A DNA stretch of 64,000 nt from Cyanidium caldarium (taxonomy: Eukaryota > Rhodophyta > Bangiophyceae > Cyanidiales > Cyanidiaceae): NCBI GenBank assembly GCA_026184775.1, contig JANCYW010000009.1, forward strand, positions 423,413 to 487,412. The letters are read 5' to 3'. Numbering within the stretch: the first letter of the stretch is position 1; the number at the start of each line of letters is the position of its first letter. The translations under genes were made by a program, and so were the position numbers. This document shows positions 1 to 64,000 of this stretch, piece by piece. The notes under the pieces are model-generated. The model was given only the letters and a program-made list of their open reading frames with translations. It was not told the DNA's origin and searched no databases.

Positions 1-132
1 GAGTGACTCGGCGCTGGTTGATCTCCCGGGGACGCACCCGAGACCCGCCCGAAAGGTCCTCGCGCCCGATGTCGCGGCGCGCTGCATGCGCGCCTGGCAA
101 GGCGGGACGGTGCCCGGTGGAGGCAGAGGCGC

Positions 133-149
133 TGTGTGTGTGTGTGTGC
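133..149 (+). repeat. (TG)n microsatellite
   Basis: About eight TG dinucleotides just upstream of the PRA1-family start codon. Similar GT/CA tracts lie in several other promoter regions of this window. Confidence 0.8.
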
Positions 150-175
150 GCCACAACGTGCCTGGTGGGAACGTT

Positions 176-961
176 ATGGCGGAATGGGAGACACAGGGGA
201 ATGGCGAGCATGCGCCGCACACCACTGCCCATCCGTCGGCAACGTCGAAGAGCGTCGAAAGGGACAAGGACGCCAGCGCGCCGCCCGCCCACTCCTACGG
301 CAGCCTCGCCTCGGCGGGCGATGAGGCTGCCGCCTTGCGGGGCGCTGCCCGGCCAGTGCACCCGTTTGACGCCGACGAGCTGGACGGGGAGGAGGAAGAA
401 GCGCCGGCGGAGGTGGATGTGTCGTCGGTGCCGCGTCTGTTGCCCAGCGGACTGTACGCGGCACCTATCGATCCGCGCGGCCGATTATCGCCGACGGAGC
501 GGGTGCAGTTGGCGTGGGCGGCGGCACGGCCGTGGTCCGAGTTTGGGGACTGGCGAGCGCTGTCACTACCGAATTCGCGCGCGGAGATGAGTTTGCGGGT
601 GCGGTCCAACCTGGAGATGTACGCCTGGAACTATGCGTTTGTGGCAGTGCTCATCGCGGTGCTCCTCACGGCGCGGCATCCGCTGGGCGCCAGCGCTCTC
701 GCCGTGTGTGCGGTGGTGTATGGGCGGTTGCTCGCGGTGACGCCACCCCTGGATGGCACGCCGGTGGCGCCCGAGGCGGTCACCGACTCGTCGTCCTGGA
801 CATCGCTGGACCACCTGGCAGCGCCGTGGAAGTACGCCATTGTGGGCACCTGCGTGTTGGCAGCCGTGTGCTTCACCAGCGCCCTGTGGGTGGCGCTGGA
901 CATGGTGAGCGCATCGTTGGCCGTGGCCGGCGCGCATGCCGTCTTGCACAACCCGCCGTAA
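176..961 (+). CDS. PRA1 (prenylated Rab acceptor) family protein
   Basis: Predicted 261-residue membrane protein of the PRA1/Yip3 family, which acts on prenylated Rab GTPases and vesicle traffic between ER and Golgi. The N-terminal ~110 residues are hydrophilic and acidic and probably disordered. The family core follows: a PW-EF-DW element near residue 118, an N-Y-aromatic turn near 144 leading into a hydrophobic hairpin (about 150-185), and a second hydrophobic hairpin at about 218-250. Start chosen at the first ATG, about 25 bp after a (TG)n tract. The gene is convergent with the next gene (197 bp gap). Family call rests on the core pattern and topology; the long N-terminus is unusual for the family. 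Confidence 0.8.
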   Translation: MAEWETQGNGEHAPHTTAHPSATSKSVERDKDASAPPAHSYGSLASAGDEAAALRGAARPVHPFDADELDGEEEEAPAEVDVSSVPRLLPSGLYAAPIDPRGRLSPTERVQLAWAAARPWSEFGDWRALSLPNSRAEMSLRVRSNLEMYAWNYAFVAVLIAVLLTARHPLGASALAVCAVVYGRLLAVTPPLDGTPVAPEAVTDSSSWTSLDHLAAPWKYAIVGTCVLAAVCFTSALWVALDMVSASLAVAGAHAVLHNPP

Positions 962-1158
962 ACCAGAGCGTCAGCGGCGCGCCGCCAGAAGCGAGGAGGT
1001 TGGGAAGAGCGTCGGTGACCAGCACGCTGTTTTATCCTTGCAGGGTGTATTCTTTCGCATCCTCGCCGGAAGCGACGGCACGCCGATTCGACACCGCGGA
1101 GGATCATTCGCCTCCGTCTTCCACCTTTTACCCATCCGCCCGCTCCTATCACTGCATT

Positions 1159-1848
1159 TCACGCGCGCGCCCATCGACGCCGACCGATTTTCTCCAGTTT
1201 GCGTTTGCCCATCCACGTGAGGCTGCGCACGTCCAGCGTCGTGTCGCCGTCGGGGTTGATGCCGGCGCGCAGCACCGTGCGCAGGCGGCCGAGGCGCGCC
1301 ACCTGCTCGATGCCCATGCGACTCTCCACCACGAATTCCGGCTGATTGGGGCGTTTCACATACTGCACGTTGATGAAACCGCGGGTGCTTTGCAGTTGGC
1401 CCAGCGCCACCAACCGGTCGGCCTCCACGCCGTACGTCCACCGGTTGCTGGCGCTGTCTATGCGGGCACGGTACCGTAGAGAGCCACGGGTGCGCGGCTC
1501 ACCACCACCGATATCGCTCAACAGCGTCGATATGGATAGGGACACCACCGGTGGACGGTGCCACTCGACCGTCTTGGTGGAGCCGCTGCGCGCCGGCCGG
1601 AACGCGCCAGGCTCGCCGTGGTCCCAGTCGTAGTCCTGCAGCGGCCGCCAGGTGCCAAACTTGGCACCCACGCGCAGATCCGTCGGCAAGTCGTAGCCGG
1701 TCCACTCGGTGAGCGCGTCGGTGCTGAACGACTTGTACAGCGCGAACTGGAACTGCAGCTTGGACGGGTCGGTGCCGTGCATGCGCACCACGTCGCCCAG
1801 GCGGATGGAGTCGAACACGCCATCCTCTCTGGCGTAAACACGAGGCAT
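1159..1848 (-). CDS. Unrecognised beta-strand-rich protein
   Basis: 229-residue protein that I do not recognise. It has no signal peptide and no hydrophobic helix. It has many short alternating polar/apolar segments with regularly spaced aromatics and arginines (for example around residues 145-215), as in beta-barrel or beta-sandwich proteins. A chloroplast or mitochondrial outer-envelope barrel is one possibility, but I see no family motif. The C-terminus is strongly basic. Start chosen at the ATG (MPRVYARED) because the upstream open frame is Arg/Pro-rich and overlaps the promoter shared with the divergent CpcE-fusion gene. Confidence 0.6.
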   Translation of the reverse strand: MPRVYAREDGVFDSIRLGDVVRMHGTDPSKLQFQFALYKSFSTDALTEWTGYDLPTDLRVGAKFGTWRPLQDYDWDHGEPGAFRPARSGSTKTVEWHRPPVVSLSISTLLSDIGGGEPRTRGSLRYRARIDSASNRWTYGVEADRLVALGQLQSTRGFINVQYVKRPNQPEFVVESRMGIEQVARLGRLRTVLRAGINPDGDTTLDVRSLTWMGKRKLEKIGRRRWARA

Positions 1849-2145
1849 GTTGGAGGTGGGCAGCGGTGCCGCAGGCGAGGCACTCCGGGTTTGCACCGAA
1901 GACGGGCACCGAGCAGCGTTCGGTGTTGTCGCTGTGGTGTGAGCGTCGTCGCCGCACGTCCGCTTCCCGGCCCCGCGCGCGCCGATGCGCGTTTTTCGGA
2001 GGGCGCGCGCCGCCGATCTCGCGTCGACGCCGCGACGGGCGCGGGATCGTGTCCGGGGGGCCGGTCGGCAGACGCCCAGAGAATGGCTCCCGGGGAGACC
2101 GGGGAGGCGGCTCAGGACGTACCGCAGGAAGACGTAGACAAGTTC
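1849..2145. promoter_or_regulatory. Divergent promoter region between unknown gene and J-CpcE gene
   Basis: About 300 bp between two divergent start codons. The open frame of the right-hand gene extends into it, with an in-frame ATG at 2083, so the exact 5' end is unsure. I see no clear TATA element. Confidence 0.4.
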
Positions 2146-3810
2146 ATGGGCGAGGTATCTGGGACGCGTCGAGGGTGCCTGCTCTCGTTTACAGACACGG
2201 TTGTGCCCACTGCGCGGCGACGCCCGAGTCTCGTCGGAGGCCACAGAGGCTCCTGCAGCCCTCGCGCAGCGTCACGAACCCGATATCGTCGGGCGGCCTT
2301 TTCGCGAGCACCGCCGCGATGTCTGCAGCTGCGGTGCCAAGATGTCACTGCCGAGTCGGCCGGCACGGTCCGCTCTTGGGCGCGTCCCACCGACTTTTAC
2401 GAGCTGCTGGGATTGTCTCGTTCGGCGACGGCGGCCGAAGTCAAGACGGCGTATCGCACCATGTCGCGCCAGTGGCATCCGGACGTTGTCGGCACATCCG
2501 ATGCAACGTTGAGGCGGTTCAAGGCGTTGCAACGAGCGTATGAGGTGCTCTCGGACGCCACCTTGCGCTGCGTGTACGATGCCGCTGGCCTCGACGGACT
2601 CGAGGCGTACGTCTCCGTGGAGCAGCGATACCAAGCGGTGGCGCGAATGCTAGAGGAGATGCACAGCGTGAATGCGGGTGGCAGCATGCGTCCTGAGGAG
2701 CTGGATTTGTTGGGTGAGAGCGGCGACTTGGCGGGGTTGCTGGCGCCGGCCCCGCCGCCAGCCCCTGAGACGGAGGGCGCGACCGCTGCCGACGCGCCCA
2801 ACGCCTGTCCGCGCTCGGTGGACGAGGCCATCGCCAACCTACACCATCCCGATTACGGATACCGCTACTACGCGCTGTGGTGGTTGTCGCGCTTCCGCGT
2901 GCGTCAGGCCGAAGACGCGCTCATCCGCGTGCTGCGCGAGTCACCGGATCGCACACCGCTGGGCGGGTATCCGATGCGGCGCCGGGCGGCCATCGCACTG
3001 GGCAATGTGGGCACGCCCAAGGCGCTGGGCGCGCTGGTGCAATCGCTGGATTGTCGGGAGGATTGGCAGGTGCGCAACCGCGCCGCCGAGGCGATCGCCA
3101 AGGTGCTCGCGGAACACCCGGGAATGCCGTGGCAGTCACCCGACGCCATTGCACTGCAGCACCAGTTGTTGGCATTGCTGGAGACGTACGCGCCGCCGTC
3201 CGATGTGGCGATGGCCGGAAGCGCTGCCCCGCCCATGTTCGACCTGTCGTCGTTGGACGACGAGAAGCGCCGGCGGCTGGAGGCAATTTTCGCCAAACGG
3301 CGCCAGGATGAGCTGCGCGCCCGTCGCCTCACGCACACCCCGTCGCTGGGGGTGGACTTGCAGTCATCGGCCATGACCGAGCCCTACGAGTGGCTGCTCA
3401 AGGCCGCCGGCCAAGCACTGGTGAGTATGCGAGCCGCCGGCGTGACCGACAGCGCCTTTCAGGAGCGCGCACCCGGGGTGATGCGACGCTTTCTGGATCA
3501 CGACGTGCCGCTGGTCAAGTATGCCGCGCACAAGGCACTGTACCAGGCCACCGGCGATCGACGACATGCCGAGGCGCTGATGCAGGCGCTGGCGTTTGGT
3601 GCCGAGCACCACTTCTCCCAGCGCGTGCTGGTGCGGGATCTCGGCGAGTTGGGCTGTGCGGAGGCGGCGTCGGCCATTGCCGACTGTCCCATGGTCGAGA
3701 ACAGTTTCAAGATATTTGCGCTGAGGCGGTTGCTGCAGAGTGCGCAGCGAGCGGGTGCTGCGGAGGCGTACACCGTGCGTATTCTGGGGCATATCGATGC
3801 GCTGTTGTAG
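2146..3810 (+). CDS. cpcE: J-domain / CpcE-type phycocyanobilin lyase fusion
   Basis: About 554 residues. A Ser/Arg-rich N-terminus (1-80) resembles a plastid transit peptide. Residues ~82-150 form a J-domain (DFYELLGLS start, HPD signature at ~111-113, YEVLSD near the end). From ~224 to the C-terminus the protein is made of PBS-lyase HEAT repeats with the hallmark motifs of cyanobacterial CpcE: RYYALWWLSRFR, DRTPLGGYPMRR, and a terminal VENSFKIFALRRLL. In cyanobacteria CpcE pairs with CpcF to attach phycocyanobilin to Cys84 of alpha-phycocyanin. Here it faces a CpcF-like gene 46 bp away. An upstream ATG at 2083 would add an acidic 21-residue stretch unlike a transit peptide. I infer that the J-domain recruits plastid Hsp70 to the lyase or its apo-phycocyanin substrate. 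Confidence 0.85.
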   Translation: MGEVSGTRRGCLLSFTDTVVPTARRRPSLVGGHRGSCSPRAASRTRYRRAAFSRAPPRCLQLRCQDVTAESAGTVRSWARPTDFYELLGLSRSATAAEVKTAYRTMSRQWHPDVVGTSDATLRRFKALQRAYEVLSDATLRCVYDAAGLDGLEAYVSVEQRYQAVARMLEEMHSVNAGGSMRPEELDLLGESGDLAGLLAPAPPPAPETEGATAADAPNACPRSVDEAIANLHHPDYGYRYYALWWLSRFRVRQAEDALIRVLRESPDRTPLGGYPMRRRAAIALGNVGTPKALGALVQSLDCREDWQVRNRAAEAIAKVLAEHPGMPWQSPDAIALQHQLLALLETYAPPSDVAMAGSAAPPMFDLSSLDDEKRRRLEAIFAKRRQDELRARRLTHTPSLGVDLQSSAMTEPYEWLLKAAGQALVSMRAAGVTDSAFQERAPGVMRRFLDHDVPLVKYAAHKALYQATGDRRHAEALMQALAFGAEHHFSQRVLVRDLGELGCAEAASAIADCPMVENSFKIFALRRLLQSAQRAGAAEAYTVRILGHIDALL

Positions 3811-3856
3811 AGAGGAACGTCTCGTGACTGCTTCGGTCGATGAGGTCGGTTCGGTT

Positions 3857-4831
3857 TCACGCCGCTGGCCGCGTCTGCGGATGAGGCGCAGACGGCGATG
3901 GAGAGCTGGTCGCCCATTCCCATTCCGCCTCGCCGTTCAGTTGTCGCAGAGCGTGGGCGGCCCGCAGACGCACTGTTTCGTCGGTGTCGTCGCGGGCCAC
4001 GTACTGCACCGTCTCCGACACCATCGCCCGCTCTGCTGCCGCCAGTGAGGCAGCCGCCCGGTTCACCAGCGCCACCGATGCCGCCACCGCCGCATAGCGG
4101 ATGGACCAGTCGGGTTCGTCGCGCATCAGCAGCAACAGCGCCTCCAGCGCTTCGCGTCGCATGGTGCGGCCATCGGGTCCATCGGATCCATCGGCAGTCT
4201 CCGACTCGCGTTCGACATATCGCAGGGAACCCAGACAGCGAATGGCGGCGCGCCGCACATTGGGAATGGGCCCGCGGCGTGCACACTGCAGCGCCACCGG
4301 CCATACCGCCGCCGCCACCTGCGCATCCTGCAGCTGCGCCAGCACTCGCAGCGCGTACGCGTTCACCGAGTAGTTGAGCGCGGCCACCCCGCGCAGCAGC
4401 GTCGGCACCGCCCGCGCCCCATACACTCGCACCAGCACGTCTTGCGCTAAACGCGCCGCGACCGGATTGTTGTAACCGAGCGAATCCACCAGAAACGCCA
4501 TCACCGTCTCCGGCGCCAAGGCGGTGGCCGAGCCGGCGCCCTCCAACCGCCGGGTGATGTCCCGCATCGCCTCGACGAAAGCCGCCGGCGAGTCTGGCCC
4601 TTTGTAGATGTATTGCATCGGCTGACGAAACTCGTCTGGCACTTGATTCCACGAAATTTCATAATCCAGCCCGCCATTCACTCCCGACATGCGCAGCAGA
4701 CGCCTCGGGGATGCCGGACAGAGCGGCTGCCGTCGTCGACAACACGTTGCAGAACCTCCCGGTGCCCGTTTCCACCCGAGCGACCTCCGCCAACCCAGTC
4801 CTACCACATACCCGGCACGGCGCTCCCTCAT
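3857..4831 (-). CDS. cpcF: CpcF-type phycocyanobilin lyase subunit
   Basis: 324-residue HEAT-repeat protein. Residues 1-47 are Arg-rich, Cys-containing and almost free of acidic residues, suiting a plastid transit peptide. The remainder has CpcF-like helical repeats: a GYNNP-VA-LAQDVLV element, AVPTLLRG-NY--NAYALRVLAQL, IPNVRRAAIRCLGSL, and a late DWSIRYAAVAASVAL repeat. CpcF is the partner of CpcE in the heterodimeric lyase that attaches phycocyanobilin to alpha-phycocyanin. Placement next to a CpcE-type gene strongly supports the call. A weakly acidic loop (about 200-220) and a Ser/Pro-rich tail are extra. An NblB-like lyase/isomerase homologue is the alternative, but the pairing favours CpcF. 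Confidence 0.78.
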   Translation of the reverse strand: MRERRAGYVVGLGWRRSLGWKRAPGGSATCCRRRQPLCPASPRRLLRMSGVNGGLDYEISWNQVPDEFRQPMQYIYKGPDSPAAFVEAMRDITRRLEGAGSATALAPETVMAFLVDSLGYNNPVAARLAQDVLVRVYGARAVPTLLRGVAALNYSVNAYALRVLAQLQDAQVAAAVWPVALQCARRGPIPNVRRAAIRCLGSLRYVERESETADGSDGPDGRTMRREALEALLLLMRDEPDWSIRYAAVAASVALVNRAAASLAAAERAMVSETVQYVARDDTDETVRLRAAHALRQLNGEAEWEWATSSPSPSAPHPQTRPAA

Positions 4832-5113
4832 CGGTTCGCGCTATGATGACAGTTCTTGCCCCCTGCCGCAACCCTCGACGCTGCGCGGGCGGCCGCCGTT
4901 GGCCCCCCGCCCAGACACGGCTGCGCGCGAAACGCCGCCCGCCGGCGCGCTCGATCGCATGCGCGCTCCGTCTCGTCGCGCACACCGTCGCTGCGGGCGC
5001 GTGTATCTGCCGCGCGGGCGCGCGGCCATGAAGTCGATCACCAGGTTGCGGAAACTCTGAGCGTTGCTGCTCACCTGAAATTCATCCCCATCTTTCATCT
5101 CCTCTCCCAGTTC

Positions 5114-6466
5114 ATGTCGGTGTCGGCGGTGTTGATTGTGGATTCGCGCGGGCGTCTGCTCATCGCCCGCGACTACTGCGGCGACGTGGACGTGCAGGCA
5201 GCTGCGCAAGCGTTTGCCAGCCGACTGGGCGACCACGACGCGCCTGACACGGCGTTTGCGCCGGTGATGGCGGTGGCACGTGGCGACTACTACCTCTCTT
5301 CGGTGCGACACCAGGACGTGTACTTGGTGGCGGTGCAGCGGTCGGCGTACGCTGCGGCGGCCACGGCCATCGCCTTTCTGCACTCGCTGCTGTCGGTGCT
5401 GATGGATTACTTGCGACGGGTGAACGAGGAGTCGGTGCGGGACAATTTTGTGGTCATCTACGAGCTGCTGGATGAGCTGATGGATTACGGTTATCCGCAG
5501 ACCACCGAATCCAAACTACTTCGCGAGTACATCCTGCAGGACGACGCGATCCTATCGCTCGGCCTGCCGTCGGCATCGTCGTCGGCGGCCACGCAGCCGA
5601 AACCGCCCACCGCGGTGACCCAGTCGGTGAGCTGGCGGCCGGAGGGTATCCGGCACCACCACAACGAGGTGTTCTTGGACGTGATCGAGGCGGTGAGCAT
5701 GGTGCTCGGGCCGCAGGGCAATGTGTTGCGGGCCGAGGTGAACGGGCGGGTGATGATCAAGTGTTTCTTGTCGGGCATGCCGGAGCTGAAACTGGGTCTG
5801 AACGACAAACTGCAGTTGCAGCGGTCCGGAAACACCGCTGGCGGCGGCGGCGGCACGGCAACAGCTGCCGGGGCGGTGGAGCTGGAGGACGTCAAGTTTC
5901 ACCAGTGCGTGCGGCTGGATAGGTTCGAGAGCGAGCGCGTCATATTGTTCGTGCCACCCGACGGCGAATTCGAGCTCATGACCTACCGCGTGTCCGGAGC
6001 GCACATCAAACCGCTCTTCCTGATCGACTCCACGGTGGAGATGTCCGCGCACAAGATGGAGTATCTGGTGCGGGCGCGCTCGCAGTACCCGTCGAAACAC
6101 ACCGCCAACAAGGTGCGGGTGTATGTGCCGGCGCCGGAGGATGCCGACTCGCCGCGTTTCAAGGCGAGCTTGGGGCGCGTCAAGTACGTGCCCGAACGCG
6201 ATGCGCTGCTGTGGCAGGTGAAACACTTCCCGGGCTCCAAGGAGGCCCATCTGCAAGGCGCGTTCGGTCTGCCGTCGGTGGCCGGCGGACACGGGCGCCA
6301 GTGGGCGGTGAAACGCCCCGTCCAGATGCAGTTCGAGATCCCCTACTTCACGGTGAGCGGGCTGCAAGTGCGCTACCTGAAAGTGTGGAGCCGCGAGGGA
6401 TACACTTCGTATCCGTGGGTGCGATACGTCACCGAAGCGGGCGATTACGAGGTGCGCCTGATGTAA
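5114..6466 (+). CDS. AP1M: AP-1 clathrin adaptor complex, mu subunit
   Basis: 450-residue medium chain of the trans-Golgi/endosome clathrin adaptor AP-1. An N-terminal longin domain (about 1-140, start MSVSAVLIVDSRG) includes the ELLDELMDYGYPQTTESKLLREYI-type helix diagnostic of AP-1 rather than AP-2 mu. The mu-homology domain (about 178-450) begins with GIRHHHNEVFLDVIE, contains the cargo-binding fold and ends in GDYEVRLM, close to the AP-1 mu terminus. A short poly-Gly insertion sits near residue 242. The upstream open frame continues but the longin start fixes the ATG. Shares a ~280-bp divergent promoter with the CpcF-like gene and ends 59 bp from the RNA polymerase gene. Confidence 0.92.
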   Translation: MSVSAVLIVDSRGRLLIARDYCGDVDVQAAAQAFASRLGDHDAPDTAFAPVMAVARGDYYLSSVRHQDVYLVAVQRSAYAAAATAIAFLHSLLSVLMDYLRRVNEESVRDNFVVIYELLDELMDYGYPQTTESKLLREYILQDDAILSLGLPSASSSAATQPKPPTAVTQSVSWRPEGIRHHHNEVFLDVIEAVSMVLGPQGNVLRAEVNGRVMIKCFLSGMPELKLGLNDKLQLQRSGNTAGGGGGTATAAGAVELEDVKFHQCVRLDRFESERVILFVPPDGEFELMTYRVSGAHIKPLFLIDSTVEMSAHKMEYLVRARSQYPSKHTANKVRVYVPAPEDADSPRFKASLGRVKYVPERDALLWQVKHFPGSKEAHLQGAFGLPSVAGGHGRQWAVKRPVQMQFEIPYFTVSGLQVRYLKVWSREGYTSYPWVRYVTEAGDYEVRLM

Positions 6467-6525
6467 GCGAGAGGAGACGGGCGCGGCACTCGGCACCCGA
6501 CGCTTTACACTCCGCGCGCTTCCTT

Positions 6526-9500
6526 TCAACTGAAAAAGTACGGCGAGTCGAGCACCACCCGCAAATCCAACTGGCCGCGGGGCGGCACCTCCGGAAACGC
6601 AATGTCCGGAAAGTGCAGCCGAAAGTGCTCCAACAGCTCCGTGAGCAGGTCGCGCGTGTGCAAGTGCACGAACCGATGGCGGAGGATGGCGTTCAGGCGA
6701 TCCATCTGCGACGGATGCGTCCAGAACGAGTCGTGCACGGCGGCGAACGGGATGCCCTGCCGCCGACACTCCACCGCGGTCATCAGCATGTGGCTCGAGT
6801 CGAGCGAGTGCACGTAATTGGGCGGAAAGGCGCTGCGTTGGCGCGCACGGCTCACCGGCAGCGCCTCGTTGTCCTCGGCCAGCAGCACTTTCTGCACCAC
6901 GGTGTTCACCAGGTGGCATTCGCGCTGGCGGTACGGCTGCACCACCGGCAGGCCGAGCGGGGTGACCCAGTGCACCGCGCCATCGCCATAGCGCGAGGAG
7001 GCAATGCGCGCAGCGCACTCTGCCAGCCACTCCATGGTGTCGGTGGCGCCGCGGAACAGGTCGCCCAGCGACAGCAGCGTCTGCCGCGCGGCGTACTGAC
7101 TCGCCTCCCATAGACGCTCCGGCGGCATGCCCGGCAGCTCCCTCAACCGGTTCTGAATCTGTTCGCGCGCGCCGCAATAGGTCACCCCGTACACCGAGGT
7201 CATCACCGTCTGCTTCACCACTTTGCGGCTGATGCGCCCGTCCAGCAGCTGCGCGGTGGGATTGCCTTCGCGCGCCGCCGCGGCGATGCGTTCGCGCACC
7301 ACTGCGGCCACCGCCGCGTACACGTCCTGCGGTCGGTCGCTCGGCACCAGGTTCACCTGCGCGGCACCCACCTCGTCGCGCCCCAGCGCCGCGTAATGCT
7401 GCAGCCCGTTACACGAACCGTCCTGATGCACCGGAAACGTGCTGACGACGTGCGGATCGCGACCGCCGTTGCAGGCGGCAAACTCGAAACACGTCGCCAG
7501 CAGCTGGAACGGGTCCTCCTGGGTGGCCCACCACTGCAAGTGGGCGTCGGAGAGCGGATCGCGCGCCACCGCCAGCGCTTGCGGCATCACCGATTCGGCA
7601 AACGCCACCCGCTCCGACAACGACGTCTTGCCGCGTCCGCACAGGTTGGCCAGGTGCACCTTGAGCCAGAAGATGCCGCGCTCGCCCAGCGGTCGTCCGG
7701 GCGTGGCGAACTGCAGCAGCGCCCGACACACGTCGCTGCCCATGTGGTTGAGCAGCGGCGGGATGGGATAGGCGCGGCCACGAAAGTCCAGATTGTGCGG
7801 CAGGTAGAAGCGCTCGACGTCGGCAAACTCGCGCGCCGTCTGCAACTTGTACATCAGGTCGCAGCGCAGAGCGTGTCGCTCGCGGTTGGTCTTGCGCACC
7901 CGCCGCTCCGCGCGTCGTTGGCGGCGAACGCGCTCGGTTGCATCGCCCGCCTCGACCGCCTCCTCCTCGACGATGTCATCGATGTCCTCGAGGGGTGGGG
8001 GCGGCAGGTCGGCCCGCGGTACCAACCCGGCAATATCGCCGCCGCGCTGCCATAACCGCTCCACCACCTCCAGCACCGGCCGGTTGATGCGCCACGGCGT
8101 CGCGCCGAGTGCATTCAGACCGGCGAACACCTCGCTCAGATCGCTGTGCTTCAGCGCCTCCAGATGTCGCCGCCCGCCCCGCAGCCGCATCACCAGGCCG
8201 CGCGGCCGCAGGTAGCCGCCGCGGTTGTACGAGGTCCAGGGGCGCGGCGGCACCAGCATCGGCTGGTAGCGCGGCAGCAGGGTGTCGCGCAGCTCCGGCC
8301 CGCTGGACACCAGCAGCCGCTGCACCGCCTCGTGCAACTCGATGATGCCGATCTGGTGTCGCGAGTGCGCCGCCGGTCGATACACGTGCTGAAAGGCGAA
8401 CACCGCCGCCGGTTCGCCCTCTGGTGTGGCCGGCGGCAGTACCACCCGCGCACTGCGCAACAACAGGTGGATGAGGCATGAGCCGATTTTGGCCACCACC
8501 CGATCATCCCACAGCGCGCTCTCCAGCTCCATCCGCCGCGCGGCCGCGTTGATGGCGATCACCGTGCGCGGTGATGCCGTGCGCCGCGCCCGCCGTAACA
8601 CGTACTCCACGCCGCGGTCGGCCTGTGGTTGCTGCTCCGCTTTGCGGCTCTCCAGCTGCAGTTGTCGCAGTCGCAACGCGTGGTATTCGGCTTGCACCGC
8701 ACGCCCAATCGCCAGCGCTGCCCGGGTGAACGACGCGCCCGACTTGTCTTGCAGCACCTGCGCCAGCGTCTCGTGAATGGCCAGCACCGCGAACACCTCC
8801 GGTTTGAGCAGCAGCAGGTACGGGCCGTACTTGTTGCGGTCCAACGATACAATCTGCTGTCGGATGGCCTCCTGCTCTTTGACGATGTTCATCACCAACG
8901 GGTGATACCAGCTGAGCAGCAGCCGTTGCGTCGGTTTGAGCAGGGCGACATCGCCGCGCTGGATGGCGCTCTGCGCGAACACGCGATACCGCTGCACCGC
9001 CTGCTCCACCGCCTTCTCCTCCAGATCGAACTGCCGCAGATAGTCCATCTCGTCGTGGTAGTAACCGTCGGCCGCGTGCATGGCACCGGTGATGCCCATG
9101 CGCGCCGCCGCGGCCAGCTCCGAGGCGGCCACATAGCGCTCCAGGCCGATGGCGAAGCGGGCGCCGTGCGCCAGGTCGCTGGCCACGGACTCGGGCGCCG
9201 GAGACGACGCCGGGCGGTGCAAGCTGGCGGCGGCGGTCGCACGACCGCGTGCCGATTCATCCGCTGCGGTCACACTCGGTGGCACGTCGGTGGTTTTGAT
9301 GAGCAGCCGTTCGCGTCTGGAGGTGGATGGGGCGGCCCGATCGGGTCGCGGTTGCGACGCCTCCAGCAGCTCGCCGGCGGTGGAACCCGATTCGGAACCG
9401 GAGCGCAGCAACGCCTGGAACACCCGCTCGGTGGCAGCCGCCTGCTCCTCGGGCGATACCGGGCGGCGAGGTAGGTGCGGAGTGGTGTCGGGAGCGGCGC

Positions 9501-10104
9501 TCGCGGGCGCCGACTCCGCAGAGGCGGCAGCGGCGTGCAGCATATCGCTGGTGACGCGGTACACCATCTTCGATCGCATCGCGCCGTACGGAGACAACAC
9601 TGCCGCGTCGCCGGCCCGCTCTCGTTCCGCCAGAGCGTGGATAATGCGCACCAACCCCTGTACAGATCGCCGCAAGTCGGCGGCGTCGGCGGCCGGCGGT
9701 GGCAGGACGGCGTCGGGCGTGTCGCACAGCGCCACCACGTACGAGGTGTCACGCCTCCACCGCAGCGGCGGCGGCGATGCCACTGCCGTCCGCGACACCT
9801 CCTCGGCGTCGCCCACTCGGTACGGCTCGCTGGCGCCACGCGGTGCAGAACGGTGCAGCCGCCGCCAAGGCGGAGGCCAGCGCAGGAGCCGGCGAATGCC
9901 TCGGTCACCCGCTGGTCGCGTGGCGGGTGCCGCGTGCGCAGCTCGAACCTCCAAACGCATTTCCACCTCGCGCTTCCAATCCAATCGCTCTACCTCACTC
10001 CAGCACCGCCGCGCCAGGCAGTGCCACCAGCGCCACGACGCGCCCGCCGTGGTCCGTCGCCAGCCGCGGCCGCCATTCCCTCCCACAAAGCGGAACCTCT
10101 CCAT
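6526..10104 (-). CDS. RPOT: Organellar T7-like single-subunit RNA polymerase (RPOT), probably mitochondrial
   Basis: About 1192 residues. Single-subunit DNA-directed RNA polymerase of the phage T7 type, which transcribes mitochondrial DNA in most eukaryotes. The catalytic half has the expected motifs: NLDFRGRAYPIPP near residue 770, the catalytic-Asp motif QDGSCNGLQHYAALGRD near 890, RKVVKQTVMTSVYGVT near 956 (catalytic Lys and Tyr), HSLDSSHML followed by VHDSFWTHP near 1120 (second catalytic Asp), and the C-terminal PYFFS resembling the T7 FAFA-type end. The N-terminal half is a long Ala/Arg-rich extension. ATG at 10104 gives a basic mitochondrial-type leader; an ATG upstream at 10203 is possible. 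No phage genes are nearby. Confidence 0.93.
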   Translation of the reverse strand: MERFRFVGGNGGRGWRRTTAGASWRWWHCLARRCWSEVERLDWKREVEMRLEVRAAHAAPATRPAGDRGIRRLLRWPPPWRRLHRSAPRGASEPYRVGDAEEVSRTAVASPPPLRWRRDTSYVVALCDTPDAVLPPPAADAADLRRSVQGLVRIIHALAERERAGDAAVLSPYGAMRSKMVYRVTSDMLHAAAASAESAPASAAPDTTPHLPRRPVSPEEQAAATERVFQALLRSGSESGSTAGELLEASQPRPDRAAPSTSRRERLLIKTTDVPPSVTAADESARGRATAAASLHRPASSPAPESVASDLAHGARFAIGLERYVAASELAAAARMGITGAMHAADGYYHDEMDYLRQFDLEEKAVEQAVQRYRVFAQSAIQRGDVALLKPTQRLLLSWYHPLVMNIVKEQEAIRQQIVSLDRNKYGPYLLLLKPEVFAVLAIHETLAQVLQDKSGASFTRAALAIGRAVQAEYHALRLRQLQLESRKAEQQPQADRGVEYVLRRARRTASPRTVIAINAAARRMELESALWDDRVVAKIGSCLIHLLLRSARVVLPPATPEGEPAAVFAFQHVYRPAAHSRHQIGIIELHEAVQRLLVSSGPELRDTLLPRYQPMLVPPRPWTSYNRGGYLRPRGLVMRLRGGRRHLEALKHSDLSEVFAGLNALGATPWRINRPVLEVVERLWQRGGDIAGLVPRADLPPPPLEDIDDIVEEEAVEAGDATERVRRQRRAERRVRKTNRERHALRCDLMYKLQTAREFADVERFYLPHNLDFRGRAYPIPPLLNHMGSDVCRALLQFATPGRPLGERGIFWLKVHLANLCGRGKTSLSERVAFAESVMPQALAVARDPLSDAHLQWWATQEDPFQLLATCFEFAACNGGRDPHVVSTFPVHQDGSCNGLQHYAALGRDEVGAAQVNLVPSDRPQDVYAAVAAVVRERIAAAAREGNPTAQLLDGRISRKVVKQTVMTSVYGVTYCGAREQIQNRLRELPGMPPERLWEASQYAARQTLLSLGDLFRGATDTMEWLAECAARIASSRYGDGAVHWVTPLGLPVVQPYRQRECHLVNTVVQKVLLAEDNEALPVSRARQRSAFPPNYVHSLDSSHMLMTAVECRRQGIPFAAVHDSFWTHPSQMDRLNAILRHRFVHLHTRDLLTELLEHFRLHFPDIAFPEVPPRGQLDLRVVLDSPYFFS

Positions 10105-10326
10105 GCTTCCCCACACTCCTCTCCTGCGTTCCCGACAATGCCAACATCCACTGCACCGGTTGCAGTTGCCTTTGGACTCTTTTCCCTCACGACTCCCCGC
10201 CACTGCGGTGATGAGGTCACGGTCTCACCGCCTCCCCCCGGATCGGTCACCGCACCGACCGCCGCCGCCGCCCGATCGGGTGTCGTGGTGGGGCACGCCA
10301 GGGGCCGACCACGCTGCTCAGGCACC

Positions 10327-11364
10327 ATGAGCACTGGAGACACGCCCAAAACGCCCAAATTGTGCACAGAATGTGCGGCAAGCAAGGCTTGTATACAGCG
10401 ACCGTACCGTGGTGCTCGGTTGTGTCGGACGTGTTTCGCGGCGGCGTTGGAGCGGGAGGTGCACGAGCAGATCGTGCGCGAGGGCATGTTCCGGGCCGGG
10501 GAGCGCGTGGCGGTGGGTGTGTCCGGGGGCAAGGACTCGGCGGTGCTGGCGCACTTGCTGCGGGTGCTGAACGAGCGGCACGGGTATGGTCTGGAGTTGG
10601 TGCTGCTGGCGGTGGACGAGGGCATCCACGGGTACCGCGACGACTCGTTGGAGGCGGTGCGGCGGCATCAGCAGTCGCAGCAGTTGCCATTACGCATCGT
10701 GTCGTTTGAGGAGATGTACAACGGTTGGACGATGGACAGGGTGGTGGGGCAGATTGGTCGGCGCAACAACTGCACGTTTTGCGGGGTGTTTCGGCGGCAG
10801 GCGCTGGAACGCGGGGCGATAGACGCGTCGGCCGACAAGATCGCCACCGGGCACAACGCCGACGACCTGGCGGAGACGGTGCTGCTGAATTTGGTGCGCG
10901 GCGACGCCAAGCGGCTGCTGCGGTGCACGGATGCGGTGGCGCGCGAGCCGGATGAGGGCGCCGCGGCGGACGGGCGGTGGATACCGCGCGTCAAACCGCT
11001 CAAGTGCCTGTACGAGAAGGAGATTGTCACCTATGCGTACCTGCAGCGCATCGACTATTTTGCCACCGAATGCACCTATGCGCCGTATTCGTACCGAGGT
11101 GCGGCGCGCGAGTTCATCAAGCAGGTAGAGACGCTACGACCGCGCGCCATCCGCGATATGGCGGATGCCGCCGAACAACTGCAGGACACACAGCGACGAC
11201 ATCCATCGCCCGTGACGGGTGGCAGCAGAGTGCATCGCTGTGCTCGCTGCGGCTACCTGTGCAGTCAGCCATACTGCAAGGCGTGTGTGCTGTTGGAGCA
11301 CCTGAATGAGGGCACGGGATCGCTAGCCACTCGCCGCGCCGGCACTCGCCTTGGTCGGGAATAA
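10327..11364 (+). CDS. CTU1: Cytoplasmic tRNA 2-thiolation protein CTU1/NCS6
   Basis: 345-residue ATP-pyrophosphatase that makes 2-thiouridine at wobble position 34 of cytosolic tRNAs for Lys, Glu and Gln, using sulphur relayed by URM1 and working with CTU2. It has an N-terminal zinc-binding pair of CxxC-like motifs (CTEC, CRTC), the PP-loop SGGKDS at about 66-71, the conserved NNCTFCGVFRR segment, GHNADDLAETVLLN, and a C-terminal zinc-binding CARCGY/CKAC module. Length fits the family. The promoter is divergent from the RNA polymerase gene (222 bp). Confidence 0.93.
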   Translation: MSTGDTPKTPKLCTECAASKACIQRPYRGARLCRTCFAAALEREVHEQIVREGMFRAGERVAVGVSGGKDSAVLAHLLRVLNERHGYGLELVLLAVDEGIHGYRDDSLEAVRRHQQSQQLPLRIVSFEEMYNGWTMDRVVGQIGRRNNCTFCGVFRRQALERGAIDASADKIATGHNADDLAETVLLNLVRGDAKRLLRCTDAVAREPDEGAAADGRWIPRVKPLKCLYEKEIVTYAYLQRIDYFATECTYAPYSYRGAAREFIKQVETLRPRAIRDMADAAEQLQDTQRRHPSPVTGGSRVHRCARCGYLCSQPYCKACVLLEHLNEGTGSLATRRAGTRLGRE

Positions 11365-11640
11365 GCGCCCTGCCTACGCTGCCCGCCGCTGCCGGCGTTG
11401 TAGCGGGGCACCGGATGCCTCCGCTCCGTTTCCCCTCATTTTGTTCGGCACTCGCGTCCTGAAGGGACATTTGCGCCCCGGCGACGATCGCGGCGCCCAA
11501 ATTTTGAAACCCCGTGCGCGCGCGGTTCGGAGCGCGGGCGCTCGTGCTGGCGTCGAGCGGGTGCGCGGTTGGTTGTGCGGAGGCGTGGCCGCAGCGGCGT
11601 ACACGGCGCATCTTCAGGGCTGCCGGTGCCATCGGCCGCG

Positions 11641-14178
11641 ATGAGTACCGCTCGCTCTGATGGCGTCGCAACGCGGGTGTCGGAGCGCGTCTCGCCGTGG
11701 TTGTCCGAGGAGCTGAGGCGGAAGATGGACTTGGTGCTAAAGCCGCGCAATCGACCCGACGAGAGACATTCGCAGCAAGGGGCGTCCCATACAAAACCTT
11801 TCAAGGAGGGTGGTGCGGTGCCTCCGGTTCGAAGGCGCGAGGTGGTCCCGCTGCTGGCGGTGCCCGAGCGCACTCGGCAGCGCTGGCAGCAGCGGCGGCT
11901 GCTGCGGGTACGTGCAGCCGACGCGTTGGATCCGCGGTGGCGGGTCACGCGCCCGTACGGCGACGGCTCATTTCTGCAGCTGGAGGCAGGAGTGGAGGAT
12001 CGGGCTGAGCGTTCCACTCCCAACGGCGCCACCCTAGAGGAGTGTCTGGTGGACGACCTGGTGAACGCGCTCATGGGTGTGCCAGCCACCGACGGGGCAG
12101 TGCTGGTGCAGGCGTTGCCAGACGGTTCGGCGTCGTGTGGGGTGCGTTTCCTGCTGCGCCGCGATGCCCACGGCCACCGCATACCTGACGGCATCAGCGC
12201 CATGGCCGAACCGCTTCTGCAACTGGCCACGGATGTGTCCACGCTGGACGAGTTCGCCGAAGAATGTTCGTTTTACGTGGCGGGCGTCGTGCGCAACGCG
12301 CTCGGGGCGGCGCTGCGGCAGCTGCTGGCGGAACATCTGCAGGAGATGGCTTGTTTCGGCGCAGCGGAAGCGAAGTCGGCGTCGACCATGACGGTGCAGC
12401 GACTGTGGCTGGCGCTGCAACCGCGGGCGCGTGTTGTGGCGGCGGTGCGTCGGGTTTTCGTGGACGGTATACCGCGCGAGTGTGGCGGCGGGCAGCTGCT
12501 GGGAGTGTTGTACGAGCGGCTGCGCCGCGATGGCGGCAGCGGCGAAGCGGCCATCCAGGCGGTGCTGCAACCGCTGTTCACAGCGGCCTGCGCACCGTGG
12601 CTGCGTATGCTGCGTCGCTGGGTCGACGACGGCCAGCTGGACGATGCACACGCCGAGTTTTGGGTCGAGGCGCACACGGCCGTGCGGCCGGAGCAAGTGG
12701 CGTCCGATTTCAATTCGAATTTCTGGGAGCGCTGGTACGTGCTGCGACACGCCCAGGTGCCGGAGACACTGCAGGAGTTGAGCGTCCCGATTCTCACCGC
12801 CGGCAAGTACCGCGCCATCCTCAACTCGGTGGACGATGCGGGCGCTTTGGCCGAGGCGTTGCCCGGCGAGGGAGCCGTACTCGCCTTTGCGCGCGACTCG
12901 ATCGCCATTTATGTGGAGCGCCGCTTGGCAGGAGCGTCGCGAGCGTTGCTGGAAGTGGTGTTGCGGGACGGCGACCTGCAGCAACGATTGCACACGCTGA
13001 AGCGGCTGTTCCTGTTCGAGCGCAGCGATGTACTGTTGGACGTGATGGAGCGTGCGGGCACCGCCACGCTCACCGCCGCCTACGTCGACGGCGATACGGT
13101 GTGCGCCGCACAGCAGACCGAGTGTTTGCAAGAGGCGCTGACAAGTGCCTGGCGCTTTGCGCACGAGGCATCTGCCGATGCGCCACCGGTGTCACCGGTG
13201 CTGCTGCCCTACTCCATGGTGAACCAGCTGTTGCGGGTCCTCTCGGTGAGCGATGCGTTCGTGCCGCTGTCGAGCGAGGAGGCTGCCGAGTTGGCCGCCG
13301 CGACGCACCCCACCAAGACGCGCGACGCCCACCTGACCGTGATCGAGGCGTTGGCACTCGAATACGAGGCGCCCTGGCCCACCAGTTTGGTGCTGAACCG
13401 GCGGGTGCTGACCAAATATCAGCTGCTCTTTCGACAGCTGCTGAGCCTGCAGTGGCTGGCGCGGCGTCTGGCGAACACCTGGCACGGATGGCGTCCGCAG
13501 AAGAGTGCAATGCATCATGGTGCGGATGGCTCGGCGCCCCATCATGGCGATGTCGCGCGGCTGGTCGGTTGCACGCGCCGTGAGATGCTCGACTTGCTAC
13601 AGACGTTGCTGCGCTACATGACCATCGATGTCATCGAGGCACGATGGAGTGCCCTGCTGGGGCGCTTGCAAGAGGCCAGTCGTGGCGGCGAAGGCACGCC
13701 GAGTTTGCCGTCGATAGACGAGCTGATGCAGGTGCACCAGGAGTTTCTGGACACGTGCCTGAAAGAGTGCCTCATGACGCATATTCGATTGCTCAAAGCG
13801 TTGCGTCAGGTCACCAAAGCATGTCAGGCGTTCGTGGACGCGTGTCAGCGGTGCGAACAGGCAGCAACCGTGGCGGAGGAGGTGCCAGCGTTACCGCCCT
13901 GGCGCGCTCGGCAGCGCACGCGACGGGCGATCGATTTCACCGCGGTGCCGGACAGGACGCCTGCGGGCCCGAAAGAACACCAGATGCAGCCACCGGGCAC
14001 CGCATCGCCAGCGTTGCCCACCTCCGGCGATGTATCGACGTGGCTCCAGCTGCGCGCTGCTTTCCACGGCGCTGCGCAGCATCTGTCGCATACCCTGCTC
14101 GCGCACTGTCGGCGCAACGCCGATCCGCGCCTGCGATACCTGTGTGAACGCTTGACCGCCTGGGAAACGCCCCAATAA
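11641..14178 (+). CDS. GCP2: Gamma-tubulin complex component 2 (GCP2/Spc97)
   Basis: 845-residue Spc97/Spc98-family protein of the gamma-tubulin small complex, which nucleates microtubules. Recognisable stretches are the grip-type ATDVSTLDEFAEECSFYVAGVV region (about 205), the KYRAILNSV segment, the EYEAPWPTSLVLNRR-LTKYQLLFR region (about 573) and the FLDTCLKECLM segment (about 702), all close to GCP2 rather than GCP3. A loop of Pro/Ala/Thr-rich sequence lies near the C-terminus. The start ATG begins MSTARSDG; the open frame upstream lacks an ATG. It runs in the same direction as CTU1, 276 bp downstream. Confidence 0.9.
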   Translation: MSTARSDGVATRVSERVSPWLSEELRRKMDLVLKPRNRPDERHSQQGASHTKPFKEGGAVPPVRRREVVPLLAVPERTRQRWQQRRLLRVRAADALDPRWRVTRPYGDGSFLQLEAGVEDRAERSTPNGATLEECLVDDLVNALMGVPATDGAVLVQALPDGSASCGVRFLLRRDAHGHRIPDGISAMAEPLLQLATDVSTLDEFAEECSFYVAGVVRNALGAALRQLLAEHLQEMACFGAAEAKSASTMTVQRLWLALQPRARVVAAVRRVFVDGIPRECGGGQLLGVLYERLRRDGGSGEAAIQAVLQPLFTAACAPWLRMLRRWVDDGQLDDAHAEFWVEAHTAVRPEQVASDFNSNFWERWYVLRHAQVPETLQELSVPILTAGKYRAILNSVDDAGALAEALPGEGAVLAFARDSIAIYVERRLAGASRALLEVVLRDGDLQQRLHTLKRLFLFERSDVLLDVMERAGTATLTAAYVDGDTVCAAQQTECLQEALTSAWRFAHEASADAPPVSPVLLPYSMVNQLLRVLSVSDAFVPLSSEEAAELAAATHPTKTRDAHLTVIEALALEYEAPWPTSLVLNRRVLTKYQLLFRQLLSLQWLARRLANTWHGWRPQKSAMHHGADGSAPHHGDVARLVGCTRREMLDLLQTLLRYMTIDVIEARWSALLGRLQEASRGGEGTPSLPSIDELMQVHQEFLDTCLKECLMTHIRLLKALRQVTKACQAFVDACQRCEQAATVAEEVPALPPWRARQRTRRAIDFTAVPDRTPAGPKEHQMQPPGTASPALPTSGDVSTWLQLRAAFHGAAQHLSHTLLAHCRRNADPRLRYLCERLTAWETPQ

Positions 14179-14398
14179 CTGGACGCCCACCAATTGATCA
14201 GCTCGCTCTGCTCAATGTGATGTACTCATTCGACCATGAACTGCCTCATCTTGCCGGCGATAATCCGTTCGCACCCATCTCCTCCTCCTCCGCGCATTTC
14301 CCAAAAATCGTGCATGCGGCGGGCGCCGCAAATTGGCGGGAGCGTCGCGGCACGCCTCACCGTCGGTGCCGGGCTCCCTCTTCGCCATCTCCCGACTC

Positions 14399-16105
14399 AT
14401 GCGGTCGCTGCCCACGCTGCCCATCGAGACCGCCGTGTTATTCCTCCTAGATTACCTGTCGGGATACCGGCCCAAAGCCGTCCCGGAGAGTCTGGGGTTG
14501 CGGTTGCCGGACGACGCCAAGTGCCTCCACACCGGGGTGCTGCCGTTTCGGGACCGCTTCCTGCAGGTGGGCAGCGTAGCGCCGTCGGGATGGCTGCGGG
14601 TGAACGACGGTCAGTGGTCGCTGTTGGCGGAATTGGGCGCGGAGGTGAGGGGCAAGTTGGGAGAGGGGTGGGAGCAGCGATTGGCCGGGCGCGGCTTGGT
14701 GATGAGCGGCGAGGTGCGGGTGGTAGGGGCGGCGGACGGGTTGCGGGCGATCCGCGAGCAGCTGGAGCAGGCTCACTGGGCGCGGTTCCGTCCGCGTGAG
14801 GATGGTGCTGAGAGTGCAGCCGATCAGGTGGGCGAGTGGCGACGGACGTGGCTGCGTGTCGAGTCGGTGTTGCGCGTCGAGTTGCACGCGATCAACATCC
14901 ACTATGCCGGCTGTGCGATGTTGTCCCACTGCACTCGCGGTGGCGACGTGCGCCAAGTGAGTGCGTCGTTGCGCGTGCAGCGGCGCATGGAGCGATTCGT
15001 GGAGGAGACGCTGTATGAGCGCGACGGGGTAGCGTTTTGGGGCCTTGGGCGCCTGCAGGACCCGTTGGTAGAACAAGATGCACCGGATGCGTTGCTCAGT
15101 GCCTGGCCCGCCGCTTTCGCGGGCGCCCTGTGGCGCGTCGCCGTGGCCGACATGGTGCTGTGTGGCAGCGCCGAGGCGCCAGGCAACTCGGAGAGCGCCG
15201 TGAGAGGTGCGAATCAAAGCAGTCCGAAAAGGCGAGAGGAGCGCGTGCATGGAGGAACGACCGAGCCAGCGCTAGCGAACCCCGAACCGCCACCAACACG
15301 CACTTCCGACACTGACCCGGACCGAGTGCCGCGGCGACAGCCGTCCAAGCGTGTGCACGCCACATCTCGTGCCCACTTTGCCATGCTGGACGAATTCCTC
15401 GAGGCCACCGCGAGTCTCGACAGTGCCTCGCCGTCCCAACGAGCTCGACTGCCCGCCGAGTGGATGCGGCGGTCGGGAATCGTCGGCTCTCCGACGGTAT
15501 ATCCCCGAGCCGACCACGACGTCGACAGTGACGCGAGCAACGGTCTTGTCGACGAGAGCGACGATGACACCTCCATCGGGAGCATCCGTGTCCTGATCGA
15601 CCACGATGACGACGACGACGACGACGATGTCCGGGACGATGTCTCCGACTCGGAGGCCGAAGCCTCGCCGCAAGCGCTGCTCGATATGGTGATCTCGCCG
15701 CCGTCCCGAGAGAGAGCAGGGAGGGAGAGAATGGCCGATGTCGACTCGCCGGCACAACCACCCCATGCCGAGATGAGAGAAGATGCACAGGAATTCCATG
15801 ACGAGGACATCATGGTGAATGCGAACGAAGAGATGTCGGTGACCGATGCGGAGGAGCACACCGTCGAGGCGCCGACCGGTGAGCATGACCCCACCGTCGA
15901 GACAACTGCTGGTGAGGCCTCCCATGCACCCAAGCCCCCGGACGATGTTTGCATGGTGGACAAGGCCACGGCAACCGAAGACCCTGCTCCGGCCTCACCG
16001 CAATCGCCATCTGTCCCACCGATGGCACGACTGGCCCGCAACAAGCGCCTGTGGCGCTTCCACCTGCCCGCGTCGCCATCCTCCACCGCCACCACGGCCT
16101 CCTAA
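14399..16105 (+). CDS. Unrecognised protein with acidic low-complexity C-terminal half
   Basis: 568-residue protein that I do not recognise. The N-terminal ~260 residues look folded, with regular hydrophobic spacing and several Trp/Leu motifs (RTWLRVESVLRVELHAINI, FWGLGRLQDPL). The rest is Ser/Pro/Glu/Asp-rich and includes an eight-Asp run encoded by GAC/GAT repeats (about 15606-15630) and many EE/DD blocks, so it is probably disordered. There is no signal peptide or membrane segment. The first ATG in frame (MRSLPTLP) was used. The gene ends 27 bp from the convergent CcmH gene, the tightest junction in the window. Confidence 0.65.
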   Translation: MRSLPTLPIETAVLFLLDYLSGYRPKAVPESLGLRLPDDAKCLHTGVLPFRDRFLQVGSVAPSGWLRVNDGQWSLLAELGAEVRGKLGEGWEQRLAGRGLVMSGEVRVVGAADGLRAIREQLEQAHWARFRPREDGAESAADQVGEWRRTWLRVESVLRVELHAINIHYAGCAMLSHCTRGGDVRQVSASLRVQRRMERFVEETLYERDGVAFWGLGRLQDPLVEQDAPDALLSAWPAAFAGALWRVAVADMVLCGSAEAPGNSESAVRGANQSSPKRREERVHGGTTEPALANPEPPPTRTSDTDPDRVPRRQPSKRVHATSRAHFAMLDEFLEATASLDSASPSQRARLPAEWMRRSGIVGSPTVYPRADHDVDSDASNGLVDESDDDTSIGSIRVLIDHDDDDDDDDVRDDVSDSEAEASPQALLDMVISPPSRERAGRERMADVDSPAQPPHAEMREDAQEFHDEDIMVNANEEMSVTDAEEHTVEAPTGEHDPTVETTAGEASHAPKPPDDVCMVDKATATEDPAPASPQSPSVPPMARLARNKRLWRFHLPASPSSTATTAS

Positions 16106-16132
16106 ATTCTCCGTCTCTCATCGACCGCATGG

Positions 16133-16612
16133 TTATCGCAGCAGTTGTTCCAGGCCGCGGCGTTCACGCGGCGTCCACTGCCACTTGTCACCGAGTCCGT
16201 ATCGCGTGAGCTCGTTGATCATCTTACGATATCGCCCGCGCCGACTCATCCCCCCCGCCCGGCGCGACATCAGGCTGGCCATCCCCAGCGCTACCGCCGC
16301 ACCGCCAATCAACACCGTGACGCCCACCTCGGCGGCGCGGGCGTCCACTCCGCGAAACAGTACCCGCTCGCCGTACTGCTGCGCGACATAGTCACGCACG
16401 TCCTCCGCGGAGCGACCAGCCTGCAGCATACCGCGCACCAGCTTGCGCAGCTCTTTCGCGGTTGGCGCGTCGGAGAATTCGATCGTCTGCCCGGTGCCAC
16501 ATTCCACGCAGCGGATCTCGCGAAAGAGCGCCCGTGCTCGCTCCGCCAGCAGCGCCTCGCGGTCCGCATCGCGCGGCGGCGGTGGCTTCTCCGCCGGAGC
16601 CGACGAAGCCAT
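16133..16612 (-). CDS. ccmH: Cytochrome c maturation protein CcmH (mitochondrial, nuclear-encoded)
   Basis: 159-residue CcmH-type thioredox protein of System I cytochrome c maturation, which holds apocytochrome c reduced for haem ligation. It has the RCxxC redox motif (R34-C35-V-E-C38), followed by the family helices (FSDAPTAKELRKLVRGML, VRDYVAQQYGERVLF) and one membrane segment (about 95-117). The Gln-rich element after the motif fits CcmH/NrfF/CycL. Red algal mitochondria keep System I, with other ccm genes in the mitochondrial genome (established knowledge), so a nuclear copy needs import; the short Ala/Pro-rich N-terminus is a weak presequence. It diverges from SPB1 by 232 bp. Confidence 0.88.
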   Translation of the reverse strand: MASSAPAEKPPPPRDADREALLAERARALFREIRCVECGTGQTIEFSDAPTAKELRKLVRGMLQAGRSAEDVRDYVAQQYGERVLFRGVDARAAEVGVTVLIGGAAVALGMASLMSRRAGGMSRRGRYRKMINELTRYGLGDKWQWTPRERRGLEQLLR

Positions 16613-16844
16613 CGGAGGGGATGGGATGGCGTACAGAGAGAAAGCGAGTTATTCGGGCATGGCAGAATGCTGCACGAGTCTAGGTATGTGTGTCACTGGA
16701 GAGCACCACCGGGCTCGTGTTGATGGCGTCCAACGCGTCGCTCGCCCGCGGCGTCGCCGACCCGTCTTTCGTCGCGGCGGCCGCCGCCGCCGTCGCCGCC
16801 GCCTCGGGGTCTCGCATCCCTCCTCCCGCACTGCGTACTTGGTC

Positions 16845-19439
16845 ATGGCGCGCAAGGGCGGCAAGAAGACCGGCAAGAACCGGCTGGACAAGTACTATCA
16901 CTTGGCCAAGGAGCACGGCTTTCGGTCACGGGCAGCGTTCAAGTTGATTCAGTTGAACAGACGGCACGGCTTTCTGGGGACGGCGGCGCGCGGGGTGGTC
17001 GATCTGTGTGCGGCGCCGGGCGGCTGGCTGCAGGTGGCTCGCAAGTATGCGCCACTGGTGGCGCCGTGCGTAGGCGTAGATCTGGTGCCCATATCGCCCG
17101 TGAGAGGTTGTGTGTGCGTGACGGGCGACATTACCGCGGCGCAGTGTGTGAATGCGGTGCGTCGGGCGTTGCGGCAGTGGAGCAACGACGCCGCGACCGC
17201 CGCCGCCACCCGACGCGTGGGAGAGGGCCACGACGATGCAGAGGCGATCGGCAGTACGTCGTCCGGTACGGTCGATGTGGTGCTGAGTGATGCATCGCCC
17301 AAAATGGGCACCGCCTGGCTGCAAGACGCTTACGCACAGGTGGAGCTGTCGCTCCACGCGCTGCGGGTGGCCAGTGCGTTATTGGCGCCGGGCGGGTGGT
17401 TTGTGAGCAAACTGTTTCGCAGTGCCGACTCCAACGCCCTGCTGTACGTGCTGAACACGCTGTTTGAGCAGGTGCAGGTCACCAAGCCGGCCGCCAGCCG
17501 TCAAGAGTCGGCGGAGGTGTACGTGGTGTGCCGCGGATACCGCGCGCCGCGGCGGATGGAGGCGCGTCTGCTGGACCCGCGGTACGTGTTTCGGGAGCTG
17601 GGCACCGAGGAGGAGCAGGATCGATCGGGGAAAGCGTGTTCGTCGCGGTCGGGCGCTGTACCGGGGGCGGCTGCGAGCATGAACAAGCCGCAGGGCGCCC
17701 GCATCACCAAGCGCATCAGCGTGCGCGAGCTGTTCGACACCCGCACTCGACGTTCACGGGAGGGATACGGTGCGCACAGCGGCCCGCTGGTGCACAAGAG
17801 TTGCTCGTTGCTGGAGTTTATGTATGCGGACGATCCGGTGTCGGTGCTGGGCGAGTACCAGGCCATTCGGGTGGGGGAGCAAGAGCGGCAGGAGGCTTCC
17901 GTGCCGGCGCAATTGGTGTCGCTATTGACGCCGCAACTGCGCGAATGCTGCACCGACTTGCAACTGTGTGGCGTGAAGGATCTGAAGCGCCTGCTTCAGT
18001 GGCACCGACAAGCGCGTCGATATCTGCGGCAAGCGCAGAGGGGAGAGAGGGAGGCGGAGAGAGAGGATGTGGCGGAGGCGGCGGTCGATGATGACGCCTC
18101 GGAGGATGCTGCTGTTGCCGCCGCCGCCGCCGCCGCCGCCGAAGAGCGATTGCGGGCGGCGCAACGGCGGGAACGACGCCGGCAGGCCAAAGCCGAGGCG
18201 CGGGCGCGACAACGCCAGGCGCTGCAGGTGAACGGCGGTATGGGCGACGGGGACGATTGGCAGAGCGGCGCGGCGTCGGAGTTGTTTTCGGTGCGCCATT
18301 GGTCTGGTGCGCGGAATGCGCTGCCCGTCGAGGGCACCGATGCAGATGGCGAAGTGGAGGGGGAGAAGAAAGAGGAGGCGGTGGGAGACGGGTCGGAATC
18401 GGAGGCGGCATCGCGGTCGTCGGGGGAGTCACAGGAGGAGGAGGACGAGGAGGACGAGGAGCATTCGGATGCAAGTGATGATATCGTGCGCGATGCAGAG
18501 CGCGAGGGCGAATTACGGGACATGGAGTCGACGCCCGACGCTCTGGATGCCGATACCCGCCGGCAAGCGGTGTTGTGGTTGCGGCGTCTGGGTTTGTCTG
18601 CGTCGGATGCCGCCGCGGTGCTGCCCGAGTCGACGGATGCCGTACCGCATGAAGTGGCAGCGGCAGCGGCAGCGGCAGCAGCAGAAGTGTCCCGAGATGA
18701 CGCCTCGGCGTCCTCCGACGATACCGACGCCTCGTCCAGCACCTCCGAAACACCGTCTGGTGCTGCTGCTGCTGCTGCTGCTGCCGCTGCCGCCGCCGAG
18801 CACGCTTCCGCTGCCAACCCGTATGACCAGCTGGATGCGGAGACCAAGGCGCGGGTGTTGGCGCTGGCGCAGCGACACCTGTTGCGACGTTCCACCCGCG
18901 AGGCGCTCGTCGATTCCACCTACCACCGCAACGCCTTCGATGACGACCCGGCACAGCTGCCAGAGTGGTTTGTGCGCGATGAACAGCGGCACCGGCGCGT
19001 CGCGACGCCGGTGAGTGCGGCCGAGGTGGCCGCCATGCGGGCCCGCTTCCGCCAGCTGGATGCGCTGCCGGCCAAGAGGGTGTTGGAGGCGCGCGCTCGC
19101 CAGCGCGCCAAAGCACGCCAAACGCTGCAGGCGGTGCGGGCCAAAGCGCAGGCGATTGCCGAACACGCGGATATGCCTTCCGCGGCGAAACAGCAGGCGA
19201 TGGAGCGGCTGTACCGCCGGGCCGCCAAACGCACCCGCAGCCACCGTGAAGTGCACACGCAGTACATGGTGAGCGGCGCCGGCGGCGGCAGGAACAGGGC
19301 GCGGCCGGTGGGCCAGCGCTCGCTGAAAGGCAAGCGCGGACGGGTGCGGGTGAAGATGGTCGATCGGCGGATGAAGAAAGACGTGCGCGGGCAGAGGAAG
19401 AACAAGACCATGAAGAAGCAGAGAAAGAGGAGGAGGTGA
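16845..19439 (+). CDS. SPB1: SPB1/FTSJ3 rRNA 2'-O-methyltransferase, ribosome assembly
   Basis: 864-residue AdoMet-dependent RNA methyltransferase of the nucleolus, which in yeast methylates the 25S rRNA A-loop. It has an N-terminal FtsJ domain: start MARKGGKKTGKNRLDKYY, K33 in the AFKLIQ element, AdoMet motif DLCAAPGGW (about 53-61), catalytic Asp149 in LSDASP, Lys in GGWFVSKLF and Glu in AEVYVVC, completing the K-D-K-E tetrad. The central part is full of acidic and poly-Ala stretches encoded by GCC/GCT/CAG-type repeats (18109-18145, 18655-18685, 18763-18800). The C-terminal SPB1 domain ends in a Lys/Arg-rich nuclear tail. The first ATG at the methyltransferase start was chosen. Confidence 0.92.
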   Translation: MARKGGKKTGKNRLDKYYHLAKEHGFRSRAAFKLIQLNRRHGFLGTAARGVVDLCAAPGGWLQVARKYAPLVAPCVGVDLVPISPVRGCVCVTGDITAAQCVNAVRRALRQWSNDAATAAATRRVGEGHDDAEAIGSTSSGTVDVVLSDASPKMGTAWLQDAYAQVELSLHALRVASALLAPGGWFVSKLFRSADSNALLYVLNTLFEQVQVTKPAASRQESAEVYVVCRGYRAPRRMEARLLDPRYVFRELGTEEEQDRSGKACSSRSGAVPGAAASMNKPQGARITKRISVRELFDTRTRRSREGYGAHSGPLVHKSCSLLEFMYADDPVSVLGEYQAIRVGEQERQEASVPAQLVSLLTPQLRECCTDLQLCGVKDLKRLLQWHRQARRYLRQAQRGEREAEREDVAEAAVDDDASEDAAVAAAAAAAAEERLRAAQRRERRRQAKAEARARQRQALQVNGGMGDGDDWQSGAASELFSVRHWSGARNALPVEGTDADGEVEGEKKEEAVGDGSESEAASRSSGESQEEEDEEDEEHSDASDDIVRDAEREGELRDMESTPDALDADTRRQAVLWLRRLGLSASDAAAVLPESTDAVPHEVAAAAAAAAAEVSRDDASASSDDTDASSSTSETPSGAAAAAAAAAAAAEHASAANPYDQLDAETKARVLALAQRHLLRRSTREALVDSTYHRNAFDDDPAQLPEWFVRDEQRHRRVATPVSAAEVAAMRARFRQLDALPAKRVLEARARQRAKARQTLQAVRAKAQAIAEHADMPSAAKQQAMERLYRRAAKRTRSHREVHTQYMVSGAGGGRNRARPVGQRSLKGKRGRVRVKMVDRRMKKDVRGQRKNKTMKKQRKRRR

Positions 19440-19494
19440 TGGAACAAGGGCAACGGATCTCGAGACGGCTTTACGGCGACCGTATCGTGCATCG

Positions 19495-22143
19495 CTACGC
19501 GTCCAGTACGTAATTGGGGTGGGCAGCGAGCAGCCGGTCCACCATCGGCGGCATACCGTCCTCCGCCTCCTCCATCTGCTCCCGATCCACCTGCACGAGG
19601 ATGTGGTCCTTCAGCCGCATGTGGCGCAGGGCGGCGCGCAGGCGTTGCGCCTCGGCGCGCAGCTCCTCCTCGGTGGTGATCTCCTGTGTCTCGTCGCGTA
19701 AATGCAGCAGGTGTTGGACGATTTCGCTCTCGCGAGCACCGACCTGGCCGCGCGCCTCCAGTCCGCGCAAGTACACCACCACGCGGTTGCCCAGCTGCCG
19801 ATATTCCCCGAAGCCCATGCGGAACACCGGGCGGGCGGCGGTATCGGCACCGGGAGACGTGGTCTGCTCGTGCGGCTCCTCGCCATCCAGTTGCACGTCC
19901 TCGGTGTCGACGTGGATGATGGACTTGCGCAGCAGACGCGCCGCCTCCTTCACGTATTTGGGCCGCACCACCGCGTCCAGATGCAGGCGGGCCAGCGCTT
20001 CCGACAGCCGGATCATCGACTCGAGCTGGCGCACGGTGATGCGGTAGGCGGTGCCGCCGCCGCCGCCGCCGCCTCCACCTCCGCCTTGGGCCAAGTCGTT
20101 GGCCCGCAGCTGCTTGTAGTGCTCCACCAGCAGGTCGCGCGACTCGGGCGGGATGCGCGGCTGCAGCGTGCGGGCGAACCGAATATACCGCTGCAGCTGC
20201 TCGGTGCTCAGCTCCGGCTGAATGGCCTCGCGCTGATGCTGATGCAGACCCACAATATAGCGCGCGATGTGGTAGTCGCTGACCTCGTCGCAATCGTCCA
20301 GAATCACGAAGAACAGGTCGAAACGCGACATGATCGCCGGCGACATCTGCAAATTGCTGCGCAGCGTCTTGGAGCGGTCGTAGCGACCGCCGACCGGATT
20401 GGCCGCCGCCAGCACCGAGGCGCGCGCGTTCAGGGTGGCCTGAATGCCCGCCTTGGAGATGGAGATGGTCTGCTGCTCCATGGCCTCGTGAATGGCCACC
20501 TGATCGCGCAGGTCCATCTTGTCGAATTCGTCGATGCAACAGATACCATTATCGGCCAGCATCAGCGCGCCCGCCTCGATGCAAAACTCGCCGGTCTCGC
20601 TGTCCTTCAGCACCGAGGCGGTCAGGCCGGCCGCCGACGACGCCTTGCCCGAGGTGTAGACCGCGCGCGGCATGAAGCTGCAGACGTACTTGAGGAACTG
20701 CGATTTGGCGGTGGACGGGTCGCCCACGATGCACACGTTGACATCGCCGCGGAGGTGGATGTGCTCGGCAGTGCATTTGTGCACGCCGCCGAACAGCATC
20801 AGGAGCAGGGCGCGCTTGATGTCATCGTGCCCGAACACGGTGGGCGCCACCGAGTGCACCATGCATTGGTAGAGGCGCGGCAGGCTCTTCAGGCGCATGA
20901 TCTCGTTGCGCTCGGCAGCGCTCATGTGCTCCAGCAGCGTGGCCGAGTCGAGCGCCTCGCCCTCCTCCAGCAGCGCGTCACGCTCCAGCAGGCCGTGGCC
21001 CAGCGTCTCGCCGTGAAACACGCGGGTGCTGGCGGCCGGGGCGACATGGCCGGCAATAAAGCACAAGCGGTAGTTGAGTTCGCGCTGGCCGAATTGGCGC
21101 GTGCCGGACGGCGCTCCGTCGGGCCGCGACTTGGCCGCCCAGCTGCCGCCGCCGCCGCCGGCGCTCACCGCCTCCACCCGCTCGCCGGGGCCGGCCAGAG
21201 TGGCCGCCTCCGGCACCACCACCAGCGTGCCGGTAAAGGTGCACTTGTCGCCCGCCTTGGCGCGTTCCACATTTTCGTGGCGCACGATCACGTCCAGGGT
21301 GCGTGGCAGAGCGCCCGCCGGGATCTCCGTGGCGTGCTCCTGTACCCGCACGCGCTGCCAGTCCACAAACTTGCTCCTCTCCACCACCAGCTTCCAGGCG
21401 GTGTGGTTGCCGCAGTCGGGCGACGGGCAAACCGGCGGCTCAGTGTAGCGGTTCTGCTGCTCCACGCCGGTCACCTCGTGGCCGCACTCGTCGCACACAA
21501 ACGTGCCCACCAGCAGCTCCGGGCGCACCTCGCTGGTGCGGGTGACGGTGCCCGAGAAACTCACCAGCGCGCCGATGCGGTCGGAGCGCAGGTCTCGCAG
21601 CCGACGCACGTGCGGCAATCCGCACAACGACACCCAGAACATGCGCGGCCGGCCGGCGGGATCCATCTCCAGCCCCGGCATGTGTCGACGCACAAACTCG
21701 AACAGCGCCCGCCGCAGGTACGGCTCGAACCGGTAGAACGAGTCCAGCAGCGCCTCGGCCAGCTCGTCACTGTACGAGAGCAGGTGGACGTACTCGATCA
21801 CAAAGGTGGTCTCTTCGGTCCGCCGCAAGCGCTCCAGCGCCTCCACGTACACCAACCGCCCGGCAGTGCGCACCACCTGCAAATCACCACCACGCTCCTC
21901 CTCCCCCTCCCCTCCCTCGTCGTCCCCATCCACCCCGGGCACATCCACCCGGAAACGTTCCAAAAACTCGAAGAACACCCGCGCCACCTCCTGCGCCACC
22001 TCATCGGACCACGGCGTCACTGCCAGACCGCGCGACGCCGCGGCCGCACTCACCTCATCGTCCATCCCGGCCGCTGCCGCCGGCACACTGCCCCGACCCC
22101 AACCCTGAGAAGCGTACGGAGCGAAAGCCGTTCCAGTAGCCAT
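19495..22143 (-). CDS. MCM6: DNA replication licensing factor MCM6
   Basis: 882-residue subunit of the MCM2-7 replicative helicase. It has a zinc finger CDECGHEV...CPSPDCG (about 214-240), an OB-fold region with VDWQRVRVQE, Walker A GDPSTAKSQFLKYV (about 469), Walker B CCIDEFDKMD (about 534), and the MEQQTISISKAGIQATLNAR and NPVGGRYDRSKTL segments typical of MCM6. The arginine finger is MSRFDLFF (about 606). A poly-Gly run (20056-20090) replaces a surface loop near the C-terminal winged helix. Start at MATGTAFAPYASQG; a second Met at MDDEV is possible. The 3' end is 55 bp from SPB1. Confidence 0.95.
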   Translation of the reverse strand: MATGTAFAPYASQGWGRGSVPAAAAGMDDEVSAAAASRGLAVTPWSDEVAQEVARVFFEFLERFRVDVPGVDGDDEGGEGEEERGGDLQVVRTAGRLVYVEALERLRRTEETTFVIEYVHLLSYSDELAEALLDSFYRFEPYLRRALFEFVRRHMPGLEMDPAGRPRMFWVSLCGLPHVRRLRDLRSDRIGALVSFSGTVTRTSEVRPELLVGTFVCDECGHEVTGVEQQNRYTEPPVCPSPDCGNHTAWKLVVERSKFVDWQRVRVQEHATEIPAGALPRTLDVIVRHENVERAKAGDKCTFTGTLVVVPEAATLAGPGERVEAVSAGGGGGSWAAKSRPDGAPSGTRQFGQRELNYRLCFIAGHVAPAASTRVFHGETLGHGLLERDALLEEGEALDSATLLEHMSAAERNEIMRLKSLPRLYQCMVHSVAPTVFGHDDIKRALLLMLFGGVHKCTAEHIHLRGDVNVCIVGDPSTAKSQFLKYVCSFMPRAVYTSGKASSAAGLTASVLKDSETGEFCIEAGALMLADNGICCIDEFDKMDLRDQVAIHEAMEQQTISISKAGIQATLNARASVLAAANPVGGRYDRSKTLRSNLQMSPAIMSRFDLFFVILDDCDEVSDYHIARYIVGLHQHQREAIQPELSTEQLQRYIRFARTLQPRIPPESRDLLVEHYKQLRANDLAQGGGGGGGGGGGTAYRITVRQLESMIRLSEALARLHLDAVVRPKYVKEAARLLRKSIIHVDTEDVQLDGEEPHEQTTSPGADTAARPVFRMGFGEYRQLGNRVVVYLRGLEARGQVGARESEIVQHLLHLRDETQEITTEEELRAEAQRLRAALRHMRLKDHILVQVDREQMEEAEDGMPPMVDRLLAAHPNYVLDA

Positions 22144-22730
22144 CGGGAGCGGCAGTAGCGGTTGGCGACGAGGTGGGAGAAGCGTGACGACGCCCCAACA
22201 CCCCACTGCGAGGGGTGCGCGCAACGCTGCACCGATCGCGCGAGGAAGCGCGGACGATCGACGACGCGCCCCCCATCGGGTGCGATGCGGGCGTGCGCGG
22301 CGCATTTCGGGATGCTCTGTCCGATTTCCCGCGCAAATCGTCCCAGCGCGGAGAGCGCCCGCGCGATTTTCGATGCGATGCGGGCGTGCGCGTTTCGGAA
22401 CAGCGCACGGCGCCGGACCGACAGGGGTGTGTGTGTGGGTGGGTGGGTGTGCGGGTGTGCACAGGTTGGACACAGGAAAAGGTGTGGAAACGGGGGTTAC
22501 GAGGATACGGGATAGGCGGTAAGGAGTGTTCGGCTCTGATCGTGTTGCGCTGGGGTGGTATCGGTGTATGGACGCCGGTGTGAGGTGGCGGGGATCGGTT
22601 CGGAAAAAGGCCGGGGCGGTTTCGCGTCCAAACGGTCGGCGTCGGTGGTGGCTGTGGAATGACCCACTGAGCCGTGTTGGATAGGTCGTGCACTTTTTTC
22701 ACTCCATCGACGTTTCGCTTGTAGGCTGGT
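22144..22730. promoter_or_regulatory. 587-bp divergent intergenic region (MCM6 / GT8)
   Basis: No coding sequence supported. It contains a direct repeat of about 16 bp (GATGCGGGCGTGCGCG at 22283 and 22377) and a G/T-rich tract of GT and GGGT steps at 22424-22460. AT-rich elements near 22690 (CACTTTTTTCACTC) lie about 40 bp before the glycosyltransferase start. Presumed bidirectional promoter. Confidence 0.5.
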
Positions 22731-24902
22731 ATGATCGTCGATGACGGGCGCTTTGTGCGCCTCCCTCTAGCAGCACGCTTCTCTCTGTTGCTGTTTCTTC
22801 TGCTCCTGGGTCGGCGGGTGTGCGCAGACGCCTTCACCGACGACGGGTACGCTTTCGCCACGCGCGGAGAAGCCGAACCTGCAGCGTGGCCACACTTGCC
22901 GCCGTGGCGTGTGCACGAGCCCATACCGGATGCGCGGGCACCTATTTCCAACGATATTCCGGTCGATGCGCCCTCCGTGCCGCCGTTGCGGGCATACGTG
23001 ACTGCCATTCAGGATCCGCACCGCGATGTGGTGGCCGCCTGCGCCCTGGCCCACTCCATCCGCGCGGTGGTGCACGGTGTGCGTCGTGGCCAGCTACCGC
23101 CGAGCGCGGACGTGGAGCTGGTGGCGCTGGTCGATGCCGGCGCGCTGTCTCCGCGTGATCAGCAGCGCCTGCAGCGCCACGGCTACCGAGTGATGCAGGT
23201 GGCGCGCCGGCTGCCCACGTCCGCCGACTCCCCGTACGCCGCTTCGGTCTTGCCGGCGTATCTGCGCGTACCGCTGGCCGCCTGGTCCCTGACGCGTTAC
23301 CGCGCGGTGATCTACCTGCAGCCGCATAGCTTGGCGCTGAGCCCATCGCTCGCCGAGCTATTTCACTGCGGCTGCTTCTGCGCCGCCGTGCAGCGCGGTG
23401 AGTACTTCTCGGTGGGCATCTTCGGTGCGCGCCCCAGTGCGGCAATCCATGCCCACATGCTGCACACGCTGTATCGCGATGTGTTCGGCAGCGGTTGGCA
23501 CCGCCACCGCACCGACCACTCCGCAGCCTCAGCGAGTTTGTACACCGAAGCAGGCCGCTCGCTGGACGCCTTTCTCAATGCCTATTTTCGCGACCTGCTG
23601 CGCGCGCCCTATTTCCCACTCCGAGTGCCGGCCGAGCACATCGACGATGCCGACCCGGAGTTTGGCAGTATGGTGCGCCTCTTCTGCCACGAGCCGGCGC
23701 TGCTGGGGTCTTGCGTGCACGCCGACCGCGACGGCACGCGCGCCTGCGTGCGCCGCCTGCCCATCGGCTACAACGGCGATCCGGTGTTCCACGGGGTGTT
23801 CTCCAACACGCGCGCCATCCGCTTCGAGTGGCCGTTCCTGCCGTATGCCTGGTGGAGCGGGTGGTATGTCGGCAACCGAGCAGCGTGGCGGGCGGTGCTG
23901 GAGGCGCGTCGGGTGGCGTTAACGGTAGCACCGGTTCCCGGGCGATGGCCGCTACATTGGCTGGCCGACGACCACGGGGTATCGGGCGGGCTGATGCTCT
24001 GGGCGGCCGGCTGGTTGTTGGTGGCGGCGCTCGGTGCGGACCGCACGCGACGGACACCAGCCCGGTATGCGGTGCGTGTCGCGCAACGGCAGCGGCGATG
24101 GCGTCTGCTGGCGGCGCGCATCGCAGCGGCATGGCCGGTGTGGACATCGACGGCACTGCGCTCCCCGATCGGGCGACGCAGCACTCGCCCGTCGTCGGAG
24201 ATGTGGGGCAGCGACCGCGTCATCCCCGAATACCTGTTGCAAGGCGCCGCTGTGTGGTTTGCGGCGACGACCGCCGCGGTATCACCCCTGGTCGGGGGGT
24301 GGATGGTGCCGCGGTACTTGCCAGGGCGCACCGGTGTCCCGCTCTTCGCCCTGTTCACTGCGCACACATACTGTACGCTGCGGCGAGTGGGCATCGCGGT
24401 GTTGGTGTCTCTGCACGGCGGCATCGAGTCCAGCGATACGGCAACGTGGCGGACGGCGCGCACCCCCGACACGCGGAGGGTGCCACGCATACGCCCGACG
24501 GAGACGACGGCGCGCCAGCGGCACCGCTGGCACCTGGCACCCAGGTTGCGCGCACTGTGGCGTCAGATAGTGCCGCCGCTGCGCAAAGGCGGTGGCCTCA
24601 CATGGGCGCACCTGTTGCTGCCGCCTCCCGCCGAGCGGCGCCTGTTCATGCTGCTGGTGTGCTGGTGGTTGATAGCCCCGGCGCTACCCATTCTGATCAC
24701 GCGCAACGTGGTGGCGGCGTCGGCCATCGCCATCACCTTGGTGCTGCTATACGTGTTGAGCTCGTGTGCAATTTGGGCCATGTCGCTCTCTCTCACCGTC
24801 GCGCGTTTTTCGCACTCATCCCACCACGTCGCCGTCGTCGTCGTCGACGACGATGACGACGGCGACGTGCTCACGCCCGACCGGGTCACTCGCATCGCCT
24901 AG
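22731..24902 (+). CDS. GT8-family glycosyltransferase with C-terminal membrane domain (IPUT1/PGSIP-like)
   Basis: 723 residues. An N-terminal hydrophobic signal/anchor (about 12-32) precedes a lumenal GT8-like domain: RAYVTAIQDPHRDVVAACALAHSIR, LPAYLRVPLAAWSLTRYRAVIYL, a FHCGCFCAAVQRGE segment and WPFLPYAWWSGWY near the end. The C-terminal ~280 residues hold several membrane helices, as in plant IPUT1 (inositol phosphorylceramide glucuronosyltransferase), so a Golgi glycolipid role is possible. The metal-binding DxD expected after VIYL reads Gln-Pro-His here, so activity is doubtful. The end of the gene includes a near-palindromic GTC/GAC run giving VVVV-DDDDD. Confidence 0.78.
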   Translation: MIVDDGRFVRLPLAARFSLLLFLLLLGRRVCADAFTDDGYAFATRGEAEPAAWPHLPPWRVHEPIPDARAPISNDIPVDAPSVPPLRAYVTAIQDPHRDVVAACALAHSIRAVVHGVRRGQLPPSADVELVALVDAGALSPRDQQRLQRHGYRVMQVARRLPTSADSPYAASVLPAYLRVPLAAWSLTRYRAVIYLQPHSLALSPSLAELFHCGCFCAAVQRGEYFSVGIFGARPSAAIHAHMLHTLYRDVFGSGWHRHRTDHSAASASLYTEAGRSLDAFLNAYFRDLLRAPYFPLRVPAEHIDDADPEFGSMVRLFCHEPALLGSCVHADRDGTRACVRRLPIGYNGDPVFHGVFSNTRAIRFEWPFLPYAWWSGWYVGNRAAWRAVLEARRVALTVAPVPGRWPLHWLADDHGVSGGLMLWAAGWLLVAALGADRTRRTPARYAVRVAQRQRRWRLLAARIAAAWPVWTSTALRSPIGRRSTRPSSEMWGSDRVIPEYLLQGAAVWFAATTAAVSPLVGGWMVPRYLPGRTGVPLFALFTAHTYCTLRRVGIAVLVSLHGGIESSDTATWRTARTPDTRRVPRIRPTETTARQRHRWHLAPRLRALWRQIVPPLRKGGGLTWAHLLLPPPAERRLFMLLVCWWLIAPALPILITRNVVAASAIAITLVLLYVLSSCAIWAMSLSLTVARFSHSSHHVAVVVVDDDDDGDVLTPDRVTRIA

Positions 24903-24977
24903 ACATTCGCACGGACAACGGCTCACATGCGGTGACCTCCACACCCGCCGCAGCACCATCACCCCACGATTCCACGC

Positions 24978-26432
24978 TCAGCGCACCTCCTCCAACAGGT
25001 GTTGCGCGTGATGGTGCTCGCGCATGTGCTCATAGGTGACCGGGAACACCGGCCGCAGGCGCGGTTCGCACGCAGCATCGACGCCGTCGTCCAGCGCCGG
25101 CACGTCGAACACAAACGTCATGGTGTTGGAGATGGTGTCGGTGTCGTGCGCGGTGGCCTCGGCGATGCTGCTGGGCGCCCACACCGACGTCGACAGGCGC
25201 ACGGCCACGTGTCGCTGCCGCACGGCCACGATGCGCGACTTCATCTGGAAGAGGCTGCCGATCGGCACCGAGCGGTGAAAGGTGATATCGCCGACGGCGC
25301 GCAAGTTGGGCGACAGCGATCGCTGCAGCTCGAGGTCGGCGGCCGATGACACCAGGCCCATGGGCAGGGTCGCGTAGCGCACCACGTTGAGGTAGGCGAG
25401 TTCCAGCGCCCAACGGAGGATGGTGCCGCCGAACATAAACCCGAACAAGTTGCGCTCGTCGGGCTGTACCAGATGCACCGTGTGCAGAGCGGTGTCGCCG
25501 ATGGAGATGCCATCGCGGATGGGGGCATCGATGTTGGCGGTGTGGTGGTTGGCGATAGGCGTGCCGTCTGCGGCGACGGCATTGTTGTTGTCGTTGTCGT
25601 CAGCGCTGGCCATCGCCTTCGGACGGCGTTCCCGGCGCGCGGCCGCCTTGCGCTCACCCTCCGCAAAGCGCGCGCGCTCCTCCTCGGTGCGCAGCAGCAG
25701 ACCGGGCACGGGCACCGAGGTGCGCCCGGCGGCATCGCGCGCCACGAACAGGAACGACGCCTCCAGGAACGCCTGTTCGCCCGTCTCTGCGCGCGCCACT
25801 TCACACGCGACGCTCATCGAAGTGCGTCCGACGTGATGCAGCCGTGCGGTGTACACCAGGTCGGAGTGCAGCGACCACCAGGCGCTGGTGGATCCGGCGT
25901 GGCGGCTGTCGTCGCCCACCGGTCGCACCGGCAGGATGCGGATGCGGTCGACGGCGGCCGTCACGGTGTTCACGTTCGGCCGCGCCACATGTCGCAGCGC
26001 CACCGACCCGGCCAGTGCATCGATGTCCTCGAAGACGCGGCCGACGCGCAGCGTGCCGCGCGAGTTGGCGTAAAAGGCGCGCAGCGCCGGCGAGGTGGAC
26101 AGCTGCAGTCGGGTGCGAAAGTATTGCGGCGGGCGCAGGGTGCGCGACGATGCGCCCTCTTCAGAAGTCGTCGCCGATCCGCAGTACACGTCGCGAGACG
26201 GGAACAGCGGCGACAGCACCTGTTCATTCTCCAGAAACTCCACCACCGATGAGGCGTTGTACAGCGGGAAGGCGGCCGCCCGCGCCGACACCGCATCCTG
26301 GAGTCGTGCGTGAAACGTTCGGGTGGAGGGCAGATGGAAGAAGATCGACTGACAGGTACTGCCGATCGGCTCTGCGGACGTGAGTCGTTTGGCGACTGAG
26401 CGCACCAGCGCCTGACGCCAGGGACAGGCCAT
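24978..26432 (-). CDS. ACOT9: Mitochondrial-type acyl-CoA thioesterase, ACOT9-like (two hotdog domains)
   Basis: 484-residue acyl-CoA thioesterase with two hotdog/HotDog-ACOT repeats, hydrolysing acyl-CoA to free acid and CoA. The first repeat spans about 135-245 (VGRVFEDIDALAGSVALRH, WWSLHSDLVYTARLHH). The second spans about 325-460 (VQPDERNLFGFMFGGTILRWALELAY, HRSVPIGSLFQMKSRIVAV). The N-terminal ~40 residues are basic and poor in acidic residues, suiting a mitochondrial presequence. The start codon and first ~9 codons lie in a segment duplicated from the 3' flank of the neighbouring tRNA-Cys gene. Confidence 0.85.
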   Translation of the reverse strand: MACPWRQALVRSVAKRLTSAEPIGSTCQSIFFHLPSTRTFHARLQDAVSARAAAFPLYNASSVVEFLENEQVLSPLFPSRDVYCGSATTSEEGASSRTLRPPQYFRTRLQLSTSPALRAFYANSRGTLRVGRVFEDIDALAGSVALRHVARPNVNTVTAAVDRIRILPVRPVGDDSRHAGSTSAWWSLHSDLVYTARLHHVGRTSMSVACEVARAETGEQAFLEASFLFVARDAAGRTSVPVPGLLLRTEEERARFAEGERKAAARRERRPKAMASADDNDNNNAVAADGTPIANHHTANIDAPIRDGISIGDTALHTVHLVQPDERNLFGFMFGGTILRWALELAYLNVVRYATLPMGLVSSAADLELQRSLSPNLRAVGDITFHRSVPIGSLFQMKSRIVAVRQRHVAVRLSTSVWAPSSIAEATAHDTDTISNTMTFVFDVPALDDGVDAACEPRLRPVFPVTYEHMREHHHAQHLLEEVR

Positions 26433-26491
26433 ACGACGCCGCGGCGAGAAAAAGGAGGAGGCCGTTGGAGGGGAGCCGACGACCTGCCGAC
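26405..26491 (-). repeat. Degenerate duplicate of the tRNA-Cys 3' half and flank
   Basis: Bases 26405-26456 match 26510-26562 with few differences (shared CCAGCGCCTGACG and AGGGACAGGCCATACGACGCC). Weaker similarity continues over the 3' half of tRNA-Cys (CGACCTGCCGA against CGACCTATCGG). The copy has lost the tRNA fold and now carries the first codons of the thioesterase gene. Confidence 0.75.
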
Positions 26492-26557
26492 GTTAGGCGA
26501 TCGGGTGTGCCAGCGCCTGACGTCAGGGACAGGCCATACGACGCCACAGCGAAAAAA

Positions 26558-26628
26558 GGAGGCAGTCGGACTTGAACCAACGACCTATCGGACTGCAGCC
26601 GATTGCTCTACCGCTGAGCTATGCCTCC
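26558..26628 (-). tRNA. trnC-GCA: tRNA-Cys (GCA)
   Basis: 71-nt cloverleaf read on the minus strand: a 7-bp acceptor stem (GGAGGCA/TGCCTCC), D-arm GCTC-AGCGGTA-GAGC, anticodon arm ATCGG-CTGCAGT-CCGAT with anticodon GCA, a 5-nt variable loop and T-arm GTTGG-TTCAAGT-CCGAC. The next base is T, the U73 discriminator typical of tRNA-Cys, followed by a run of five T that serves as a Pol III terminator. No intron. Confidence 0.96.
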
Positions 26629-26824
26629 TCCGACCGACGAGAGTACCTCCGCGACGCCGTTGTGCTCCCGATTGCCCCGCACGAGCGAAAACAGCATATA
26701 AACGAAGATGGAGAGGGGACGTGTGCGTGCAGGACTGCGTGCACCGGTGGAGCGGTATGGTATGCACAATAGGGTCTTCATAAATAACGCCACCCACTCC
26801 TCCTCCTCCTCCTCCTCCCATTCA

Positions 26825-27505
26825 CTACACTTCTCGATAGGCTTTCACGGCGGTCAGTGGCGGGAAGTAAGAGCGCACCAGCCATACGTTCCCGGCGGCG
26901 ATGGCGGTGACCATGCCCAGCTTCAGCAGCGCCGACACGCTCATGCGGCGCATCGCCCGTTTCAGATGCTCCACTTGCCACAGAGACTGCCAACGCGCCG
27001 CGTTCTGCTCCCAGCGCAGCAGTTGCAGCGTGCCGAACAGTTGCGCCGCCTGTCGCTCCAGCCGCTGCACTTGTTGCCGCTGCGCCGCACCCTGCAACGC
27101 CGCCGCCTCGTTCCCTTCCACACCCACCAGCGTCGGCACTCCACGCACTCCCAGCTGCGCCAGCAGTGAGAGAGGTGTGGAGCGTCGGCTCTGAAAACAC
27201 ACCTCGTACTCGCCGTCCTCCTTCACCGCCACCTCGAACTGCCGCTCCGCCCCCTGCGCCTGCAACACCACCGCGCCCGACGGCGCCCGCACCGTCACCG
27301 AAATATCCTGCGCCACCGCTTCATCACCGCCGCTCGCGTAGCTGCCGACGAGGCTCTGCGACACCAGCGCCGACTCCGTGAAACACTGCGGCTCGTGCGG
27401 CGGCAGGCTGAGCGTGAGCGCGTGAGTGGCCGAGGGTGCGCGCCCGAGGAGGAGGACGAGGAAAAGGAAGATGAGAAGACGTTGAAGGGATGCGAATGGG
27501 ATCAT
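26825..27505 (-). CDS. p24/emp24 GOLD-domain cargo receptor (first copy)
   Basis: 226-residue type I membrane protein of the p24 family, which cycles between ER and Golgi in COPI/COPII vesicles. It has a signal peptide (about 1-29), then a GOLD domain with the expected Cys pair (CFTE near 41 and VCF near 102) and a heptad-rich coiled coil (about 140-185). A membrane segment (about 195-213) is followed by a short tail ending PLTAVKAYREV. The di-lysine tail of some p24s is absent. It diverges from the Yos1 gene across 252 bp that carries (GA)n and (CA)n tracts. Confidence 0.85.
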   Translation of the reverse strand: MIPFASLQRLLIFLFLVLLLGRAPSATHALTLSLPPHEPQCFTESALVSQSLVGSYASGGDEAVAQDISVTVRAPSGAVVLQAQGAERQFEVAVKEDGEYEVCFQSRRSTPLSLLAQLGVRGVPTLVGVEGNEAAALQGAAQRQQVQRLERQAAQLFGTLQLLRWEQNAARWQSLWQVEHLKRAMRRMSVSALLKLGMVTAIAAGNVWLVRSYFPPLTAVKAYREV

Positions 27506-27660
27506 GGTGGAGAGAGAGAGAGAGGGCAGAGCGGTCGACGATTCCCCTCGTCAGGAGAGTGAACCACTGCTGGTCGCCCCCGACACGTTCGCTGAGGCAC
27601 CCGCGCTGCTCGCACGGTCCGACGGCGTGTGGCGAATCGGTGTTGGGCGCGTGGCGCGCG

Positions 27661-27683
27661 CGCACACACACACACACACACAA
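27661..27683 (+). repeat. (CA)n microsatellite
   Basis: About ten CA dinucleotides in the promoter shared by the first p24 gene and the Yos1 gene, with a shorter (GA)n tract at about 27508-27525. Confidence 0.8.
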
Positions 27684-27757
27684 CGTGTCGGGGGCCGTCT
27701 CACAGAGAGGCGTCTCTCCGGTTTGCGACCATCGCGGTGAGTCGATTATTCCGGTGC

Positions 27758-27997
27758 ATGGCGCTGACGCTCGGGTCGTTGTTGTTGTCGCTGTTGCTGT
27801 TTGTCAATGCGATAGCGGTGCTGAACGAGGAGCGATTCCTGGCGCGGGTGGGTTGGCAGCGCGATCAGCCGCCGGAGACGCGCGCCACCGTCAAGGGGCG
27901 TCTGGTCGGTCTGCTGTACGCGGTGCACACGCTGTTGCCCATTCCGCTAGTGATAGCAAATGGTCTGTCGATTGTGGTCTTGTTGATCTTGGGGTGA
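27758..27997 (+). CDS. YOS1: Yos1 / IER3IP1-like ER-Golgi transport protein
   Basis: 79-residue protein close in length and layout to yeast Yos1 and human IER3IP1, which bind Yip1/Yif1 and are needed for ER-to-Golgi transport. It has an N-terminal hydrophobic helix (MALTLGSLLLSLLLFVNAIAVLNEERFL), a short polar loop with the conserved VKGRLVGLLYAVHTLLP, and a C-terminal helix ending in G. The first Met of the hydrophobic helix fixes the start. It sits between two p24-family genes of the same pathway. Confidence 0.85.
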   Translation: MALTLGSLLLSLLLFVNAIAVLNEERFLARVGWQRDQPPETRATVKGRLVGLLYAVHTLLPIPLVIANGLSIVVLLILG

Positions 27998-28156
27998 GTC
28001 GGGGGATACCCTCTCGGTCCGATGGTCGGAGGGGCGCTGCACCCGTCACACGCCCCTCCGCACCACGCATCGTCACGCCTGACAAGCATTTATCCGGTCA
28101 TTCCCGCTGAGGACGCAGCCTGATTCGTATGCGCTCGCTCCTCCCTAGTGCCCACC

Positions 28157-28864
28157 CTATGGACCGTAGTAGGCCAGCAGTTTGTCAAAGTCGGTCGCCG
28201 TGGCCGCGAGCCACTTGCGCACCGCACTGATCCGCTTCGGAGTGCGCTGACTCTGATTGGCGCGCATCCTGGCCGCCACTTGCAACTCATTCAGGTCCTG
28301 CAGAATGTTGCGCACGATGCGGTCGGTGCGTTTCTGCACCTCCTCGTCAAAGTTGGCGTCGGCCACCGCGTTGAGCGCGTCGCGCAGGGCGTCGAAACGG
28401 AAGACGCGGTGCATGTCGGTGAGGATGTCGGCGGTCTGCGGCGCCGACTCGAACTTGGCGCTGATGTCCCTCAGGGCGCTTCGGTAGGCGCGCACCGCGT
28501 CCAGCTGCGACTTGATCCGCTGCCGATCCGCGTCGGTCACCTTGGGCATTTCGGTGCGGTCCTCCACGTTGATGCCCGGCTTGGGGTAGAGTTTGCGGGC
28601 GAGCGCATCGGTCATCCCGGCATCGGACGGTCGCACCGCCCCGATGCCCAGTGCGGCCGCTGCCGCTGCCAGCACCGCTGCCGATAAAAAACGCCGACGT
28701 GACGCACAGTGAGGCGCATCGGGTGAAGGCGCAGAGGCGGTGAGCGAGAGCGCGCCGGCGTGACGCCGACGTTGCGACCGGGGACAGCTGCGCGATGGCG
28801 TCGCGTGTTGGCGGATCGGTCGGCGCAATGCCTTGGCAGCGCCCGGCGCCCCGAAGACGAACAT
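28157..28864 (-). CDS. PSBQ: PsbQ'-type photosystem II oxygen-evolving complex protein, lumenal
   Basis: 235-residue precursor. The N-terminus MFVFGAPGAAK starts with Phe near position 2, as red-algal plastid transit peptides do, and is rich in Arg/Ser. A second signal follows: a twin-arginine motif (RRRFL, about 56-60), a hydrophobic Ala-rich core (61-75) and an A-x-A-like site near 82, so the protein should enter the thylakoid lumen by the Tat route. The mature ~150 residues form a four-helix-bundle pattern ending FDKLLAYYGP, as in PsbQ/PsbQ'. PsbQ' is an extrinsic subunit of red-algal photosystem II stabilising the manganese cluster. Confidence 0.88.
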   Translation of the reverse strand: MFVFGAPGAAKALRRPIRQHATPSRSCPRSQRRRHAGALSLTASAPSPDAPHCASRRRFLSAAVLAAAAAALGIGAVRPSDAGMTDALARKLYPKPGINVEDRTEMPKVTDADRQRIKSQLDAVRAYRSALRDISAKFESAPQTADILTDMHRVFRFDALRDALNAVADANFDEEVQKRTDRIVRNILQDLNELQVAARMRANQSQRTPKRISAVRKWLAATATDFDKLLAYYGP

Positions 28865-29352
28865 GGCCCTGGCCCCCGACGAGAGCGCAACCCACGGCCT
28901 GGGCTTGATGGGTGGAACCGGGACGGCTGCCGCGACGGATGCGAAATATAAGGTAGGTCGCAACGAAAGGCGACGCCCCCGCACACTTGCCAAACGCCCC
29001 TGCTCGTGGCCTACCCGCTTCCCGGAAAGTGTGTCGCTTGGTGCCACCGACCTGCCGCGTTGCTCGCAGCGCTCGGTGAAGCGTGTCGACAACGCCTCGC
29101 GCGAGGCGATCGCGGCGCCCGAGCGCCGATCGTGCGGTCAGCGGCGCGCCCGCACGGGGAACGCCGAGCACCGCGGAGGTCAAACGCCAGGGCAACGCGT
29201 CGGGTGGTGCTACGGCAGCGTGCTGGGACCTTTCGGACAGGCAGGTCGCGTTGAATTAGACTGGTAGGCGACAGGGAATGCCGTTATCCCGGAGGCGGAA
29301 ATTGGCGGGGATCCCGACAGGGCCGTTTCGCGAGTGCCACCTCACGGCGACA
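28865..29352. promoter_or_regulatory. 488-bp divergent intergenic region (PsbQ' / second p24)
   Basis: No gene supported. A TATA-like AAATATAA at 28944-28951 lies about 80 bp upstream of the PsbQ' start on the minus strand (read as TTATATTT) and is the best promoter candidate here. An in-frame ATG at 29278 lies upstream of the p24 start. Confidence 0.45.
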
Positions 29353-30021
29353 ATGCGATTCACTCGTCCACACCGAACACGCACGACGACACCTCGTCTC
29401 TGGCTCCCTCTTTCTTTGGTGCTGCTGTTGGTCCTCTCGAGTGCTCTCCTCCCCCGTCCGGCGCGCGCGCTGGAGTTCGAGGTGTCCGCCGCGGACGGGC
29501 CGAACGGCACCTGTCTGGTGGAGACGCTGCACGCATCCCAAAGCGTGTCGGCCAACTTTTACCCCTCCGACTGGGCGCTGGAGCAGGTGGCTTGCACGGT
29601 GACTGACCCGGACGGCGCGGTGGTGGTGCGCGAGACCACCGAGCGGGACGGTCGCCTGGTGTTCACCGCGGCGGCCGATGGCGAGTACGTGTTCTGTTTT
29701 GTGCCGCGTGCGGAGCGCGCCGCGGTCCACTTCGAGGTGAACACGTACGTGTTCCCCGAGTTGCAGAACGTGGTGCACAAGGAGCGCGTGGACCGCACCG
29801 AGGCCTCCATCCTGGGCCTGGCGCGCTCCCTTCAGGCGGTCAAGCAGCAGGCGCGCATGGTGATGCACGCGCACGTGCTGGCGTGGAATGCCGCCCTGGC
29901 CAATCAGTCGCGCCTGCGCGTGTGCACCGTGTTGGAGCTGGTGCTGCTGGTGTTGACGCTAGCTTGGCAGATGCGGCAAGTGCACCGCATGTTCCAGACG
30001 AAACCGCCGCGGCTGCGATAA
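29353..30021 (+). CDS. p24/emp24 GOLD-domain cargo receptor (second copy)
   Basis: 222-residue type I membrane protein of the p24 family. The signal peptide (about 1-39, cleavage after ARA) is followed by a GOLD domain (LEFEV start, Cys near 53 and FCF near 117), a helical coiled-coil stalk and one membrane segment (about 193-208). The basic tail ends QTKPPRLR. The later ATG was preferred because it starts directly with the signal peptide. This sequence is distinct from the p24 gene 2 kb away, so the two likely represent different p24 subfamilies rather than a fresh tandem copy. Confidence 0.85.
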   Translation: MRFTRPHRTRTTTPRLWLPLSLVLLLVLSSALLPRPARALEFEVSAADGPNGTCLVETLHASQSVSANFYPSDWALEQVACTVTDPDGAVVVRETTERDGRLVFTAAADGEYVFCFVPRAERAAVHFEVNTYVFPELQNVVHKERVDRTEASILGLARSLQAVKQQARMVMHAHVLAWNAALANQSRLRVCTVLELVLLVLTLAWQMRQVHRMFQTKPPRLR

Positions 30022-30251
30022 CGTCCGGCGGGAGGGAGTGCGCGACGGGGGTGCATGTGACCGAGCGGGGTGCGGCCAGCGCGGGCCGCGTCGGGGATAT
30101 TTATGTACAACCGAGTGGTCAGTGGTGAGCACCGTAAAAGTTAGCTTCCTTGCCGAGGGGGCGGTAGAGCGGGCACCGTGCAACGTTCAGGGTCCGCAGG
30201 ATGAAGTGGGAAACGCTGCCGCCATCCAACAGCAACCTGCTCATCGCTTTG

Positions 30252-31160
30252 CTAGCCGCGCGACATGGAATCTGTGCCGCCCTGCAACGCTGCGCCGCGC
30301 TTCTCGTCGGCCGAGGCGTTCGCCTCTTCCCCGTGCTGGATCTCGCTTGCCCGCCACAGAGCGTAGGCAGCGTGGCCGTCGAGGCCGAAGCCCATCGCGG
30401 CACTCTCCCGTAAGCGCCGCGCCAGCGAGGCGCAGCGCAACGGTTCGCCGAAGAGGCGGACCGACCTCAGCGCCACGTAATGCAGACGGTCGGTGAGTTG
30501 CTGCTGCGGGAAACCGCGCAATCGCAGCACCACATACAGACCGACCATGGGTGGCTGCAGCCCGAACGTCTGCGGCTCGCTGGTGTTCTGGCCGCGGTAG
30601 GACGGCGCCAGCGCCGCCGCCGCCGCCTCGTCGGCGTCGGGCACGTCTGCGCTGCCGTCCGCCAACGCGATGCCGCCGCGCAGACTGCATCCCACACCGA
30701 TGTCCACCGCCTGAAACGGGTATATCGGCCGTCCGGGATGAAAGTCGGCCCGGAATACCGTCAACTGCACCGCGTACAGCACACACGCCTGCTGCAGTCG
30801 GTACACCAGCAGTGCGGTGCCGGGCGCGACGTCGGCCGTGGCGGCGCCGGCCGACACCGCCGCAAACCCCCGACTGGAATAGAACGTCTCCTCATCGTCG
30901 TCCAGCGTGCACTCCACGTTCTGCGACACCACATCGTCGCACGAATCACACCCGACCGGTTGCACGTACCGCCGCGCGTCCAGCAGCGGCCACCGGACCG
31001 GCGCCGCCTCCGACGCTGCCCGCGCCGCCGCATCCACTTCACTCGACTCGGCCACAAACTCTATGCCCATACGACCCGCCAGTATCGTCCGCTCAAATAG
31101 AGTGCCCTCAGGAAACATGCCTCCACCGCCATCACCTCGGTTCCACCAGGTGACGTTCAT
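30252..31160 (-). CDS. At4g00755-type protein without a visible F-box
   Basis: 302 residues. The centre and C-terminus match the domain that follows the F-box in plant protein At4g00755: SSRG, then ALLVYRLQQACVLYAVQLTVF, FHPGRPIYPFQAVDIGVG, and GLYVVLRLRGF...LHYVALRSVRLFGEPL. This looks like a jelly-roll/discoidin-like fold of unknown ligand. I see no F-box in the N-terminus, so a substrate-receptor role is not shown. Start at MNVTWW because the longer frame runs into the divergent calcineurin B promoter. The C-terminal ~40 residues are polar. Confidence 0.6.
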   Translation of the reverse strand: MNVTWWNRGDGGGGMFPEGTLFERTILAGRMGIEFVAESSEVDAAARAASEAAPVRWPLLDARRYVQPVGCDSCDDVVSQNVECTLDDDEETFYSSRGFAAVSAGAATADVAPGTALLVYRLQQACVLYAVQLTVFRADFHPGRPIYPFQAVDIGVGCSLRGGIALADGSADVPDADEAAAAALAPSYRGQNTSEPQTFGLQPPMVGLYVVLRLRGFPQQQLTDRLHYVALRSVRLFGEPLRCASLARRLRESAAMGFGLDGHAAYALWRASEIQHGEEANASADEKRGAALQGGTDSMSRG

Positions 31161-31350
31161 GGGTCGGTCGAGAGGAGAAACGCGCACCGGACGAACCGCG
31201 AGACGAGCGCGCTGCCGCCATCGCCGCGCACGCGTTCGGTCACCCGCGTCGCGGACGGGCGCACGGAGGACACCCGCGCCATCGGCACACGCCGAGACCT
31301 GTCTCCCAAACGCCGCAACAACACAGCGTGGGAATGTGGGAGTGAGTGCC

Positions 31351-31941
31351 ATGGGCGCCAATTCGTCGACTTTGTTGGACGACGACGTGTCGGAGATTGT
31401 GGCGTCGTCGTCGTTTACGCGCGCGGAGATCGAGCGCTTGTACGCCCGATTTCAGAAACTGGACCGCAACGGGTCGGGCACGGTGGACGCGGCCGAATTT
31501 CTGATGATACCCGAGTTGGCGATGAATCCGCTGGTGCCGCGCATCGTGGAGATATTCGACGGGGTGAATTTCGCGCAGTTTGTGCAGCTGCTGTCGGCGT
31601 TCGGGCCCAAGGCGCCGCGCGACGCCAAGCTGGCGTTTGTGTTTCGCTTCTACGACGTGGACGGCGACGGGGTGATCAGCGAGCGTGACGTGATGCACGT
31701 GTTTCGGCTGCTGGTGGGCGAAAACCTGGACGAGGAGGCGCTGGAGCGCATCGTGCGGCAGACGATACGCGATATGCGGGCCGCGTGCGGAACAGATGGG
31801 GCGCGCGCTGTCGAGGGCCGGGCAGCGGAGGCGGAGGGTGCGGCGGCGCCGAACCGCGAACTGCTGCAGTTGACGCGGGAGGAGTTTGCACGGGCGCTGG
31901 ACTCGGTGGATGTGGACGCGCTGCTGCAAGTGTCGATATAA
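31351..31941 (+). CDS. CNB1: Calcineurin B regulatory subunit
   Basis: 196-residue EF-hand protein. The N-terminal MGANSS is an N-myristoylation signal. EF1 (DRNGSGTVDAAE, about 45) and EF3 (DVDGDGVISERD, about 100) are intact. The second EF loop is shortened to FDGVNFAQF and the fourth is replaced by a ~25-residue Ala/Gly/Glu-rich insertion, so probably only two calcium sites remain. The flanking helices (PELAMNPLVPRIVEIF, FRFYDVDGDG, LDEEALERIVRQTI) follow calcineurin B closely. CNB activates the calcineurin A phosphatase; the A subunit is not in this window. Confidence 0.85.
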   Translation: MGANSSTLLDDDVSEIVASSSFTRAEIERLYARFQKLDRNGSGTVDAAEFLMIPELAMNPLVPRIVEIFDGVNFAQFVQLLSAFGPKAPRDAKLAFVFRFYDVDGDGVISERDVMHVFRLLVGENLDEEALERIVRQTIRDMRAACGTDGARAVEGRAAEAEGAAAPNRELLQLTREEFARALDSVDVDALLQVSI

Positions 31942-32115
31942 GCGCAGGGGAGGAGTGGGTGGACGTCGGCGGGCGGGGGCATTTGGGGCGTTCGATCATA
32001 TAATCTACTTTACGGAGCGCGTCGGGGCGCGGTGGCTTGGGCGCGCACTCGCCGCCTGCACATTCCCGTCACCGTCGATCGTCGCGAATGTCCGCGCTCG
32101 TCGTTCCCGCCGCCC

Positions 32116-33798
32116 TCACGCGGCCACATGGACACCATTCGCCACGCTCTCTCGCCGAACTGCCTCCTCGGTGGTCGGTGGCGGGCGTCTCCACTCGGGC
32201 ACGATCAAACTGTCTGCCGGGTAAATGGTCGGCAAGTAGATGATCTCGTCGCTCTGCGGCGTGCGCACCCGCTGCCAGTTCAGGGTGGTGGCCAGAATCG
32301 CCAAATAACACATCAGGTGGTTAATGGCGTAATGGCGACCCACGCAGGCGTGCGGTCCGCAGCCAAAGGTCATGAAGTGCTTGCGGTACTTGAGGTCCTC
32401 CTGGCGCTCGGGCATCATGCGCTCGGGGTCGAACTTGCCCGGCTCCGGGAATCCCTCCATGCAGGCGGCCCACAGGCTGGGAATGACCAGCGTGCCCCGG
32501 GGCACGGTGTAGGTGTCGGTGAGCGGGATATTGCGCATAGCCACCTGCGGCACCAGCGTGGGCGGCGGGCGGAATCGCAGCACCTCCATGATCACCGCGC
32601 GCGCGTAGGTCATCTGCTCCAGCAGTTCGTAGGTGAGCGGCTCGTCGTTGGGCCGCAGCCGCGCCTGCTCCTCGCGCACTTTGTGCAGCACGTCTTTGCG
32701 CTCGGCCACCAGCACGGTGGTCCAGGTCAGCGACGCCGTCGAGGCGTCTTGGGCGGCAAACAAAAAGTCCAGCAGCGCGTCGGCCATCTCGTGGTCGGCG
32801 CTGTACTTGGGCGGCGGCACGCCCTGATGCTGCGCCTCGGCCACCTCTTCCAGCACCGTCAGCGTCCAGAAATCCAGCAGGCACTCCGGCTCGACCGCGT
32901 CGCCGCTCTGCATGCGCTTCTTGGAGCGGCGCACACACTCGGTCAGCGCGCGCATAATACGTCGGCGCGCCTGAATCGCCCGCCACAGCCCCGTGCCCGG
33001 CAGCGCGATGGGGAACGAGAGGAAGCCCTGCGTAATGTACAGATAGTCGCGGCAGAAGCGCTCGCGGTCTTGCAGGTACGGCCCCACGAACACCGTCTGG
33101 GAGGTCATCAGGTTCAGATCGCGCACCCGAGTGCGCACCTCCAGCGGCGCCCTGGCAGCACCGTCTTCCGCGCTCTGTGTCTCCTGCATCCACGCGGCGA
33201 TGTGCTGGCGGATGAGGCGCTCCTGAATGCTGAGGTACACGCCCAGCGCTTTGCGGGAGAAGAGCCGCAAAAACGACTGCCGCAGCGCCTTGTGCTCGAC
33301 GCCCGATTTGAAGGCGATGTTGTTCTTGCCGAGAATCTTCCACCCGTTGGGGTGCAGGATCATTTCGAAATCGCTCGGTCCGTTGTTGTTCAGCACGAAG
33401 CGCGAAACATCCGTGTTGGTGATAAATACCGTGAAGAAACCGGCGATGGACGTCCAGCTCAACCCGGACGGGCACAGACGGCGCTGCTGCTCCCAAAACC
33501 AGTACGGCTGCCATACCATACTGGCCACGCAACCGATGAAGGGCGGCAAGAAGCGCGGGCCGGCTATCTTCCCGAAACCGGCCTTGTACCGCAGACGCAC
33601 CTGTTCCACAATCGCCAGCAGCAACAACAGCAGGGTAGCGTAGGCGGCACAACGCGCCGGCACCGACCACGCGGAGATGCCCAGCCACGCATCGGTCGCC
33701 GCCGAGCCCGCGCGCAGCCGCGCCCCCAAGTCCCACCGAGCCCACCACGTCGCCGCAGTCTGCGCCGCGCGCGCACCCGCGTCCATCAATGCCTCCAT
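32116..33798 (-). CDS. CYP710: Cytochrome P450, sterol C-22 desaturase type (CYP710/CYP61)
   Basis: 560-residue membrane-anchored P450 with an N-terminal transmembrane segment at about 38-58. Conserved parts are the FWEQQRR and NGWKILGKNNIAF regions, the LRQSFLRLFSRKALGVYLSIQ stretch typical of CYP710/CYP61, the I-helix AQDASTASLTW with the Thr, the ExxR in the K-helix (EVLRFRPP) and the haem loop FGCGPHACVG followed by YAINHLMCYLAIL (about 476). This family inserts the C-22 double bond of stigmasterol/ergosterol-type sterols in the ER. ATG at MEALMDAG is the first in frame. Confidence 0.88.
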   Translation of the reverse strand: MEALMDAGARAAQTAATWWARWDLGARLRAGSAATDAWLGISAWSVPARCAAYATLLLLLLAIVEQVRLRYKAGFGKIAGPRFLPPFIGCVASMVWQPYWFWEQQRRLCPSGLSWTSIAGFFTVFITNTDVSRFVLNNNGPSDFEMILHPNGWKILGKNNIAFKSGVEHKALRQSFLRLFSRKALGVYLSIQERLIRQHIAAWMQETQSAEDGAARAPLEVRTRVRDLNLMTSQTVFVGPYLQDRERFCRDYLYITQGFLSFPIALPGTGLWRAIQARRRIMRALTECVRRSKKRMQSGDAVEPECLLDFWTLTVLEEVAEAQHQGVPPPKYSADHEMADALLDFLFAAQDASTASLTWTTVLVAERKDVLHKVREEQARLRPNDEPLTYELLEQMTYARAVIMEVLRFRPPPTLVPQVAMRNIPLTDTYTVPRGTLVIPSLWAACMEGFPEPGKFDPERMMPERQEDLKYRKHFMTFGCGPHACVGRHYAINHLMCYLAILATTLNWQRVRTPQSDEIIYLPTIYPADSLIVPEWRRPPPTTEEAVRRESVANGVHVAA

Positions 33799-34335
33799 GA
33801 CCTCTGTGTTCCCTCTCACTCACCGTCTCGGTGCTGGACGTAGTCGGTGGATGGCAGAGAAGCGGTTTGCGAACGAGTACCGCGAAACCCAACGCGTGTT
33901 CTTCACGTCCAGTGCGCCTGCCACCACACCATCACGACCACTGGCTCTCGCGGTGGATGCGCGGCCGCGTCGATGGGTGTGCACCAGGCGATGCGCGCAT
34001 TCGTGGTGATCGCGCCGCTCGGGGATGCGAAGGCGGTGCCGAAAAGTAAGGGAATCGGGGGAAATAAGGGAATCGGAGTCGCGCCATCCGCTGGCGTCTG
34101 CCGGCAGCTGCGAAACGACGGTTCCAGCGGGTTCGTCGAGCACCCGCTCATTTCGGAGGCGGCCCTCGGCTCGAAGCATAACGGTGTGCAGCGAGAGGAG
34201 GTGGCGTGCGTGATCATCGCACTGAGGTGACTGCGCCCTGACCGGTGGGTGTTCTCGTCCGCCGACGATCGCCAGCTGCGGAGGCGGCGCCGTGTCCGCC
34301 ATCGTTCCTCAGAGCACCCTGTTCTGCGTCGGTGG
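33799..34335. promoter_or_regulatory. 537-bp divergent intergenic region (CYP710 / DDHD lipase)
   Basis: No coding sequence supported on either strand. It contains an A-rich direct repeat (AAGTAAGGGAATCGG / AAATAAGGGAATCGG at about 34045 and 34061) of unknown meaning. Presumed bidirectional promoter. Confidence 0.4.
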
Positions 34336-36741
34336 ATGGAAGCAGATTCGAATGCAGTCTGCACGAAGAATGTCACTCAGACGGCTTCCGACGTGCACTT
34401 GGTGGTGGTGGTGCACGGCGTGGGTGACCAGTTCGCCAACAACAGTTTCGTGACCTCGCTGGAGAAGTGCACCGCGGCGTTGAGCCGGCTGGTGGAGCGG
34501 CAGTGGCAACACCTAGAGCAGGCGATACCGCCGGTGCACGGCGCGACGGTCGTGTTGCCGCCGGTGGCGGTGCGCTGGATCGAGTGGCACTCCAAGCTGC
34601 AGTACAAGTACGGCTGGAACCACTTGGTGGAGCGGGTGACGCCGCCCGGCATCGAGGAGGTGCGGCGGGTGATGCGGGAGACGTTTGGGGACATTGTGCT
34701 GTTCCTGTCGCCGCGGTGGCATCGGCTCATCCTACGCGAAGTAGCGCAAGAGCTGGAGCTGTGTTATCGGGTGTTTATAGCGGAGCTGCGGGCTGCCGGA
34801 CGCCAACCGGTGGTGCACGTGTCGTTGCTGTGCCACTCGCTGGGCGCGATCGTGGCGTTTGATCTGCTGCGGGACCCCGCGCAACGACAGCGGTTGAGTT
34901 TCACAGTAGAGCATGTGTTCTGCTGCGGCTCGCCGCTGGGCGCTTACCTGTCGCTGATCGATTCGGGCGAGCAGCTGGCGCAGGAGTGGTTGGTGGAGCC
35001 GTGTGGCCGCGGGTGCGGCCGTTACGGATGTGGGGATGCGGCGAAGGCCACGGCTTCAGGGACGCGTCACCTGCGATGCGACCGGCCGCGCTTCTACAAT
35101 TTGATGCATCCGCTGGACCCGGCAGCGTTTCGGGTGGAACCGTGGTTGGACGGTCGGTTTGCGGTAGAGGAGAGCGTGGAGTTGCCGCTGCCCCGACGGC
35201 CGCGGTGGCCAGCGCGAGCAGTGCCGTCCACTCTGAATGGGGCAGCGCATGCTACTACGTCTAGCGCCATTGACGAGCGTGCCGAGCAACGCAGCCGTGC
35301 CGCGGTCGAGCGGCAGCTGCAACCGGGATATTCCAGTTCCGACTCGGAGCGGCGCTCGCCGCGCGTGTCGTCGTCGGCATCGGACGCGGAGCCGGAGACG
35401 TGGCCGGCGGCGCGGCTGCCGTTGCGTCGTTCGCTCTCGGTGTCGCGATTGACCTGCTTGGAGCGGGATGAGAGCACTGCAGACGATCCGTTCGCAGCCG
35501 CCGGAATCGGCGCCCTCATGAAGGGCAGCGTTGGCGTCGGGCTGTCGCGCTCGGCCTCCAATCCGGATTTCGCGGTGCCGCTGCAGAGCGATGTGGTCGC
35601 CGATGGCGAAGAGCGTGGCGGCGGCCACGATAGCAACCGCTGGGAGCAGGTGCATTCGCGGCTATCGCTGGTGGCGGAGCATCGGAATGAGCGGTCGGCG
35701 CAGCATCGGCGACGACTGCGGGAGGCGCGGGCCAAAGCCGCGGCCTTGGCAGCCAGTCGGGCGTCGCCCGCCGTTGCGGCGCCCCGCGCCACCACCGCCG
35801 AGGTGCCAGAACTGCCGACCGCCGCGCTGGCGGGCGGTGATACCTCCGCCGCCGAGCGCGCTCCCGGCGAGCGATGTTTTCGTCGCCTCGACTATGTGGT
35901 GCATGATCCGCAAGTGGCGCGCTCGGGACGCGTGTGGCAATTCGTGCAGTGTCTGCGCTCGCACGCCTGTTACTGGACCAACAACGAGGTGGCCGCTTTC
36001 ATCGTCAACGTGGTGTGCGACAGCGTCGAGCGGCCGGTGGGCGTATTCGATCCCAGCGTCACCCCGGATGCCGGATTGGTGCCGCTGGGTATGGCAGGCG
36101 AGGACGACACGGACGGGACGACGTTGCTGCCAACGCCCCGGAGCGACTCGGGCACCAAAACAGCACCCGGGGCGAAGGTGGCGCTGGAACCCACCGACGC
36201 TTATGCGTGGGCGTGGTTCACGGAGCGGAATGGAGCGGTTTCCGCCGGGGCCACGCCGGGGCACCCAGGATCGACGGCGGACGCCGCCCGACCATCGGGC
36301 GCTCGTCATCGCGCACGCGCCTCTGATAGCACGGACGCGGGGCGCTGGTCCGCCAGCTGCGGCAGCGACGCCTCCGATGAGCTGGGGCGCGCTGCCCGCT
36401 GCGTCGTCACCGCCGAGCTGAATCGCGCGCCCTGTTATCGTCGGGCATTCACCCCGCCGCTGCCGCGACAGCCGCCGGACCGCGGCAGCCCGTTTCCCGC
36501 CCTGCGTCCCGACGGGCCCGGCGGGGCGCGCGTCTCGGCCGGCCTGCTGGTGGGTGACTCGGCGCCGAAAGTGTTGCGGGTGTTCAGCGACTGGTTGGAG
36601 CGGCTGGTGGTGCAGGGGCGTTGGGTGGCGGCGCTGATGTTGGTGATGAGCGCGGTGCTGGTGCTGACGGTGCCGCTGACGGCGATGCTGGTGTTGGTGT
36701 TGCAGCGCCTCTACCTGGTGGCGACGTGGACACCACGATGA
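34336..36741 (+). CDS. DDHD-domain phospholipase A1 family protein
   Basis: 801 residues. The N-terminal lipase half has VVVVHGVGDQ (about 20-29) and the nucleophile element LLCHSLGAIVAFDLL with Ser near 169, as in intracellular PA-preferring phospholipase A1 (DDHD1/DDHD2/Sec23IP). A long Ser/Arg/Pro-rich linker (about 280-510) follows. The DDHD-type segment begins RRLDYVVHDP (about 515) and includes LRSHACYWTNNEVAAFIVNVV. A strongly hydrophobic helix at about 760-785 near the C-terminus is not standard for the family and suggests tail anchoring. The first in-frame ATG was chosen. Confidence 0.83.
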   Translation: MEADSNAVCTKNVTQTASDVHLVVVVHGVGDQFANNSFVTSLEKCTAALSRLVERQWQHLEQAIPPVHGATVVLPPVAVRWIEWHSKLQYKYGWNHLVERVTPPGIEEVRRVMRETFGDIVLFLSPRWHRLILREVAQELELCYRVFIAELRAAGRQPVVHVSLLCHSLGAIVAFDLLRDPAQRQRLSFTVEHVFCCGSPLGAYLSLIDSGEQLAQEWLVEPCGRGCGRYGCGDAAKATASGTRHLRCDRPRFYNLMHPLDPAAFRVEPWLDGRFAVEESVELPLPRRPRWPARAVPSTLNGAAHATTSSAIDERAEQRSRAAVERQLQPGYSSSDSERRSPRVSSSASDAEPETWPAARLPLRRSLSVSRLTCLERDESTADDPFAAAGIGALMKGSVGVGLSRSASNPDFAVPLQSDVVADGEERGGGHDSNRWEQVHSRLSLVAEHRNERSAQHRRRLREARAKAAALAASRASPAVAAPRATTAEVPELPTAALAGGDTSAAERAPGERCFRRLDYVVHDPQVARSGRVWQFVQCLRSHACYWTNNEVAAFIVNVVCDSVERPVGVFDPSVTPDAGLVPLGMAGEDDTDGTTLLPTPRSDSGTKTAPGAKVALEPTDAYAWAWFTERNGAVSAGATPGHPGSTADAARPSGARHRARASDSTDAGRWSASCGSDASDELGRAARCVVTAELNRAPCYRRAFTPPLPRQPPDRGSPFPALRPDGPGGARVSAGLLVGDSAPKVLRVFSDWLERLVVQGRWVAALMLVMSAVLVLTVPLTAMLVLVLQRLYLVATWTPR

Positions 36742-36839
36742 GTTGGGTGGAAGCTGGCGAGCAGTGCGGCAGTAAACCTGCATGGATCCAGTGTGCAAAC
36801 CGCGACTGGCTACCTGCTGTTCCGTTCTTCGGCGGCGGG

Positions 36840-37682
36840 TCACCGCTCCGATTCTTTCGCTAACGTCAGCCTAGTCCAGTCGGCGCGCACGGAGTAGTGC
36901 TGAGCGTCCGCCGCTGCCAGCCAGCCCGGATCGGTCTTACAGGGTGGTCGAGATGCGCCGTCGCCCGCCTCCTCCGGTCCGGTCGTGGAGGCAGGCGGCC
37001 GCACCGTGGCGATGCGTGCCGAGCACGGGTGACACGGCTCGGCCGACACGACGCCGGCCGCAAAATGCGTTTCCAGCAAACAGCACACCTCGGCAGCACT
37101 ATCGGCGCACTGCAGCAGCTGCCGCGACACCATATCGGTCGATACCATGTTCAACGCGACCGCTCGCTCCAGCCAGCATATCAGCGGATCCCAAAAGCCG
37201 TCCACATTGTATAACACAATCGGCTTGTTGTGAAAGGCGAGCTGACGCCAGGACAACACCTCGGCCAGCTCCTCCAACGTGCCCAACCCACCAGGGAGCG
37301 CTATGTAGGCGTCGGCCTCGCGGTACAGACCGTGTTTGCGCTCGCTCATGTCCGCCACCACCTTCACCCGCTCGAGTCGCGGGTGGCAGTTTTGCTCGGT
37401 GAACACGTCCAGAATCACCGCATCGACCGCGCCGCCAGCATCCAGCCCGCCGTCGGTGAGACTGCCCATCAGTCCGTGTCGACCGCCGCCGTTGCGTTGC
37501 ACCCAGCCGCGGCGCGCAATCTCCCGTCCGAGCGCGTACGCCGCCTGTTGGTACGGCAGCGGCACGCGGTCCGACGACGAGGCATAACAGGTGATGATGC
37601 GGTTTGCGGACACGGCCGCCTCGGTGTCGTGGCGGTAGTGGTGGTGGTGCAGGTGTTTCCGCTGCCGGCGCGGAGAGGACAT
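36840..37682 (-). CDS. LOG-family cytokinin riboside 5'-monophosphate phosphoribohydrolase
   Basis: 280 residues; the LOG/YvdD Rossmann-like fold. In plants and bacteria LOG releases free cytokinin base from its ribotide; in other lineages it acts as a general nucleotide 5'-monophosphate hydrolase. Key motifs: CYASSSDRVPLPYQ at the start of the fold, the GGGRHGLMG loop, ADMSERKHGLYREADAYIALPGGLGTLEE with the PGGxGTxxE motif at about 128-137, and LAFHNKPIVLYNVDGFWDPL. The C-terminal ~50 residues are a low-complexity Pro/Ala tail. The His-rich N-terminus (RKHLHHHHYRHD) is odd. Specific cytokinin activity is not proven from sequence. Confidence 0.85.
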   Translation of the reverse strand: MSSPRRQRKHLHHHHYRHDTEAAVSANRIITCYASSSDRVPLPYQQAAYALGREIARRGWVQRNGGGRHGLMGSLTDGGLDAGGAVDAVILDVFTEQNCHPRLERVKVVADMSERKHGLYREADAYIALPGGLGTLEELAEVLSWRQLAFHNKPIVLYNVDGFWDPLICWLERAVALNMVSTDMVSRQLLQCADSAAEVCCLLETHFAAGVVSAEPCHPCSARIATVRPPASTTGPEEAGDGASRPPCKTDPGWLAAADAQHYSVRADWTRLTLAKESER

Positions 37683-38256
37683 TCGAGGGAGGGAGGGTGA
37701 TGCAGATCGCGCAAAAGGCAGGTCCCGTCCGATGAAAACGTCTGGGATCGTCGACCGCGCAACGAAGTGGACAGCCCAGTGCGGCGTCGTTCTGTCGATA
37801 CTCACGCTTACCACTTTCGTCCTGCGCTCTGACGTCTCCTCCTCAGAGGCACTTTCTGGGTGCTCACACCGCTCGGACGAGCCGAGCGCGAATCCGCCGG
37901 GGCGTCGTTCCCGCCTCGAAGCGCGAGCGTGAAAACGTGCCCTTTCCGTGTGAGCATCGCCTCCGGTGGAGCGTCCAACGCAGTGACGAGAGGCGAGCGA
38001 GCGGGTAGAGAAGTCTGTGGACGCACGCCTTTCTTGGAGGACGAGAGCGAGCGGGAACGCCAGGGTCGCGATGACCGGCTTTATCCTCTCGACGAGCGTG
38101 TGGAGGCGGCCACGCCGCTGCGGGTCGATCGACTCGCCAGGTGGATGTCCCGCACGACGCGGAAACATAGCTTCCCCGTCACGCCTGGCATTTCCGTTGC
38201 CCAGCACGCTCACTAGAGCTCGCAGAGCGATCAGAAGGCGGTATCGCCTGGTCGCG
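37683..38256. promoter_or_regulatory. 574-bp divergent intergenic region (LOG / small membrane protein)
   Basis: I see no supported gene. Open frames here on both strands are Arg/Ser-rich and lack family motifs. Presumed promoter of both neighbours. Confidence 0.4.
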
Positions 38257-38772
38257 ATGGATCCGTCGCTGGTCGGCCAGGTGGGCGTGTACGCCAAACA
38301 CGACGCTTGGGTGCACCTGCAGTATGTGGTGATTATTGGCGTGTTGGGTGTGATCGGCATGCAAGTGAATCGAGTGCCGTTCCCGGTAGGTCAGCGCTGG
38401 CAGCTGTCGGCGCGCGATCGCGAGGGACGCCTGCCCTACTTCGCCGACGATGTGTCCGAGGCGGCGACGGAGGAGGAGGAGAGGGAGGAGGCGCGAGCGA
38501 GCGAGCCGGTAGCGACACTGCCGCCGCGCATATGGCGTGACGAAGACGAGTGGCGGGTGCCGGCGGCACCGGTGCGACGCCCGTCATCGCCGACGACGTC
38601 GCTGGAGGGCGGGCCGGCGGATCCGCCGGCGGAGATGCGGGATTTGGACACCGACACCGAGACGCCGTGGATCATATCATCGCCAACGCACCCGAACGAA
38701 GATGCGGATGACAAGGCGCGTCTGTGGAGCCGTCACCCAACCGATAGGGAACTGCCGCCTCCCTCTCGATGA
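38257..38772 (+). CDS. Small single-pass membrane protein, unrecognised
   Basis: 171 residues, not recognised. One hydrophobic segment near the N-terminus (about 24-40, YVVIIGVLGVIGMQV) is followed by a conserved-looking RVPFPVGQRWQL turn. The rest is an acidic, Pro/Ser-rich tail with an EEEEREEAR run. There is no cleavable signal peptide, so it may be anchored in a membrane with the tail exposed. The compact start (MDPSLVGQVGVYAKHDAW) and the convergent junction of 103 bp with DUF1995 support a real gene. Confidence 0.6.
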   Translation: MDPSLVGQVGVYAKHDAWVHLQYVVIIGVLGVIGMQVNRVPFPVGQRWQLSARDREGRLPYFADDVSEAATEEEEREEARASEPVATLPPRIWRDEDEWRVPAAPVRRPSSPTTSLEGGPADPPAEMRDLDTDTETPWIISSPTHPNEDADDKARLWSRHPTDRELPPPSR

Positions 38773-38875
38773 TGGTTGATGCCGTCGTCGTCGTCGTCTC
38801 CGGAAAAAAATTCCTGCCCATTATCTGATCCGGTTCACTTTACATCCCGAGCACGTGCGCTCGCAACCCCCACTT

Positions 38876-40219
38876 CTACTGTCGCCACTTGTCCGAGGCG
38901 TTGCGTTGGGCGTCTTCGCGCTCCCACCAGTTCAGCAACCGCGCGTCACTGCGTCGCAGCAGGCCGAACAGATTTTTCGGCGACGGCGACGACTGCTGCG
39001 GCTCATCCAGCTGCAACGCGGCGGTGAGCGTCTCGCGAAACTCGCGCATCGTGGGGCGTCGTTCGGCGTCGGCCACCGGTCGATACGCACCGCTGCCGGT
39101 ATCCAGCAACATCTGATACGGCTCCGGGTAGACGCGGAAGAGCGCCCCTTGGAATTGGATGAGGTAGGGCGGGCGCGACAGCGATTTGGTGTAGGTGCGG
39201 TTGCGCAGGTAATACACCGGGAGCACATGCGAGAGGAAGCGGTCGTGCAGCGCCTTGGACGGGAACGCCGGTAGTCCCAGGTCGGCGCGAGCCATATCCA
39301 GCTGCACATTGAACAGGATGACCGGGCGCGGGTGTGCACGGTGGCGATCGGCTTGGCGAACGCGCTCCACCAGCTGCTCCGCCTCGGGCAGTTCCTGGCT
39401 GGAGGCCGCCACCACCACAAACAAATCGTCATCATCCTGCACCGCCTCGATGAGCGCACCACCACCGTCGCCCTTGGTGTTGGCGCGCAGCAGCCGTTGA
39501 AAGAGGTTGCCGGCCTCGTGACCGCTGCGCAGCGCCGCCAGGCGAATGCGTCGCCGGTGGCGCTCCTCGGGGTTCATCATGGCGAGCAGCGCGTCGGCGT
39601 GTTGCGATACGGCGCGGTTGCGTTCGATCATGTCCGGCAGCAGCACCGTCGCCCGCTGCAGCGGCACCCGCTCCGCGGCCGGGGCGCCGTCGGGCGACGC
39701 GGCCGTTTCGGCGTCGATGAGCCGCTTGCAAAACTCCAGCGCCAACCGGGTGTTGGCGTCGATCAGCTCGTCGGCCGATAAACGCGGCGACGCCAACACC
39801 TCGGCCGACAGCGGCGGAAAGTCTATTTCCAGCAGTCGCTCACCCCGCCCCACCGCCACCTGCACCGCCCGCACACACTGCCCCAGCGCCTCGTGAAACG
39901 AGGCCGGCGGCGGACGATGGGAGGAGAAACCGGCCGCGGAGGCCGGTCTGCGAGTATCGGCCGGTGTTGACCGCACCGGTCTTCCCGAACTCGACGACTG
40001 CCACGAACGCCAACAAGGCCGGCGGTGCGACACGTCGGGCGACGTCCACTCGGCGATCCGGTGAAGAGAGCGGGTCGGCGCCGAATTCAAACCCCTCACC
40101 CTCGACCTGCTCCTCAAACGTGACGGCACCACCGACCCCACAAAACCGACGCTTGAACTTGCCGTCCGACCCGTCTGCACACCCAACTCCATGCTCTTGT
40201 GTCGGGAAGTGGTGTCCAT
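38876..40219 (-). CDS. DUF1995 (LPA3-like) plastid protein
   Basis: 447 residues. The Ser/Arg-rich N-terminal ~90 residues look like a plastid transit peptide (Phe in GFVGSVVP near 27). The DUF1995 domain follows: SFHEALGQCVRAVQVAVGRGERLLEIDFPP, LSADELIDANTRLALEFCKRL, VLLPD, DDDLFVVVAASSQELPEAEQLVERV, VILFNVQLD and FLSHVLPVYYLRNRTY. In plants, DUF1995 proteins include LPA3, which helps photosystem II assembly, but the biochemical role is not settled. It diverges from the plastid PGK gene, with 271 bp between the start codons. Confidence 0.82.
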   Translation of the reverse strand: MDTTSRHKSMELGVQTGRTASSSVGFVGSVVPSRLRSRSRVRGLNSAPTRSLHRIAEWTSPDVSHRRPCWRSWQSSSSGRPVRSTPADTRRPASAAGFSSHRPPPASFHEALGQCVRAVQVAVGRGERLLEIDFPPLSAEVLASPRLSADELIDANTRLALEFCKRLIDAETAASPDGAPAAERVPLQRATVLLPDMIERNRAVSQHADALLAMMNPEERHRRRIRLAALRSGHEAGNLFQRLLRANTKGDGGGALIEAVQDDDDLFVVVAASSQELPEAEQLVERVRQADRHRAHPRPVILFNVQLDMARADLGLPAFPSKALHDRFLSHVLPVYYLRNRTYTKSLSRPPYLIQFQGALFRVYPEPYQMLLDTGSGAYRPVADAERRPTMREFRETLTAALQLDEPQQSSPSPKNLFGLLRRSDARLLNWWEREDAQRNASDKWRQ

Positions 40220-40490
40220 CGTTCACGCAGACGACCGAGGACACGGTCCTTCCGCGGGGTGCCGCTGAGTGGCCCATCGCGCGCGATCGCGCATGTTGGC
40301 CGTGCGTGCGCGCGCGCGCGACGAGAACGTGCGGCGCTGGTGACCTCGCCGCGCGATGCCGCAGCGCGCTCGTCGTAGATCGGTGGGGGCACTTTCGTGT
40401 CCGACCTCGACAGACCGTCCGCCTCCTCTGTAGCACGATTCCGCGGGCGATCGATATCCGTTCGGTGGTGCCATACGCTCTGCAAAGATC

Positions 40491-41915
40491 ATGTACGCGT
40501 TTGTGAGTGGTTTGGTGGGTGGTGCGCAGGCGCGTCGGGGCGCGGCGCGCTGGACGGCGACTGCCTCGAGCCGTGCTCGTCGCTGGGCGGTCACGGCGCC
40601 GGGTGCGTTTGTGGGTCGGCCGCTACGCCGCGCGGCCGACGTCCCCAAGTTGGACGCCACGGCGGCGTCGCGGGCGTTGGCGACGGAGATGAACTCGGCG
40701 ACGACGGCGACTGGGCGGGCCAAGTCCATCAGCGACCTGAGCGATGCGGACCTGCGGGGCAAGCGAGTGTTGGTGCGCTCCGATCTGAACGTGCCGCTAG
40801 ACGGCAAGCGCATCACCGACGACACGCGGGTGCGGGCGTCGGTGCCCACCATCAAGTACTTGGTGGACAAGGGCGCCAAGGTGCTGGTGTCGTCGCATCT
40901 GGGTCGTCCCAAGGGCGGTTTCGAGGACAGGTATTCGTTGGCGCCGGTGGCGGAGCGCCTCGGTCAGCTGCTGGGCAAGCCGGTACGCATGGCCAGCGAC
41001 TGCGTGGGCGACGCGGTGGCGTCAGAAGTGTCGCGCCTCAACCCCGGCGATGTACTGTTGCTGGAGAATGTGCGCTTCTACCCGGAGGAGGAGAAGAACG
41101 ACGACGGTTTCGCGCAGCGTCTGGCGGCGCACGCCGACCTCTACGTGAATGACGCGTTCGGCACGGCGCACCGCGCCCACGCCTCCACCGCGGGGGTGAC
41201 CAAGTACCTGAAGCCGGCCGTGGCCGGTTTCCTGCTGGAGAAGGAGCTGGATTACCTGGCCGGCGCCATCGACAACCCGAAGCGCCCGTTTGCGGCCATC
41301 GTGGGCGGCTCCAAGGTGAGCACCAAGATCGGCGTGCTGGACAAGCTGATGGAGAAGTGCGACACGATTATTATCGGCGGCGGCATGGTGTTCACCTTTT
41401 TGCGCGCGCAGGGCCTCTCCACCGGCAGCTCGCTGGTGGAGGAGGACAAGGTGGAGCTGGCGCGCACCGTAGAGAACCAGGCGCGCCAGCGCGGCGTGCA
41501 ACTGATGCTGCCGACCGATGTGATCGTCGCCGACAAGTTCGACAACGAGGCGCAGACGCAGGTGGTGCCGGTGAGCGCCATCCCCGACGGTTGGATGGGG
41601 CTGGACGTGGGTCCGGAGTCCACCGCCATGATCGTGGACAAGCTGCGCGGCATGGCCACGGTGCTGTGGAACGGGCCGATGGGCGTGTTCGAGATGCCCA
41701 ACTTTGCCAAGGGCACCTTTGCGGTGGCCGACACGCTCGCCGAGATCACCAAGAACGGCTGCGTCACCATTGTGGGTGGCGGCGATTCTGTGGCGGCCAT
41801 GGAGCAGTCAGGCAAGGCCGATCAGGTGTCGCACATCTCCACCGGCGGCGGTGCGGCGTTGGAGTTGATCGAGGGCCGCGTCCTGCCCGGGGTAGCCGCT
41901 CTGGACCGGGCGTAG
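40491..41915 (+). CDS. PGK: Phosphoglycerate kinase, plastid-targeted
   Basis: 474 residues. Residues 1-75 form an Arg/Ala/Ser-rich transit peptide beginning [11 protein letters not shown] with Phe at position 4. The mature enzyme is complete: [27 protein letters not shown], the SSHLGRPKG substrate loop, [48 protein letters not shown] and [11 protein letters not shown] with [13 protein letters not shown] at the C-terminus. It interconverts 1,3-bisphosphoglycerate and 3-phosphoglycerate in the Calvin cycle/plastid glycolysis. The sequence is close to cyanobacterial/plastid PGKs. Confidence 0.96.
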
Positions 41916-42127
41916 CGGAGGAGACGCGCGCGCCACCGCCCTGAGAGATACCGCGTAGGAGTGGTGATGTCGTAAAGGAGAAGCATCTTCCCGGTGAGGT
42001 GGTGTCGACGTTGCGCGCGCGGATGGGCACCGCCGAGTGAACGACGGAGACGCGCAGCTGTCGAGACGACTTCGAGCGCATGCGGATGCCAGTGGATGAT
42101 GCTATCTCTCTCACGGCACCATTCTCT

Positions 42128-43312
42128 TCACTGGACCGCGGCGATAAACGCGGCCGTGGCGCTCCATTCGCGTCGCGCCAGCTCCTGTCCCAGATGGGCG
42201 ACGGCGGCGGTGTGCATGACGCGATGCAATTGCGGACAGCCGACGCTGGCCGCCAGGTGCGCCACCTGCTCGAACAGATCGCCGGTGGCGCGCGTCGGTG
42301 GGATGCCTGGTTGTTCCGGCAAGCTGGTGGCCGCCTGGTAATCTACGTACAGCAGCGGCATGCGATCATCTGCCTCGCTCGGCAAAGTCACCACCGTGAC
42401 TTGAGGCACGCCGCCCATGGCGGTGTTTGCCAACGACGCCTGGCGCATCTCCCACGCGCTCGGATCCACCGCCGGCACCAGTTTTCGTTGATGCGGCAGG
42501 GCGGTTGCGCTGCAGGCCACCGGCAGGCCGCGCATCGGCACGCCGGCGTGCACCAGCGCCAGGCTCGCGGCGTTGATCGCCACCGCCAGTTCGCCGCCAT
42601 CGCTCTGCAGCACCTGTACGAAAACGTCCACCACTGCGTGCGGTGGCATCAGGCGCGAGGTGCCACCTGACCGCGCATCGCCTCCGGACAGGATGACGCC
42701 CTCGAACACTTGGCGTATGCGCGCGGCTGCCTCGCGTGACTGGCGCTCGAACTTGCTGGGTCGCGACGCCGAGCCAGCAGTCGAGTCGGGCGGAGCGGAG
42801 ACGTCACCAGCGGCCGCCGCTGCTCGGTGTCGCTGTTGCTGTCGTCGGCGCTGGGCGCGAAACGCCCGCGCCGACGCCGGCGCCGAGGCAAACGACGCCA
42901 CGCTGTACTCGCAGCGCACGCGCCCCATCGCCGTCGCCGGCGGCAGCACGCGCAGCGGTTTCTCCGGCACCCCCGCGCACTCGCCCTCGTCCAGAATTTC
43001 GTCGTTCTCTTCTATTTCCATGGTGTGGACGCGACGACCGGGTCGTCGCGGCGTCCGTCCCGCACTCGCACAACTCTCTAGCGCCGCCGCCGTCGAAGCC
43101 GCCAACAACGACTGATAAACACTACCGCCCCCACCTGGCGGTTCCAGCGGCCCGTACACCGCTACCAGCACGCGCGTCTGACCCTGCTCGACGTAGGCGC
43201 TCCCGTCGGCACCGCTCACCGTCCCCAGTTCCACGGTGAGCCGGCGCACCTCGCCCTCCCGTCGACCGTCCAGTCGCAGTCCGTCGCCGCTAAGCAACTC
43301 CGGCACGCCCAT
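42128..43312 (-). CDS. RRP41: Exosome complex RNase PH-like subunit RRP41 (EXOSC4)
   Basis: 394 residues, longer than the usual ~245. It starts MGVPELLSGDGLRLDGRREGEVRRL and ADGSAYVEQGQTRVLVAVYGP, as in RRP41, one of the six ring subunits of the RNA exosome. The family core resumes at CEYSVASFASA and later SRLMPPHAVVDVFVQVLQSDGGELAVAINAASLALVHAGVPM. Two Ala/Arg/Gln-rich insertions (about 65-120 and 145-195) interrupt the RNase PH fold and explain the extra length. The catalytic role is usually lost in eukaryotic RRP41. Confidence 0.85.
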   Translation of the reverse strand: MGVPELLSGDGLRLDGRREGEVRRLTVELGTVSGADGSAYVEQGQTRVLVAVYGPLEPPGGGGSVYQSLLAASTAAALESCASAGRTPRRPGRRVHTMEIEENDEILDEGECAGVPEKPLRVLPPATAMGRVRCEYSVASFASAPASARAFRAQRRRQQQRHRAAAAAGDVSAPPDSTAGSASRPSKFERQSREAAARIRQVFEGVILSGGDARSGGTSRLMPPHAVVDVFVQVLQSDGGELAVAINAASLALVHAGVPMRGLPVACSATALPHQRKLVPAVDPSAWEMRQASLANTAMGGVPQVTVVTLPSEADDRMPLLYVDYQAATSLPEQPGIPPTRATGDLFEQVAHLAASVGCPQLHRVMHTAAVAHLGQELARREWSATAAFIAAVQ

Positions 43313-43527
43313 GGGAAGGAGGCAAGCTATCCGAAGGAGCGATTCTGGCGTTGGTGTTTGTGGCTCTCTCACGTACCGATCGGGTGTTGGCGGTGTGCGC
43401 AACGAGAGCAGCTCTGCAGCGCTTTTCACGTTTGTGACAAATCGCCTGTCACGCCGCTCGCGCTCGTCGGCGCCGGCAACGTCGGCAGGCCGCCGGAAGT
43501 CGTTGCGAGGGCATCCGCGTCGTCGGG

Positions 43528-43560
<33 letters not shown>

Positions 43561-43734
43561 ATCGTGGCCAGCGACGGTGCTGCTCGGGGCCGATACTTGC
43601 AGCGTAGGCGTCGAGCAGAAAGCACCGGTTGTGGGGCGCGTGTGGTGACGGAAGTGATCGACAGCGACAACGGGAGCGGGAAGGGAGCGCGAGCGTCCCT
43701 GCTAGTCGAGAGAACCCACCGAGGCACCGACGGG
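43313..43734. promoter_or_regulatory. 422-bp divergent intergenic region with (CT)n-(GT)n tract
   Basis: Region between RRP41 and the poly(A)-binding protein. It holds a (CT)n tract at 43528-43542 directly joined to a (GT)n tract at 43542-43559. No gene supported. Confidence 0.5.
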
Positions 43735-46395
43735 ATGGCCGACGAACCGGCGAACCAGCAGGCGGGTGCGAGTTTGGTGGCGAGATCGGCCGGTGGCCAG
43801 GAGGCTCAGTCGTTCAACGGGCCGGCGGCGGCGGCGACGGGGCAGAAGGTGGCGGGCACGCCGTCGCCACCGACGTCGTACGTGCAGGCCGCGGCGGTGG
43901 CGCCGACGCCGGCACCCGCAGCGGCGCCGACGTCCGTGCCGGGTGCGGCTGAGACCACCAACGGGCCGGCGGAGAGCGGCTCCAGTGCGGCGCCCTTGCC
44001 GGAGGGGGCAGTGCCGCCGGCGACGACAGCGGTGGCCCCGGGGGCGCCGCGCACCGGCGCCTCCAGCGAGCTGCCCAACGTGTCGTTGTACGTGGGCGAT
44101 CTGCATCCGGATGTGGTGGAGCAGAATCTGTTCGAGTTGTTCTCGTCGGTGGGTCCGGTGGTGTCGGTTCGGGTGTGTCGCGACGTGGTGACGCGTCGTT
44201 CGCTCGGCTACGCGTACGTCAACTTTCAGTCGGCCGAAGATGCTGAGCGCGCCATGGACGTGTTGAACTACTACGAGGGCCCGCTCACCAAAGACAAGGC
44301 GATTCGCATCATGTGGAAGCGGAGCGATCCGTCCAACCGCCGCAATCCGGAGGGCAACGTGTTCATCAAGAACCTCAGCAAGGAGGTGGACAACAAGTCG
44401 CTGTACGACACCTTCAGCGCGTTTGGCAAGGTTCTCTCCTGCAAACTGGGCACCAACGATCGCGGCGAGTCGCTGGGATACGCATTCGTGCATTTTGAGG
44501 ACGCGGAGGTGGCGAAGCTGGTGATCGCCAAGACGAACGGCATGCTGCTGGCGGGCCAGAAGATGTACGTGAGCGAGTTTATCCCGCGGTGGGAGCGCGC
44601 GGCCGCCGGCGAGGCGGCCATCAAGTTCACCAACGTATACGTGAAGAACTTGGACGAGTCGCTGTGCAACCAAGAGGAGCTGACCAAGCTATTCTCGCCG
44701 TTTGGCAGCATCACCTCCATTTTCGTGCCCACCGAGACGGTGCGCGAGCGTCGTCGCCGCAGCCAACCGGGTGACGATGACGCGGCCGCATCGAGCAAGC
44801 AAGGTGAAGACAAGGATGCCGCCGGTGGGAATGAGGGGGCGGCGGCGGCGACGGCAGCAGCAGACGAGTACGAGGTGGTGGAGGTGACGCGGCCGCGCGG
44901 GTTTGCGTTTGTGAATTTCGAAAAGCCGGATCATGCGGCCGCAGCGGTGAGCGCACTGAACGGCATGCAGTTGCAGGGCCGCGAGCTGTATGTGGGCCGG
45001 TCGCAGAAGAAATCGGAGCGCGAGGCGATGTTGCGCTCGCAGAAGGAACAGGAGCGTGTCGAGCGGCAACAGAAGCTGGCCGACACCAATCTCTTCGTGA
45101 AGAACCTGTCAGACGACGTGGACGAGGACCGGCTGCGTGAGGAGTTTTCGCGTTTCGGCACCATCACTTCGTTGCGCATTATGCGAGACGAGCGCGGCCA
45201 GTCGCGCGGCTTCGGGTTTGTGGCCTTTTCGCAACCGGACGAGGCCATCAAGGCGGTCACCGAGATGAATTTGCGCATTGTGGGTCAGAAGCCGGTCTAT
45301 GTGGCGCCGGCGCAGCGCAAGGAGCAGCGACGCGCGCAGATCGAGGCCAGTCGGGCGGCGATGATGCGCGCTCAGATGGGGTACATGATGCCGGGCATGG
45401 GGGCGGCGGCGCCCCCGTCGATGTATCCACAAATGGTCGCTGCGGGCATGGCACCGCCGCCCCCGCCGCCGGGCGCGTTTGCGTACCCGTACGGTATGGC
45501 GCCGATGCAGCCTCCGATGGGCATGGGGCGGGGCGGTCCGCCGATGCCGCCGGGGATGGCCGCCAACTACGCGTCGTTGGGTGCGGGCAGTGGCGGCGGC
45601 GGTCAGGCGCCGGGCATGGATGCGTCGGCGATGGCGGCGCTGCAGCGGAGCATGGCGGGCATGCACATGAGCATGCCGATGGGCATGCACGGGCGTATGC
45701 CTTACGGCGTCGCCGCAATGCCTCCGGGCGCTGGCGGCAACGCCAGTGGGCCGATGGGCGCGCCCGGCATGATGATGCGGGCGGCGCCACGGCAGGCGCG
45801 CGTGGGCGGACGCGGCGGCGGTGCTGCCGGCGTCAACAATGGAGGCGCCGCGGTGGGCATGGCGGCGGGCGGCCCCGGGTACAAGATGCCTGGCCGAGCC
45901 GGCGCACCGATGGGCGGTATGCTCGGCATGGCGCCCATGGGCGGGATGCCCGGCGCTCCGGGTATGGCCCCGATGGGCGGCATGCCGGGGGCGGCACCCG
46001 GCGCCACCGCACCACTGACGGTGCAGATGCTTGCCAATGCCGATCCCAAACAGCAGAAGCAGATGTTGGGCGAGCGTCTGTACCCGCTAGTGTATCATCG
46101 ATTGGTGCGTCAGAACAAGCGCGATCTGGCGCCCAAGATCACCGGCATGCTGCTGGAGATGGACAATTCCGAGGTGCTGCACCTGGTGGAGTCGCCCGAG
46201 GCGCTGCACGAGAAGATCGACGAGGCGCTCGAAGTGCTCGAGCAACACCTGGCGAGTATGCGTGCCAAGGAAGCAACGGCGTCCGCTGGTGGCAGCGGAG
46301 AGCAGCAGGCTGCTGCGACCGATGCGCAACCCGAGCCGCCGCGATCGAGCGCCGCGGCGGATGCCCCGTCGCCGGGCGCCGCACCATCGGCGTGA
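43735..46395 (+). CDS. PAB1: Polyadenylate-binding protein, cytoplasmic type
   Basis: 886 residues with four RRMs and a C-terminal MLLE domain. RRM1 begins VSLYVGDLHPDV (about 116), RRM2 GNVFIKNLSKE (about 207), RRM3 TNVYVKNLDES (about 299) and RRM4 TNLFVKNLSDD (about 451). RRM3 carries a ~40-residue acidic insertion. A long Met/Gly/Pro-rich linker (about 540-755) follows, then the MLLE/PABC domain (LGERLYPLVYHRL, about 778, with KITGMLLEMDNSEVLHL). The N-terminal ~110 residues are Ala/Pro-rich. It binds mRNA poly(A) tails and recruits eIF4G/eRF3 through MLLE. Confidence 0.95.
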   Translation: MADEPANQQAGASLVARSAGGQEAQSFNGPAAAATGQKVAGTPSPPTSYVQAAAVAPTPAPAAAPTSVPGAAETTNGPAESGSSAAPLPEGAVPPATTAVAPGAPRTGASSELPNVSLYVGDLHPDVVEQNLFELFSSVGPVVSVRVCRDVVTRRSLGYAYVNFQSAEDAERAMDVLNYYEGPLTKDKAIRIMWKRSDPSNRRNPEGNVFIKNLSKEVDNKSLYDTFSAFGKVLSCKLGTNDRGESLGYAFVHFEDAEVAKLVIAKTNGMLLAGQKMYVSEFIPRWERAAAGEAAIKFTNVYVKNLDESLCNQEELTKLFSPFGSITSIFVPTETVRERRRRSQPGDDDAAASSKQGEDKDAAGGNEGAAAATAAADEYEVVEVTRPRGFAFVNFEKPDHAAAAVSALNGMQLQGRELYVGRSQKKSEREAMLRSQKEQERVERQQKLADTNLFVKNLSDDVDEDRLREEFSRFGTITSLRIMRDERGQSRGFGFVAFSQPDEAIKAVTEMNLRIVGQKPVYVAPAQRKEQRRAQIEASRAAMMRAQMGYMMPGMGAAAPPSMYPQMVAAGMAPPPPPPGAFAYPYGMAPMQPPMGMGRGGPPMPPGMAANYASLGAGSGGGGQAPGMDASAMAALQRSMAGMHMSMPMGMHGRMPYGVAAMPPGAGGNASGPMGAPGMMMRAAPRQARVGGRGGGAAGVNNGGAAVGMAAGGPGYKMPGRAGAPMGGMLGMAPMGGMPGAPGMAPMGGMPGAAPGATAPLTVQMLANADPKQQKQMLGERLYPLVYHRLVRQNKRDLAPKITGMLLEMDNSEVLHLVESPEALHEKIDEALEVLEQHLASMRAKEATASAGGSGEQQAAATDAQPEPPRSSAAADAPSPGAAPSA

Positions 46396-46860
46396 GTGTA
46401 AACGGTTGACTCGATGGAATGGGGATATTCAGCGAGCGGATGGTGCGGAGGCAAGCGTCGAGGGCCATTCCCGGCCCGATGCGCGGATTCTCCGACCGGC
46501 CGCTGCGCGTCACGGCCGTGCCCGAGGGTCGATTCTTTCAGAAGTTTATGGAATTCTCTGGAATGCCGGTTCGCGGCCTCCTTCGCGTGCGCAGATTGCC
46601 GTCTCGCGGCGGCTGCGCGTCGGGAGCGCCTGCCGAGGCGCCGCTACCGAGGGGTGTTCGAGTGGACGGAGTATCTCGGGCGCGGTGCGTGCCAAGTTCT
46701 CCGCCTCGTCTATCTCTGCGGCAGTCGGCTACGGCTCGCCGTCCGCCACGCACCAGAAGACCGCTCGACAGTCTGGTGAGCTGTTCGGCCTTGCGCGGAG
46801 GTGGCCGCACCTCGCCTGGAGGCGGAGACGTTGTCGCCGCCGCGCCTCGCTGTCCCGGCC
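46396..46860. other. 465-bp intergenic region between two co-oriented genes
   Basis: Between the PABP stop and the photolyase-like start. Open frames here lack family features and look like chance. It holds the promoter of the photolyase-like gene; I see no clear TATA box or other signal. Confidence 0.4.
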
Positions 46861-49041
46861 ATGGCCACCCGCCATGAGGTGATTCAGCGGGCGATACTGG
46901 ACTCGCACGTGGAACCGGAGCGCACGCGGGTGTTGAATCAGCTGCCGCCCAACGCGGGGAGCGGCGCGTACGTGTTGTACTGGATGACGCGGGCGCCGCG
47001 GGCCACGCACAACGAGTCGCTCGAGGTGGCCAAATCGCTCTCGCGGCACACTGGTCTGCCGTTGGTGTGTTTGGCGGTGGTGGATCTGGAGGAGGCGCGC
47101 GAGGGCTCTCTGCGGCATGTGCTATTCCAGCTGGAGGGGCTGGCCGAGCTGGGGCGTGTGCTGGTGCGGCGCCACGGCTGTGCCCCGCCTGGTGTGCACG
47201 TGCGCGTCGATCCCTCGCTGAGCGAATGGTATGCGCTGTCGGTGGGTGGTGTGGCTATGCGAGGCAGTCGCGCGGTGGCTGCAGCGGCCGCGGCCGCGCC
47301 CTCCACCACCGTGGTGGGCGGACTGAGCGTGCTGGGGCATGCGCACGAGCGCAGCCGTGCCTCGTCGCCATCGTCGTCGTTGCGCGGCGCCACCCCCGAG
47401 CAGCAGCTCAGCAGCGGCAGAGCCGCGGCAACGGCGTCGGACGCGCTGCTGGGTTTCACCGGTTTCGCCTCGCGCGCCTACGCCATCGTCACCGACCGCA
47501 CCCACCTGCGGTATCAGCGAGCACGCACGGCGCGCGTCGCCGCCCTGGCACCGTGTCCGGTGGTGGAGGTGGAGGCGGCGCTGATTGTGCCCGTAGAGAC
47601 GGCCAGCGTGCGGGAGGAGCTGACTGCCGAACCGTTTCTGGCGCGGCTGCAGAACGGCCTCGGGGAGCGGTTTCTGCACGAACTGCCGCCCAGCGCCGCG
47701 CTGGCCCCGCCGCCGTCGCCGGCCGCGCTGGACTATCTGCAGACGTTCGGGTTTCGCCATGCGCCAGCGCGCGAACGCGGTTGGACCGCTGAAGACTGGC
47801 TGGCGCCGCCGCACCGCGATCACCTGCTGAGCATTTTGCGGCAGAACGGCGTCGACTGCGACGCGCCGCAGATATCGGTGGGCGCGTACCGCGGCGGGGA
47901 GATATCGGCGCGCCGGCTGTTGTCGGTGTTTATCGCTCGCAAACTGCACGGCTACGCCTGCAAGGCCGAACAACAGAACGAGGCGCTGCGGGCCGAATAC
48001 GGCTCGCTGTTGTCGCCGTATCTGACGTTTGGCCACATCTCTCCGGTGTATGTGGCCGTCAAGGTGTATCGAGCGGCGGCTGAGCGGGCGCTGGACGCGG
48101 ATCGCTCGCGCACCCGCGCGCACGCCGCCGCCGACCGGGTGGTGGCGCAACTGGGCAAGGTGTCTGAGGAGGGGACGGCGTTGGCGCCTTCCGGTGGCGG
48201 CTTCGACTCTGGTGAGTCGTTACCGTCCCGCACCGCCTCGGGCTCGGCATCGCCGCCGGTGCGTGTCGTCGAACCGGTGGCGGTGCGGCCGCGCGAACCG
48301 CAGCCGCTGACGCTGCCCGAGGCAGTGGAGATGGCCGGTGAGCAGCACGACGTGCGCAAATTCATGGAGAATATGTATCGGCGGGAGCTGTCGTACAATT
48401 TTGTGATGTACAACAAGCAGTACGACACCTTCGAGGGGGCGGTGCCGCCGTGGGCCCGACGCGCCTTGTACGAGGCGGCCGCCAAACGGGTCAGTCGGTA
48501 TCGGTACAGCGAGTCGGATTGGTATAATGCGCGCACGCACGACGCCCGCTGGAATGCGGTGCAGCGCGAGCTGCTCACCCGCGGCCGCAACATGTGCCGC
48601 GACCGCAACTACTGGTGTCAGAAGATGGTCGAGTACGAGGACGACCCGGCACACGCCTACGCGCTGGCCATTCGCATCAACAACCACCTGATGCTGGACG
48701 CCAACGACCCGGTGGGGTACGCCACCGTGGCGCAGTGTTTCGGGCGCTGGCAGCAGCCGTTGGCACGCGAGGGTGGCCGTCGGGGTGAGGCGGGGGCGCG
48801 CGTCGACCCGATATCGCGCACCGGCGGTTTGGCGGTGGACGAGCTGTCAGCGGGGCGGCTTGGCGGTGGCGGTGGTGATGGTGCGGCGGGCATGCCGCTG
48901 TCGCGCCTGGGCGCCGTGCCGGAGATCTACACCTTGCGCACCGAGGAGCAGTGGCGGTATGCGGAGGAGCTGGCTGACTCGCTCGATAGGACGCTCGAGT
49001 TGTCGCCTATACCCGAACACGAAATCGTGGATGCTTACTAA
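46861..49041 (+). CDS. Class II CPD photolyase homologue, divergent
   Basis: 726 residues, longer than typical class II photolyases (~450-500) because of Ala/Ser-rich insertions (about 135-205 and 425-470). The N-terminal alpha/beta domain has VLYWMTRAPRATHNESLEVAK. The C-terminal FAD domain has RRELSYNFVMYNKQYDTFEGA and DARWNAVQRELLTRGR. The usual RMYWAKK is RNYWCQKM and the DGRDPNGYVG FAD-site motif reads DANDPVGYATVAQ, with the key Asn lost. The protein may be a photolyase paralogue or cryptochrome-like flavoprotein rather than an active CPD repair enzyme. First ATG in frame chosen. Confidence 0.78.
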   Translation: MATRHEVIQRAILDSHVEPERTRVLNQLPPNAGSGAYVLYWMTRAPRATHNESLEVAKSLSRHTGLPLVCLAVVDLEEAREGSLRHVLFQLEGLAELGRVLVRRHGCAPPGVHVRVDPSLSEWYALSVGGVAMRGSRAVAAAAAAAPSTTVVGGLSVLGHAHERSRASSPSSSLRGATPEQQLSSGRAAATASDALLGFTGFASRAYAIVTDRTHLRYQRARTARVAALAPCPVVEVEAALIVPVETASVREELTAEPFLARLQNGLGERFLHELPPSAALAPPPSPAALDYLQTFGFRHAPARERGWTAEDWLAPPHRDHLLSILRQNGVDCDAPQISVGAYRGGEISARRLLSVFIARKLHGYACKAEQQNEALRAEYGSLLSPYLTFGHISPVYVAVKVYRAAAERALDADRSRTRAHAAADRVVAQLGKVSEEGTALAPSGGGFDSGESLPSRTASGSASPPVRVVEPVAVRPREPQPLTLPEAVEMAGEQHDVRKFMENMYRRELSYNFVMYNKQYDTFEGAVPPWARRALYEAAAKRVSRYRYSESDWYNARTHDARWNAVQRELLTRGRNMCRDRNYWCQKMVEYEDDPAHAYALAIRINNHLMLDANDPVGYATVAQCFGRWQQPLAREGGRRGEAGARVDPISRTGGLAVDELSAGRLGGGGGDGAAGMPLSRLGAVPEIYTLRTEEQWRYAEELADSLDRTLELSPIPEHEIVDAY

Positions 49042-49163
49042 CTGGAATAGGAGTTGTTTTTATCGCAGCGGTGCTGCCGGGCGCCGTGCCGAGCACCGCA
49101 ATACCGTAAACCACCCCCGCAGATGCTACAAGGCAGCAGCCGCACATCCTCTCTCGCACTCCC

Positions 49164-49565
49164 TCAAGTCTCTTTCTTTTGTTCGGTGCGGGCGTCGGCG
49201 TTGGCGACGCACACGTCCAACTCGGCGGCGCGCTGCAGGATGTCCACGCGCTTGCGCGCCGAGACACCGTGCGCGACCACCGCGCAGTACCGCCGGTTCT
49301 GCATCAGCAGGCAGTCCACGTCGGCCGCCTTTTGCACGATGAACGGGAAGAACCCGTTGGGCAGTTGATGTCGGGTACGCCGCGCCGATCCGTACCCGAT
49401 GTTGGGCATCGGGATGGTGCCGCGGAACTTGCGGCGCACGCACGAGTCGATGCCCTTGGGACGCCGCCATGACGGCTTGATGCGCTTGAACTCGTCGGAG
49501 CGGTGTCGCCGAAACCGCTTGGTGCGCTTCTTCACCACCTTTTTGTGGGGCAACGGTTTGGGCAT
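49164..49565 (-). CDS. RPL32: 60S ribosomal protein eL32
   Basis: 133 residues; full-length eL32 of the cytosolic large subunit. Typical sequence MPKPLPHKKVVKKRTKRFRRHRSD, WRRPKGIDSCVRRKFRG, PNIGYGSARRTRHQLPNGF and the ILQRAAELDVCVANADAR end. The start is the first ATG; the upstream frame has no Met. Confidence 0.96.
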   Translation of the reverse strand: MPKPLPHKKVVKKRTKRFRRHRSDEFKRIKPSWRRPKGIDSCVRRKFRGTIPMPNIGYGSARRTRHQLPNGFFPFIVQKAADVDCLLMQNRRYCAVVAHGVSARKRVDILQRAAELDVCVANADARTEQKKET

Positions 49566-50081
49566 GGCTATGAAGGCAAGAGGCGAGGATGGGGCAGCGG
49601 CAGGCGGGGACACGGCGACCCGGGAGGCGAGGGCGTTGCCGAGTCGGGCCGGGCCGGGCCGGAGGGACGACGCGGAGGGCGCGAATTGGATGAGACAATC
49701 AGGACTGAATAGAGTCAATTAGGGACAATGGAGAGGAAGAGCGTGGACAACCGATACGTGTGTCGCACCAGCACGTTGGGTAGCAGGTCGAGATGGCGGG
49801 CATGAAGAGTACAAATAGACGATGCGGAGATGGTCTCCGGATCCAACGCGTGCGCGGGAGACTTTAGTGCGCATGCGAACCGCTCCACAGACACGGTCCA
49901 GTGTGACCGCCACCGCTCTAACGCTGCTTGCACCCTCTACCTGCCCCGACGTGTTTCACCGACACACGCTTCCTCTCTCGCCGCTCTTCGATACCCCCGT
50001 CTTACGTCACTGACCGCTTCGAGGCAGAAAGGGCTCGTTGTCGCGGCGAATCATTCTCGTTGCTCGTCTCGACAGCGTGCC
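49566..50081. promoter_or_regulatory. 516-bp divergent intergenic region (eL32 / citrate synthase)
   Basis: Upstream of both eL32 and citrate synthase. An ATG at 49830 is in frame with citrate synthase and would add an 84-residue leader, so part of this region may be coding. Confidence 0.4.
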
Positions 50082-51533
50082 ATGGAGTCGCCGCCTCCCG
50101 TCACGCTGCGAGTGATTCAGAACGAGAATGAAGTGCGCGCCGAAAGTACCGCCCGCTTGCATGTTTCCCCGGCGGACCACAGCCGGGCGGTGCTGGCGTC
50201 CGACTTGTGTGCGGCGGTCGCCGACGGGTGCCACGCGCGCGCCCTCTGCTACGACAGCGGGTACCTGAACACGGTGATGGCGCGGTCGTCCATCACTTTT
50301 GTGGACGGTGAGCGGGGTGTCATGCGGTACCGCGGCTACCCTATCGAGCAGCTGGCGGAGCGGAGCACGTTTCTGGAGACGGCGTTTCTGCTGATATTTG
50401 GGCAGCTGCCCACCGCCTCGCAGTTGCACCAATTCACGCGACTGGTGGCCGACCACTCCTACCTGCACACGGACGTCGGCACGTACATACGGTCCTTTCG
50501 GTATGATGCCCACCCCATGGGCATTTTCATCTCCTCGTTCGCGGCGCTGGCGACGACGGTGCCCGCGGCGGACGCGCACCACGTCGACAAGCACCTGTAC
50601 CGCATTCTGGGGCAGGCGAGCAGTATCGCCGCCAACGCCTATCGCCAGCGCATTGGGCGGGCGTTTAACGAGCCGCGCAAAGAACTGGGGTACGCGGAGA
50701 ACTTTCTGTACATGCTGGATCGGTTGTCGGAGGGCGACTACCGGCCGCATCCGGCGGTGGTGCGGGCGTTGGACGTGTTGTGGATCATTCACGCCGACCA
50801 CGAGCTCAACTGCTCCACGGCCTGTCTGCGGCATTTGGTGAGTGCACAGGTGGATCCGTACACGGCGGTGGCGGGCGCGGCCAGTGCGCTGTTCGGACCG
50901 AGCCACGGCGGCGCCGCCGAGGCGGTGGTGCGGCAGCTGGAGCGCATCGGCACCGTCGACCGCATCGACGCGTTTCTGGAGCGGGTCAAGGCCAAGCAGG
51001 AGCGGCTGTTCGGTTTCGGGCACCGGGTGTACAAGTCGTTCGACCCGCGGGCACGCATTCTGAAGCGGCACGTGGAGGAGATTCTGGCGTTGGTGGGCAT
51101 GCAGGAGCCGCTGTTTGAAGTGGCCAAAGAGTTGGAGCGACGCGCACTGCAAGATGACTATTTTATCTGCCGCAAGCTGTATCCCAACGTGGACTTTTAC
51201 AGCGGGGTGATTTATCGGGCGCTCGGTTTCCCCACCGACTTTTACCCGCTGCTGTTCGGGCTGCCACGCATTGCCGGCTGGTTGGCGCATTATCGGGAGG
51301 CGAAACAGGCCGAGACCGAGTTGCAGCCCGGCATCGACCACACCCATGTGGTGCGGCCGGCGCAAGTGTATATCGGGCACCGGCCGCGCCCGTTCGTGCC
51401 GCTGCATCGCGGCGAGCGGGCACCGTACACCGGCCGCAGCATTGCGTGTTATCAGACGAACTTGTCCACGCGTCGTCGCCTCGCCCACGACTATGCCACG
51501 CGACACGGAGTGTGCGACGACGGTGAGGAGTGA
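50082..51533 (+). CDS. CS: Citrate synthase (peroxisomal/bacterial-type)
   Basis: 483 residues from the chosen ATG. It condenses acetyl-CoA and oxaloacetate. Active-site elements are present: HADHELNCSTACLRHL (first catalytic His; Cys replaces the usual Ala after Asn), GPSHGGAAEAV (second His), GFGHRVYKSFDPRA, and the catalytic Asp in GFPTDFYPLLFGLPRIAGWLAHY. The sequence resembles the plant peroxisomal/bacterial type rather than animal mitochondrial citrate synthase. No clear PTS1 or PTS2 is visible. An in-frame ATG at 49830 would add a Ser/Arg/His leader that could be organelle-targeting, so compartment is uncertain. Confidence 0.92.
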   Translation: MESPPPVTLRVIQNENEVRAESTARLHVSPADHSRAVLASDLCAAVADGCHARALCYDSGYLNTVMARSSITFVDGERGVMRYRGYPIEQLAERSTFLETAFLLIFGQLPTASQLHQFTRLVADHSYLHTDVGTYIRSFRYDAHPMGIFISSFAALATTVPAADAHHVDKHLYRILGQASSIAANAYRQRIGRAFNEPRKELGYAENFLYMLDRLSEGDYRPHPAVVRALDVLWIIHADHELNCSTACLRHLVSAQVDPYTAVAGAASALFGPSHGGAAEAVVRQLERIGTVDRIDAFLERVKAKQERLFGFGHRVYKSFDPRARILKRHVEEILALVGMQEPLFEVAKELERRALQDDYFICRKLYPNVDFYSGVIYRALGFPTDFYPLLFGLPRIAGWLAHYREAKQAETELQPGIDHTHVVRPAQVYIGHRPRPFVPLHRGERAPYTGRSIACYQTNLSTRRRLAHDYATRHGVCDDGEE

Positions 51534-51846
51534 GTCGTGGTGGTCTGAGGATAAAATCGCGGACGGTTGCTGGGGCGGAACTGCGGGATCGCACGTCCGC
51601 GGCCGGCCGCGTCCGAATTCGCGAATGCGGTCGCGTGCGCCGCGGCGTTGCGAGGTGTCTGTTTCACCGAGTGGCACACCTGCGACGGCGCCTGCTCGGA
51701 TGCGAAGAGACGGGAGTGGGCGTACAAAGTAGTTGGTGACGAACTGTGACACGCTCTGTGGTGCGAGAAGGGACTGCGTTTCGGAAACGGGAGTGTCGCG
51801 GAAGTGAACCGGGGAGGACGAAGCCGTCGTTCGACCCGCACCACCT
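51534..51846. other. 313-bp intergenic region between citrate synthase and Mia40
   Basis: Nothing supported beyond presumed terminator of citrate synthase and promoter of Mia40. GC-rich with no obvious repeat. Confidence 0.4.
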
Positions 51847-52374
51847 ATGATCACTCCCGGCGTCAGCGCGGCACCGTCCGGCTCGCCGAAAGTGGGCAGC
51901 GTCTCTGACGCACGAGAGACGAAGGCGGGTGATGGGCTTCAGACGGCTCCCGAGGTCGTCGGCGCCGGGTCCGCCGCGAGTGAAACGCCGCAAGATCCGC
52001 CGGACACGCGAACCAAGGAGCAGTTGATCGAGGACGCACTCAACTGCCCGTGCATAGACAACATGAAGAAAGGATCGTGCGGCGGGGCGTTTGTGGCCGC
52101 GTACCGATGTTTTCTGGAGAGCGAGACCGACCCCAAGGGCGCCGACTGCATCGACTTTTTCCAGCAGATGCAGGATTGCATGGTGGCGCACGCCGACGAG
52201 TACCACCTGGATGAGTTGGAGGAGGTGCCCGAACGCTCCACCGGTGTGCAGCCACCGTCGTTGGATGCGGAGACTGGGTTCGAGGATACCCGACGCAGTC
52301 GCGCCATCGCCGCCGCCAGCTCGAACGAGAGCGAGAAGGAGCGAAGGAAGGAGGGAGAGGTGGCGGATGCATAG
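51847..52374 (+). CDS. MIA40: Mia40/CHCHD4 intermembrane-space import receptor
   Basis: 175-residue soluble CHCH protein. The redox CPC motif is at residues 67-69 in ALNCPCIDNMKKGSCG. Twin CX9C motifs follow (SCGGAFVAAYRC and CIDFFQQMQDC). Mia40 is the disulphide relay oxidoreductase that traps Cys-rich proteins in the mitochondrial intermembrane space with Erv1. The N-terminal ~55 residues are Ala/Pro/Thr-rich and lack a membrane anchor, as in plant/metazoan-type Mia40 rather than yeast. The C-terminal ~60 residues are acidic and Ser-rich. Confidence 0.93.
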   Translation: MITPGVSAAPSGSPKVGSVSDARETKAGDGLQTAPEVVGAGSAASETPQDPPDTRTKEQLIEDALNCPCIDNMKKGSCGGAFVAAYRCFLESETDPKGADCIDFFQQMQDCMVAHADEYHLDELEEVPERSTGVQPPSLDAETGFEDTRRSRAIAAASSNESEKERRKEGEVADA

Positions 52375-52630
52375 GTCCGGTGTCGGGAGTAAATGTTGCG
52401 GTATTGCTTGGTGAATGCGAGAGGGTGTGTACGTGGGACGGGTGGGCGTCGCGGATGCGTATACCGTGGCGTGAAAGAAGTGCGCTCCCACGATATCGTC
52501 GGCAACGTTGCAAAGTGGGTTTCATCGTTCCTCGTGCGTGCACTGGTTGTTCCCGTGGGACCGTCGCCTTTCCGGCATTTCCCTTAAATAGTCCCTTACA
52601 ATCCGCCGCCGTCCTCGCCTTAAGTGAAAC
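52375..52630 (+). promoter_or_regulatory. Promoter region of MYB gene
   Basis: 256 bp upstream of the MYB ATG. A TATA-like TTAAATAG at 52584-52591 lies about 40 bp before the first ATG. It sits in a short A/T-rich patch within otherwise GC-rich DNA. Confidence 0.35.
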
Positions 52631-54472
52631 ATGCCGACGCGCAGGGCGAGGCGAGGCGCGCGCAGTAGGCGTCACTTTTCCGGACGTGCGGAGCTCTTTT
52701 CGCACGCGTGCTATTTCTGCCGTTTCACGCCGCGCGCGCGCACACACGACGCCGCCGTCGACATCTGCGCGGGTGCAGAGGGTGCCGACGGGATGCGCGA
52801 GCTGCAAGATGACCTGCCGTTACCCCCTCTGCAGCCGCCGGGGGAGACCGAAGCGCCCGCGCTGGACTCGTGGCTGACCGCACCGGCGCTCGCGTCGGAC
52901 ACGTCGACCACCCCCGCCGACCCGTTCATGGTGCCGTGGGATGTGAACGGCCACGGTGAGAGTGATCGGGGCGAGGAGGGGGACGCGCAGCGCTCGTCGG
53001 CGACGGCGGACGGGGCGTCGGCCGCGTCGACCGGCACCTCCAGCTGGGCGGCCGAGGTGGGTGCGGCCGCCCCCGGGCTGGCTGTGGCGGCTATCGCCAC
53101 CGGCACGTCGATTGCGCAGTGCGGCGGGCGAGTGAAGAGCTCGTGGAGCGCTGAAGAGGACACGGCGCTGCGTCAGATGGTGATGCGTTACGGCGACAAG
53201 GCGTGGACGGCGGTGGCCAGCGGCCTGCCGGGCCGCACCAGCAAGCAGTGTCGCGAACGCTGGCTGAACCAGTTGAATCCGGCCGTGAAGAGGGATGCCT
53301 GGACGTTTGAGGAGGACGAGGAGTTGCTGGTGCTACACGAAAAGTGCGGCAACAAGTGGGCGCAGATCAGCAAGCGCATGCGCGGGCGCACCGACAACGC
53401 CATCAAGAACCATTGGAACAGCACCACGCATCGGCAGTGGCGGGACAATCGGGCGGCGGTGCTGGAGGCCGGTCTGCCGTGGAATGCGCGCACGGCCAAG
53501 CTGGTGCAGATCTACGGCTTGCCGGCGGTGATCGAGTCGTTCACCAGCGGCACGCCGTTGGCGGGCGCGGAGGCGCTGGAGGCGGCGTTGGCGCCACCGT
53601 CGACACCGCCGGCTTCGCCATTGGGGCTAGCGGCGATGGCGACCGAACGTCGCAACTGTTTGGCGACGCCCTCGGCGACCGTGGCGGCGGTGAGTTTTCG
53701 GAACAACTGGGCGCTGTCGTCGCGGGCCAAAGCGTCATCGCGGGATGTGCGTCGTTCGGCCAGTCTGGGGTGGTTGCGGCAGCAGCAGCAGCAGCAGCAG
53801 CGGGAGTTGGAGGGGAACGGCGCGGTATCGACGGCGGTGGCGGGTTCGGGTCCCCGCACGTCGTCGGCGCCGCCGTCGTCGCCGCTGAGCCGTTGCTCGA
53901 GCTCCAACTCGTTGTCCAGCCTGCGCGACGGCCTGGGCAATTTGGTGGTGCATCAGGCGGGACAGCGGCGGCGCAGCTCCAGAGCGGCGGCGAGCCCGGC
54001 GATCACGCGCCTCACCGCCTCGAGTCGCTTCGGGGCGCTGGTGTCGTCGCCGGGCGCCGCCCATCCGTACGAGTCACCGCCGCTGACTACGACGGCCGTG
54101 GCCACTGCATCGAAGCGAGCGGCGCCGATTCCCGAAGAGTACTTTTCGTTGCCGCTGCCGAGCGCCATGGCGGCTGCCGCTGCCGAGTTCGATTGGGGCG
54201 TGTTGTCGTCACCCCGGTGTGACGAGCTGTCGCAGACGCAGGCGAGCTCGTACACGGCGGGCGTGGAGGCGCATACCGTGGACGACCCCAGCGACGAGGA
54301 CGGCTGGGGTGCGAATTGGATGGGCGGTGCATCGGCGTTTTCAACGTCGGAGCATCGGCCGTCGTCGTGCGAGTCGTCGATGGACGAGCCGTACCAAGAA
54401 ATGATGTCGCGACCGGACAGTATGGGGGTAGTGTTTGCCGACGATTTGGGTGATCTAGACGGATGGCTCTAG
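52631..54472 (+). CDS. R2R3-MYB transcription factor
   Basis: Up to 613 residues. Two MYB repeats lie at about 168-275: KSSWSAEEDTALRQMVMRYGDKAWTAVASGLPGRTSKQCRERWLNQL, then DAWTFEEDEELLVLHEKCGNKWAQISKRMRGRTDNAIKNHW, with the regularly spaced Trp residues expected in each repeat. The flanks are Ala/Ser/Pro-rich, with a Gln run (CAG repeats, ~53783) in the middle. R2R3-MYBs bind DNA as plant-type transcription factors; in C. merolae an R2R3-MYB controls nitrogen assimilation genes, but equivalence is not shown. A later ATG at 52793 (MRELQDDLP) would remove a basic leader. Confidence 0.88.
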   Translation: MPTRRARRGARSRRHFSGRAELFSHACYFCRFTPRARTHDAAVDICAGAEGADGMRELQDDLPLPPLQPPGETEAPALDSWLTAPALASDTSTTPADPFMVPWDVNGHGESDRGEEGDAQRSSATADGASAASTGTSSWAAEVGAAAPGLAVAAIATGTSIAQCGGRVKSSWSAEEDTALRQMVMRYGDKAWTAVASGLPGRTSKQCRERWLNQLNPAVKRDAWTFEEDEELLVLHEKCGNKWAQISKRMRGRTDNAIKNHWNSTTHRQWRDNRAAVLEAGLPWNARTAKLVQIYGLPAVIESFTSGTPLAGAEALEAALAPPSTPPASPLGLAAMATERRNCLATPSATVAAVSFRNNWALSSRAKASSRDVRRSASLGWLRQQQQQQQRELEGNGAVSTAVAGSGPRTSSAPPSSPLSRCSSSNSLSSLRDGLGNLVVHQAGQRRRSSRAAASPAITRLTASSRFGALVSSPGAAHPYESPPLTTTAVATASKRAAPIPEEYFSLPLPSAMAAAAAEFDWGVLSSPRCDELSQTQASSYTAGVEAHTVDDPSDEDGWGANWMGGASAFSTSEHRPSSCESSMDEPYQEMMSRPDSMGVVFADDLGDLDGWL

Positions 54473-54794
54473 GGACATGCAAGGAAGCAATCGAGTTGCC
54501 TCATTGCGACCGTCGCCGCGGTCACATCGGTTACCGCGGCGTGTCCCCGTCGAGCTCGAGAGTGCGTGCACGAGAATACGCTAGCACAAGACACAGAGAG
54601 CGTGTATGTGTGTATGTGTGTGGTTCGATGGCCGCATCGCAGCATCGCGAAGGTCACCGCACCCGACCGACTCCATAACACGAGGTGGAGTCGGTGGGTG
54701 GCGGGCATTCGCTGGCTGCACCGCGCGCGACGCAGAACTCACGACCGAGAGAGCGTTTATCCGAGAAACGATAAAGGAAGCAGTACGTTGCCAG
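54473..54794. other. 322-bp convergent intergenic region
   Basis: Between the 3' ends of the MYB gene and the tail-anchored protein gene. It contains a short TG/TATG repeat (about 54600-54625). No gene supported. Confidence 0.4.
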
Positions 54795-55571
54795 TCAGGG
54801 GGATGAGGAGGAATGCTTGGTGGCCGAGGTGGAGGCCGCAAGGAAGCCGGTCACAAACGACAAGCCGCACACCATCAGGAGCCGCGGCCACACCACTCGG
54901 ACGTGGTGCGGGTGATGTTTGTCGGGCACCGGTGGTGTGGTGTCGGCAGGTGGCTCGGGCCAGACTTGCGGCACCTGCTCGAGCACCCGGCGCGTCCACG
55001 AGCGCTGCAGCCGGTGACTGGCACTGCGTGTTGGGGTGGTGCGGTCAGCGGTCGACGGCACCTCGAAAACGTCCGCGGTGGTGGTGTCGGAGCTCATGCT
55101 GGAGCCCAGCGCCGCGGCGGCCGTCGGCTGCGAGCAAACTTCGGCCTGCAGCCAGTGCTCCAGTCGGCGTCGAATATCCAGCACCGTCGGCGGTGGATCA
55201 GGAGACAAGTCCTCCAAACAGAGTGCCTGCTTGTAGAGCGTCCGCACCAGCTGCTCGAGGCGACGAAATTCCTCCTGCAGCGTCGAAGCGTCCGCCGAGG
55301 CGTCGGGTAACCGGTTCACCGTGGCCACGTTCTCCTTGTCGACCGGTGCAGGTGGCGGTGCTTGCGATTGTAACGCTCGTTGCTCCTCCCACAACTGCTG
55401 CAAGTGTAACAGCCGGTCACGCATCAGCTGGTACGCCTCGCGGTACCGTCGCAGCTCGGACACGACCCGCTGCCACCGTCGCGGGGAGGCGTGCGCGGGA
55501 GCGGGTACGTCCGACGAGGGGAGCGACTCGCCAGGGTCACGCTCCCAGACCGGCGAAGAGGAGGATGACAT
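54795..55571 (-). CDS. Tail-anchored coiled-coil protein, unrecognised
   Basis: 258 residues, not recognised. Heptad-rich helices at about 30-65 and 80-125 suggest coiled coils. A single hydrophobic segment (about 225-245, LLMVCGLSFVTGFLAAS) with a short polar end makes it a likely tail-anchored protein of ER, mitochondria or plastid envelope. The centre is Ser/Thr-rich. ATG at MSSSSSPVWERD is the first in frame. Confidence 0.6.
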   Translation of the reverse strand: MSSSSSPVWERDPGESLPSSDVPAPAHASPRRWQRVVSELRRYREAYQLMRDRLLHLQQLWEEQRALQSQAPPPAPVDKENVATVNRLPDASADASTLQEEFRRLEQLVRTLYKQALCLEDLSPDPPPTVLDIRRRLEHWLQAEVCSQPTAAAALGSSMSSDTTTADVFEVPSTADRTTPTRSASHRLQRSWTRRVLEQVPQVWPEPPADTTPPVPDKHHPHHVRVVWPRLLMVCGLSFVTGFLAASTSATKHSSSSP

Positions 55572-55774
55572 GGGGAGGACAAGCGGGGTATCCTCTTCGG
55601 AGTGGTCGCCCCAGCTTACGGCACTCTCCGGCAACCGCAACGTGGACGCGTTCAGAGCGCTACGCGCCGACCGGTGTGGGGCCACATTCAAATCCTGTAA
55701 CGGATGTTTTGCGGGTTTCGGCACAGACCCGAACCGAACGCTCCCCTCTCCGGTCACCCGGGTACCCCATTTCT

Positions 55775-57766
55775 TCACACGACCACATCGGGGCGGTCGC
55801 GCTTGGTGCGCCACAACACTCCGGTGATCTCTTCGGCTGCTTCCGCGACGGGTTCCATCACCCGCTCGGCCTCCTGTCCTACGCATTGCACGTCGCCCTC
55901 GCCGACGGCCACATACTTCTCCAGGTAGATGCGGATGGTGGCCAGGCTCGAGCCGGTGCCGCTCAACCGCACCACCAGGCGCGCCGAGCGGTCCGCACCG
56001 AGGAATATGCGAATGCCCTGGAGTTCGGCGCGCGCACCATCCACTGGGTCGGTGTAGCAAAAGTCGTCGGCGTCGACGATGCCGTGTCGCGGGAAGGTGC
56101 TGGCCAGGGTGCCCGCCTCCACCTGTTGCCGCAGATCCTCCATCAGTTGCTGCGCGACGTCCGGACGCACATTGTCAAAATCCCATCGCGCGTAATAGTG
56201 GCGGCCGTAGGTGGCCCAGTGTTCCCGCACCACCTGCTCCACGCCGATCGGCAGCGTGCGCCCCGGTCGGTCGCGGTTGCGATGTTCCAGAATGGACATC
56301 CAGCAGAGCACCGTCCACAGGCCGTCCTTCTCGCGGATGTGATCGCTGCCCGCACCGAAACTCTCCTCGCCACACACGGACACCAGGCCGGCATCGAGCA
56401 GGTTGCTGAAAAACTTCCACCCGGTGGGCGTCTCGTGGCAGCGCACGCCCAGACGCTCGGCCACGCGGTCCAGAGCGCGACTGGTGGGCATCGACCGCGC
56501 CACCCCCCGCAACGGGCCGTAGCGGTCGCGTGCCAAATGCGGTATCACGCCCGCACGGCCGGCATAGTCTGCGATGATCGCTAACGAGTCCGACGGCGTG
56601 ACGAAAAAGTTGCGCCCCACGATCATGCACCGGTCGCCGTCGCCATCCGATGCCGCCGCCAGCTCCAACTCGCTGTTCTCGTCGTTGATCTCTTCGAGGA
56701 GCTCGTCCAGCGCGTGCGGACTCGGGTCGGGCGGCGCATCCCCGAAATGTTGCATGGGAAAGGCGTGACGCAGCAGCGGGAAGTGATGCTCGCCGAGGTT
56801 TTCGTAGAAGAGGTGAAAGGCGCTGGGACCGCTGGCACCGTTCATGGCGTCGAAGGCCATGTGAAAATCGGGACGCGCGAGCAAGGCGCGCAGCCGCGAA
56901 AAGTCGAACAGCGTGCGCAACCGGTCGACGTACACTACGGCGGCATCCAACAGGTGCAGCTCGAAGGGCGTCTCTCTGCGGGAGCCGCGCCCCGACGCCT
57001 CATCGCGCCCGTCCACGCCCACCACCCGAAAGCGGTACACGGTGTTGACGCGCTTCACGTCGACGCCGGCGAAACCGTCCGAGCCGTAGGCGTCGCCGCG
57101 CTCTTTGACCACCACCTCGAAATAGCGGTCGACGGTCTGCGTGCGCCGGTAGATCTGTTCGCATAGCACCGGCGGCGCCGGCCCGCCATTGCTCACGTTG
57201 AACTTGACGCCCCAGTCACCGTCCAGCCCGCCCATGTTGTGGCTGGCGGTAAGCAAAATGCCGCCGATAGCCCCGTGTTCGCGGATGGCCACGCTCATGC
57301 CCGGCGTGGTGGTGACCGCATCCGGCCCCAGCACCATCAGCCGGTGCACGCCATTGGCCGCCGCCAGTCGCTGCACCTTCTGCAGCGCGATCTTGTTCCA
57401 GTAGCGCCCGTCGCCGCCCACCAGCAGCGTGCTGTTGCGCAGCGGCGTCGGGCTGCACGGCGCCGACAGCACGTCGAACAGCGACTGCAGCCAGTTTTCG
57501 AAAAAGTTGGCCGTGCCCACCACGTCACGCGTGCGCCACCGCAAGCCGGAAGTGCCCATTTTCTGCCCGGCGATGGGACGTGTCTCCTTGCGCACCACGT
57601 GCATTCGCGTCTTTTCGTCGATCTCCCACACCGAGGTGTCTAGCAGCGGCTCCGGCCCGGCAGTGCAACGCCATCTGCAGTAGCGGAGTCGTCGAGAGGG
57701 ATGAGCGTGGTGGGGGGTCAGTGATGTGCGCGGCTGTAAGGATATGGGCGGAATGAGAAACGCCAT
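55775..57766 (-). CDS. PGM: Phosphoglucomutase (alpha-D-phosphohexomutase family)
   Basis: 663 residues. Interconverts glucose 1- and 6-phosphate for starch/sugar metabolism. The phosphoserine loop LLTASHNMGGLDGDWGVKFN lies at about 170, the metal-binding DGDGDR at about 370 and the sugar-ring loop CGEESFGAGSDHIREKDG at about 462. The phosphate-binding C-terminal domain has VVRLSGTGSSLATIRIYLEKY. The first 45 residues (start MAFLIPPISLQP, Phe at position 3, Arg/His-rich) suit a plastid transit peptide, so this may be the plastid isoform, though red algae make floridean starch in the cytosol. Confidence 0.93.
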   Translation of the reverse strand: MAFLIPPISLQPRTSLTPHHAHPSRRLRYCRWRCTAGPEPLLDTSVWEIDEKTRMHVVRKETRPIAGQKMGTSGLRWRTRDVVGTANFFENWLQSLFDVLSAPCSPTPLRNSTLLVGGDGRYWNKIALQKVQRLAAANGVHRLMVLGPDAVTTTPGMSVAIREHGAIGGILLTASHNMGGLDGDWGVKFNVSNGGPAPPVLCEQIYRRTQTVDRYFEVVVKERGDAYGSDGFAGVDVKRVNTVYRFRVVGVDGRDEASGRGSRRETPFELHLLDAAVVYVDRLRTLFDFSRLRALLARPDFHMAFDAMNGASGPSAFHLFYENLGEHHFPLLRHAFPMQHFGDAPPDPSPHALDELLEEINDENSELELAAASDGDGDRCMIVGRNFFVTPSDSLAIIADYAGRAGVIPHLARDRYGPLRGVARSMPTSRALDRVAERLGVRCHETPTGWKFFSNLLDAGLVSVCGEESFGAGSDHIREKDGLWTVLCWMSILEHRNRDRPGRTLPIGVEQVVREHWATYGRHYYARWDFDNVRPDVAQQLMEDLRQQVEAGTLASTFPRHGIVDADDFCYTDPVDGARAELQGIRIFLGADRSARLVVRLSGTGSSLATIRIYLEKYVAVGEGDVQCVGQEAERVMEPVAEAAEEITGVLWRTKRDRPDVVV

Positions 57767-58029
57767 GGGGTAGTGGCAGGTCACGGAGGTCGATTGACCT
57801 GCCCGAAGCGGTGTTCCGCCTCCGTGTGACGACAAGGGAAACAGCGGGCGGCGCAGGGGGAACGCCAAGGGAATGAGGGAAGTGATTTCCCTTACGCGCG
57901 AGCCGACGGCGGGCGCAGGGCGTCGCTGGGCAGTGTGGTCGGAGTTGCGCGGGCGCGGCGTGCGGGGAATGCCTGGGAGGTCGGGCAACACGATACACCA
58001 GAGCTATGCGTGGGAGTAGGGCAGATGCG

Positions 58030-58542
58030 ATGTTTGGTTGGGTGACTCCTGTCTGGGGTGGTTGCGTGCGCGGAACCGGGCGCCAACGCCTCGGACGCTG
58101 GTGGCCACCGACGTGGTGTCTGCGACGACCGGGCCGGCGAGCTGTCCTCTGCAGCGTGGGCGCCATGCCAGCACCCAAAATAGGTCGTCCGAAGACGTCG
58201 GTGAAAAAGTCGACGCCCATTTTCAACGAGCCATCGCCGACGCCGGAGACCGAGTCGGACGCCGGGCTGACGCGGCCGAAGATGAAACGAAAAACCGACA
58301 CCGAGTTTGTGCCCATGTGGAAAGTGATCCTCATCGGCGACGAGGAGTACGAGGAGCGTTACGTGGTGCAGGTGCTGGTGAAGAACATTCCCAAGCTGGA
58401 CAAGAATGAGGCGCGGCGCATTTACCACGAGGCGCAGACCCAAGGCGAGGCGCTGATCATCGTGGTCGCGCAGGAACACGCCGAGTTCTTTGCTACCATG
58501 TTGAAGCGCAGCGAGCTGTACGTCCGTATAGAACCGGAGTGA
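58030..58542 (+). CDS. CLPS: Plastid ClpS-type N-degron adaptor
   Basis: 170 residues. Start MFGWVTPVW with Phe at position 2 and an Arg/Trp-rich leader fits a red-algal plastid transit peptide. The ClpS core spans about 95-170: MWKVILIGDEEYEERYVVQVLV, KNEARRIYHEAQTQGEALIIVVAQEHAEFF, ending YVRIEPE, close to plant plastid ClpS. ClpS delivers N-degron proteins to the ClpC protease. The usual pocket residues (NDD, and the VHxxG His) read GDE and Gln here, so specificity may differ. An upstream in-frame ATG at 58006 adds eight residues. Confidence 0.83.
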   Translation: MFGWVTPVWGGCVRGTGRQRLGRWWPPTWCLRRPGRRAVLCSVGAMPAPKIGRPKTSVKKSTPIFNEPSPTPETESDAGLTRPKMKRKTDTEFVPMWKVILIGDEEYEERYVVQVLVKNIPKLDKNEARRIYHEAQTQGEALIIVVAQEHAEFFATMLKRSELYVRIEPE

Positions 58543-58661
58543 TCCGTGCGTCAGTCTAGCGCACTGCTTTCGACACGCGTTGCCGGCAGCGACGAGTGCA
58601 TCGCCGCTGCGGTCGCAGCTCTGTCCGCCCGTACGCTGAGATCATCATTCACGCGGAAGTC

Positions 58662-59672
58662 TCACGGCTCGCGATGGGGAGACTGGTGAGGAAGCGCTGG
58701 CATCCACCGAGGGAAGTTTTGCGAGAGCAAGAACAGACACAGCGCGCCGCGATGATCCTCCGCCATATCCAACCGGCGCGCGGCGTCGGCGCCGTTCCAT
58801 CCGCAGGCGTCGGCAATGTCGTCGGTGGCGCGCACTGGCAAGAAGCGCAGATCCACGCTCTCGATGAGGTCGCGGTCGCCACGTTGCCAGTGCGCGCGCA
58901 CCTGCTCGGTGGTGAGCGTGGTGTGCAGCTGAGCGGCGTAGGTGACGCGGTGATCGGCCACACGCCGCACCACTCCGAGAAATGCGACCGGCGATAAAGC
59001 CTCGGCGGGCACCGCAAGCTCTTCACGCACTTCGTCGGCCACCGACTCGAACAGCTCTCGTTCGACGGTGCGTCGCGGAGCGGTGCCGGCGTCGGTGTCG
59101 ACATTTGCGGGTTCCGGGTGGCCGCCGGGCAGCACCCATCGTCCGCCGGCCTCGCCGATGCTGTCACGACGTCGTTGACACACCACGTTATCGTCGGCGG
59201 TGATCACCACGGCGGCGTTGCCCAGTGCGTTGGCCAAATGACAATCCGGTGCGCCGGGCACGTCGGAGCGAAAGCGTCGCAGCGCGTCGGGCGCCAGGGT
59301 CGTGCCCTGGTGCGCGCGGTAGTCGGTGCGTCCCAGGCAGAGGCATAGTGGGTGGTCGTTGGTGGGCCGGTCGTGACGAGTGTAAACCGCTCCCAGGCGG
59401 AACTTGCTGCCGTTCCAGAGGTGCTTGCCCAGGCGTTGTTGCTGCTCCTGCCAGCGAGAGTCTATGGTGGACTCGACTTGGGCGTCCGGGTGCGGAAGGC
59501 GCGCGAAGCGCGAGGGATCGTCGCAGACGAGTAGGCGGCAGGTTGGGGAGGGTGCGGACGTAGAGTCGGCGGAGAAGGTTACGGGTGGTGAGGCGACTGC
59601 GAGGATTTGGTAGCCGCCGGCGGTTTGAGCGAGAGAGAAGCGGATGTCGTCAGCTTCCAGATCCGCTCTCAT
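58662..59672 (-). CDS. NUDT22-like Nudix hydrolase
   Basis: 336 residues. Matches human NUDT22 along its length: SKFRLGAVYTR, CLCLGRTDYRAHQGTT, LANALGNAAVVITADDNVV, WVLPGGHPEP (the unusual Nudix box, about 180), VERELFESVADEVREEL, and ALCLFLLS near the end. NUDT22 hydrolyses UDP-glucose and UDP-galactose to UMP and sugar 1-phosphate. The catalytic Glu cluster of the Nudix helix (REL-ES-ADEVREE) is kept. First ATG in frame; an N-terminal ~40 residues are less conserved. Confidence 0.83.
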   Translation of the reverse strand: MRADLEADDIRFSLAQTAGGYQILAVASPPVTFSADSTSAPSPTCRLLVCDDPSRFARLPHPDAQVESTIDSRWQEQQQRLGKHLWNGSKFRLGAVYTRHDRPTNDHPLCLCLGRTDYRAHQGTTLAPDALRRFRSDVPGAPDCHLANALGNAAVVITADDNVVCQRRRDSIGEAGGRWVLPGGHPEPANVDTDAGTAPRRTVERELFESVADEVREELAVPAEALSPVAFLGVVRRVADHRVTYAAQLHTTLTTEQVRAHWQRGDRDLIESVDLRFLPVRATDDIADACGWNGADAARRLDMAEDHRGALCLFLLSQNFPRWMPALPHQSPHREP

Positions 59673-60628
59673 GGTGCGACGGAAGGAGAACCGAGGGCCG
59701 CGTCAGAAGAGAGGAGCCTCATGGGTGCCCGCTTGTTGGCCATGGAGGCGCAGCCCACGCAGCCAACCGCTGCGGTCAGCTCTTCAGATCAATCCGCCGA
59801 GTGCTTTGCGTTGCGATCGGTCTGGTGGGTACTGCCGTACGCGCTGGTGACAACGTCAAAAGTGTTAAGCTCGATCGTGCGGCGGCGCCCACGCGCTGAG
59901 CGTTGCGCCGAGGCAGGTGCAGAATTCTTCTTCTTGGAAGAACCTTCACGGGGATGACCCAGATTGGCCGGGTTTCGAAGGCCATACGGAAGGGGAAAAG
60001 CGATTCGCAGCGGGTTGAATACGATATTGCTGTTGCGGTTGTGTCTCCACAAACACTCCGTGTTTTGGCACTGCAGCAGGAGCCACACTGCGCATGTCTT
60101 CTCGTCTTTCGCACAGCGTTCCCTCAGGTGAGACCGAGCACTGTCAGCCGTATCGCGATGGACGCACCGACCAGATGCACTATGCGTGGTCTCGGTTGCG
60201 GTGTCGGAATACCGGCTGCCGCCGCACACTGCAGCGCAATGAGAACGCCGTATGCAACCGACTGCCCATTGTTGGGAGGCCTATGTCAATTACATAGAGC
60301 GATGGACCTGTCGGTGTCGTCGTATGTCGACAAGAGCAACAACACGTGTGACTCGGCGCCAGCCACTTTACCGAGGGTCAACGATGACCAAGTAGGTGAG
60401 TTCTGTCTCTTGCCTGCTTTCCAACGACATACGAGTTTATGATTCGGTGTTGGTGGCAGTGGTGCTCCCTCTGCACGCATTCGATGCTGTCCTCATTCAT
60501 GTGTGTCTTTTCTGGGTGTATTCTGGTCGTTGCCGTTCCGTGCATGCAATCCACTTTCCGGCTCTCGTTCCCGTTGCCCCAGCGCCATCGGTCCGTGCGC
60601 GCTCCCCAGTCTCCTCCCTTCTCCCACG
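59673..60628. other. Gene-poor region between the last housekeeping gene and the subtelomere
   Basis: About 950 bp with lower GC than the gene bodies to its left. Open frames on both strands show no family features. A minus-strand frame at 59789-60229 has several Cys but no pattern I trust. The plus strand becomes pyrimidine-rich at about 60510-60630. I see no RNA gene. Confidence 0.45.
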
Positions 60629-61060
60629 CTAACGTATGGCCACACACTCTGTATCGTTGACACACACCTCGTCGTCGGTGCAACAGCGCACTTTGGTGAC
60701 CACGTTGTCCGACGGTATGGTGTAGGTGCCGCACTGCTTGGAGGGGTCCCAGCACACGCAGAACGAGGCCGCGGTGCCATAGGTAGTGGTGGTGGATGAT
60801 GATAACGCCGTGTTGCCGCTGGCTCCCGCGGTGTAGGTGCAGCTCTGGGTGGCAGTGTTGCAGCACTCGGGACCGCACAGCACGCAATTAGAGGGGTTCG
60901 TTCCCGAACGGGTGCCGTCGGTGGCCGCCGCTACTGCCGTCACTGACCCCGCCAACAGCAACACACAAACTGCGGCACCTTCTGATAGCACTCGCCGCCG
61001 TAGCCCACACAACAGCTCGCCTGCAGACACTGCTGCACCGCAGGTGTTATCGTTGAACAT
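60629..61060 (-). CDS. Small secreted cysteine-rich protein (candidate, possibly decayed)
   Basis: Open frame of 143 residues. The start is MFNDNTCGAAV and a hydrophobic segment at about 28-45 (AAVCVLLLAGSVTAVAAA) could be a signal peptide. The mature part has a regular Cys pattern: CVLCGPECC, then SC, FCVCW, CG, RCCTDDEVCVNDTEC, with a Thr/Ser linker. Similar Cys modules occur just upstream in the two other frames, so this frame may be the last exon or the intact end of a frameshifted gene. I do not recognise the family. Confidence 0.4.
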   Translation of the reverse strand: MFNDNTCGAAVSAGELLCGLRRRVLSEGAAVCVLLLAGSVTAVAAATDGTRSGTNPSNCVLCGPECCNTATQSCTYTAGASGNTALSSSTTTTYGTAASFCVCWDPSKQCGTYTIPSDNVVTKVRCCTDDEVCVNDTECVAIR

Positions 61061-61330
61061 TGGTGCTGTGGGTGACGGGGCTGTCGTTGCAACTGCGGCA
61101 CCGCACAGGTGTGCTGTGCCTGGTAACAGTACGGTTTGGAGAGGTATTCGGTGTGGTGTTAGCGTCGTAGCAGCATCCCTGGGAGAGGCAGGTGAAGCGG
61201 CGGATGCGCGGCAGGCCGCACGGTTGGCGTGTGTGGAGCGGGTCTTTGTTGGTAGATACGGGGGCACCGGGACAGAGGTGCCCGCAGTTGGAAGGTGGTG
61301 GCCGACGGTTCTGGTGCGAGGGTGGTCGTC
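60943..61330 (-). pseudogene. Cysteine-rich modules in two other frames (frameshifted or spliced)
   Basis: On the minus strand one frame (about 61330-61165) carries CGHLCPG and FTCLSQGCCYDAN. A second frame (about 61160-60943) carries YCYQAQHTC, CLQASCC, GECYQK and FVCCCW before a stop. Both share the C-x4-CC and C-x-C-W patterns of the neighbouring candidate CDS. No plausible GT-AG introns of normal length join them, so frameshift decay or an assembly indel is likely. Confidence 0.4.
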
Positions 61331-61902
61331 GTCGTAGAGGCACCACGGGGCGATGATGAAGATGAAGATGAGGAGGTGGTGGTGGTTGGTGGTGGTGAGT
61401 CGGTTGGCCGCAGAGCATGTGGGCATGGCGCGGGAGTTGTTGGTAGTGGATGTGATACGTTGCAGGGCGCGCCGGGGGTGCGGGAGAAATGGAGAGACGC
61501 GTGGGTACCCTTAGTGTTGTTGTTGTTGGAGTGTGAGTGTGACTGCGAGTGAGGGAAGTAGTGCGGGGTGCGCGTGATTGTCAGGGAGTGGGAGTGGTGT
61601 TGTGGCGGACGTTCCGGTCACGGTGGCCGCATAGGAACGCCGTGTGATTGTTGTTGTTGTTGGGGGAATCGGGCACTGGTGCGTCTCTGTGTTGGTGTGT
61701 GGAATCGAAATGAGGCGATCTGGGGCAGCGCAGATGGAAGTGGGTTTGGGGCCGCTGAGCGAGCTATAGAGATGTTGAACTGCGGGGTGTTGGGTTTCGA
61801 GGGTGGTGGGGTGTTGGCGGGTGAGCGCCTGGTCGGGTGGTGGTGGTGATGGGAGTGTTTGGGTGTGTTGGTTGGTTGGTGGGTGTTGGGGCGAGTGACG
61901 AC

Positions 61903-62060
61903 CGGTTTGGGGCGGGAACGGCCAGCGGGTCGGTTGGGAGCTGGGAGCTGGGGGAGTGTTGGCGGGTGAGCGCCTGATGGGTTGACGATCGGTGGTGGTG
62001 GGAGAGGGGTCATGGGCGTGCGGGAGAGTTGGTTGGTGGGTGTGGAGTGTGTTGGGAGTG
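61903..62060 (+). repeat. 158-bp subtelomeric repeat, copy 1
   Basis: Aligns without gaps to 62098-62255 (offset 195) with few mismatches. Starts CGGTTTGGGGCGGGAACGGC and includes TGGCGGGTGAGCGCCTGATG. A shorter related block lies at about 61811-61850. Confidence 0.85.
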
Positions 62061-62097
62061 TTTGGAGTGTTCATGAGTGTGTGTTGGGTGTTGGGGT

Positions 62098-62255
62098 CGG
62101 TTTGGGGCGGGAACGGCCAGCGGGTCGGTTGGGAGCCGGGAGCTGGGGGAGTGTTGGCGGGTGAGCGCCTGATGGGTTGATGATCGGTGGTGGTGGGAGA
62201 GGGGTCATGGGCGTGCGGGAGCGTTGGTTGGTGGGTGTGGAGTGTGTTGGGAGTG
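62098..62255 (+). repeat. 158-bp subtelomeric repeat, copy 2
   Basis: Second copy of the 61903-62060 unit; a 37-bp spacer separates the two. Confidence 0.85.
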
Positions 62256-62970
62256 CGTTGGGGTGGTTGGAAGCGGAAGCGGGGAGCGGTGGCTGCGCGT
62301 GCGTCTGGGAGTGTAAAAGAACGCTGAGAGCTCTGGATCGAATGATCGATTGAAGGAATGAACGATTGATGGGGTGAGCGTGTGGGATGGGCGTCGCGCA
62401 GCGTCGGGAGGCGTGTGTGTGTGTGTGTGTGTGAGTGTTGTGATGGTGGTGGTTGGCTACAGGGGAACGAGCGGGGCAGGTGAAGTGAGATGGGTGAGTA
62501 TGGGTGAGTATGGGTGTGTGTGGGATGGGGTGTTGATGGATGTGGAGATGGAGGTGAATGATTGTTGGTGGTTGGTGGTGGGTTGGAGTGAGATGAATGG
62601 AGGTGTTGGTGTTGGTGGATGTGGGAGTGTTGGTGGAGTGAAGTTGGAGGGCGGCTGTGAGTGTGTGTGCGCTTGTGTAAGTGAGTGTATGTGTTTGGGA
62701 GTGAGTGGCTGGTTGTGGTGGGTGGATGCGTGTGTGTGTGGGATGAGCGTGTGTTGCCTGAGTGGGTGTTACTGGGGTGGATCGTTGGCGTGTGAGTGTG
62801 TGTGCGCCGGACGGTGGGACGGTGGGACGGTGGCGGGAGGTGGGAAAAGCGTTTTGGAGTGTTGGCGGGCGCAAGACGAGTCGGTGTTGATGCGGCTGGT
62901 TGTAGACGAGGGGAGTGCCGGGTGTATGGAATCGTATGGAATGGGGTCGCCTTTTGTGTGGATGCGCACA

Positions 62971-63126
62971 GATCGGTGACGGTTGTGGGAGCGGCGGCGC
63001 CTTGTGTGTGTGTGTGTGCCGATCGGTAGCGGCAGCGCGAGAGGGGGCGCCATGACGCGGATCGGTGACGGTTGTGGGAGCGGCGGCGCCTTGTGGGTGC
63101 GCGCGCGCCGATCGGCAGCGGCGCGC
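62971..63126 (+). repeat. 89-bp subtelomeric tandem duplication
   Basis: GATCGGTGACGGTTGTGGGA and the following GCGGCGGCGCCTTGTG occur at 62971 and again at 63060, each followed by GT/GC repeats and CGATCGG-AGCGGC. Confidence 0.8.
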
Positions 63127-63689
63127 AGGTGAGGGTGCGCGTTGATTGTGTCGATCGAGAACAGCAGACAAGAAGCGGCGATTGCGGCGATGGCGCGGAG
63201 TGGTGGATGCGGTGTGTGCGCCACCTGGTGGGAAAGCGTCGGTGGTAGTGAGAGAGAGCGATGGTGGTGGTGGGCAGCGCGGCGGCGGTTCCGGTGTCTA
63301 TGTGGGTAGTGTTGTTGTTGCTGCTGCAGGGTGTATGTAACGAGTCCCGGAACGGTGACGATGATGAAGCGCGTGGAAGGTGTATGTGTGGGGGCGGGTG
63401 TTGTGGACGGGAGTGTGTGTGTGTATGGGAGTGGCGTGACCTGAATGGAATGGATGTGGCATGGCACGCCGCAATTGCGTTTTTTGTGGTTGTGTATCGC
63501 CGGTCGGCGCCGTGCCCTGCCCGGGAGTGGCGCGTGCGTGTTTTGTTGGAGCGGTGGGGAACGGGCATGGGGAGTGGGGCAGCGAGTGTCGGGAATGTGT
63601 TTCGTTATTTGTTTTTTATTGGGGATCGATGTGTGCGCGCGCGATCGTGCGCACGGGAGAGCGTTTGGGGGAATGGGAGTTGTGTCGCG

Positions 63690-63834
63690 TGTGAGTTGGG
63701 TGAGATCGGGCGAAGGGGTGTGAGTTGGGTGAGATCGGGCGACCGGGTGTGAGTTGGGTGAGATTGAGGTGGAGAGTGTGAGTTGGGTGGGATCGGGCGA
63801 CCGGGTGTGCGTTGGGTGGGATCGGGCGACCGGG
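63690..63834 (+). repeat. 29-bp tandem repeat adjoining the telomere (five copies)
   Basis: Five head-to-tail 29-bp units begin at 63690, 63719, 63748, 63777 and 63806. Each has TGTGAGTTGGGTG followed by AGATCGGGCGACCGGG or a variant; the third unit is the most diverged. The array abuts the telomere repeat directly. Confidence 0.9.
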
Positions 63835-63838
63835 TGTG

Positions 63839-64000
63839 AATGGGGGGTAATGGGGGGGAATGGGGGGGAATGGGGGGGAATGGGGGGGGAATGGGGGGGA
63901 ATGGGGGGGAATGGGGGGGAATGGGGGGGAATGGGGGGGAATGGGGGGGAATGGGGGGGAATGGGGGGGAATGGGGGGGAATGGGGGGGAATGGGGGGGA
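63839..64000 (+). repeat. Telomere, AATG(7) repeat
   Basis: About 16 tandem units to the end of the window. The unit is mostly 10 bp, AAT followed by seven G; the first unit has six G plus T and one has eight G. The G-rich strand runs 5'-3' toward the end, as a right-hand telomere should. C. merolae's published unit is AAT plus six G. Confidence 0.93.

Follow-up and report, generated by a model that had tools for sequence, protein, structure and literature searches.

In this report, we describe a nuclear gene of the red alga Cyanidium caldarium that encodes a complete J-domain, with an intact HPD motif, fused to the bilin lyase subunit CpcE (J-CpcE). CpcE and CpcF are the best family and fold matches of J-CpcE and of the neighboring gene product, respectively, and the fusion is conserved among red algae. 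The window analyzed here is a stretch of 64,000 nucleotides (positions 423413-487412) at the end of a contig of 487,412 bases; the assembly comprises 20 contigs that total 8,787,356 bases.

The J-CpcE gene and the convergent gene for CpcF

The J-CpcE product consists of 575 amino acids and is encoded on the plus strand by one frame (2083-3810) without an internal stop codon, as expected from the original prediction that an HPD-bearing J-domain is fused to CpcE. The gene is therefore present as predicted, with one reservation about its extent: the start had been placed at the in-frame ATG at 2146 (Met22), the other ATG is at 2083, and either is possible. The longest stop-free frame in the interval 2001-3900 corresponds to 602 amino acids versus a maximum of 401 amino acids in 300 mononucleotide shuffles, and thus the frame is not due to chance. 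The third-position GC content is coding-like from approximately 2383 onward and ambiguous over 2143-2382. The features of the two genes are as follows.

2083-3810, plus strand: J-CpcE gene (single open frame; Pfam, NCBIfam, and PDB matches; AlphaFold model m6c141f47df84)
2083-2385, plus strand: presequence-like N-terminal region, residues 1-101 (low model confidence; median pairwise identity of 16%)
2392-2589, plus strand: J-domain, residues 104-169, with HPD at 132-134 (2476-2484) (Pfam DnaJ; HPD in 22 of 22 covering rows)
2590-2790, plus strand: post-J helix and flexible linker, residues 170-236 (alignment; low pLDDT at 197-202 and 210-234)
2791-3114, plus strand: N-terminal HEAT half of CpcE, residues 237-344 (positions 4-100 of the CpcE model at 246-341; 5n3u_A)
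3115-3372, plus strand: red-algal enlargement (residues 345-430) that separates the two CpcE halves and carries the motif RxTxTPxL (length and motif counts)
3373-3810, plus strand: C-terminal HEAT half of CpcE, residues 431-575, and stop codon (CpcE model; alignment)
3811-3856, no strand: spacer of 46 bp between the convergent stop codons (frames of J-CpcE and CpcF)
3857-4831, minus strand: CpcF gene, 324 amino acids, with a conserved core from MSGVNGG (Met48) (NCBIfam CpcF; 5n3u_B; alignment A3)

The Pfam DnaJ model was matched over its entire length (1-63 of 63) at residues 104-166, with an E value of 7e-18 and a score of 64.9 bits (cut-off 27.8). The J-domain is complete, HPD included, as in J-domain proteins. 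Pfam also returned HEAT_2 at residues 248-339 (E 7e-15) and the PBS lyase HEAT-like repeat. Residues 1-101 are a probable plastid transit peptide.

The best NCBIfam model for J-CpcE is CpcE (NF058502) with 168.7 bits and an E value of 1.7e-49, followed among the lyases by CpeY at 35.8 bits; NblB scored 24.6 bits. Positions 150-260 of the CpcE model align to 3475-3807 of the window, within the C-terminal HEAT half. The CpcF candidate has a single NCBIfam match at E <= 0.1, namely CpcF (NF058515) with 93.2 bits. The placement of both HEAT proteins in these families, on which the original prediction depended, was thus borne out, though at 51% of the curated cut-off for CpcE (330 bits) and 42% of that for CpcF (220 bits), these cut-offs having been made for naming bacterial and archaeal proteins. 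Because its score is under a cut-off meant for such proteins, J-CpcE is best regarded as a divergent homologue; by the same profiles CpcF is another, and neither is a confirmed equivalog. A second HEAT-repeat-like frame with weak similarity to CpcE (36 bits) is found elsewhere (L003; G000:C6:261077-261364) and is possibly PBS-lyase-like.

The best PDB matches by sequence are chain A of 5n3u for J-CpcE (9e-35) and chain B for CpcF (4e-19). The AlphaFold models have a mean pLDDT of 73.5 and a pTM of 0.56 for J-CpcE, and 80.4 and 0.75 for CpcF. In Foldseek searches with these models, 5n3u_A was ranked first for J-CpcE (E 4e-13; TM 0.82 by target length and 0.40 by query length) and 5n3u_B was ranked first for CpcF (E 2e-6; TM 0.83 by target length). 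The J-domain of the J-CpcE model is predicted at high confidence and the linker to the HEAT part at low confidence. The motif SG(V/I)NGG opens the CpcF core in 23 of the 26 CpcF rows of alignment A3, which took 25 of 39 CpcF matches. Besides this genome, those of Cyanidiococcus, Galdieria, Porphyra, and Pyropia have CpcF homologues.

The two genes lie tail-to-tail in a nuclear genome, as had been predicted. The likeness to the cyanobacterial cpcEF operon, which was part of the same prediction, extends to the pairing of the genes here but not to its conservation. The nearest relatives, P0001 and P0019, are each found on a contig of 148,369 bases, and probably share it. The Cyanidiococcus genes F1559_003018 and F1559_003032 are each on a contig of 420,780 bases, with locus tags that are not adjacent. 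In Pyropia vietnamensis, CpcE and CpcF are on different contigs (1,610,640 and 1,368,900 bases), and a conserved cpcE-cpcF pair was rejected on these grounds. Linkage of the two genes may be old in Cyanidiales, and their close tail-to-tail adjacency looks local. Since the pairing is not conserved, the pair does not look like the remnant of a cyanobacterial operon.

Several other frames and repeats were noted in the window. Beside J-CpcE, on the minus strand at 1159-1848, there is a frame of 229 amino acids with coding-like third-position GC and no Pfam or NCBIfam match. A frame of 726 amino acids (46861-49041, plus strand) has as its sole match a partial one to the N-terminal domain of DNA photolyase. 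The window terminates at a chromosome end with a telomere-like GAATGGGGGG array of approximately 16 copies (63838-64000), preceded by an array of 29-bp units (63689-63839), and there is a strong GC skew across the last 2 kb. The large subtelomeric frame at 61511-63568 (minus strand) has no Pfam match, lies over a G-rich repeat region, and is probably not a gene.

Conservation of the fusion in red algae

The protein search, in which J-CpcE relatives were drawn from approximately 8,000 scored candidates (those sharing most words), returned 29 related proteins. The HPD position is covered by 21 of these and HPD is present in all 21; with the window sequence there are 30 rows, and HPD is found in 22 of the 22 that cover it. 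The remaining 8 relatives are short models, seven beginning within the J-domain and one just past it, as truncated models would, and they look like such. No CpcE clearly without a J-domain was found among the 29 relatives. Six more matches in the same search are J-proteins that do not have the lyase part. Among the matches from these scored candidates, no glaucophyte or cryptophyte is named. A fusion peculiar to this genome was rejected, since many red algae have it, a breadth that the original prediction did not mention.

The named carriers of J-CpcE are Galdieria phlegrea (Galph1/Gphleg), G. sulphuraria, Gracilaria domingensis, Gracilariopsis chorda, and Pyropia vietnamensis, which we take to span the deepest divisions of the red algae. 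The relatives with HPD presumably include cyanidiophytes, florideophytes, and bangiophytes, and the others are taken as red algal from their similarity. J-CpcE is 53-56% identical to the Cyanidiococcus protein. The median pairwise identity, determined from 20 rows with the incomplete models P0007 and P0008 left out, is 42% for the J-domain, 16% for the N-terminus, 30% for the linker, and 50-55% for the HEAT halves. The positions immediately before and after HPD differ among rows. Bacterial J-proteins and those of this genome scored alike as possible donors of the J-domain.

In a midpoint-rooted tree of the window sequence, 19 of the 29 relatives, and cyanobacterial E-type sequences (5 of 60 sequences were removed as duplicates), red CpcE sits on a long branch and forms a single clade with a UFBoot value of 99, apart from the sampled cyanobacterial sequences. 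The motif RxTxTPxL is present in 30 of 30 rows of alignment A2 and in 0 of 40 cyanobacterial rows. Judged from these sequences, J-CpcE is probably an ancestral trait of red algae.

J-domain residues, Hsp70 partners, and possible function

In what we take to be E. coli DnaJ numbering, the equivalent of R22 is K or R in 21 of 22 rows, that of Y25 is Y in 19 and F in 3, and F47 is kept in 21 of 22. The equivalent of K26 is Leu in 15 of 22 rows, R27 is K or R in 3 of 22, and R36 is V, T, or A in 20 of 22 and Arg in the other 2. Position 129 of J-CpcE is K or R in 20 of 22 rows. K26, R27, and R36 are presumably DnaK-contact positions of DnaJ, and with their equivalents mostly replaced, coupling to DnaK may be weak. 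An HPD that has stayed intact over so long a divergence favors an Hsp70 partner.

The nuclear assembly encodes Hsp70 proteins of the mitochondrial, cytosolic (EEVD), and ER (HDEL) types, with compartments assigned from their ends. A fourth canonical Hsp70 was not found in it; the other relatives are more divergent. The chloroplast Hsp70 of Cyanidium is presumably plastid-encoded. That of Bangiales is plastid-encoded according to PMC10255470. HPD is absent from the two CpcS-type frames, the one CpcT-type frame, and the CpcF of this genome, and the J-domain is thus on CpcE alone among the lyases examined here.

The J-CpcE/CpcF pair is probably a red-algal phycocyanin alpha-84 lyase of the E/F type, in which the J-domain recruits plastid Hsp70 during bilin loading. 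We infer import, pairing, enzyme activity, stimulation of Hsp70, and the direction of coupling as follows. Both proteins would be imported into the plastid and would pair there like CpcE and CpcF, and the pair is predicted to attach phycocyanobilin to Cys84 of alpha-phycocyanin. The J-domain, on its flexible linker, would dock on plastid DnaK/Hsp70 and trigger its ATPase beside the lyase. During bilin attachment, Hsp70 would then hold or hand over apo-alpha-phycocyanin, or would keep the heterodimer in its folded state. Counted for this reading are the family and fold matches, the red clade, the kept HPD and R22/Y25/F47 equivalents, the higher identity of the J-domain than of the N-terminus and linker, the set of Hsp70 proteins, and the HPD-free other lyases. 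Counted against it are the replaced DnaK-contact positions, the family scores under the cut-offs, and the fact that cyanobacterial CpcE/CpcF functions without a fused J-domain. In a Synechocystis cpcF mutant, apo-CpcA accumulates with no apparent rapid degradation, according to PMC4143364; together with the J-domain-free cyanobacterial enzyme, this leaves a chaperone need of alpha-phycocyanin unproven. On this sequence evidence, the chaperone-coupled bilin attachment suggested in the original prediction is plausible.

It is unlikely that the J-domain serves instead in phycobilisome repair or dismantling, with J-CpcE spotting damaged phycocyanin and Hsp70 (with Clp) extracting it, or with the bilin being removed, a function nearer to that of NblB. 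The weak NblB match of J-CpcE would fit, and PMC7966870 describes NblB, an adaptor of phycobilisome proteolysis, as a distant relative of CpcE and plant plastid J20 as acting with Hsp70 and ClpC. However, the CpcE model outscores NblB by 144 bits, and CpcF homologues are present here and in the four genera named above. We consider it rather improbable that the J-domain serves J-CpcE only, in folding after import or in reaching CpcF, without any handling of phycocyanin. Plastid import implies an unfolded precursor and the linker is flexible in the model, as such self-assistance would have it, but the CpcF, CpcS-type, and CpcT-type frames are free of HPD, and import alone thus seems not to require a fused J-domain. 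Replacement at the three positions that we take to contact DnaK would also suit a structural leftover without Hsp70 function; this is very improbable given an HPD that is constant in every covering row between variable flanking positions. It is scarcely credible that two separate genes, one for the J-domain and one for the HEAT part, have been joined by mistake: the J-domain is incomplete or missing in the models of 8 of the 29 relatives, but seven of them still start within it, the frame here is open throughout, and the identical join is found in gene models of several sources and species.

With J-CpcE/CpcF as an Hsp70-recruiting lyase, it is possible, and we suggest it tentatively, that a red-algal ancestor made the lyase a dedicated J-protein. 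Plastid-encoded Hsp70 would act at the lyase on plastid-encoded apo-phycocyanin, loading and folding would be one nuclear-controlled step, and all phycocyanin-bearing red algae would depend on it. The fusion has been retained throughout the range of red algae sampled, which strongly hints that both functions belong together. In red-algal chloroplasts, the attachment of pigment may be coupled to protein folding, and J-CpcE, which would connect an Hsp70 system with a bilin lyase, offers a testable route into red-algal phycobilisome assembly.

Comparison with known systems

CpcE-like matches were obtained in 115 of 292 cyanobacterial genomes (124 places; E <= 1e-50, with up to 8 candidates scored in each genome), in stop-to-stop frames of 262-405 amino acids. 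No J-domain was found in the eight frames that were read, the five longest (334-405 amino acids) and three more. The other frames, of 320 amino acids or fewer, were judged J-domain-free by length only, because there is no room for a J-domain of 63 positions beside a lyase of 260 positions. A full CpcE frame (274-301 amino acids) was found at 16 of 23 cyanobacterial CpcF loci, and none of these 16 frames has an HPD preceding its first HEAT motif. The letters HPD in two cyanobacterial rows were rejected as a J-domain, since they lie outside any J-domain, in a trimmed stretch whose start is 25 residues N-terminal to the first HEAT motif. With no J-domain seen in CpcE frames, a cyanobacterial origin of the fusion was rejected as far as sampled.

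The fusion is not described in the open-license literature that was searched, nor in the accessible parts of the red-algal lyase papers PMC2408579, PMC6811547, and PMC13193486. Red-algal bilin lyases are called poorly characterized in PMC13193486, and CpcE/CpcF of Cyanidioschyzon and Galdieria were identified there by BLAST; these belong to the same red-algal family, but the main text has no mention of a J-domain, DnaJ, or Hsp70. Public entries name several J-CpcE relatives phycocyanobilin lyase alpha or CpcE, so the family is already known and the novelty seems to lie in the conserved J-domain on CpcE.

To our knowledge, neither J20 nor ARC6 is a pigment lyase. These specialized plastid J-proteins (J20, in PMC7966870) likewise have a J-domain bound to one plastid task. 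NblB, the adaptor of phycobilisome degradation, is a distant HEAT-repeat relative (24.6 versus 168.7 bits for CpcE). PecE/PecF and single-chain lyase-isomerases such as MpeQ (7mc4) share the E/F-type HEAT fold, and MpeQ is a weaker Foldseek match to J-CpcE at rank 11. Red CpcE groups with neither the second-copy ("PecE-like") nor the "marine-type" sequences sampled, both names being our own labels. The cyanobacterial CpcE/CpcF of Nostoc PCC 7120 (5n3u) is like the red pair in sequence, in fold, and in the presence of both subunits. At all 16 cyanobacterial loci, the two genes share a strand with cpcE upstream, at some of them approximately 0.8-2.3 kb away, whereas here both genes are nuclear and convergent. 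The middle part of cyanobacterial CpcE is short, with 26-27 residues in 38 of 40 rows and 14 in the other 2, and the frames that were read contain no J-domain, whereas red J-CpcE has both the J-domain and an enlarged middle part, of 86 residues in the window.
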